NCBI GenBank assembly: GCA_020631155.1 | Contig: JAHDHV010000015.1 | Location: 1-36,546 of the forward strand | Direction of reading: 5' to 3' | DNA from: Bacteroidota bacterium | Lineage (GTDB): Bacteria; Bacteroidota; Bacteroidia; Chitinophagales; UBA2359 | DNA: 36,546 nt | In this document: piece by piece, positions 1 to 36,546 of the stretch | Numbering within the stretch: position 1 is the stretch's first letter | How the letters are laid out: each line of letters starts with the position of its first letter | The notes under the pieces: model-generated | The model's input: only the letters and a program-made list of their open reading frames with translations | What the model was told of the DNA's origin: nothing | Databases searched by the model: none | Translations under genes and position numbers: made by a program

Positions 1-56
1 ATAAGATATAAGATATAAGATATAAGATATAAGATATAAGATATAAGATGTAAGAC
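1..56. repeat. Heptamer tandem repeat (ATAAGAT)n
   Basis: Seven perfect copies of ATAAGAT fill positions 1-49. A diverged eighth copy, GTAAGAC, follows at 50-56. The array touches the window edge and may continue to the left. Degenerate forms of the same word (taagat, taagac) recur at 873-902, at 1243-1275 on the other strand, and at 20881-20903. It therefore belongs to a dispersed family of short repeats and is not an isolated microsatellite. There are no spacers, so it is not a CRISPR array. Confidence 0.95.
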
Positions 57-285
57 AAAAATTGCTTTTTAGTTTTCTTAATGGATATAAGTTTTTGATT
101 TTTATAGTCTTATGACGGCTAAAGCCGTCGTTACAGAAAACATCCAAAAAGAAAATAGCTATCAAAAAATTGAAAGAAAATTTCAAAATAACCTTTCCAA
201 ACTTTTTAATCTAATATCTAAAAGTCTAAAAATCTAATAGCTAAATATCTAAAAGTCTAAAAATCCAAAAATCCAAAAATCCAAT
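57..285. repeat. AT-rich spacer with hairpin and octamer direct repeats downstream of the sigma factor gene
   Basis: No gene is visible here. Three kinds of structure are. First, a perfect hairpin at 114-129: stem GACGGC/GCCGTC with loop TAAA, followed by GTTACA. Second, a 21-base direct repeat at 214-234 and 245-265, 31 bases apart, which contains CTAAAAGTCTAAAAATC. Third, three tandem copies of AAAAATCC at 259-282. The stretch reads as a chain of drifting 7-8-base words. None of the hairpins has a U-run placed to end minus-strand transcription, so no terminator for the sigma factor gene is evident. Confidence 0.8.
114..129. repeat. Palindromic intergenic repeat, GACGGC-TAAA-GCCGTC
   Basis: This is a perfect 6-bp stem with a four-base loop, followed by GTTACA. 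A second copy lies at 25962-25977 as GACAGC-TAAA-GCTGTC, followed by the same GTTACA. The two copies differ by one base on each arm, and the two changes preserve base pairing. A degraded third relative lies near 19900-19918. Function is unknown; it looks like a dispersed extragenic palindrome. Confidence 0.75.
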
Positions 286-828
286 TTAAGCCAATTTATA
301 TTCGCTGTTTGTCAACAATAATTTTTGTAGCATTTTGCGTGCTTTGATGAGTTGTGATTTTGAGGTGTTGATGCTGATGCCGAGCATTTCTGCGATTTCT
401 CGATGTTTGTAGCCTTCAATGGCGTATAAATTGAAAATGCTGCGGTAGCCCGGTGGCAAATGGTCTAATAAACTCAGGATGTCATCGGCTGCTACTTTTT
501 GGTCGGCGGTTTGGTGATCCGTTAAGTGGCTTTGGGTATCTACTTCTACATATAAGTATCTGTCTTTCTTATTTTTACGTAAAAACATCAAACTTTCATT
601 GACCATAATTCGCCGTATCCATGCCTCAAAATTGCCTCGCTCTTGAAATTGTTCTAATTTGGAAAATACCTTGTAAAAACCAGTTAACAAGACTTCTTCT
701 ACGTCCGCCTCATTTTTGATATACCTTCTACATACCCCAAACATTTTGGCAGCATATCGCTCGTACATATTTCTTTGTGCTCTGCGATTTCCCAGTTTAC
801 AAGCTTGTATGAGTTCTTGTTCTGTCAC
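286..828 (-). CDS. ECF-type RNA polymerase sigma factor
   Basis: This 180-residue protein has the two domains of an extracytoplasmic-function sigma-70 factor. Region 2 spans about residues 18-85, with YERYAAKMFGVCRRYIKN for core binding and the aromatic, basic stretch FEAWIRRIMVNESLMFLRK for -10 recognition. Region 4 spans about residues 118-170; its helix-turn-helix is HREIAEMLGISINTSKSQL, which recognises the -35 element. There is no region 1 or 3, as expected for ECF factors. The start codon is GTG at 828; no ATG lies upstream in frame, and the protein begins cleanly with the usual TEQELIQACKLGN lead. No anti-sigma gene is visible, but the window ends just downstream. It lies downstream of the giant secreted protein gene on the same strand, separated by a strong terminator, so it probably has its own promoter. 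In Bacteroidota some ECF factors control T9SS or surface functions; a link to the giant gene is only inference. Confidence 0.93.
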   Translation of the reverse strand: MTEQELIQACKLGNRRAQRNMYERYAAKMFGVCRRYIKNEADVEEVLLTGFYKVFSKLEQFQERGNFEAWIRRIMVNESLMFLRKNKKDRYLYVEVDTQSHLTDHQTADQKVAADDILSLLDHLPPGYRSIFNLYAIEGYKHREIAEMLGISINTSKSQLIKARKMLQKLLLTNSEYKLA

Positions 829-865
829 TTGGTATCTATCCTGATTCTGTTCTTTTGAGTGTTTA

Positions 866-966
866 TTAAGTAGACATAAGATTTAAGACATGAGATGTGA
901 GATAGTTTATTTACCATTAATAACTTATAACCAGCTCAATAATCATTTAATTTTGTCTACTTACTT
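866..966. repeat. Roughly 100-bp element with terminal inverted repeats (MITE-like), copy A
   Basis: The left end AAGTAGACA (868-876) and the right end TGTCTACTT (954-962) are perfect 9-bp inverted repeats. The interior is AT-rich, with ATAAGATTTAAGACATGAGA near the left end and ATCATTTAATTT before the right end. Copy B at 20871-20968 shares the same ends, length and internal words (CATTTAATTTTGTCTA near the right end). The element has no coding capacity. It could be a small non-autonomous mobile element or a structured RNA element. Confidence 0.6.
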
Positions 967-1145
967 ACCTTTGCTATTGGGGGGGATTGGGTCGCTCTAC
1001 TTGACTATACTCTCTATGATGTACTTCAACGTTTTTTTGGTGTCTGTTAGTTTCATTTTTGTAAAAAAAGTTGGATTTGTGGATTGGGGATTTGTGAATT
1101 CATGGATTCCAAACAGACATTTTTTGCAATATTTTAAAAAAGTGA

Positions 1146-1188
1146 AAAAGCCCATTGCTTTCTTTTTTTCTGAAAACAATGGGCTTTT
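1146..1188 (-). terminator. Rho-independent terminator after the giant gene
   Basis: AAAAGCCCATTG (1146-1157) pairs perfectly with CAATGGGCTTTT (1177-1188), giving a 12-bp stem around a 19-base loop. Read on the minus strand the stem is followed by a T-rich tract broken by single bases. It lies about 90 bases past the stop codon of the 18-kb gene. It should end that transcript and insulate the sigma factor gene further on. Read on the plus strand it would also form a stem ending in U residues. Confidence 0.85.
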
Positions 1189-1278
1189 GCCTATAAAATC
1201 ACTACTCTCTTTGTGATTTACGCTAAGATTTTGATAACAAGTGATCTTAAATCTTATGTCTTAAATCTTATATCTAAA

Positions 1279-4200
1279 TTACCGTTTAACAAATTTAGTA
1301 CTCAAGGTTTTGGTGCCATTTGTCAAAGTGACAAAATAAACACCTGCGGAGTATTGACTCGCATCTAATGTTGCTGTTTGTGTACCTGCTTTGCTGCTCA
1401 CTGATTGCTCGGCTACTAAGCGTCCGTAGGTATCGTAAATGCGAACTTGAACTTCTGTATCTGTATCAACTGTGTAGCTGATATTTACACTTTCTAATAC
1501 TGGTATTGGGTAAACATTTACTAATGTAAAGTTGCGCTCGCCTCTTGTTAAACTAATCACATTGGACTGTTTAGTTAGACCGTCAAAGTCGGTTTGGTCT
1601 AGGCGGTAGTAGTAGGTGCCTGTGGCGATGTCTTTGTCGGTATGACTATAGTTTTGGGCATCTGTTGTGGTGCCTGCGCCGTCTACTTTGGCAATTGCTT
1701 GGAATGTACTGCCATCTGTGGAGCGCATTAACGTAAAGTAATCGCTGTCTTTTTCGCTGGCGGTTGTCCATTTAAGTAAGTTGGCTGACTGTTGCACTTC
1801 GCCTGTAAAGCTGATTAATTCTACACTTACTTTTACGCAAGAGAATGGCGTTTCGCTGTAAGTCATTTCACAACCTCTGCTGTCTACAACTTTTACCTCA
1901 TAAGGCGCGCCATCTATAAATGGCCCGAATATACCAGCGTTGCCGCTGGCTACTTCTTTACCGTTAACAAAAATGGTGTAAGGTGGTACGCCGCCTTCTA
2001 CCAATATTGGTAAATCGTAGGTATCGCTGTTTGGAGAGCAAATAATAGTGGTGGTAATCGCAAGTTCAGAACTCATTAAAATGCTGGCAGTAGATTTGGT
2101 AAATACATCACAGTTGCCGTCTACATTGCTGCCAAATGGTGCGCTGGAGATTGCGGAAGAAATGTAAAGAATTTTATCCATTGGGTAAGTACCATCATTG
2201 ATAAATTCTCCAGTTTTACTGTAGCCATAAATTGTTGCATTAGCCATGTCTCCATCGGCATTATCGTGTAAAATAAAGCCGAGTTCCATGCCTTCTTCTT
2301 CAATGTGATGCCCTACTGCCTTAGCGGTTGCACTTTCACCATAACACAATTGTCCGTCTGTTTTACCACTTCCAACAATACATTCACCAGCTTCATTTAA
2401 GCCTGTGCAAATACAATGCTGCACCCCTTGTACGGTAATTCTACCACAGCTATTTGCATCTTCAATCACAAAATAGTAGCTTTCGCCACTAGCGAGTAAA
2501 TCACTGATAAATAGACCATTTTCATCTATTGTTCCAGCACCTTCTAACAATTGATAGTCACTACCGCCTGCTAATTCAAAGCTGACTTGGTATTCTTTTT
2601 CCGTTTCGCTGCAATTTTTGCTAATTGAATTTGCAATGCGAATACTTTCACCACCTACATTTACCTCTATGGCTAAAGTGGCACTTCGAGCATTTTCTTC
2701 TGCATTAACAATTTGCACATAGTAAGTTGTATTAGCAACTGGCTGTGGTATTGGTGTGATGCTTGAACCTGATGGTGGATTGGCTGGAATGGTGGCTGAT
2801 GCATCTAAGAACCAGTGGTATTGTTCGTTTTTGCTTGCACCTTCAACGCCGAGCACCACTTCTTTTTCTCCTATACAATCAATATCAGTAATGGAATAGG
2901 CTGCTAATTTTGGCGGAGCCATTGCTTCTAACACCTCAATTAATTGCGGTTCAGATAAACAGCCTCGGCTATCTCTAACTACGAGTTGATGTGTTCCTAT
3001 GGCTAATAATGCTTGATAATTGCCTTCAATGCCAAAGCCCATGCCGTTGTCAAAAGACAAGGTATAAGGCGGTACGCCATTTCGCGGTTCTACAATCACT
3101 AAACCTAAATTAATGGCTGGATCAGTTGGGTAGAGCGTAAAATCAGCAGTCACTGCTTCTTGAATAGCTATGTTTTGTACATCAGAAATACAACCATTTT
3201 CGCTGCGTAGATAAACCTCAACGTTACTAGCATCGCTTGGATTAACCGTAAAGCTGTTTTGATTCATGCTTAAATCATTGCCGTTGACATTGACGGTATA
3301 GGATGCGCTGGTATTTGGTTGAATATTGATGCTTACAAAACCTGTGGTTGGATCGGCGCAGGTTGTGGTAACAGTGAAGAATAATGGTTCATCTAACATA
3401 ACTTCTTTCACTTCGGATAAACAACCGCCTGCGCTACGCAATTGTACGGAAACGGCGGCTACTTCATTGATGTTTAAATCAAATTCATACACACCAGCTT
3501 CATCAAAACTTACGCCTCCTGTAGTGGATACTTCGTAATTTTCTCCATCATCGCTTGGCACAATGGTTAAATTAACACTGCCATCATCTTCTACACAAGA
3601 AACCAGTGCTTCAAAATCAATGGCGGCATCAGGCATAAGGGTATATTCTGCTGTTTCACAACCATTGGCATCTCTAAGTACAAAGGTTGTCGCTCTATCG
3701 CCTGCTATCTCGACACTTTCTTCTAGTGGATTAAAATGCATCCAATCTGTAGAAATTTCATAAGGAGCATCTCCACCATTTGGTGTAATAGAAAGGCTGG
3801 CCATACCTGTTTCTGCATCTACACAAGAAACGGTATAATCTACACTAAAGCCACTGCCTAATTCAACTGTAATAGCGGTGCGCTCGCTGGTACAGCCTCC
3901 TGCATTAGTTTCTTCTACATAGAAGATGTAAGTACCTGCGCCATTTACGTAAGTAGAAATATCAAGGCTTGCCATACCGAAAGTTGGTAGGCCATTGTGA
4001 GCAATTGGTTCGTTGGCATCTGCCGAAGCATACCAATTGAAAGTGCTGTAAAATTCGCCGATGGCTTCTAAGGTAGGAATATCTGCACCATCACAGACAT
4101 AGACTGTTTCGCTTGCTAAAGGAGCATAAGGTGTGCGGCTGATATTGATGATTTGCGATAATTCTTCGCTACAATCTGTTTCTCCAACTACATAGGTTAT

Positions 4201-7200
4201 CAAGTATGCACCTTCTAAACCTGTTGGGTCAAATGTATTGCCATTTACGCCTGCGCCTTGCCAGTAACCGCCTGTTGTACCAGTTATTAATTCGTCTAAA
4301 TTGATGGTGCCGTGATCGGAGCAAATGGTACCTAAAGCCTCCCATGATGGATCAACATTTTTAAATACATGGATAATTTGTCGGTCATTGCCAACACATT
4401 GCCCATCATCAACGGAGTGTGTTACATAGATTGTACCTTCTAAGCCTGTCGGGTCAAATAGATTGCCGTTGACACCTTCGCCTGACCATGTGCCATTGGT
4501 ATTTTCTGTTAATAAATATTCATTTAAATCAAACATTCCATCTGATTCACAAACATTTACTGGAGATTGCCAACTAGCATCTGGTACCATTTCTATGGCT
4601 AAGGTTAAGGTATCACTATTGGAGCAATCGCCTAAGCCTACGGTGTATACAAATTGATAGCTGCCCCATAAACCCCAAGGATTTACGTAATGGCGATCTT
4701 GTACAAATTCACCTGACCAACTGCCTCCTTCTGTGCTGCCTTCTGCTAAGTAGCCATTCAAGTCAATCATATGGTCTTCGCCACAAAGTAATGTTGGTGC
4801 AACGACTGTTGCTATCACACTGCCTCTGATTCGCAAGGTATCACTCACTGATGTTGTACAGCCTCCATTATCTACACTATAGGTAATCACCGTTTCTACT
4901 GCTTCGCCGCCTGTTGCACTTAAATCTAATAGCCCATCTGAACTTACCATTTCTCCAGACCATGTTCCGCCTGTATCTGCGCCTGCTGCTAGGAAATTGT
5001 TTAGGTCTAAGACCGCTTCACCTGCACATATCGTCCCCGGATTCAACCAATTGGCGTTGCCGCCTTGATACACCGTCAACAATATAGAGGTTCGAGCATT
5101 ACAAGCATTATTCGTAGAGGTTGGATCGTTTTCATCTACACCTACAATATAAACCACTCGAACTTTCGCGTCACCATCTGTAAATAAGCTATCTGGAAGC
5201 GCGCTAATGTTTAAGTAGTTAGAATTGCTTGGATGAATGGTTAATAATGTGCCTTGAGAATACAAGTAAAAATCACCGCCTACTGTAGTTTCAGGGCTTA
5301 ATAAACTGTAAAGTGGGAAGTTTTCTTCATTATTACACAACTCTGTTGATGCATCCTCTGAAATACCTGCTTCTACCTGATTGTAGACTGCTAGATATTG
5401 TATAAATTCATCTCTACATAAACCTTCCCCTACTGTATAGGTTACTGGGTAAGTACCTGCCCCACATATCAACGGATTAAAGTAATAGTTGCCTGAGTTG
5501 TCTGTTTCCACACAAGCACCACTAAATACACCGCCTCCACTTTCTTTTATCAGTGGGTTCAAATGTATGGATTTATCGCTACATACTGGGCTTGGGTTGT
5601 AAAAATAAGCGTCTCTAGTCGGATAAACTTCAATGTCTATGGTTAAAATATTTTCACAATCTGACGTGCCATTACTGCTACTATTGCTTTCGGTGTATTG
5701 AATCGTTAATTGCCCATTATAAACATTTGGATCAAAATTGGTAGGCTCATCAATACTTGCCGTTATCGGAGCAATAATTTCCCAAGTAGTTTCTCCGATC
5801 ACTGTTGAGGAACTCACTAGGTAGCTGGTCAAATCTACGGATTCGGCACATACACGTGCTGGACCATTCCAAAGAGAGGTGGGTGTCGCCACTACTTCTA
5901 GCTCAATACCATCTGAATCGGAGCCGCATAACTCATCTGGGCTATCTTCAAAATAGTAAATAATGGTGTAGTTGGCTGATTCATTTGGTGGAGTAAATAT
6001 GGTGCCATTGATTAGAGGTGAACCATTATAGGTTTCCCCATCTATGGCTACTACTTCAAATATACCGCCTTCGGAAGTATTATCCAGTGCGTTCATATTT
6101 CCAGTAATAAAATAATCCGTCAAATCAATACCACTTTCGCCCTCACCATAACAAACTACTGCCTCATCAGCAGCTAATTTTGCGTTGTATTGGTCAACAA
6201 TAGAGATAAAATCAGATTCCACATCAACACATCTACCATCACTTAGATTTACCGTATAGCTCACACTGTACACATTTGGATACCCCTCGCCGATGGCTGG
6301 GTTAAAGGTGCTTACTCCATCAAATACCCCTGGCGGGTTAGGTGCTACTGACCACTCGCCGCCCGTTGTGGCATTATCAGTTAGTAAACTATTCAGATCA
6401 AAAGATTGGGCTTCACCCAAACAAAGGGTTCCAGGAGATAGCCATTCTGCATCTGCTCCTTCATGAATGGTTAGTATGGCTGCTGCGCTGACATTACAAC
6501 TGCTCACCGCACTACCAAATACTGATTGGGCATCGCCTACTTGATAAGTAACTGTATAGGTACCTGCTGCTACATCAGGATCAATACTATTTCCAAAAAT
6601 AGATTCACCATCTACATAGAATGTACCGCCCGGAGTTGCATTAGCACTTAACAGCAAGGTCAAATCAATATTTTCACTATCTTGACAATAATCCAATACG
6701 GCATCTTCTGATATTTCAGCGACTACTTCTGGTCGAACATCCAATACCACCTCGCCTGTTGCCATACAACCCGCCTCATCACTAACGCTGTAAGTGATGG
6801 TATAAGTCGTTGGTTGATTCACTGTTTCTGGCAAGCTAAGGGTAATATTACTACTTCCTGTATCATCAATACTCGCATCTGATGGGCTAACACTCCACTC
6901 ATAAATGGCGTTGGCTTCGGAATTATCAAAGTCAATTGGGCTATCATCGCTACAAGTTAGATTCATGGCTGGAATAATCGGGTCAAAATCAAAGGCATTT
7001 ACCCCTAATTCAACACTACTACCTGCACAAACCATACTTGGCGGTTCGCTTGTTAATGCTGCTTCTGGTTGTGAACAATGAATAGCAAAGTAGGTATTGT
7101 CCGTCAGACCTGTTTGGTCGGTAACTATCACTTTGTAATAAGCAGATGGAATATTGATGGCTACCTGATGTAATCCTGTGGTCACTACTGTTGTTGGAGT

Positions 7201-10200
7201 AAAAGGGGAAAAATCATTGTTTCCATCGTGGCTATACCAATCAAAAGTGTAAGGTGGCACACCGCCCATACCTGTAATATCTAACACCCCACAATTTATT
7301 GCTCCACAGAAAACATATAAGTAGGATTCTTGGTCTGCTTCACATATTGGTGCGCCAATGCGAGGACCGCCAAAGCCCATACCCGCAGGAGCGGCACCAG
7401 TTTCTACATCCAAACCATCTTCGCAATTATCTATCCAAATGACTTGCTCAACAGTCTGCTCACAGACTCCATTATTTTCGCTGTATTGTATGGTGATATA
7501 CCCTTCTACTAAGTTTAGGGCGGCTGTTGCAGGGTCATAAAGCGGATTAACTGGTGTATATTCTCCTGTTAATGGGTCAAGGCTTTCGCCTAATGAGCCT
7601 GTTCCTTCCAATAATGTCCACATACCTCCGCCTGCTGTGCCGTATAAATATTCGCTAAAATTAAATGGAGTCTTACTTACTCCACACCATTCTTCAGGTG
7701 CATCTAGTGTAAATGCTGGTTGTAAAAGGACGGTTAAAATAGCTGTTCCTTCATTGTAGCAGTTTTCACTTCCTGCACTGCCTAAACTGTAAGTAATGTC
7801 AAATGTGCCAGCCTCATTAATGGTTAAAATATTGCTGCTGATAACACCTGAACCACTACCGCCTGTAATGCTAAAGTTGCCTCCTGAAACTGTTGTTGGC
7901 GTAAATAAATTATTTAAATTATACACCTCTGGCACTCCTGCAATACAAACCGTCACATCTTCTAAAGCTACTTCTGCATCTGTTACTGCATCCAATACCA
8001 AGATATTTTGAGTCAATGCCCCCTCACAAGGTTGCTCCCCAACTGTATAGGTAACCGAATAGCTACCTTCACCAACTGCTGTGGGATCGAAAGAGTAAGT
8101 TCCATCACCATCATCTGCTACACCATCGCCACTCCATATGCCTCCGCTGGTATTGGTGGCTAAATCTTCTAGGTTGATGACACTGCTATTTTCGCAAACA
8201 GGGGATGGATTCTCCCATGTGGCATCTCCACCTTCGGTAATTTCAATTACTTGCCTACCTGTATTGGTACAAATGATAGTTCCTGTGCTACTGCCATCTT
8301 CTGTAAAGGATACCGAATATTCAATCGTAATCAAACCTAAATAGCTAGATGGATCAAAAGCGGTTGCATCGGTGATGGTGCTTACTGGTAGGGGTGCGAT
8401 GACTTGCCACTCGGTAAAATGCCCTTCACTTTCAGAAGTTATATAGGTGGTCAAATCTATGGTGCCACCGTCTCGACAGAAAGAAGATGGACCGTCCCAT
8501 GCTGATTCTGGGCAGCAACTTGGAATTTCTATTTGGTATACTTCTGGTGTACATGGATTCGCTGCGCCGCCACTCACTTGGATAGGTAGCATCTGTCCCA
8601 CATTATCAGGGGTGACAATATAGGTAGATGGCGTAATGACATCATCGGGACAGGCTGGAATAAATACCGTTGTGCAATTGCCATTCTCCGCTAATACGGT
8701 GGAGGTTGTTGGCATTTCTGGAATAGGGAAAATGCTTAATTCTGTTACGGCTACGGGCGCGCAAGGCTCTGGAAATGGGCTAATATCTCCTAAGTAAGCA
8801 TAAATAATAAAGGTCTTAGGGTCACAGTCTACTGCTTTATCTTCTTCGGCAAAGGCTGCACCAGTTAATTGCGCTACAAATGGGCCGTCTCCTGTGCCAC
8901 TTAGGTCTGTAACCATAGCAGAACTATTGCCTTCAAATTCGGTTAATTCTCCACCATTGTAAGGATCAACGCTGGTATTGCCTTCTGCATAGCCAAATAC
9001 AATTTGGCTGCCTAGTGCAATGTTGTTGTTAAAGTAGGCTGTTACAGATATGGAATCTGTGGTTTCACAAATTGCGGAACCTGCCGTTTCGCTCACTGCC
9101 ACATCTTCAATGTATGGACAATCATTGCAATTTACTATTTCCACTATCTCTTGCCATGTACTCACACAATCAACTCCGTTTTCGCTAAAAGTTTCGCTTA
9201 ATTGAACACTTACACTGCCTAGACCTGTTGGGGTAAATGCACTGCCATCACTCGCAACGGTTGCTGGCCCTGATAAGACCGTCCATTCGCGAACAGGGCC
9301 ACCATCGGTTGCATAAGTATCGTTGGTACTGGTTAAATAATCATTTAAATCATAAACAATCACATTGCCTTCTAAATCTTTTTCACATAAAGAAAATGGT
9401 AGGTCAAAAGAAGCATCAGGCTGTTCAATAATGGTCAATATCGCGGTATTGCTATCTACGCAATCGCCACCGTTGGGATCGTATCCTACGGTATATTCAA
9501 TCTCGACAATAATTGGGAAATCGCTATTCTGCTCATAGCTTAAAATATCGCCGCTAATTGAGCCATTGCCACTGGTAAAGCCACCGCTACCAATGGTAAA
9601 AATACCACCGGGAGTTGTAATGCCATCTGTAAATAAGGCAGTTAGGTCAAATTGGCCATCACCGCCACAGACTGTTGCATCATCTATTGCAGCATTAACG
9701 GACAGGTCTATACAAATTTGTTTTTCTAACTCTTGAACACAGTTTGGATAACCAACTTCTACTTTTACCAAAATACATAAAGGAAAATCGGCTGGATTGT
9801 TAATGTCTATAACAGGACTGCCATTACTAATTGCATCGGCGTTGTAATCTGTAATTGCATCCATCGGGTTGAAAGTTGCACTACCTGTTCCATCACCGAT
9901 ATTACCACCTGAACCACTATTATTGCCATCATTTAAATCATTCACCCCGTAGCCTATCCAGTTAATAAAGAAATCTTCTTCATCTACTGTGCCATCTGGG
10001 TCAAAAGTAGGTTCTAAATTTTCCCATAATAATAAAATATTATCTATATCATCCAGTGTCAAACTTGCATCTTCCCCATCTATACACATAGCTGTAGGGG
10101 CAAAAAATGCAGGGTCTAAAGTTGGATAAATTGTTACAATTTGGTCGGTACAAACAATACAATTATCCTTACATTCTTCACTATTTGCATCATTTTGACA

Positions 10201-13200
10201 ATTAGGATCATTCGGATTTTGGTAATTTGGTTCATTACCATATTCAATACAGTAAGTAACCGTATGTTGACCAGGGCCGGCCCAGAAGGGATCAAAAGTA
10301 GCTGTGCCATCGCCATTGTCTACTAAACCACTACCCGATAAACTACCGTTTGGTGCAGGAGTACCATCAAAATACCACTCCCCTATTCTATCCCCTTGAT
10401 AGGCTGCCTCAAAAATAGAAGCATCAAAGAGTGGATTTGGTGGGTCATCGGTGCAGTAAATACCGTCTAGTCCTGTAAAGGCTGGCTCAGGCTCATTACA
10501 GCTACCATTTATCACATGACTACAACCTGCGTCATCGGTAATGGTTACTGACCAAGGCTGGCCATCAACGACTCGGATGCTAATGGTCTCGCCTAATGCG
10601 GCGGTACCTGAGCTTTCTCCTGCGCCGTCACTCACTCCACCAGACAATTGCCAGTTGTAATTCGCGCTAATGTTGTGTTCTGTTAGAAAATCGGCAACGC
10701 TCTGTCCGCCTATGTCATAGGCACTTGGTGCGCCACCGCCATTGAAGGTAATACCTACCAAAAATTCGCTATCTGTACCATCAGTGCCATTGTTTGTACA
10801 TTGACAAAAATCACTGGTCACATCTATGGAATCTAACAAAATAAATGGTTGGAAAGAGGTTTCATCTAAACAACTAGCATCATTGATAACAGCAGTCGGG
10901 CCGTTATCCCAAACAGTACCCACCATATACCAAATGGTATTGGTTGGATAAGTGCCATCATTGTTGATGACTACTTGCGGAATTACTGGATTATTTACAT
11001 TAATATTATCCGTAATATAGCTATCAATGGCTGCTGGAATATTGATATATGGGTTATAATTAGGATTTCCACTAATGAAAATTCCATAAGCGCCCAAGCC
11101 ATCGCCATCATCATCAGGTAGTACTACATTGCCCTCTGGTACCACATCGGCGGTAAAGGAGCCATCAGCACAAATGATGTTGTTATCTAAATTTATATCC
11201 TGAGCCTCCGCACAAGTCTCACATGGAAACGCATCTATATTGACCACTTCTTGCCAAGTATGGCTACACTCCACTCCATTTTCACTAAAAGTCTCTGTCA
11301 TAGATACCAATACCTCTCCTGTACCTGTTGGGTCAAAGTCCGTTCCATCTGGATTCAGCGTTGCAGCACCAGATACAACTGTCCAAACTCTATCAGGACC
11401 GCCACGAGTAGAATATAAATTATCTGTACTGGTCAAGTAATCATTGAGGTCGTAGGTAATATTATTACCTGTAGGGTCTAATTCACAGAAGCTAGTCGGC
11501 AAGTCAAAAGCTGCATCAGGTTGTTCTATGATGGTTAAGGTTACTGTTACTGCATCACCACAACCATTGGCATCATCAAATGGTGGAATACCGACAGTAT
11601 AAGTGACCTCTACCTCAATTGGAAATGAATCGTCAGCTATATAGGTGAGTATATCGCCGCTAACTGTACCTGTATTTACCGTAAATGTTCCGCCTAATGT
11701 GGTTACGCCATCAATCCATAAAGCGGTTAAATCAAATTGACCGCCTGATGCTTCACAAACCGTAGCAGGATTAATGGTTGCATCAACTTGGTCTATCACC
11801 TCAATCAAATGCGTTTCACATTGCTGACAAGCTCCCTCACCAATACAGTAAGTTACTGCATTTAAACCAATATTTGCCTGTGCTGGATCAAAGGCAAAAC
11901 CACTAGGACAGGTTGGATCAACAATTACCCCTGTACCAGACCAGTCGTAAGGTGTAGTTGGATTAGTAGGGGCTACATCTGGCTCAAGGCAAATAGGAGC
12001 ATCTGTCACACAAACGGGCGTGGTAGGAGTCCAACTTGGATCGCCTGCTTCTAGGATGCTCAAATATTGTGTCCAACTAAAAGTACATTCGGGATTATTG
12101 GCATCCGCAGGAATGATTTCGGTATAAGTAATCGTATAATCTCCTGCCCCTAAGCCCAATAAATCAATAGAATAATCTGTTCCAACGGCAACACTTCCAC
12201 CATTAATAAATACCTCGCCATTGGCTAAGTTTTCATTTTCCAAAAAGTTAGAAATATTTTGTGGAAAATCTCCATCATCAATACATGCTGTCTCTGGCAT
12301 ATCAAAACTAAAGGCTGGAACGTCTATAATCGTGATTGTTGCAAGGGCAAAATCAAAACATTGACCTCCAACATCGGGATCACCTATGGTATAGTTCACC
12401 GTGTATTGACCGGGTTCAGGATAAGTTAAAATATCCCCTTCTACAGTTGCCGCTGTGCCATTAGGGACAAATGTAAAAATACCGCCTTCTGTTGTTGTTC
12501 CCGGTATAAACAAGCTGGTCAAATCAAATTGCCCATCTTCATCAAAACATGCTGTGTAGTCACTGTTAATCGTTGCATCTACTTGTTCTAATACTTCAAT
12601 CAATAAAGACATACTTGCCGTACATCCCTCATCTGTATTGATAGTATAGGTTATGGTATAGGTACCAGGAGTAGAAGAATTAAAAATAGCTGAACCATCA
12701 TTTGCGACTGGGTCTACCACTCCTTCCCCTGTAAACTCGCCATTTTGGTTACCTGTTGCGGTAAGGATTACGTTTAAACCAGGACAAACGGGATTAGGAT
12801 CAGCAGTGAAAGTTGGATCAAGAGCTGTTGCCGTTTCTATGATGGTTAAAATATGACATGTTTGCTCTACGCAGTCCTGTGGGCCGGTGCCATTACATGC
12901 TGGATTGGTTATTGTTTCTTCTAAACAAATACCTACTGTACCTGCTGAAACAATCGTTACGAATCCTGTTGCTACATCTACTGTTGCAATTGTTGGATCC
13001 GTACTTGTCCATACTTCGGCGGCTGGTGTAGTATAAATTGGGCTGTTAATAATAGGAACGAGTACATTGCCTATTGTTCCATCCCAGCAAGCTTCCTCTG
13101 CGAGATCAAAATCTGGTTGAGGCTGTTCGCTGATATAAACAAATGCACTGCCCGGCGGAACTGGATTACAGGCATCCGCATCTGTGGCTGTAAATTCATA

Positions 13201-16200
13201 ACTAACTTCATAACAACCTGGGGCTGTGTAAACCAATTCTTCTCCAACAATTGAACCTGTTGCGCCTCCACTTACATAAGTATAGGTACCACCTTCTGAT
13301 GCGCCAGGGAAAAGTGAAATAATGCTGACACTCCCAGAAGCAGAAACCGAACATTCGATGTGTAAATCCGTTGGCGTACCAATGCTTGGCTGTTCTTGTA
13401 CTTCTATAGATAAAGACATCGTAGCGGTACAACCTTCACCACTATTTACGGTATAAGTTACTGTATAAATACCGGGAGTAGTGGAATTAAAAATAGCTGT
13501 CCCATCATTTGGTGTGGCATCGGTTACTCCTTCGCCTGTAAACTCGCCATTTTGATCACCTGTTGCGGTTAAAACAACATCTACGCCTTGACAAACAGGA
13601 TTTGGAACAGCCGTAAAAGTTGGATCAAGGGCAGTTCCCGTTTCTACAATGGTTAAAGTATGACAGCTTTCCTCTACACAATCTTGTGGCCCTGTAGCAT
13701 TACAAACTGGGTTTGTGATCGTTTCTTCTAAACAAATATCCACTGTACCTGCCGAAACAATGGTCACCACGCCTGTAGCTGCATCTACCGTTGCTACGGC
13801 GGTATTGGAACTTGTCCATACTTCGGCGGCGGCGGTAGTATATTCTGGGCTGTTAATGATTGGTGTTAAGGTATTGCCTGCGGTGCCATCCCAACAAACT
13901 TCTTCCGCTAAATCAAAGCTTGGTTGTGGTTCTTCACTTACATAAACAAATGCGCTGCCTGCTGCTACTGCTACACAAGCATCGGCATCGGTAGCTGTAA
14001 ATTCATAACTAATTTCATAACAACCTGCGGCAGTATATACCAATTCTCCACCAACAATTGAACCCGTTGCGCCACCACTGACATAAGTATAGGTGCCACC
14101 TTCGGAAGCTCCGGGGAAAAGAGAGGCAATGCTGACACTTCCAGAAGCGGAAATCGAACATTCTACATGTAAATCAGTTGGCGTGCCAATGGTAGGTTGC
14201 TCTTGCACTTCTATGGATAAAGACATAGTAGCGGTACAACCTTCACCACTATTTACGGTATAAGTTACTGTATAAATACCGGGAGTAGTGGAATTAAAAA
14301 TAGCTGTTCCATCATTTGGTGTGGCATCGGTTACTCCTTCGCCTGTAAACTCGCCATTCTGATCGCCTGTTGCTGTTAAAACAACATCTACACCTTGACA
14401 AACAGGGTTTGGAACAGCCGTAAAAGTTGGATCAAGGGCAGTTCCTGTTTCTATAATGGTTACTGTATGACAACTTTCTTCTACACAATCTTGTGGACCA
14501 GTAGCATTACAAGCTGGGTTTGTGATCGTTTCTTCTAAACAAATATCCACTGTACCTGCTGCAACAATGGTCACCACGCCTGTAGCTGCATCTACCGTTG
14601 CTACGGCAGTATTGGAACTTGTCCATACTTCGGCGGCGGCGGTAGTATACTCTGGGCTGTTGATGATTGGCGTTAAGGTATTGCCTGCGGTGCCGTCCCA
14701 ACAAACTTCTTCCGCTAAATCAAAGCTTGGTTGTGGTTCTTCACTTACATAAACAAATGCGCTGCCTGCTGCTACTGCTACACAAGCATCGGCATCGGTA
14801 GCTGTAAATTCATAACTAATTTCATAACAACCTGCGGCAGTATATACTAATTCTCCACCAACGATTGAACCTGTTGCGCCACCGCTAACATAAGTATAGG
14901 TGCCGCCTTCTGATGCGCCGGGGAAAAGAGAGGCAATACTGACACTTCCAGAAGCAGAAATCGAACATTCGATGTGTAAATCAGTCGGTGTGCCAATGCT
15001 TGGCTGTTCTTGTACTTCAATGGCAATAGACATAGTAGCCGTACAACCTTCACTGCTATTTACGGTATAATTTACGGTATAAATACCGGGAGTAGTGGAG
15101 TTAAAAATAGCTGTTCCATCATTTGGTGTAGCATCCGTTACCCCTTCTCCTGTAAACTCGCCATTTTGGTTGCCTGTTGCGGTGATTGTTACGTCTACTC
15201 CTGCACAAACAGGATTTGGTGTTGCGGTAATAGTTGCATCTATGGCAGCAGTCTCAACAACGGTTAAGGTATGACAGGTTTCATTAATACAATCTTGCGG
15301 TCCTGTGCCATTACATGTCGCATTGGTTATTGTTTCTTCTAAACAAATTTCCACGACACCAGCTCCAACAATAGTAACGACTCCTGTAGCGTCTACCGTA
15401 GCAACTGCTACATCGGAAGTTGACCATACCTCTGTAGCGGCGGTGATGTAATCGTAGCTATTTACCAAGGCAGTTATGGTATTACCTGCTGTTCCATCCC
15501 AACAATATTCTTCTCCTAAATCAAAACTAGGTTCAGGGCGTTCACTCACATAAACAAAGGCACTGCCTGCTGCCACTGCTGCACAAGCATCGGCATCGGT
15601 AGCGGTGAACTCATAGCTGATTTCGTAACAACCGGGAGCAGTATAAACAAAAGCTCCTCCTACAATGGAACCTGTTGCTCCTCCACTAACATAAGTATAA
15701 GTACCCCCTAAATCAGCATCAGGGAATAAAGAGCTTAAACTTACATTGCCAGAATAAGCACCATAACATTCTATATGTACATCGGTTGGTGTGCCAATGC
15801 TTGGTTGTTCTTGTACCTCAATGCCAATAGACATTGTTGCTGTACAGCCTTCTCCTGCATTAACCGTATAGGTAACTGTATAAGTACCCGGAGTTGCTGA
15901 ATTGAAAATGGCTGTTCCATCATTTGCGGTAGCATCCGTTACGCCAATACCTGTAAATTCACCGTTTTGATTGCCTGTTGCAGTTATGGTGACATCTGTA
16001 CCAGCACAAACAGGATTTGGTGTTGCGGTAATGGTTGGGTCTAAAGTGGAGGTATCAAAAATGCTTAAAGTATGGCAAGTTTCCTCTATACAATCTTGTG
16101 GACCTGTGCCATTACATGCCACATTAGTAATGGTTTCTTGTAAGCAAATATCCACTGCCCCAGCAGCGACTACGGTTACCACACCTGTAGCTGCATCAAC

Positions 16201-19200
16201 TGTTGCTACGCCAGTGGCTGAACTTGTCCAAGCTTGTGTTGCTGCGGTGGTATAAGTTGGACTGCTAACGATTGGCGTTAAGGTATTGCCTGCGGTGCCG
16301 TCCCAACAGTATTCTTCTGCCAGATCAAAACTTGGTTGTGGTTGTTCACTTACATAAACAAATGCGCTACCTGCTGCTACTGCATTACAAGTACTTACTG
16401 CAAATTCATAACTAATTTCATAGCAACCAGCAGCCGTATAAACTAAAGCACCACCAACAACGCTACCCGTTGCGCCTCCACTTACATAGGTATAAGTTCC
16501 TCCTTCATCTGCACCGGGGAATAAAGCACTTAAACTAATGCTTCCAGTTGATGAAATCGAACATTCTAAGTGAAAATCGGTAGGTGTACCGATAGTTGGT
16601 TGCTCTAAAACTTCAATGGTGGAGCAATAAGTTCGCGCACAAATATCTGTTCCAACTTCTACACAAACCGTATAAACGCCGGGAGTAGCAGGATTAAAAG
16701 AACCACTTCCATCGCCATTATCTGTTACATTATTGCCTGCTTGTGCATACCATTCTACAATATCACCTTCATTTCCAGCACCTGTATATGCGGTCACTTC
16801 TGCAATGGCATCTAATGTTAAATCAATAGCGGCATCACCTTCACAGGCAATTGCTGCTAGGGCAAATGTTGGATCAATAGATGGGTAAATTTCTATGATT
16901 TCATATAAACAATAGCCATGACAAGGATCGTCTTCATCTGGAGTATCATCAATGCAATATTGAATGAAAAAGACTCCAGCATTGGCATTAGTTACTGTTT
17001 GTGGGTCAACCGTTAAAGTTCCATCTCCATTATCTGTAAAACCTGTAGTGGTAGTAATAGTCAAGCCTTCATCCGTATAAACGGTATAAGTACCAATCAC
17101 ATCATCAGGGCTGCTACCATCGGCTGGTGGAATACCATAAGGATTTGCATCAATAAACCCACGAGAATCGTAGATAATAAACTCATCGTCAGAGGTACAA
17201 ATCGGCGATTGCCAACCCGTAAGAGAAGCGGTACAAGGAGGCGGTGTACATTCAATGATCGCAATATACTCTGTATGTGTGGTCATTGGGCAAGTTGTTC
17301 CCGGTGGGTCGTCAGAGGTGAAAGTAATGGAACAAATAGTGCCTTCTGCAACGGCTGTTGGATCAACAACCCCTGCTGCGGTAATTAAACCTGCACAATT
17401 AGAAGTCCATGTTCCTGTTCCTTGTACATTTGGGTCTTCCAAATAATTGTTCATATCCAGCAAATTGGTAGCCTCTTCATCAGAGCAGATGAAACTTGGG
17501 CTATCCCAATAAGGATTTGGCAAGAAGCGAACAGTTAAAGTACCCGTATCTTGAGTATCACAACCATCGTTATCATTGACCGAATCATCGCCTCCTGTTG
17601 TATCGTCATTTACACCGGGGGTATTAATTTGGTAAGACATTTGGAAAGTACCACTTTGAGTTCCAGAACCATGCGCTGTAGGTAAGTCAGCAATATCATC
17701 AATAAACAAAATATGGTTACCATCAACGCTACCTGTGCCAGAACCGCCATACTGTGTAAAAGTACCGCCAACATCTGTTGGGTTTAGTGTGTTACTACTA
17801 AACATATGCGTAAGGTCTATATAAGCAGGGAGTTCTGTGATACAAACTTCCTCATCTGTAATAATAGCTGTAGTAGTTTCTTTTACTGTAATGGTTTCGC
17901 AGTGCGTTTCTCTACATCCAGCCAAGCCAACATCTGCACAAATAGTATAGACACCGGGGATAGGATCACCACCTTGAATCGGGACATTAAAAATAGCTGT
18001 ACCATCGCCATTATCTGTTACCCCATTACTTGTGCCAGCAGTACCAGAACCATTATTTTCATTCCAAACAATTACATCACCTAAAGTAAGGCCTGTAGGC
18101 AAATCTCCAGCCAAAGGTGGATTATCCAAAGCAAGGTTTATACTAGCCGTTGCTCCACCTGCTTCCTCACAAATACAAATCGGCAAAGTGAAAGTAGGGT
18201 CAAAGGATGGATTTTCTAAAGGCACTGTAACAGTTACAGGAGCACAAGGATTGCCAGAACCGCCATGAATGGTTACCGAAGTAGAAGCTCCCACTTGATC
18301 TAAATGCACAAACTCTGGGTCTACCACCATATTAGGACATTCAGGCTCAAAGCGTGCGATACAGCCCTCATAAGTAACTGTTATGGTATTGTGATCTGCT
18401 GGCTCAGGCCAAACGGTAATGACATCCGATACAAATGGATGACAACCATTTGCTAACCCTAAATTATCTGCAACAGCTTCGTCTAAAAATGAATAAACGA
18501 CCCTTTGTTCTGGTTCACATCCACCACCATGAGGAGGTAAAGTAACAAGGCTAAGTAATTCATAGTCACATTCTACTTGATTACCTGTTGTACCTCCATG
18601 GTCTGTTGCAGGACCATCTACAATTACAACGCCGGTAGTCAAGTAAGGATTAGATGGAAAAGACCCTGGTGTACTATCCCATCCAAATAATACTAAATCC
18701 TGATCAAAAGGAGCACCACTACAATCGGGGTCTACAAAGTCACGCAGTTGTTGACTTACTGAAACCCCCAGCCAAAATGCCTCCCCGTCACAAACATCAT
18801 CCTTAGCAGGATTCAGATCAATTAATAAATCGGAGCTAGTAACCGTACATTCTACATCATAAGTTACGGTAACACAACTTACAGCAAAAGTGCCATTAGT
18901 AACTGGGGAAGTTAGTGGAATGGTAGGAGTAACAGTTGGTCCAATCTGTTGCTCATCATCATTGAGCAGCGTATCACAACAATCATAATTACAACGACTA
19001 CCTCTATCATCTTCCCATGCTTCAAAACTGAGAGTAGTACTTTGGGCACAGCCTTCAAAAACGATCTCATTGTAATTTCGGGTGCCTGTACCTCCATCGG
19101 CTGTAAAGCAAGTACCACCCAAAAGAACTGTAAATTCTTCATTTCCTATTTCTCCACTGTCCAAACAGCTTCCATAATTAATTGCTGTTACCCTTATCAC

Positions 19201-19314
19201 CTGATCACATTGGCAAACAGGGCATTGTGCTTGTGCTTGTTGATGCGTAATTAATAGCTGTGCTATAAGAGCTATTAGTATTACTACAAAATGTGTAAAA
19301 GTTGCTTTTTTCAT
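1279..19314 (-). CDS. Giant T9SS-secreted multidomain surface protein (6011 residues), probable adhesin
   Basis: One uninterrupted frame encodes 6011 residues. Residues 1-29 form a signal peptide: basic MKKA, then a hydrophobic core, then AQA before Q30-C31. Residues about 30-900 hold a cysteine-containing N-terminal region and Ig-like modules. Residues 906-2244 hold five tandem repeats (265, 267, 269, 269 and 269 residues). Residues about 2245-5820 hold diverged modules built on themes such as GxWSGxGV and GxYxVTYTV, each usually with a cysteine near its start. Two paralogous blocks lie at about 2505-2696 and 3209-3399. An acidic DDDGDG stretch near residue 2735 could bind calcium. Residues about 5829-5925 are FN3-like (WTTASEKDSDYF, then YYYRLDQTDFDG). 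Residues about 5930-6011 are a T9SS type A sorting domain, with YPIP where most family members have YPNP, then VRIYDTYGRLV and a C-terminal KFVKR. The protein is therefore expected to cross the outer membrane by T9SS and be anchored or released outside. An adhesion, gliding or matrix role is inferred from architecture; no enzyme domain is seen. Confidence 0.93.
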   Translation of the reverse strand: MKKATFTHFVVILIALIAQLLITHQQAQAQCPVCQCDQVIRVTAINYGSCLDSGEIGNEEFTVLLGGTCFTADGGTGTRNYNEIVFEGCAQSTTLSFEAWEDDRGSRCNYDCCDTLLNDDEQQIGPTVTPTIPLTSPVTNGTFAVSCVTVTYDVECTVTSSDLLIDLNPAKDDVCDGEAFWLGVSVSQQLRDFVDPDCSGAPFDQDLVLFGWDSTPGSFPSNPYLTTGVVIVDGPATDHGGTTGNQVECDYELLSLVTLPPHGGGCEPEQRVVYSFLDEAVADNLGLANGCHPFVSDVITVWPEPADHNTITVTYEGCIARFEPECPNMVVDPEFVHLDQVGASTSVTIHGGSGNPCAPVTVTVPLENPSFDPTFTLPICICEEAGGATASINLALDNPPLAGDLPTGLTLGDVIVWNENNGSGTAGTSNGVTDNGDGTAIFNVPIQGGDPIPGVYTICADVGLAGCRETHCETITVKETTTAIITDEEVCITELPAYIDLTHMFSSNTLNPTDVGGTFTQYGGSGTGSVDGNHILFIDDIADLPTAHGSGTQSGTFQMSYQINTPGVNDDTTGGDDSVNDNDGCDTQDTGTLTVRFLPNPYWDSPSFICSDEEATNLLDMNNYLEDPNVQGTGTWTSNCAGLITAAGVVDPTAVAEGTICSITFTSDDPPGTTCPMTTHTEYIAIIECTPPPCTASLTGWQSPICTSDDEFIIYDSRGFIDANPYGIPPADGSSPDDVIGTYTVYTDEGLTITTTTGFTDNGDGTLTVDPQTVTNANAGVFFIQYCIDDTPDEDDPCHGYCLYEIIEIYPSIDPTFALAAIACEGDAAIDLTLDAIAEVTAYTGAGNEGDIVEWYAQAGNNVTDNGDGSGSFNPATPGVYTVCVEVGTDICARTYCSTIEVLEQPTIGTPTDFHLECSISSTGSISLSALFPGADEGGTYTYVSGGATGSVVGGALVYTAAGCYEISYEFAVSTCNAVAAGSAFVYVSEQPQPSFDLAEEYCWDGTAGNTLTPIVSSPTYTTAATQAWTSSATGVATVDAATGVVTVVAAGAVDICLQETITNVACNGTGPQDCIEETCHTLSIFDTSTLDPTITATPNPVCAGTDVTITATGNQNGEFTGIGVTDATANDGTAIFNSATPGTYTVTYTVNAGEGCTATMSIGIEVQEQPSIGTPTDVHIECYGAYSGNVSLSSLFPDADLGGTYTYVSGGATGSIVGGAFVYTAPGCYEISYEFTATDADACAAVAAGSAFVYVSERPEPSFDLGEEYCWDGTAGNTITALVNSYDYITAATEVWSTSDVAVATVDATGVVTIVGAGVVEICLEETITNATCNGTGPQDCINETCHTLTVVETAAIDATITATPNPVCAGVDVTITATGNQNGEFTGEGVTDATPNDGTAIFNSTTPGIYTVNYTVNSSEGCTATMSIAIEVQEQPSIGTPTDLHIECSISASGSVSIASLFPGASEGGTYTYVSGGATGSIVGGELVYTAAGCYEISYEFTATDADACVAVAAGSAFVYVSEEPQPSFDLAEEVCWDGTAGNTLTPIINSPEYTTAAAEVWTSSNTAVATVDAATGVVTIVAAGTVDICLEETITNPACNATGPQDCVEESCHTVTIIETGTALDPTFTAVPNPVCQGVDVVLTATGDQNGEFTGEGVTDATPNDGTAIFNSTTPGIYTVTYTVNSGEGCTATMSLSIEVQEQPTIGTPTDLHVECSISASGSVSIASLFPGASEGGTYTYVSGGATGSIVGGELVYTAAGCYEISYEFTATDADACVAVAAGSAFVYVSEEPQPSFDLAEEVCWDGTAGNTLTPIINSPEYTTAAAEVWTSSNTAVATVDAATGVVTIVSAGTVDICLEETITNPVCNATGPQDCVEESCHTLTIVETGTALDPTFTAVPNPVCQGVDVVLTATGDQNGEFTGEGVTDATPNDGTAIFNSTTPGIYTVTYTVNSGEGCTATMSLSIEVQEQPSIGTPTDLHIECSVSASGSVSIISLFPGASEGGTYTYVSGGATGSIVGEELVYTAPGCYEVSYEFTATDADACNPVPPGSAFVYISEQPQPDFDLAEEACWDGTIGNVLVPIINSPIYTTPAAEVWTSTDPTIATVDVATGFVTIVSAGTVGICLEETITNPACNGTGPQDCVEQTCHILTIIETATALDPTFTADPNPVCPGLNVILTATGNQNGEFTGEGVVDPVANDGSAIFNSSTPGTYTITYTINTDEGCTASMSLLIEVLEQVDATINSDYTACFDEDGQFDLTSLFIPGTTTEGGIFTFVPNGTAATVEGDILTYPEPGQYTVNYTIGDPDVGGQCFDFALATITIIDVPAFSFDMPETACIDDGDFPQNISNFLENENLANGEVFINGGSVAVGTDYSIDLLGLGAGDYTITYTEIIPADANNPECTFSWTQYLSILEAGDPSWTPTTPVCVTDAPICLEPDVAPTNPTTPYDWSGTGVIVDPTCPSGFAFDPAQANIGLNAVTYCIGEGACQQCETHLIEVIDQVDATINPATVCEASGGQFDLTALWIDGVTTLGGTFTVNTGTVSGDILTYIADDSFPIEVEVTYTVGIPPFDDANGCGDAVTVTLTIIEQPDAAFDLPTSFCELDPTGNNITYDLNDYLTSTDNLYSTRGGPDRVWTVVSGAATLNPDGTDFDPTGTGEVLVSMTETFSENGVECSHTWQEVVNIDAFPCETCAEAQDINLDNNIICADGSFTADVVPEGNVVLPDDDGDGLGAYGIFISGNPNYNPYINIPAAIDSYITDNINVNNPVIPQVVINNDGTYPTNTIWYMVGTVWDNGPTAVINDASCLDETSFQPFILLDSIDVTSDFCQCTNNGTDGTDSEFLVGITFNGGGAPSAYDIGGQSVADFLTEHNISANYNWQLSGGVSDGAGESSGTAALGETISIRVVDGQPWSVTITDDAGCSHVINGSCNEPEPAFTGLDGIYCTDDPPNPLFDASIFEAAYQGDRIGEWYFDGTPAPNGSLSGSGLVDNGDGTATFDPFWAGPGQHTVTYCIEYGNEPNYQNPNDPNCQNDANSEECKDNCIVCTDQIVTIYPTLDPAFFAPTAMCIDGEDASLTLDDIDNILLLWENLEPTFDPDGTVDEEDFFINWIGYGVNDLNDGNNSGSGGNIGDGTGSATFNPMDAITDYNADAISNGSPVIDINNPADFPLCILVKVEVGYPNCVQELEKQICIDLSVNAAIDDATVCGGDGQFDLTALFTDGITTPGGIFTIGSGGFTSGNGSISGDILSYEQNSDFPIIVEIEYTVGYDPNGGDCVDSNTAILTIIEQPDASFDLPFSLCEKDLEGNVIVYDLNDYLTSTNDTYATDGGPVREWTVLSGPATVASDGSAFTPTGLGSVSVQLSETFSENGVDCVSTWQEIVEIVNCNDCPYIEDVAVSETAGSAICETTDSISVTAYFNNNIALGSQIVFGYAEGNTSVDPYNGGELTEFEGNSSAMVTDLSGTGDGPFVAQLTGAAFAEEDKAVDCDPKTFIIYAYLGDISPFPEPCAPVAVTELSIFPIPEMPTTSTVLAENGNCTTVFIPACPDDVITPSTYIVTPDNVGQMLPIQVSGGAANPCTPEVYQIEIPSCCPESAWDGPSSFCRDGGTIDLTTYITSESEGHFTEWQVIAPLPVSTITDATAFDPSSYLGLITIEYSVSFTEDGSSTGTIICTNTGRQVIEITEGGDATWENPSPVCENSSVINLEDLATNTSGGIWSGDGVADDGDGTYSFDPTAVGEGSYSVTYTVGEQPCEGALTQNILVLDAVTDAEVALEDVTVCIAGVPEVYNLNNLFTPTTVSGGNFSITGGSGSGVISSNILTINEAGTFDITYSLGSAGSENCYNEGTAILTVLLQPAFTLDAPEEWCGVSKTPFNFSEYLYGTAGGGMWTLLEGTGSLGESLDPLTGEYTPVNPLYDPATAALNLVEGYITIQYSENNGVCEQTVEQVIWIDNCEDGLDVETGAAPAGMGFGGPRIGAPICEADQESYLYVFCGAINCGVLDITGMGGVPPYTFDWYSHDGNNDFSPFTPTTVVTTGLHQVAINIPSAYYKVIVTDQTGLTDNTYFAIHCSQPEAALTSEPPSMVCAGSSVELGVNAFDFDPIIPAMNLTCSDDSPIDFDNSEANAIYEWSVSPSDASIDDTGSSNITLSLPETVNQPTTYTITYSVSDEAGCMATGEVVLDVRPEVVAEISEDAVLDYCQDSENIDLTLLLSANATPGGTFYVDGESIFGNSIDPDVAAGTYTVTYQVGDAQSVFGSAVSSCNVSAAAILTIHEGADAEWLSPGTLCLGEAQSFDLNSLLTDNATTGGEWSVAPNPPGVFDGVSTFNPAIGEGYPNVYSVSYTVNLSDGRCVDVESDFISIVDQYNAKLAADEAVVCYGEGESGIDLTDYFITGNMNALDNTSEGGIFEVVAIDGETYNGSPLINGTIFTPPNESANYTIIYYFEDSPDELCGSDSDGIELEVVATPTSLWNGPARVCAESVDLTSYLVSSSTVIGETTWEIIAPITASIDEPTNFDPNVYNGQLTIQYTESNSSSNGTSDCENILTIDIEVYPTRDAYFYNPSPVCSDKSIHLNPLIKESGGGVFSGACVETDNSGNYYFNPLICGAGTYPVTYTVGEGLCRDEFIQYLAVYNQVEAGISEDASTELCNNEENFPLYSLLSPETTVGGDFYLYSQGTLLTIHPSNSNYLNISALPDSLFTDGDAKVRVVYIVGVDENDPTSTNNACNARTSILLTVYQGGNANWLNPGTICAGEAVLDLNNFLAAGADTGGTWSGEMVSSDGLLDLSATGGEAVETVITYSVDNGGCTTSVSDTLRIRGSVIATVVAPTLLCGEDHMIDLNGYLAEGSTEGGSWSGEFVQDRHYVNPWGLWGSYQFVYTVGLGDCSNSDTLTLAIEMVPDASWQSPVNVCESDGMFDLNEYLLTENTNGTWSGEGVNGNLFDPTGLEGTIYVTHSVDDGQCVGNDRQIIHVFKNVDPSWEALGTICSDHGTINLDELITGTTGGYWQGAGVNGNTFDPTGLEGAYLITYVVGETDCSEELSQIINISRTPYAPLASETVYVCDGADIPTLEAIGEFYSTFNWYASADANEPIAHNGLPTFGMASLDISTYVNGAGTYIFYVEETNAGGCTSERTAITVELGSGFSVDYTVSCVDAETGMASLSITPNGGDAPYEISTDWMHFNPLEESVEIAGDRATTFVLRDANGCETAEYTLMPDAAIDFEALVSCVEDDGSVNLTIVPSDDGENYEVSTTGGVSFDEAGVYEFDLNINEVAAVSVQLRSAGGCLSEVKEVMLDEPLFFTVTTTCADPTTGFVSINIQPNTSASYTVNVNGNDLSMNQNSFTVNPSDASNVEVYLRSENGCISDVQNIAIQEAVTADFTLYPTDPAINLGLVIVEPRNGVPPYTLSFDNGMGFGIEGNYQALLAIGTHQLVVRDSRGCLSEPQLIEVLEAMAPPKLAAYSITDIDCIGEKEVVLGVEGASKNEQYHWFLDASATIPANPPSGSSITPIPQPVANTTYYVQIVNAEENARSATLAIEVNVGGESIRIANSISKNCSETEKEYQVSFELAGGSDYQLLEGAGTIDENGLFISDLLASGESYYFVIEDANSCGRITVQGVQHCICTGLNEAGECIVGSGKTDGQLCYGESATAKAVGHHIEEEGMELGFILHDNADGDMANATIYGYSKTGEFINDGTYPMDKILYISSAISSAPFGSNVDGNCDVFTKSTASILMSSELAITTTIICSPNSDTYDLPILVEGGVPPYTIFVNGKEVASGNAGIFGPFIDGAPYEVKVVDSRGCEMTYSETPFSCVKVSVELISFTGEVQQSANLLKWTTASEKDSDYFTLMRSTDGSTFQAIAKVDGAGTTTDAQNYSHTDKDIATGTYYYRLDQTDFDGLTKQSNVISLTRGERNFTLVNVYPIPVLESVNISYTVDTDTEVQVRIYDTYGRLVAEQSVSSKAGTQTATLDASQYSAGVYFVTLTNGTKTLSTKFVKR
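9110..9710 (-). repeat. Paralogous block Y inside the giant gene
   Basis: This encodes about residues 3209-3399. Landmarks in order are GQFDLTALFTDGITTPGG, IIEQPDASFDLP, VYDLNDYLTST, and SENGVDCVSTWQEIVEI followed by a CNDC cluster. Block X about 2.1 kb away encodes the same order of landmarks with many substitutions. The pair shows an older, non-tandem duplication of a module pair, distinct from the young tandem array at 12583-16599. Confidence 0.75.
11210..11800 (-). repeat. Paralogous block X inside the giant gene
   Basis: This encodes about residues 2505-2696, with landmarks GQFDLTALWIDGVTTLGG, IIEQPDAAFDLP, TYDLNDYLTST and SENGVECSHTWQEVVNI, then a CETC cluster. It is the partner of block Y at 9110-9710. 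DNA identity is clearly lower than between the tandem repeat units, so this copy is older. Confidence 0.75.
12583..16599 (-). repeat. Five tandem roughly 800-bp coding repeats (265-269 residues each)
   Basis: Units run in translation order: 16599-15805, 15804-15004, 15003-14197, 14196-13390 and 13389-12583. Each begins with P(T/S)IGTPTD and carries three modules. The first has SGGATGS and GCYEISYEF. The second has CWDGTAGN and the Big2-like VATVDAATGVVTI. The third has PNPVC, GEFTGEGV and EGCTATMS. Units three and four are almost identical at DNA level; for example 13715-13945 and 14522-14752 match nearly base for base at an offset of 807. Units one and five are the most diverged. All units keep the reading frame. 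The pattern fits expansion by unequal crossing-over or gene conversion. Confidence 0.95.
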
Positions 19315-20357
19315 AATGCTTTTTTATTTAATTATGCTATGTAGAGAATATCATAAATAAAAATAAATATTATTTTCAGTAAAAAAAAAGAACAGAGTTG
19401 CTGAGGTAGCAATTAAAAGCTTAGAGTTGGAAAAAAATTTTACAAAAATTCATCTAATAGGAGAACAGGAGAGTCTTTAATGATAGGTTCATTAAAACTT
19501 TTGAGCAAAGTATTTAAAATACCTTTTGTTAAAAAACCTACAACATTACTTATACAAGTATATTTATCTATTTAGGGTGAAAAGTAGCATTTTTTATTTT
19601 GGTATCCAACCAAATTGACAATTCTTTTTTAATCAGGTATAACTATCTTTCTTTTTTTGCAAAAAAATGATACAATATTTCTTGACAATTCTTTGTTATG
19701 TTTTCCATGCTACACTTGACAATGGTATATTAAGGATATAGTTGACATTACTCCCAATACTTTAATTTTAACATTGCTTTTTGGCTATTTAGCTGTTAGA
19801 AATCAGCGACTAAAGCTCATAAACTGGTAATAATCAATTGTTTCTAAGTTTTCCAATGAAGCTAATTTATTGATTATCAAATATTTATAAAAACAACAAC
19901 GACTAAACTCTTCGTTACACAAATTATTAAAAAAGAAAACCGCCATAAAAAAATGCCTAGTCACAAATCCCCAATCTACGAATCAACGCCCTGCACAGTG
20001 ATAATTTAATCAACGTTTTTGAATGGAAAGAAAAGTCTAATGTACCACTATCAAGACAACTATAATTGTATTTTTATTTTAATCTAAATATAATCATTCT
20101 AATCTTTATTAAAATCTCTTTTTCGCTTTTTATTCAAAGTTCAAATACTAAAATCTCCATCTAATTAGCTAATAATCAATACTTTATAAGACATTCTCTT
20201 TCAAATTTTAAGCTACAAAAATAACAGCTATCCTCTAATACATTTCATTTAAACAAATAAGCATAAAAAATGGGTAGCATTTTTACCTAAGCAAAAACAC
20301 TACCCATTTCATTTAAAAGATAGATTTATAAAAATAGCAATCTTATAGAGTCAAATT
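19315..20357. other. 1-kb AT-rich gene-free region between rplQ and the giant gene
   Basis: No credible gene lies here. The region holds the terminator after rplQ (20268-20309) and a repeat relative at 19773-19806 (TTGGCTATTTAGCTGTTAGA). A degraded palindrome relative lies near 19900-19918, and a CACAAATCCCCAATCTACGA-type repeat lies near 19971. Four TTGACA hexamers occur on the plus strand at 19615, 19682, 19716 and 19742. The promoter of the giant gene should lie here. The only good minus-strand TAnnTTTG match is TATTTTTG at 20215-20222, some 900 bases upstream of the start and without a well-placed -33 partner, so the promoter is not assigned. Confidence 0.7.
20268..20309 (-). terminator. 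Rho-independent terminator after rplQ (end of the ribosomal cluster)
   Basis: AAATGGGTAG (20268-20277) pairs with CTACCCATTT (20300-20309) to form a 10-bp stem with a 22-base loop. On the minus strand the stem runs into a T6 tract. It lies about 50 bases beyond the rplQ stop codon, where the alpha operon would be expected to end. Confidence 0.85.
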
Positions 20358-20822
20358 CTATTCTGCATTATCTCCGCTAGGAGCTGCACCTTTATTGCCG
20401 CCACCTCTACGAGTTCTTCTTCTTCTACGTTTGCCTCCTGTCTTAGTAGTTTTTAACATACCTTCATTATAGTCTACTAACTCAATGAAGCACATTTCAG
20501 CACTATCACCTTGGCGAAAGCCAGTTTTTAAAATTCGCGTATAGCCTCCTGGACGATTTCCAATTTTTTCAGCAATATCACCGAATAACTCTTTGATGGC
20601 CTCTTTATTTTGCAAATACTTGAATACCATTCTTCTTGAATGTGTGGTATCTGTTTTAGCTCTTGTTAATAAAGGTTCAATATACTTTCTAAGAGCCTTT
20701 GCCTTAGCTAAAGTTGTGTTAATTCGCTTGTGTTGAATAAGCGAATTGGCCATATTAGACAACATTGCCTTGCGATGTGATGCTGTTCTACCTAAGTGAT
20801 TAATTTTCTTATTATGTCTCAT
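20358..20822 (-). CDS. rplQ: 50S ribosomal protein L17
   Basis: L17 binds 23S rRNA near the polypeptide exit tunnel. The start is the classic [20 protein letters not shown], and the conserved core continues through [18 protein letters not shown] and the [10 protein letters not shown] strand. At 154 residues it is longer than the enterobacterial form of about 127. The excess is a basic tail ([11 protein letters not shown]) ending in a short polar stretch, as is common in Bacteroidota. It is the last gene of the cluster: rpoA lies 191 bases upstream, across an inverted-repeat element, and a terminator follows. The ATG at 20822 is the only sensible start because the conserved N-terminus begins there. 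Confidence 0.98.
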
Positions 20823-20870
20823 GATGACTCTACTCTACTATCTAATGTTGTTGTTATAATTAAAGTGCTA

Positions 20871-20968
20871 TAAGTACTTAGACATAAGATATAAGACTTG
20901 AGATAATTAATTTATTATCAATGACATATACCAAGTTCAAATGTCATTTAATTTTGTCTAATTACTTA
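20871..20968. repeat. Roughly 100-bp element with terminal inverted repeats, copy B (rpoA-rplQ spacer)
   Basis: The left end TAAGTACTTAGACA (20871-20884) and the right end TGTCTAATTACTTA (20955-20968) are inverted repeats matching at 13 of 14 positions. Internal words (ATAAGATATAAGACTTGAGA, then CATTTAATTTTGTCTA) match copy A at 866-966. A weaker relative with GTTTAGACATAA and ATTGTCTACTCTTAG lies at about 23658-23753. Here the element sits between two co-transcribed essential genes, so it must tolerate or serve transcription through it. Confidence 0.65.
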
Positions 20969-21013
20969 TAATAAGGGGTTTCAATATTTATGTTGATGAG
21001 ACTACTTAAAGCC

Positions 21014-22012
21014 TTAATCTTCATCTAATTTATACTTGGAAATATCCATGCCGAAGGTTAATCCTTTTTCATTAATAAGGCTTTCAATTTCCATTAATGA
21101 TTTTTTACCAAAGTTTCTGAATTTGATCAACGCATTGGTATCGTATTGTACTAATTCAGAAAGGGTATTAATTTTTGCAGCTTTCAAGCAGTTATAAGCT
21201 CTTACAGAAAGGTCTAAATCTTCCAAAGGCGTTTTTAGAAGCTTACGCATATGCAAGATGTGTTCGTCCACTATATCTTCATCCTCATCAGACTTCACAT
21301 CGAAGGTAATGTTTTCATCAGAAATCAGCATCAAGTGTTGAATCAAAATCTTTGCTGCCTCTTTAATGGCATCCTCTGGATGGATGGTACCATCTGTTTT
21401 AATTTCTACAAATAGCTTTTCGTAGTCCGTGCGCTGTTCTACTCGCGTATTTTCGATGCTATATTTTACATTTCGAATAGGCGTGAAAATAGAATCAATT
21501 GGAATTAATCCATTGATAGATTCTTTGGGTTTATTTTCTTCGGCAGGCACATACCCTCTCCCTCTAGCAACAGTTAGCTCTAAGTCGAGATTTACCCAAT
21601 CCTCCATATTACAGATAATCAAATCGGGATTGGTAATTTTGAAAGAAGCAGTATGTTTTTCAATATCTCCTGCTCTGAATGTAGTTGAATTTTTAATAGA
21701 CACAAAAACTTTCTCTTGGTCTAAGTCGTCATCCTTTACGACTTTTTTGAAGCGCACCTGCTTCAAATTGAGGATGATTTCTGTAACATCTTCCAAAACG
21801 CCTTTGATGGTAGAAAATTCATGGCTTACCCCTGTAATTTTTACTGCAGTAATCGCATGACCTTCCAAAGACGATAAAAGCACTCGCCGCAAGGCATTAC
21901 CTACCGTAACTCCAAAGCCGGGCTCTAAAGGTCTGAATTCAAATAGACCTTCAAAGTCAGTTGTCTTTTGAGCAATGATCTTGTCTGGCTTGTGGAATGT
22001 TAAAAGACCCAT
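21014..22012 (-). CDS. rpoA: DNA-directed RNA polymerase subunit alpha
   Basis: The alpha subunit dimerises to nucleate assembly of RNA polymerase, and its C-terminal domain contacts promoter DNA and activators. The 332-residue length is normal. The N-terminal domain (about 1-230) shows EPLEPGFG-type sequence as [20 protein letters not shown] and the assembly strand [19 protein letters not shown]. The C-terminal domain (about 255-325) has [19 protein letters not shown] and [20 protein letters not shown], the paired helix-hairpin-helix motifs. It lies between rpsD and rplQ, as in most bacteria. An unusually long spacer of 352 bases precedes it. Confidence 0.98.
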
Positions 22013-22364
22013 ATATATTTGGTTATTTTTTATTGAACAGATAGAAAATTAATCAACAGGAAAAATACTTTGCCATTACAAGAATCTAGTAATAAAGGTT
22101 AACAAATTGTTTTATTGGCTAGATGCTTATTTAGTCGGCTAGATAGACAATTTGATTGCAAGAAAAAAACCTAAATACTGTGCCAAAATATTTTAACAAT
22201 AACAAATTTTCATAGATTCCACATCGAAAACTCATTATCTTTTTTTTTGCCTAAGTAATTAGCACTTAACTTGCTTGATAATAGTAGTAGTTAAATTTAG
22301 CAAGGGAAGGCAAAAATAACATTTGCCTTTTGTATCTAAATCAAGATACATTAATGTAATGCTA
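22013..22364. other. Spacer between rpsD and rpoA
   Basis: These 352 AT-rich bases hold no gene. A hairpin at 22307-22329 (AAGGCAAA/TTTGCCTT, 7-base loop) lies just after the rpsD stop. On the minus strand it is not followed by a U-run, so it is more likely an RNA processing or stability element than a terminator. A pair of GGCTAGAT words lies around 22129-22145. No TAnnTTTG promoter was found. Confidence 0.6.
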
Positions 22365-22970
22365 TTACTTAGAGTAAAGTTCTACAATCAACTGTTCTTT
22401 GATGTTTTCTGGAATTTCTTCTCTTTCGGGAACGGTTAAGAAGGTTCCTTGTTGAGATTCAGGATTCCAATCTACCCAAGCAAATTTTTTGCCTTTTCCA
22501 GCTAATGACTGTGCAATTACCTCCAAGTTTTTTGATTTTGGTCGGATACCTACTACATCTCCAGCTCGCAAGCTCGTAGAAGGAATATTATTTACCCTTC
22601 CGTTCAAAGTAATGTGTTTATGAGATACCAATTGTCGAGCTGCCCTACGAGTAGGTGCTAATCCCATACGGAAAACCACATTATCTAAACGGGACTCTAG
22701 CAACTGCAATAAGATTGTACCTGTGATTCCATCCTTACGGCTTGCCTTTTTGAATAAGTTGCGAAACTGTCGCTCTAAAACACCATAAGTATATTTAGCC
22801 TTCTGCTTCTCTTTTAGCTGCAGGGCATATTCCTTAGGCATTTTTCTTCTCTTAGAAGGTCCGTGTTGTCCTGGTGGATATTGCTTTTTTTCAAAAGCCT
22901 TGTCGTAGCCGAAGATGGCTTCTCCAAATTTTCTTGCAATTTTAGATTTTGGGCCTGTATATCTTGCCAT
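22365..22970 (-). CDS. rpsD: 30S ribosomal protein S4
   Basis: S4 is a primary 16S rRNA binder that starts assembly of the small-subunit body; in enterobacteria it also represses its own operon. The 201-residue product starts [20 protein letters not shown], as in the family. The S4 RNA-binding fold lies at about 90-155 ([20 protein letters not shown], then [18 protein letters not shown]). The N-terminal region has no cysteines, so this is the zinc-free form. It lies between rpsK and rpoA, the usual alpha-operon position. Confidence 0.98.
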
Positions 22971-23127
22971 ATCTAACTATTCTAAAAATTTAATATTTTT
23001 TTAAAAAAAAGATAACAAACGCATATTAAGTACTGAGTACTAATTAATTGTGCACAATTTTGTTCTAAAATATTGACATTCATTATTTTACTCAAACAGA
23101 GAGTGCCATTTAATTATTGTAGCGTAC

Positions 23128-23526
23128 TTATACCCTTCTGCGTTTAGGTGGTCGGCATCCGTTGTGTGGAAGTGGCGTAACATCTCTAATTACTGTAACA
23201 TCAATGCCTGAGGTTGTAATAGCACGTATTGCTGCTTCACGCCCCGAACCTGGTCCTTTTACAAACACCTCTACTCGCTTCAAGCCTGCATCAGCCGCTA
23301 CTTTGGCAGCGTCACTTGCTGCGATTTGCGCTGCATAAGGTGTATTTTTTTTAGAACCTCTAAAGCCTGCTTTACCTGCCGAAGCCCAAGAAATAACCTG
23401 ACCTGCTTCGTTGGTAAATGATATTAAGATATTGTTGAAACTAGATTTTATATATGCTCTACCATCTGCACTAACGCGCACTATCCGTTTCTTAACAACT
23501 TTTCTTCCTCGTCTTGATTTTGCCAT
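23128..23526 (-). CDS. rpsK: 30S ribosomal protein S11
   Basis: S11 lies on the small-subunit platform and helps shape the mRNA exit region. The 132-residue product carries the family core [20 protein letters not shown] and [20 protein letters not shown]. It also has the conserved tail [18 protein letters not shown], which contains the Asn-Gly pair known to form isoaspartate in E. coli S11. The first 16 residues are a basic extension. It sits downstream of rpsM after a 313-base spacer; in most genomes these two genes are nearly adjacent. Confidence 0.98.
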
Positions 23527-23839
23527 GCTTGATATTAAAAATTGTTGGGTTTTTGAATTGCTTTGGAGTTTGAAAGCTTGTAAAGTTACAAAGTAATAAG
23601 GTTTTCATTTTTTTATAAAACTTAAAACCAATACCTAGTATTTTACTAAAAAAACATAAGTGTTTAGACATAAAAGATGTAGCGCAAAATCTGACATATT
23701 CAACTTATTATCAAAAACTTACAACTAACTCAATATTGTCTACTCTTAGTTCAAACTCTAAAATTATTGAAATTTACCTGCTTTGGCAAATTGTTTACTT
23801 TCCGATAATGTCAAATAGAAAGTTAAACAATTGACTGCT
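23527..23839. other. Spacer between rpsM and rpsK
   Basis: These 313 bases hold no gene. The stretch at about 23658-23753 resembles the inverted-repeat element of 866-966 and 20871-20968: GTTTAGACATAAAAGATG lies near one end and ATTGTCTACTCTTAG near the other. The ends have diverged and the pairing is partial. I saw no promoter or terminator. Confidence 0.55.
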
Positions 23840-24214
23840 CTATCTAGGTGCTTTCTTTTTACCTGCAACGGTTTTCTTCTTACCTTTTCTCGTTCTAGCG
23901 TTGGTTTGTGTATTTTGTCCTCGAACCGGCAAGCCTTTTCTGTGACGAATACCTCTATAACAGCCAATGTCCATCAATCGCTTAATGTTCATTTGTACTT
24001 CTGAGCGCAACTCCCCTTCTACAGTATACTCTCCGATGGTTGTCCTAAGTTTGGTAATTTCCGAATCGGACAAATCTTTGATTTTCTTGCTATGAGGAAT
24101 TTCTGCTTGATCGAGAATTTTTTTCGCTCGTGTGCGTCCAATGCCATAGATATAGGTCAAAGCAATTGAACTACTTTTAAATCTAGGTAAATCAACTCCT
24201 GATATACGTGCCAT
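23840..24214 (-). CDS. rpsM: 30S ribosomal protein S13
   Basis: S13 is in the head of the small subunit and contacts the P-site tRNA and the large-subunit bridge. The 124-residue product begins [20 protein letters not shown], has the helix-two-turn-helix region [12 protein letters not shown], and keeps [20 protein letters not shown] followed by a lysine-rich tail ([20 protein letters not shown]). The tail contacts tRNA in known structures. Only three bases separate it from the rpmJ stop, so the two genes are translated from one message. Confidence 0.98.
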
Positions 24215-24217
24215 AGT

Positions 24218-24334
24218 CTAACCTTGTCTTTGTTTAAATTTGGGATTTTTTTTGTTGATAACATAAAGCTTCCCTTTTCGCTTTACGATCTTACAGTCAG
24301 CACTGCGTTTTTTTACGGATGCTCGAACTTTCAT
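24218..24334 (-). CDS. rpmJ: 50S ribosomal protein L36, cysteine-poor form
   Basis: This 38-residue protein reads [20 protein letters not shown], then [18 protein letters not shown]. Length, start and the KQRQG tail are diagnostic for L36. The family's zinc ligands are C11, C14, C27 and H33 in the E. coli protein. Here only the C14 equivalent remains; the others are serine, asparagine or lysine, and phenylalanine. It therefore cannot hold zinc in the usual way, and I recall this form as normal in Bacteroidota. It lies three bases before rpsM and 195 bases after infA. Confidence 0.96.
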
Positions 24335-24529
24335 GATAATTGGATTTTCCCCTCATTAGTGAGGAGTATATTATTCGAATAATTAATTTGCTAAATGGAT
24401 GATAGAGATTACAAATCAGCTATTAGATTTTGAATCTTCTATAACACAATCTATAATTGCCTAAGCATTTGTGTAAATACACTTCATGAATGGTCTTTAT
24501 ATACTCATCTTTACATGAATTGTATCTAC

Positions 24530-24748
24530 CTATTTATATCTATAGGTAATTCTCCCCTTGGTTAAGTCATAAGGAGACATTTCAACAGCAACCTTATCAC
24601 CGGGTAAAATTTTGATGTAGTACATTCGCATTTTACCAGCAATGTGGCTAATAATTTCATGGCCGTTTTCTAATCGTACTCGGAACTTTGCATTTCCCAA
24701 AGATTCGATAACTGTGCCGTCTTGTTTGATTAAATCTTGCTTTGCCAT
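24530..24748 (-). CDS. infA: Translation initiation factor IF-1
   Basis: IF-1 binds the ribosomal A site during initiation. The 72-residue protein is a single OB-fold of the S1 type: [20 protein letters not shown], then the RNA-binding strand [20 protein letters not shown], then [19 protein letters not shown]. Length and sequence are standard for the family. It lies between map and rpmJ, the order usual in Bacteroidota. Spacers of 164 and 195 bases flank it. Confidence 0.98.
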
Positions 24749-24912
24749 AGATTGTATTTAGGGTATTCTCCTTAGTTTTTTGACATAAAAAACACAATAT
24801 AATTATTTTTGTTTGTTAACTAAGGATTTATAGATAAAAAAACATTAAAGTTTTATTAAATAAAAGGTTTTGTTTAAATCCGAGTGCAAATATCGGCTTT
24901 TTTACGCAATTT

Positions 24913-25782
24913 TTAAGAAATTTCTGTCAATTCTATGTTATTTTTTATCGCTTTTTCTAAATATTCAAAAGTAGACAGAATTTCTGCTTGTTTTTGCCGC
25001 ACTGCCACGGTATGTTCAAAGTGTGCAGAAGGTGAGTCGTCTTTAGTAACTACTGTCCAACCATCTTCTAAACATTGCACTTCTTTTTTCCCCAAATTAA
25101 TCATTGGCTCTATTGCTAGTACCAAACCGTTCAATAGCTTAATGCCTTTACCTCGTTTTCCATAGTTAGGTACTTCTGGCCCTTCGTGTAGTTGTCGCCC
25201 TACTCCATGCCCAACTAATTCGCGTACTACTCCATAGCCATGTTTGCGTTCAGCATGTTGTTGAATGGCAAAGCAAATATCCCCTAGTCGTTTTCCAACA
25301 ACAGCCTGTTCTATTCCTTTGTATAAAGATTCTTTGGTTACTTCCAACAGCTTTTTGGTAGCTTCGTCTATTTCGCCCACACAATAGGTATAAGCAGAAT
25401 CTCCATGAAATCCATTAGCAAATACCCCACAATCTATAGATACAATATCTCCACTTTTTAATTCATAATTGCTCGGCATCCCATGTACTACTTCACTATT
25501 AATAGACATGCAAAGTGTATGAGGGAAACCATTATACCCTTTGAAAGATGGGACTGCTTTATGGTCTTTGATGAACTCCTCTGCGAGTTTATCTAATAGA
25601 CTAGTGCGTATGCCCGGACGAATACGCTCGGCTACTACTGCATGGGTTTTTCCAACCAATTCACAGCTATAGCGAATCGCTTCTATTTCGTCATCTGTTT
25701 TATAAAAAATATTTTTTTTGGAACCTTTACTACGCACAGGATTAAAATTTCTTACTATAGATAAAATATATTCGTAAATCAT
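24913..25782 (-). CDS. map: Methionine aminopeptidase, type I
   Basis: This enzyme removes the initiator methionine from nascent proteins using two divalent metals. The five metal ligands are visible in order: D in SIDCG, D in FHGDSAY, H in VGHGVGRQLHEGP, E in AIEPM and E in AHFEHTVAV. I start it at the ATG at 25782 (289 residues). A TTG two codons earlier (25788) is possible but weaker. The catalytic domain proper begins near YKTDDEIEAIR, so about 26 extra residues precede it (IYEYILSIVRNFNPVRSKG). A GTG at 25737 could give a shorter form; the extension may be real or a start-site artefact. It lies after secY, but a 544-base gap with a strong hairpin separates them. Confidence 0.95.
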   Translation of the reverse strand: MIYEYILSIVRNFNPVRSKGSKKNIFYKTDDEIEAIRYSCELVGKTHAVVAERIRPGIRTSLLDKLAEEFIKDHKAVPSFKGYNGFPHTLCMSINSEVVHGMPSNYELKSGDIVSIDCGVFANGFHGDSAYTYCVGEIDEATKKLLEVTKESLYKGIEQAVVGKRLGDICFAIQQHAERKHGYGVVRELVGHGVGRQLHEGPEVPNYGKRGKGIKLLNGLVLAIEPMINLGKKEVQCLEDGWTVVTKDDSPSAHFEHTVAVRQKQAEILSTFEYLEKAIKNNIELTEIS

Positions 25783-25961
25783 TAACAATATTTCTGTTTA
25801 CAGAGTCTATTAAGCTATAAGACTTAGGTGTGTTTCATTTTCTTCCTAATACTTTCCTGATCAGTTGCTATTTGGATGTTTAGCTATTAGAAATTAGTAA
25901 TGAAAAATTACTTTTTGACCTTTTCTGATAGTCTTATGTTTTTAATATTCTAAGGCATTAT

Positions 25962-25977
25962 GACAGCTAAAGCTGTC
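25962..25977. repeat. Palindromic intergenic repeat, GACAGC-TAAA-GCTGTC
   Basis: A perfect 6-bp stem with a TAAA loop is followed by GTTACA and then an A-rich stretch (CAAATTATTCAAAAAGAAAT). It is the partner of the copy at 114-129, which has GACGGC/GCCGTC. The arms differ at one paired position (G-C against A-T), so pairing is kept. The flanks also resemble each other, so both derive from one larger repeat. Confidence 0.75.
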
Positions 25978-26064
25978 GTTACACAAATTATTCAAAAAGA
26001 AATCAACTATCAAAAAAGTGTCGGAATACGAATCGCTAATCTACTAATCACCAATCCACGAGCT

Positions 26065-26177
26065 GTTAAAATAGCTACAAACTGTTTGGTGGAAAAATAC
26101 AGTAGTATTTGAAACATACCAGCCATTGAAATAAGCACGAATTGTTAGATAGCAAAACTCAATATTTGAAGCATACC
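26065..26177. repeat. Imperfect tandem duplication of about 57 bp
   Basis: Unit one (26065-26120) and unit two (26123-26177) end in TATTTGAAACATACC and TATTTGAAGCATACC. They align through CTACAAACTGTT against GCACGAATTGTT, with a small indel between. Each unit end, read on the minus strand, starts GGTATG(T/C)TTC. The role is unknown; it may be simple slippage. Confidence 0.6.
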
Positions 26178-26238
26178 TAAAAAAAAATCTACTTGATTCA
26201 CTATCTCAAGTCCATGTACTTAGCTTTCTTATAGACAC

Positions 26239-26287
26239 AAAAGTTTCCTTTTCATACATAAAAAATTAAGTTGAAAAGGAAACTTTT
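26239..26287 (-). terminator. Strong hairpin or terminator after secY
   Basis: AAAAGTTTCCTTTTCA (26239-26254) pairs perfectly over 16 bp with TGAAAAGGAAACTTTT (26272-26287) around a 17-base loop. It lies 40 bases past the secY stop codon. On the minus strand the stem ends in TTTT followed by GTGTC, so the U-tract is short and partly inside the stem. It could end the S10-spc transcript, attenuate it, or protect the 3' end of the upstream message. Confidence 0.7.
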
Positions 26288-26326
26288 TCTTTGTAAACGT
26301 TAGCGTTTTAATATTGTTTAGTTCGC

Positions 26327-27673
26327 TTATACACTTGCTCCGACAGCTTGACGGCCTCTCAGTTTGGCATTGCCTTTCATTAGTCCGTCATAATGTCTCA
26401 TTAATAAGTGTCCTTCTATTTGTTGTAATGTATCTAACATTACTGCTACAATAATCAAAAGGGATGTTCCGCCATAAAAATCAGCAAACTGTCGGTTCAC
26501 GCCTGCAAGGTTGGCAAAGGCTGGTAAGATGGCTACTAAGCCTAAGAAGATAGACCCTGGCAGGGTAATTTTCGACATAATATCATCAATAAAGTTGGCT
26601 GTTTTTCGTCCTGGTTTAACCCCTGGAATAAATCCACCGTTTCGCTTCATATCATCCGCCATTTGTGTTGGGTTGATGATTAAGGCGGTATAGAAATAGG
26701 TGAATAGGATTACCATGATAAAGAACGCAAAATTGTACCAGAAAGAAGTGTAAAATGAGCCACTTACGATGCTCTGCATAAAGCCCGAATCGGGGAAGAA
26801 CTGCGCAACAAAAGATGGAATGAACATCAACGCTTGTGCAAAGATGATTGGCATTACTCCTGATGCGTTCACTTTTAGTGGAATAAATTGACGAACACCG
26901 CCATATTGTTTATTCCCTACAATTCTTTTAGCATATTGTACAGGTATCTTTCTTGTTCCTTGTACCAAAAGTACGGTTGCCATTACTACAGCTACTAGAA
27001 TAGCGATTTCTACGACAAAAAATACAGCACCGCCGCCTGTTCCAGAGGCTAATTTAGAATCTAATTCTGCTAATAATGCGAATGGTAAACGAGCAATAAT
27101 ACCAATGGTAATTAATAAAGAGATACCATTTCCAATTCCTTTATCTGTAATTTTTTCACCCAACCACATACAAAATACTGTACCTGCGGTTAACACAACC
27201 ATTGTAGATAAAGTGAATAAGAATAGGTTTTGCTCTACAATTGCTTGCCCTGCTACAGAATTTAAGAAAGTTACATAACCTACTGCTTGTACGGCTGTTA
27301 CAACAATGGTGAGGTAGCGAGTCATCTGATTGATTTTTCGCCGCCCACTTTCGCCTTCTTTCTGTAGTTTTTGGAAATATGGAACTGCAAGTGTTAACAA
27401 CTGCATGGCGATGGATGCCGAGATGTAAGGCATGATTCCAAGTGCCAATACTGAAGCTCTAGTAAAAGAGCCTCCCACAAACATATTTAAAAGACCTAAT
27501 AGCCCTGATGTACCAGATGCGGCTAATTCGCTCAGTCCGTTAGGGTCTACACCAGGTAATACAACAAATGACCCAATTCTATAAATTAGAATTAAGCCAA
27601 GTGTAAATAAAATCCTGTTGCGAAGGTCTTCTATTTTAAAAATATTTTGTATCGTGGTAATAAGCTTCTTCAT
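26327..27673 (-). CDS. secY: Protein translocase subunit SecY
   Basis: SecY forms the protein-conducting channel in the inner membrane. The 448-residue product begins with a cytosolic helix (MKKLITTIQNIFKIEDLRNR) and shows about ten hydrophobic segments. The first is ILFTLGLILIYRIGSFVVLP. The plug region follows with GGSFTRASVLALGIMPYISA, and RRKINQMTRYLT lies in the first cytosolic loop. Near the C-terminus is the conserved LPGSIFLGLVAILPA. It ends in the usual short cytosolic tail. It follows rplO after 257 bases and precedes a strong hairpin. A candidate promoter lies in its upstream spacer, so it may be partly uncoupled from the spc genes. Confidence 0.98.
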   Translation of the reverse strand: MKKLITTIQNIFKIEDLRNRILFTLGLILIYRIGSFVVLPGVDPNGLSELAASGTSGLLGLLNMFVGGSFTRASVLALGIMPYISASIAMQLLTLAVPYFQKLQKEGESGRRKINQMTRYLTIVVTAVQAVGYVTFLNSVAGQAIVEQNLFLFTLSTMVVLTAGTVFCMWLGEKITDKGIGNGISLLITIGIIARLPFALLAELDSKLASGTGGGAVFFVVEIAILVAVVMATVLLVQGTRKIPVQYAKRIVGNKQYGGVRQFIPLKVNASGVMPIIFAQALMFIPSFVAQFFPDSGFMQSIVSGSFYTSFWYNFAFFIMVILFTYFYTALIINPTQMADDMKRNGGFIPGVKPGRKTANFIDDIMSKITLPGSIFLGLVAILPAFANLAGVNRQFADFYGGTSLLIIVAVMLDTLQQIEGHLLMRHYDGLMKGNAKLRGRQAVGASV

Positions 27674-27814
27674 GATAATATTTATTGAGCGTTAGTTGCT
27701 GCGGATACACGCAGTTCCAACAACGTACTTGACAAGGTTTAGAAGGGGAAACAGTTCTAATTATTAATTCAGTTCATTCAAATAGATACGTTAACTTTGA
27801 GGTATATTAACCAT

Positions 27815-27844
27815 CAAACTTATAATCTATTAGTAATTTTACAA
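27815..27844 (-). promoter_or_regulatory. Candidate Bacteroidota-type promoter for secY
   Basis: On the minus strand TTG (27844-27842) is followed 19 bases later by TAAGTTTG (27822-27815). This fits the Bacteroidota housekeeping pattern of a TTG-type -33 element and a TAnnTTTG -7 element. Transcription would start near 27808, about 135 bases upstream of the secY ATG. It was the best-spaced match found in the spacers I scanned by eye, but a chance match in AT-rich DNA is possible. Confidence 0.4.
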
Positions 27845-27870
27845 TAACAAATTAAACCACTATAGTTAGG

Positions 27871-27896
27871 GTTTTTACTTTGTACAAAGCAAAAAC
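27871..27896. repeat. Palindrome in the rplO-secY spacer
   Basis: GTTTTTACTTTGTACAAAGC followed by AAAAAC is an inverted repeat with one mismatched pair, centred on the perfect 12-base palindrome CTTTGTACAAAG. It lies about 35 bases downstream of the rplO stop. A related sequence without the perfect palindrome lies at 29879-29951 between rplF and rplR; both continue into TGGCTTTA and then GTATTACTTAA. It may be a weak terminator or a mobile-like repeat. Confidence 0.55.
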
Positions 27897-27930
27897 AATG
27901 TGGCTTTATGCTTCATTATTTCCGTATTAC

Positions 27931-28380
27931 TTAAACAACATTAGCTGTTCCGCCAGCTTCTTCTATCGCTTTTCGAGCCGACTCACTATATGCGTGTACC
28001 GTAATGTTTAAAGCTCTTGTTAATTTTCCTCTGCCTAATATTTTTACCTTGTCTGTTCTTTTAACTAGATGCAATTCTCGCAACACATCAAAACTGATGT
28101 CTGTAAGGTCTCTTTTATCTGCTAATTTTTGTAGTGCATCTAGGTTCATGGCAATGTAATCAACGCGATTGATGTTCTTGAAACCACGTTTAGGCACTCG
28201 CATTTGAAGCGGTGTTTGTCCACCTTCATGATTTCTCTTGCGTGAATAACCTGAACGAGATTTTTGCCCTTTATGCCCTCTAGTTGCTGTTCCGCCACCG
28301 CCAGAGCCTTGCCCTCTTGCAATCCGCTTTCGCTTTTTAACAGAACCTTGAGCTGGTTTTAAATTACTTAATACACTCAT
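27931..28380 (-). CDS. rplO: 50S ribosomal protein L15
   Basis: L15 binds 23S rRNA late in large-subunit assembly. The 149-residue product has the Gly/Arg-rich N-terminal extension typical of the family (SVKKRKRIARGQGSGGGGTA, then TRGHKGQKSRSGYSRK). This leads into a globular domain with MRVPKRGFKNINRVDYIAMN and VKILGRGKLTRALNITVHAYS. It ends EEAGGTANVV. The start lies nine bases after the rpmD stop. Its own stop falls at the edge of a GTATTACTTAA repeat word shared with the rplF-rplR spacer. Confidence 0.98.
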   Translation of the reverse strand: MSVLSNLKPAQGSVKKRKRIARGQGSGGGGTATRGHKGQKSRSGYSRKRNHEGGQTPLQMRVPKRGFKNINRVDYIAMNLDALQKLADKRDLTDISFDVLRELHLVKRTDKVKILGRGKLTRALNITVHAYSESARKAIEEAGGTANVV

Positions 28381-28389
28381 TGTACTATA

Positions 28390-28569
28390 TTAAATATATT
28401 CTACTTTTACTAAATGACTTACTTTAGCAACCATTCCTCTGATTTGAGGATTGTCTTCGTGCTCCACTGTTCGGTGCATTCTATGCAAACCTAGGGCTTC
28501 CATAGTTGCCTTCTGTCTTTTCGACTTACCAATGATGCTTTTTACTTGTGTGACTTTTATTTTGCTCAT
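28390..28569 (-). CDS. rpmD: 50S ribosomal protein L30
   Basis: The 59-residue product reads MSKIKVTQVKSIIGKSKRQK, then ATMEALGLHRMHRTVEHEDN, then PQIRGMVAKVSHLVKVEYI. This is the complete bacterial L30: the KSxIG loop, the LGLxxxxxTVEHxDxPxxRGM core, and a C-terminal strand. L30 binds 23S rRNA. It sits nine bases before rplO and 219 bases after rpsE, in the standard spc order. Confidence 0.97.
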   Translation of the reverse strand: MSKIKVTQVKSIIGKSKRQKATMEALGLHRMHRTVEHEDNPQIRGMVAKVSHLVKVEYI

Positions 28570-28747
28570 TGTTGTATATTTTTTTTGGGTTGGAAGGTTT
28601 AAGCTTAAAAAGTTGTAAAGTTTTTTACTGGAATAATTAAGAATAAAAACCCCATAAACAATTTCTGTCCGAACTTTAAATAGTTAAACTGTCCAAGTAA
28701 CGGCATTTTCAGTAATACTCGAATTAAAAATTAGAGAACATATTCGC

Positions 28748-28780
28748 AATTCGTAATTCGGAACGAGTAATTCGTAATTC
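28748..28780. repeat. Short direct repeat AATTCGTAATTC in the rpsE-rpmD spacer
   Basis: AATTCGTAATTC occurs at 28748-28759 and again at 28769-28780, 21 bases apart, immediately after the rpsE stop. Related words occur in other spacers of the window. It resembles the drifting short-word repeats near 200-290. Confidence 0.7.
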
Positions 28781-28788
28781 AGCCGCTT

Positions 28789-29307
28789 TTACCCATTAAA
28801 TACTTTTTCCAAATCTACGCCTCTTTGCTTAGATACAGTAATAGAATTTCTTAAGGATGCTAAAGCGTTAATGGTTGCTTTTACTACATTGTGGGGATTG
28901 GAAGAACCAAGTGATTTTGCGATCACATCTGTTACACCAGCAAATTCTAACACCGCACGCATCGCGCCACCTGCGATCACGCCAGTACCTTTAGAGGCAG
29001 GTCGTATAATCACCTTTGCTGCGCCATATTTTCCGTGTTGCATATGTGGAATAGAACCTTTGTAAACAGGCACTTTGATGAGGTTTTTCATTGCATCATC
29101 GCGTCCTTTATCAATCGCTTCTGTTACCTCTCTTGCTTTTCCTAAGCCATGCCCTACGATGCCATCACTGTTCCCGACCACTACGATTGCGGAGAAACTA
29201 AATGTTCGCCCCCCTTTCGTTACCTTCGCCACACGATTAATGTTTACAACTTTGTGTTTTAGCTCTATATCGGCTGCTTTAACTTTTTTTACGTTAATAT
29301 TTGCCAT
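28789..29307 (-). CDS. rpsE: 30S ribosomal protein S5
   Basis: S5 is near the mRNA entry site and helps set decoding accuracy. The 172-residue protein has the N-terminal double-stranded RNA-binding-like domain ([40 protein letters not shown]). It is followed by the C-terminal domain with [20 protein letters not shown] and [20 protein letters not shown]. Thirty-six bases separate it from rplR, one of the tighter junctions in this cluster. Confidence 0.98.
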
Positions 29308-29343
29308 ATTAATTTAGTGATTATATTGTTGTGATCTTTTTTC

Positions 29344-29700
29344 CTAGAATTGAAGTCCGCCTTCTCTTGCACCCTCAGCAAGATTTTTAACGCGACCATG
29401 ATATAAATAACCGCTTCTATCAAAAACAATGGATTCAATTCCTTCGGATTGCGCTCGCTCTGCTATTAATTTACCTACTAACTTCGCTTCTTCTTGTTTA
29501 GATAAATTTTGCGAAGATATTGAAGCATCTTTAGAATTTGCAGTAGCTAAAGTAACGCCAGTAGCATCATCTACTAATTGAGCATAGATGTATTTATTGC
29601 TTCTAAATATAGATAATCGAGGACGTTCTGCCGTACCTGTCACTCTTTTGCGAATTTTATAGCGTATTTTCTGTCTTCTTAATGCTTTATTAACTGCCAT
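29344..29700 (-). CDS. rplR: 50S ribosomal protein L18
   Basis: L18 brings 5S rRNA into the large subunit together with L5. The 118-residue product has the basic N-terminus [20 protein letters not shown], then [20 protein letters not shown], and the terminal signature [20 protein letters not shown] followed by EGGLQF. Length and sequence are standard. It stands between rplF, 343 bases upstream, and rpsE. Confidence 0.98.
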
Positions 29701-30043
29701 TGTTTTTAGCTTATTTATATATCAAAGTTAGATGTAAGATAATCTATTTTCCAGAATTTCATTTACGAATTCAAACATCTTCTAAGTATACTATGATAGC
29801 AACTTGAACTAACTACCGTTATTATTTTGCGCTATATTTCATCAAAAAAATTAGCTATAGCTTAATACTACACTTATTTTTTTACCTCATACAATGCAAA
29901 ATCATTTTGGCTTTACACATGATTCAATTTACTACTTTGTGTATTACTTAACTTTCTCTAACTACTTAAAAATAATTAATTTGTTTGATAATCCACCGAA
30001 TAATGGAATTGCAATATGATATTTTACATATATCGCGGAAAAA
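29701..30043. other. Spacer between rplF and rplR
   Basis: These 343 bases hold no gene. Positions 29879-29951 align with 27872-27932 through TTTTTAC, CAAAAnnATnTTGGCTTTA-like words and a final GTATTACTTAA, so two spacers share a repeat. A taagata word lies near 29731. No TAnnTTTG promoter or U-tailed hairpin was found. Confidence 0.55.
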
Positions 30044-30601
30044 CTATTTACCTGCGGCTTTACCTGCTTTTCTTCGTAATACTTCCCCTTTAAATTTAAT
30101 ACCTTTCCCTTTGTATGGTTCAGGTTTTCTAAAAGAGCGAATTTTAGCTGCTACCTGCCCTATTAATTGCTTATCAATAGATTCAAGAGTAATCACTGGC
30201 GGCTTACCTTTTACGGTTTCTGTCTTCAAAGATATTTCAGAAGGAACAACAAAGTAAATAGGATGCGAAAAACCGACAGAAATTTTCAACAACTGACCTG
30301 CGCTTTCAGCACGATAACCTACCCCAACCAGTTCTAATTCTTTCTTGTAGCCACTAACAACACCTGTTACCATGTTGTTGAGAAGGGAACGATAAAGACC
30401 ATGCATCGCTTTATGACGTTTTTGGTCTGTCGGCCGATTTATAGTAAGTGTACCGTCCTCTATAGACACTTCTAAGTCTCTATCAATTTTCTGTTTTAGC
30501 TCACCTTTAGGTCCTTTTACTGTTACAACATTACTTTTTTCTTCTACACTAACTGTAACAGCGGCAGGTATGGATATGGGAAGTTTTCCTATTCGAGACA
30601 T
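30044..30601 (-). CDS. rplF: 50S ribosomal protein L6
   Basis: L6 lies near the factor-binding stalk of the large subunit. The 185-residue product begins MSRIGKLPISIPAAVTVSVE and has the duplicated alpha/beta fold: the first repeat with VTVKGPKGELKQKI, the second with YFVVPSEISLKTETVKGKPP and VITLESIDKQLIGQVAAKIR. The C-terminal signature KPEPYKGKGIKFKGEVLRRK and a basic tail follow. It follows rpsH after 178 bases; that gap holds a TATTTAGCTTTTAGTAATGA repeat and a CAAAACATA word. Confidence 0.98.
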   Translation of the reverse strand: MSRIGKLPISIPAAVTVSVEEKSNVVTVKGPKGELKQKIDRDLEVSIEDGTLTINRPTDQKRHKAMHGLYRSLLNNMVTGVVSGYKKELELVGVGYRAESAGQLLKISVGFSHPIYFVVPSEISLKTETVKGKPPVITLESIDKQLIGQVAAKIRSFRKPEPYKGKGIKFKGEVLRRKAGKAAGK

Positions 30602-30779
30602 GGTTTTATCATTTTTGGAACAATAGCTGCTAACAACTACTGCTTATTTATAAATTGTTCTAGCAACTTTGGCATGTTTCTTTTTTTTCTTAATACTTTA
30701 TTTTTAAGCTTGCTATTTAGCTTTTAGTAATGACAAAACATACCAATTTATTTAGGGGGCTCACCCCAAAGGATTTGGT

Positions 30780-31187
30780 TTAGTAAATGCAGCAAATAAC
30801 CTCACCACCTACATTTAATTCACGCGCCTTCTTGTCGGTAATCACCCCACTAGAAGTTGATATAATCGCGATTCCTAAACCATTTAATACTCTAGGCAAT
30901 TCGTTTGCACCTGAATATCTACGTAAGCCGGGCTTACTGTATCTATATAATTTTCTGATTGCAGACTCTTTTGTAACAGGATCATATTTTAAAGCGATTC
31001 TGATTAAGCCTTGACCATTAGGAGTACTTTCAAATTTATATCTGAAAATATACCCTTGTTCGTATAGAATCTCTGTGATTCTTTTTTTCATATTAGAAGC
31101 AGGGATAGCCACAACTCTATGACCAGCCATGATTGCGTTTCTAATTCGTGTTAAATAGTCTGCAATACTATCTGTAACAATTCCCAT
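30780..31187 (-). CDS. rpsH: 30S ribosomal protein S8
   Basis: S8 binds the central domain of 16S rRNA and in enterobacteria represses the spc operon. The 135-residue product has [20 protein letters not shown] at the N-terminus. The RNA-binding C-terminal domain has [20 protein letters not shown], then [19 protein letters not shown]. The STSSG loop contacts rRNA. It lies 259 bases after rpsN. No clear S8-type RNA operator could be recognised by eye. Confidence 0.98.
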
Positions 31188-31446
31188 TATATATATTTGA
31201 TTATTTTAGGTTGCCTATTTTTTTAAGATAAGTTATTTCAGCTATCAGAAATTAGCCCTTAAACAATTCATTATTAATAATTTATGACAAACTCAACTGT
31301 CACTCTATTTTGTCTAGCTACTTTGCAATTAGAAACAAAACATAATCTGTTAAGTACTTGATTTTTAAGTGCCAATAACAAAACATTTATTTCATAACTT
31401 TTGCCTTATTTCTACCTCACCAATTTACTTATCTAAATAAAACTAT
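31188..31446. repeat. Spacer between rpsN and rpsH with repeat fragments
   Basis: These 259 bases contain CAGCTATCAGAAATTAGC at about 31230-31247, a member of the dispersed GCTATTAGAAATTAG family. A right-end-like TTTTGTCTAGCTACTTTG lies at about 31308-31325 and resembles the end of the inverted-repeat element. Two ACAAAACAT words lie near 31337 and 31380. The spacer looks like a mosaic of repeat remnants. Confidence 0.5.
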
Positions 31447-31716
31447 TTACCAACTAGATTTCGTAACTCCTGGAATCTTGCCCATAGATGCCAATTCTCT
31501 AAATTTCACCCTTGAAATACCGAAGAATCGGATATACCCTCTTGGTCTACCTGTAATTTTACATCGGTTTCGGAGTCTCACTGGTGAAGCATTTTTAGGA
31601 ATTTTATCTAATGCATCGTAGTCGCCTGCTTTCTTTAATGCTTTTCTTTTCTCAGCATATTTAGCAACCAAGCGTTCTCTTTTTCTCTGTCTGGCTATAA
31701 TTGATTTTTTAGACAT
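31447..31716 (-). CDS. rpsN: 30S ribosomal protein S14, long zinc-free form
   Basis: S14 is in the small-subunit head near S3 and S10. The 89-residue product is the long form without the paired CxxC zinc motifs; only one cysteine is present ([13 protein letters not shown]). The C-terminal signature [20 protein letters not shown], then IPGVTKSSW, is diagnostic. It begins two bases after the rplE stop, so it is translationally linked to rplE. Confidence 0.98.
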
Positions 31717-31718
31717 GT

Positions 31719-32285
31719 TTATTGCACTTTTACTGCGTTCTTAAATGGCATTCCCAATTCTTTTAGCAATGCATAAGCTTCATTATCAGTTGGAGCAGAA
31801 GTCACAAAAGTAATATCTAATCCGTTGATCTTATTGACTTTATCCAAAACAATTTCGGGAAAAATGATTTGCTCTGTCAAACCCATCGAATAGTTACCTC
31901 TACCATCAAAACTTTTATCGTTGATTCCTCTAAAGTCACGAATACGAGGCATCGCTACCGACACCAATCTATCTAGAAACTCCCACATACGTTCTCCTCT
32001 AAGCGTTACTCTTGCACCAATGGGCATTCCTTCTCTCAGTTTGAAGTTAGAAACTGACTTTTTAGCATAAGTTGGCACCGCTTTTTGTCCAGCGATTACT
32101 GACAATTCCTTGACAGAAGCATCCACCAATTTTTTATCGGCAGTAGCGGCACCCAATCCTTGATTTAAGCAAATCTTTTGCAATTTAGGTACTTGCATTA
32201 CTGTGTCATAGTCGAATTGCTTCAACAACTTTGGTACGATTTCCTTTTCGTATTTTACTTTCAGCCGTGGTATGTATCCTTCCAT
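31719..32285 (-). CDS. rplE: 50S ribosomal protein L5
   Basis: L5 binds 5S rRNA and forms the bridge to S13. The 188-residue product shows [20 protein letters not shown] and [20 protein letters not shown]. It continues with [20 protein letters not shown], then [20 protein letters not shown] and [11 protein letters not shown]. Its ATG overlaps the rplX stop by one base (TAATG), a tight coupling in a cluster where most junctions are loose. Confidence 0.98.
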
Positions 32286-32632
32286 TAGTCTATTACCTCC
32301 CCTGATTTTTTAGCATAACGAACAATTTTTCCATCTATCACTTTGCGCCCTATGCGAGTTGCTTCTCCCGTTTTGGGGTCAATCAACATGACATTTGAAA
32401 GTGGAATGGCCGCTTCTTTTTTGATAATGCCTCCCTCTTGATACTGTGCATTAGGCTTAGTATGCCGAGATATAATGTTTACTCCCTCAACAATTGCCTT
32501 TGCTTTTGCAGCATCTACAAAAAGTACACGCCCTTGATCTCCTCTATTATTTCCAGAAATGACAACAACAGTGTCGCCTTTCTTGATTTTATGTTTAGGT
32601 TTGAAGCGTTTTTTATTTTTTTTATTACTCAT
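32285..32632 (-). CDS. rplX: 50S ribosomal protein L24
   Basis: L24 starts large-subunit assembly and sits by the exit tunnel. The 115-residue protein carries the KOW motif at about 16-45 ([27 protein letters not shown]), then [14 protein letters not shown] and [21 protein letters not shown] basic N-terminal stretch ([13 protein letters not shown]) precedes the KOW fold. It ends inside the start codon of rplE and lies 20 bases after rplN. Confidence 0.98.
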
Positions 32633-32652
32633 AGCTCAAATGGCTTAAATGT

Positions 32653-33021
32653 TTACAATACTTCTGGTGCTAGAGAAACAATTTTAGTATATCCTTTCTC
32701 TCTTAATTCACGCGCAACAGGTCCGAATATCCGCGTACCTCTAGGCTCTCCGACATTATTAATTAATACTACTGCATTATCATCAAAACAAATATAGGAG
32801 CCATCTTTACGTCTTACCTGTTTGCGAGTTCGTACAACTACAGCCCTAGAAATAGTACCTTTCTTTACACCACCTGCTGGCAATGAATCCTTTACTGTGA
32901 CCACGATCTCATCTCCTACTGAGGCATATCTTCTTTTTGAGCCTCCTAACACTCTAATACACAGGGCTTCCTTAGCTCCACTATTATCGGCTACTCTTAG
33001 CCTCGATTCTTGTTGTATCAT
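32653..33021 (-). CDS. rplN: 50S ribosomal protein L14
   Basis: L14 lies at the subunit interface. The 122-residue product has the canonical start [20 protein letters not shown], then [20 protein letters not shown], the [20 protein letters not shown] strand pair, and the signature [20 protein letters not shown]. No deviation from the family is seen. A 474-base spacer precedes it, unusual between rpsQ and rplN. Confidence 0.98.
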
Positions 33022-33495
33022 GATTCTGTTTAATTAAATATAAGTACCTAAGCAAGATAAAGTGCTCGGCACTTAAGTTGCCGAATAGCTGCTGAGTCCT
33101 TACTGTATAATCAAAATTGCTTGTTATTTAGCCTCTGAATATATTGCACAACAAACTGATTACTACAGTAGTTAATAATTCTATTTTTTTAGATACTAAA
33201 AGGATATTTTTACTATCCTCCTAACACATTAGTTGTAAAATTGCTTTTTGGCTATTTAGCCTTTTATAAATTAACTATAAGAGATTAGTAAATGACTAAA
33301 CAATGAACTTGATACTTAATTAAAGCAGGAACTGGCTACATCTACAATTTACTAATCAGCTAATTATTAAATTAGATACAAACTTTTAGTTGAAGAACGC
33401 AGTATTTAGCACTTATCTAATTAAACAATACTTGAATTGGTTATGAATAGCTAATACTGACTTTTTTTTCTGTATTCCCTTTGAATACTTACTAC
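33022..33495. other. 474-base spacer between rpsQ and rplN
   Basis: No gene is present. A hairpin at 33060-33074 has AAGTGC/GCACTT with a TCG loop. A GCTTTTTGGCTATTTAGCCT repeat at 33243-33262 belongs to the family seen at 19773, 25865 and 30711, and contains the near-palindrome GGCTATTTAGCC. An ATTAGTAAATGA word follows near 33284-33295. The rest is AT-rich. No convincing promoter was found. Confidence 0.6.
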
Positions 33496-33753
33496 CTATT
33501 TTGCTCTTTCAACGATTTTTGTCAAACGCCATTTTTTGCGTTTGCTTAATGGCCGTGTTTCCATAATGGATACAAGATCGCCAGTTCTAGCTTCATTCTT
33601 CTCATCGTGTACTGTGTATTTTTTTGATTTTTTCACAAATTTACTATACACAGGATGCATTACCTGACGGCGTACCAATACAGTAATTGTTTTATCCATC
33701 TTATCGCTTACGACGAGTCCTGTTCTTTGCTTTCTTAAATTTCTCTCTGACAT
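33496..33753 (-). CDS. rpsQ: 30S ribosomal protein S17
   Basis: S17 is a primary 16S rRNA binder with an OB-fold. The 85-residue product has [20 protein letters not shown] and the conserved [20 protein letters not shown]. It continues with [20 protein letters not shown], then [18 protein letters not shown]. All family landmarks are present and the length is normal. It lies 50 bases after rpmC. Confidence 0.98.
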
Positions 33754-33803
33754 GATTGATTGAATTAAAATGATTTCACAGATGATGTGCGTATCTGACG
33801 CTA

Positions 33804-34019
33804 TTATCCATTACGTTTTTCAGCCAGTTCTCTAGCACGCAATTCAGTATAAAAACGAGCAATATCTCGGCGTATATTTTTCAAAACATTTGGATTATCC
33901 AATGGAGATACAGCATGATTGAATCGCAATTTCTGAAGACGTATTTTACTCTCGTCAATTCGTTCTTCTAGCTCTTCAACAGATAGCTCTGTAACATCTA
34001 TTTTATTTTTTTTAGCCAT
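33804..34019 (-). CDS. rpmC: 50S ribosomal protein L29
   Basis: L29 is a small, two-helix protein at the exit tunnel, next to the trigger factor docking site formed by L23. The 71-residue product has a first helix around [20 protein letters not shown], the conserved [20 protein letters not shown] junction, and a second helix [17 protein letters not shown]. Order and spacing (93 bases after rplP, 50 before rpsQ) are otherwise standard. Confidence 0.97.
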
Positions 34020-34112
34020 TGTGCTTAAAAATTATTAAAAATAGCTGACCTTTTCACCTTAACAATTAAGAGTTGAGGTCAAATAATTAATTACGTTTGA
34101 TAAAAATATAGA

Positions 34113-34535
34113 TTATTCTCCTGTATAATCTCTACGAATAACCATTTTTGTTTTAATAGGTAGTTTCTGTGCTGCCAATCGCAAAGCTTCTTGAGCAATC
34201 TCTACAGGCACCCCTTCTAATTCAAATAAAATTCTACCCGGTTTTACCACTGCCACAAAATGATCTGGAGCTCCTTTTCCTTTACCCATCCTTACCTCTA
34301 ATGGCTTTTTTGTAACAGGTTTATCAGGAAAAATACGAATCCAAACCTTCCCTTCCCTTTTCATATACCTTGTCAAAGCCACACGAGCAGCCTCAATTTG
34401 TCGGTTTGTTATCCAGTGTTCTTCAAGGGCTTTCAAGCCAAAGCTACCGAATGCCAAGAAATAACCTCTATTGGCATTTCCTTTCATTCTTCCTTTTTGT
34501 GCCTTTCTGTATTTGACTCTTTTTGGCTGTAACAT
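34113..34535 (-). CDS. rplP: 50S ribosomal protein L16
   Basis: L16 organises the A-site region of the large subunit. The 140-residue product begins [20 protein letters not shown] and has [20 protein letters not shown]. It continues with [40 protein letters not shown] and [17 protein letters not shown]. Length and landmarks match the bacterial family. A 235-base spacer with a CAAAACATA word separates it from rpsC. Confidence 0.98.
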
Positions 34536-34770
34536 AGCTGTTATAAATTAATTTCAATCAATCACTAATTTCGATATATTTTACCTTATTTTTAATCAAT
34601 AAGCACAAGTGCTATTTAACCATTAAGAATAAGGTTTTAGAGAGCAGAAACAAAACATATTGCTTATCAGATATAAACAAATTATCAATCCATATACAAA
34701 CTATTGACGAAGTGCAAATTATTTATGCTTTTCCAAGTTGTATATCTTACTTACTGCTTCTTTACCGCGT

Positions 34771-35457
34771 TTATCTTCTTCTCTTTCTGCGTTTTCTATC
34801 TTTTGGTGGTGCTGGTGCAAGGTCTCTCTTTCCGTAAACTTTACCTTTACAAATCCAAACTTTGATACCAATTTTGCCATAGATAGTTAGAGCTTCAACA
34901 AGCGCGTAGTCAATATCAGCTCTAAAAGTATGCAACGGAATAGTTCCTAATTTGTATTCCTCAGAACGTGCCATCTCTGCGCCGCCTAATCGGCCTGATA
35001 CCCTTACCTTAATTCCATCAGCACCTACTCTCATGGTAGCGGCTAAGGCCATCTTCACGGCTCTTCTATAGTTAATCCGTGCTTCCAACTGCTTGGCAAT
35101 GGTTTCTCCCACAATTGCAGCATCCATTTCTGGTCGCTTAATTTCGACAATATTGATTTGGATTTCTTTTTTTGTCAATTTTTTAAGCTCCTCTCGTATT
35201 CTGTCTACCTCGCCACCACCTTTACCAATGATAATACCGGGACGAGAAGTGTGTACCGTTATCGTAATTCTTCGGTGGGTACGCTCAATAACAATTCGAG
35301 AGATACCGCCTTTATTGACCCTTGCGTTCAAGTACTCGCGTATTTTCTCATCTTCAATGAGTTTCGCAGGAAAATCGGCTGCTGTAGCGAACCAATTGGA
35401 TTCCCAACCGCGTATGAACCCTAGTCTATTGGCTATTGGATTAACTTTCTGACCCAT
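34771..35457 (-). CDS. rpsC: 30S ribosomal protein S3
   Basis: S3 lines the mRNA entry channel and contributes to helicase activity. The 228-residue product begins [20 protein letters not shown]. It carries a type II KH domain with the GxxG-type loop in [20 protein letters not shown], and the C-terminal domain with [20 protein letters not shown] and [20 protein letters not shown]. It ends in a basic tail (DRKRRKRRR) of the sort seen in many Bacteroidota. It lies 11 bases after rplV, one of the few tight junctions. Confidence 0.98.
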
Positions 35458-35468
35458 ATCTTTTTTGC

Positions 35469-35879
35469 TTAACTTTCGTTTTCGTTATTATCTAATTCTG
35501 ACATTGCCTTTAATGCTTCCCCTACAACTGTAGGGCCACCTTTGCTATCTACTACAATCGTTACATGATTGCTTCGCTTTCTAATTCGGTGAGCTTTACC
35601 GTAAGGAGCAGGTCTAAAACGCTTCAACATTCTACCACCATCTACCATTATTGTTTTTACATATAAGCCGCTCTGTTCCAGCATCGTATCCGCATTTTTT
35701 GCCTGCCAATTTGCAATAGCAGATAATAATAGCTTCTCGATGGGTTTAGCAGCATGTTTTTTGGTATACTTTAAGATAGCTAAAGCTTTTTCTACCTCTA
35801 AACCTCTGATGGTATCTGCTACTAAACGTGCTTTTCTGGCAGACCCCGAATAATTTCTTAACTTCGCAACCGCTTCCAT
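35469..35879 (-). CDS. rplV: 50S ribosomal protein L22
   Basis: L22 runs along the exit tunnel, where its long beta-hairpin reaches the constriction. The 136-residue product has [20 protein letters not shown], then [20 protein letters not shown] and [18 protein letters not shown]. The hairpin region is [20 protein letters not shown] followed by [18 protein letters not shown]. The acidic C-terminus (ELDNNENES) is slightly extended. It follows rpsS after an exceptional gap of 566 bases. Confidence 0.98.
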
Positions 35880-36445
35880 TGGTTTGTCTATTTTAAAAAT
35901 TCGATGGCTAAGTAGGTTAAACTATTGGAAATCAATGATTTGAATTGCTATATTTTTAACCTACTAAAAATGATGATTGACTGTTGCCTTTAGATAAGAG
36001 GCATGATAAAATATTGATTCTACAGTAGTTGTACTTCAAAGTACTTATACTTCTTGAAGTATGCTTTTACCACTGAATATTTTTTGGTTGACCGTTTTGT
36101 ATGTAATATACTTTTATAAGCAAATATATATTTATATGGCATTAACGGTAATGCCTCTGCCCCATCCTTCGTTAGAATTTTAGGGTTGCATTTGAAACTC
36201 CTATTGGAGTTATTAGTTGAGCAAATAAGGATAATTCCTTACACTCAGATATACCTTGTTTTAAAATAACTAATCAATTTGCCCATAAAGTAACTAAACA
36301 AGGCTTTTAAGTAGGGTATAATACTTAGTTTAGTGGTATAGTTTGATGTATCAACTACCTATTAACTTTTACAAAAACATACAAAACAAAATACCTTAAA
36401 ATACTATAAATTCATTAAAGGTAAATTACCTCAGAACCCATTGAA
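35880..36445. other. 566-base spacer between rpsS and rplV
   Basis: This is the longest spacer in the ribosomal cluster; it holds no gene. It contains two hairpins: 36138-36155 (GGCATTA/TAATGCC, 4-base loop) and 36196-36211 (AACTCC/GGAGTT, 4-base loop). A minus-strand TATATTTG at 36128-36121 fits the -7 consensus TAnnTTTG, but no TTG lies at the right distance upstream. The rest is AT-rich. The region could carry an rplV-proximal promoter or a leader RNA. Confidence 0.6.
36138..36155. other. Hairpin in the rpsS-rplV spacer
   Basis: GGCATTA (36138-36144) pairs with TAATGCC (36149-36155) around the loop ACGG. It lies just upstream, in the minus-strand sense, of a TATATTTG -7-like box. No U-run follows, so it is not a standard terminator. 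It could be a protein-binding RNA or DNA site. Confidence 0.4.
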
Positions 36446-36546
36446 CTACTTCTTCTTAGAAGAGTGTCCTTTAAAATTTCGGGTAGGAGCAAACTCTCCT
36501 AATTTGTGTCCAACCATATTTTCTGTCACATAAACAGGAATAAACT
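36446..36546 (-). CDS. rpsS: 30S ribosomal protein S19 (C-terminal part, cut by window end)
   Basis: The last 32 residues are visible: [20 protein letters not shown] followed by [12 protein letters not shown] and a TAG stop. This is the diagnostic C-terminus of S19, which binds 16S rRNA in the small-subunit head. The frame is open to the right edge, so the start lies outside the window. Its position before rplV and rpsC is standard for the S10 operon. Confidence 0.96.

Follow-up and report, generated by a model that had tools for sequence, protein, structure and literature searches.

Lysine and arginine are scarce in a predicted 6,011-residue T9SS cargo of a Saprospiraceae-like bacterium

Several very large proteins exported by the T9SS have been described, among them SprB, the gliding adhesin of Flavobacterium johnsoniae, which is a T9SS cargo of 669 kDa (PMC9143113), and GhpA of Aureispira, a protein of 5,898 residues that forms heptameric, prey-catching hooks (PMC13319060, PMC11205867), while RemA is a gliding adhesin of the type A class (PMC10202324, PMC9143113). 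Because of SprB and GhpA, both the size and the T9SS export of the protein described here, a giant of 6,011 residues, have to be regarded as already known. For the same reason, and since the genome in question has further cargo frames of up to 5,323 residues, the initial annotation's suggestion that the protein tests how the export channel handles very long chains carries little weight.

The window, by which we mean the whole stretch of 36,546 nucleotides that was analysed, is the entire contig 314 of a 6.48 Mb genome in 666 contigs that is 91.6% complete. Compared by RpoA, it comes closest among named relatives to metagenome-assembled genomes of the Saprospiraceae/Chitinophagales, and we therefore call the source bacterium Saprospiraceae-like, inferring the exact family from these relatives. 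The giant gene occupies 1279–19314 on the minus strand and is an uninterrupted frame of 6011 codons with a lone stop at its end, encoding a predicted type A T9SS cargo of 630.1 kDa. Over its whole length GC3 stays at 0.23–0.34 against a GC1 of about 0.5, and where its tandem repeats differ it is mostly at the third codon position (14/7/69 in one comparison), as expected of a coding gene that is selected at the protein level; a frame of such length cannot plausibly have arisen by chance. The five tandem units measure 795–807 bp and, compared at an 807-bp offset, are identical over at most 152 bp in a row; a miscounted unit would alter the length of the protein by a whole unit while keeping the frame.

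The initial annotation placed the gene against the ribosomal superoperon, which is correct as adjacency in the DNA, but rplQ ends at 20358, leaving 1,043 bp between it and the giant gene, and there are strong predicted intrinsic terminators on both sides, so that the link is incidental. One is the terminator of rplQ, between the ribosomal operon and the giant gene (20267–20310, minus strand, z −7.3), and the other is that of the giant gene itself (1148–1195, minus strand, −26.3 kcal/mol, z −6.2, folded stretch 1135–1205). Given these flanking hairpins, the giant gene is most likely a single-gene unit, transcribed on its own. A conserved ribosomal neighbourhood can be rejected, since nusA and infB come after rplQ in most relatives with a readable downstream flank (gene names read from the sequences), and in none of these relatives is a homologous giant its immediate neighbour on that side. 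Downstream of the giant gene, past its terminator, lies a gene for an ECF sigma factor (286–828), whose closest models are general sigma-70/ECF families, with only a superfamily model above its cut-off. Intergenic tracts of a heptamer type (ATAAGAT and variants) are present at 1–55, 208–285, 873–903 and 1244–1279, and the pattern TAAGATNTAAGATNTAAGAT has 262 matches in the genome and 0 when read backwards.

The protein starts with a putative Sec signal peptide, MKKATFTHFVVILIALIAQLLITHQQAQAQ, that is clear by eye in the translation (residues 1–29, 19228–19314, minus strand), with cleavage expected near AQA/Q and without a lipobox leucine. It ends in a type A T9SS sorting domain or CTD (Por_Secre_tail, residues 5934–6009, 1288–1515, minus strand), which matches PF18962 and TIGR04183 with E about 1e-13 and 57.9 bits against a cut-off of 27; of the type B models, TIGR04131 was not listed and PF13585 scored 21.7–27.0 bits against a cut-off of 27, so that type A is the best assignment. 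The unbroken frame, the signal peptide and the type A sorting domain had all been noted in the initial annotation; the frame is borne out here by the single terminal stop and the coding signal, and the sorting domain by matches above cut-off, while the signal peptide is likewise visible on inspection of the N-terminus. The genome also encodes SprA and PorU (NF033707, 1384 bits), and a type A CTD search of it gives at least 150 matches, a gene content that makes it very likely that the giant is exported by the T9SS. Further cargo frames in the genome encode 5,323, 3,755, 3,637 and 3,401 residues, and a type B cargo frame encodes 3,752 residues. The T9SS secretome is also rich in candidate secreted proteases, with six C25 domains including PorU (five besides PorU) and 17 M43 matches.

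Between signal peptide and sorting domain the protein is modular. An N-terminal region of about 870 residues lies upstream of the tandem units, and its first part (residues 31–334, 18313–19224, minus strand), delimited by locus comparisons and modelled at low confidence (pLDDT 60), is the presumed distal tip. A Pfam search of the tip gave no match and residues 31–170, the first 140 of the mature protein, had no detectable relative among the loci compared; with no Pfam match and a poor model of the tip, we assign the giant no ligand. Then follow five tandem units of 265–269 residues (residues 903–2241, 12592–16608, minus strand), defined by repeats and alignment. Structure prediction, which had been proposed at the outset, was run on one 269-residue repeat (17 sequences, pLDDT 86, pTM 0.67) and gave three beta-sandwiches, of which the middle one resembles, as modelled, Big_2 (7quz, Z 10.1, rmsd 2.0 over 83 residues) and the third a PKD domain (1l0q, Z 8.7, 73 residues). 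Foldseek likens the modelled repeat to cadherin and Ig tandems, with intimin-like tandems also among the likenesses; since these are common folds, they indicate the architecture of a stalk and not a function. Some 2,800 residues of diverged, Cys-paired Ig/PKD-like modules come next, as judged from self-similarity and cysteine pairs (residues 2242–5060, 4135–12591, minus strand), and then an Ig_7 domain (PF19081, CHU_C-associated Ig-like; residues 5062–5151, 3862–4131, minus strand, E 4.5e-14). The protein has 194 cysteines, with 50 neighbouring pairs spaced 42–82 residues apart, a spacing that we take to mean roughly one disulphide in each module, giving about 50 or more Cys-paired beta-sandwich modules in all. 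The Ig-like modules of the initial annotation are thereby supported by Pfam (Ig_7, Big_2) and by the repeat model, but its FN3-like domain, which corresponds to a beta domain just before the sorting domain (residues 5831–5933, 1516–1824, minus strand), is not, as the last 300 residues have no Pfam fn3 match at E ≤ 5.

Homologous tandem units occur in a giant of 6,177 residues (G009:C4), at about 35% identity, and in the frames of G002:C691, at about 50% identity. Both share the tandem units and the Lys/Arg depletion with our protein, and the former also the C-terminal end, including the pre-CTD domain and CTD (43–47% identity); both differ in having another N-terminus and in not adjoining the ribosomal operon. 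When the N-terminal 2,251 residues were compared with 61 genomes, 8 had matches at E ≤ 1e-10, our own genome counted, and with residues 25–330 matches were found in 9 of 299 genomes of the order, again counting our own and mostly in just the last third of the query, while a contig search with residues 1–900 found no relative. These distributions point to a family that is patchily held and fast-changing. The G009:C4 giant also contains three 302-residue units that score identically and seem to be exact tandem copies (L062 13304–15994), which could be due to recent duplication or to an assembly effect.

The giant contains only 91 lysines and arginines (1.5%) against 838 aspartates and glutamates, for a net charge of about −747. 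A stretch of 1,377 residues (residues 1260–2636, 11407–15537, minus strand) is free of both basic residues in the translation, a feature not mentioned in the initial annotation; when the protein was shuffled 2,000 times, no such run exceeded 738 residues. Lysine stands at 0.67% and arginine at 0.85%, against 3.4% and 4.7% expected from position-specific base composition, so that both are about 5-fold below expectation, with Asn, Asp, Glu and Gln at or above it. Mutational bias can thus be rejected as the cause. Among 130 differences between the tandem repeats, counts that gene conversion and shared ancestry keep from being fully independent, just one involves Lys or Arg, against about 14 expected from one-step neighbours, and selection therefore seems to remove these residues from the giant.

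Since a shortage of basic residues might be shared by other long cargoes, we compared 101 T9SS cargoes from 14 Bacteroidota genomes, comprising 62 type A cargoes of our own genome, type B cargoes from it and from further Bacteroidota genomes, and the G009 giant. These were picked by hand over the length range, with long ones included on purpose, and are phylogenetically non-independent, so that the p-values that follow overstate the case. Length correlates negatively with Lys+Arg content (rho −0.61, p 2e-11), as it still does when our own genome is left out (rho −0.55, n 37, p 5e-4), less strongly with His (rho −0.43), and hardly with Asp+Glu (rho −0.12, p 0.25). Median Lys+Arg is 1.24% in cargoes of at least 1900 residues against 5.0% in those under 1000; in the long ones Lys is reduced to 0.26x, Arg to 0.33x and His to 0.43x, and the R/K ratio climbs from 0.76 to 0.90. 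Cys, Thr, Gly and Pro increase with length, which makes length in part a proxy for module class. One type B giant of 5,436 residues (L253 100–16410, G335) is almost devoid of charged residues, with 0.43% Lys+Arg (Lys 0.26, Arg 0.17), 3.0% Asp+Glu and a longest Lys/Arg-free run of 2,545 residues. It and two other low-acid giants, L290 and L281, are depleted as well, so acidity does not drive the loss, and binding of polyanion or calcium type is weakened as a cause, given that Asp+Glu is flat with length and stands at 2–3% in some depleted giants. There are also long cargoes that are not strongly depleted, namely L173 (1,941 residues, 6.0% Lys+Arg) and L260 (3,176 residues, 5.6%). The 5,323-residue cargo of our own genome (L080 190–16161, G000:C490) combines an N-terminal M43 domain of mirolysin/ulilysin type with Ig_7 domains and contains a Lys/Arg-free run of 1,041 residues. 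Literature searches for Lys/Arg-poor T9SS giants returned no description, which is weak evidence because subscription papers lay outside their coverage, and we found no published explanation for the shortage in long exported proteins.

Resistance to secreted proteases of the Lys/Arg type is the leading, if unproven, explanation. Characterised gingipains, ulilysin and mirolysin cut at Arg or Lys, a specificity that we carry over from these relatives to the C25 and M43 proteases of this genome, and it is the non-enzymatic stalks that are depleted, whereas most of the secreted C25 and M43 enzymes escape the depletion. Protease resistance fits the observations best, yet it does not cover the loss of histidine, which is no target of such proteases, and a transport cost may act as well. 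It is quite possible, although we put it forward tentatively, that long T9SS surface proteins of Bacteroidota are in general actively selected for the lack of Lys and Arg, which would leave their stalks uncut by Lys/Arg-specific proteases and nearly missed by tryptic proteomics.

A constraint on export, under which positive charges would retard the chain in SecYEG or the T9SS at a cost rising with chain length, is a less likely account. Arginine transport is rate-limiting for Sec, with lysine slowing it less (PMC9110029), and the depletion does scale with length and affects Lys, Arg and His but not Asp or Glu. The Sec model, however, predicts replacement of Arg by Lys, whereas the R/K ratio rises and the loss of Lys at least equals that of Arg; the long cargoes that lack strong depletion argue against it too. 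In addition SprA, which has about 2,500 residues and is exported by Sec, keeps Lys+Arg near 10–11% in our own genome and in one relative, so that the passage of a long chain through Sec is unlikely to be the cause by itself and a simple Sec cost is weakened. The depletion might also have been inherited, with no present function, from an ancestral module class poor in Lys and Arg, in favour of which it is concentrated in Ig/PKD-type stalks and common to the homologous G002 and G009 repeats. This is doubtful, as just one of the 130 differences between repeats involves Lys or Arg, and as low-acid giants from other families with a quite different composition are depleted too.

Taking protease resistance as the preferred explanation, we think it probable, though far from assured, that the giant is a T9SS-exported adhesin or stalk of the cell surface, from which selection has removed Lys and Arg, probably against proteases. 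In our reading it is an adhesive stalk, anchored at its C-terminus and stiffened by disulphides, and we infer its surface location, its orientation, its adhesion and the protease reason. The Sec signal would carry the chain to the periplasm, where the type A CTD would engage PorV/SprA and PorU would probably exchange it for a lipopolysaccharide anchor, an exchange that would leave the C-terminus at the cell, with the unmatched N-terminus at the distal end. The long stalk would consist of some 50 or more Ig/PKD/Big-like modules pinned by disulphides and could lengthen or shorten as units of about 267 residues are duplicated in tandem and in frame, and removal by selection of Lys, Arg and, less strongly, His over most of its length would most probably prevent cutting by the bacterium's own secreted gingipain-like C25 and ulilysin/mirolysin-like M43 proteases, or by those of its neighbours. 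Adhesion is proposed by analogy, as no ligand-binding domain was found.

Tryptic peptides of 7–30 residues cover only 525 of the 6,011 residues, and 183 in the first 5,300, so the surface proteomics suggested in the initial annotation would largely fail with trypsin and would need another protease. If the compositional rule holds, it would suggest why Bacteroidota giants could be under-seen in tryptic proteomes, it would point to a simple way in which degraders and predators that secrete proteases protect themselves, and it could serve as a design guide for protease-resistant extracellular fibres. It would then be a general rule tying chain length, export and protease armour, of which we found no description, and it sets up a clean test between Sec/T9SS transport cost and protease resistance.

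How the giant compares with the described systems also bears on its role. With SprB it shares size, repetitiveness and T9SS export, and with the type A adhesins RemA and RemZ its CTD class and hence an expected PorV route; together with the CHU_C-associated Ig_7 module, these likenesses would suit a gliding or biofilm adhesin that, displayed on the cell or moved along it, attaches to surfaces or matrix. We nevertheless consider this improbable, since the CTD of SprB is of type B, the SprB repeat (PF13573) is not confirmed in the giant (E 0.016, 15.3 bits against a cut-off of 28), no lectin domain was found in it, and the window ORFs scanned include no SprF/PorP-like gene. The giant is also several times larger than RemA or RemZ. 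GhpA, like the giant, is a very large T9SS cargo and a chain of beta-sandwich modules from the Saprospiraceae group, with the bacterial family probably alike (PMC13319060, PMC11205867), and the modelled repeat aligns with the cryo-EM structure of the GhpA base (9fly_A, Z 9.3, 237 residues, rmsd 6.6). A grappling hook for prey, in which giants are bundled into a cell-catching filament, is nonetheless more improbable still, as many unrelated Ig and cadherin tandems score within about 1 of that Z, the giant matches no PDB chain by sequence at E ≤ 0.1 (its C-terminal part giving chance matches alone, and only the solved base of GhpA being in the structure library), GhpA is absent among the weak profile matches, Pfam at E ≤ 0.1 finds in the giant no DUF11, the module of the GhpA-related GhlA, and PF05943, which may miss the Bacteroidota type, finds no VipB/TssC in this incomplete genome. 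As a presumably anchored and adhesive stalk, the giant itself belongs to a kind of protein represented by these systems, and what is unexpected about it is its composition.
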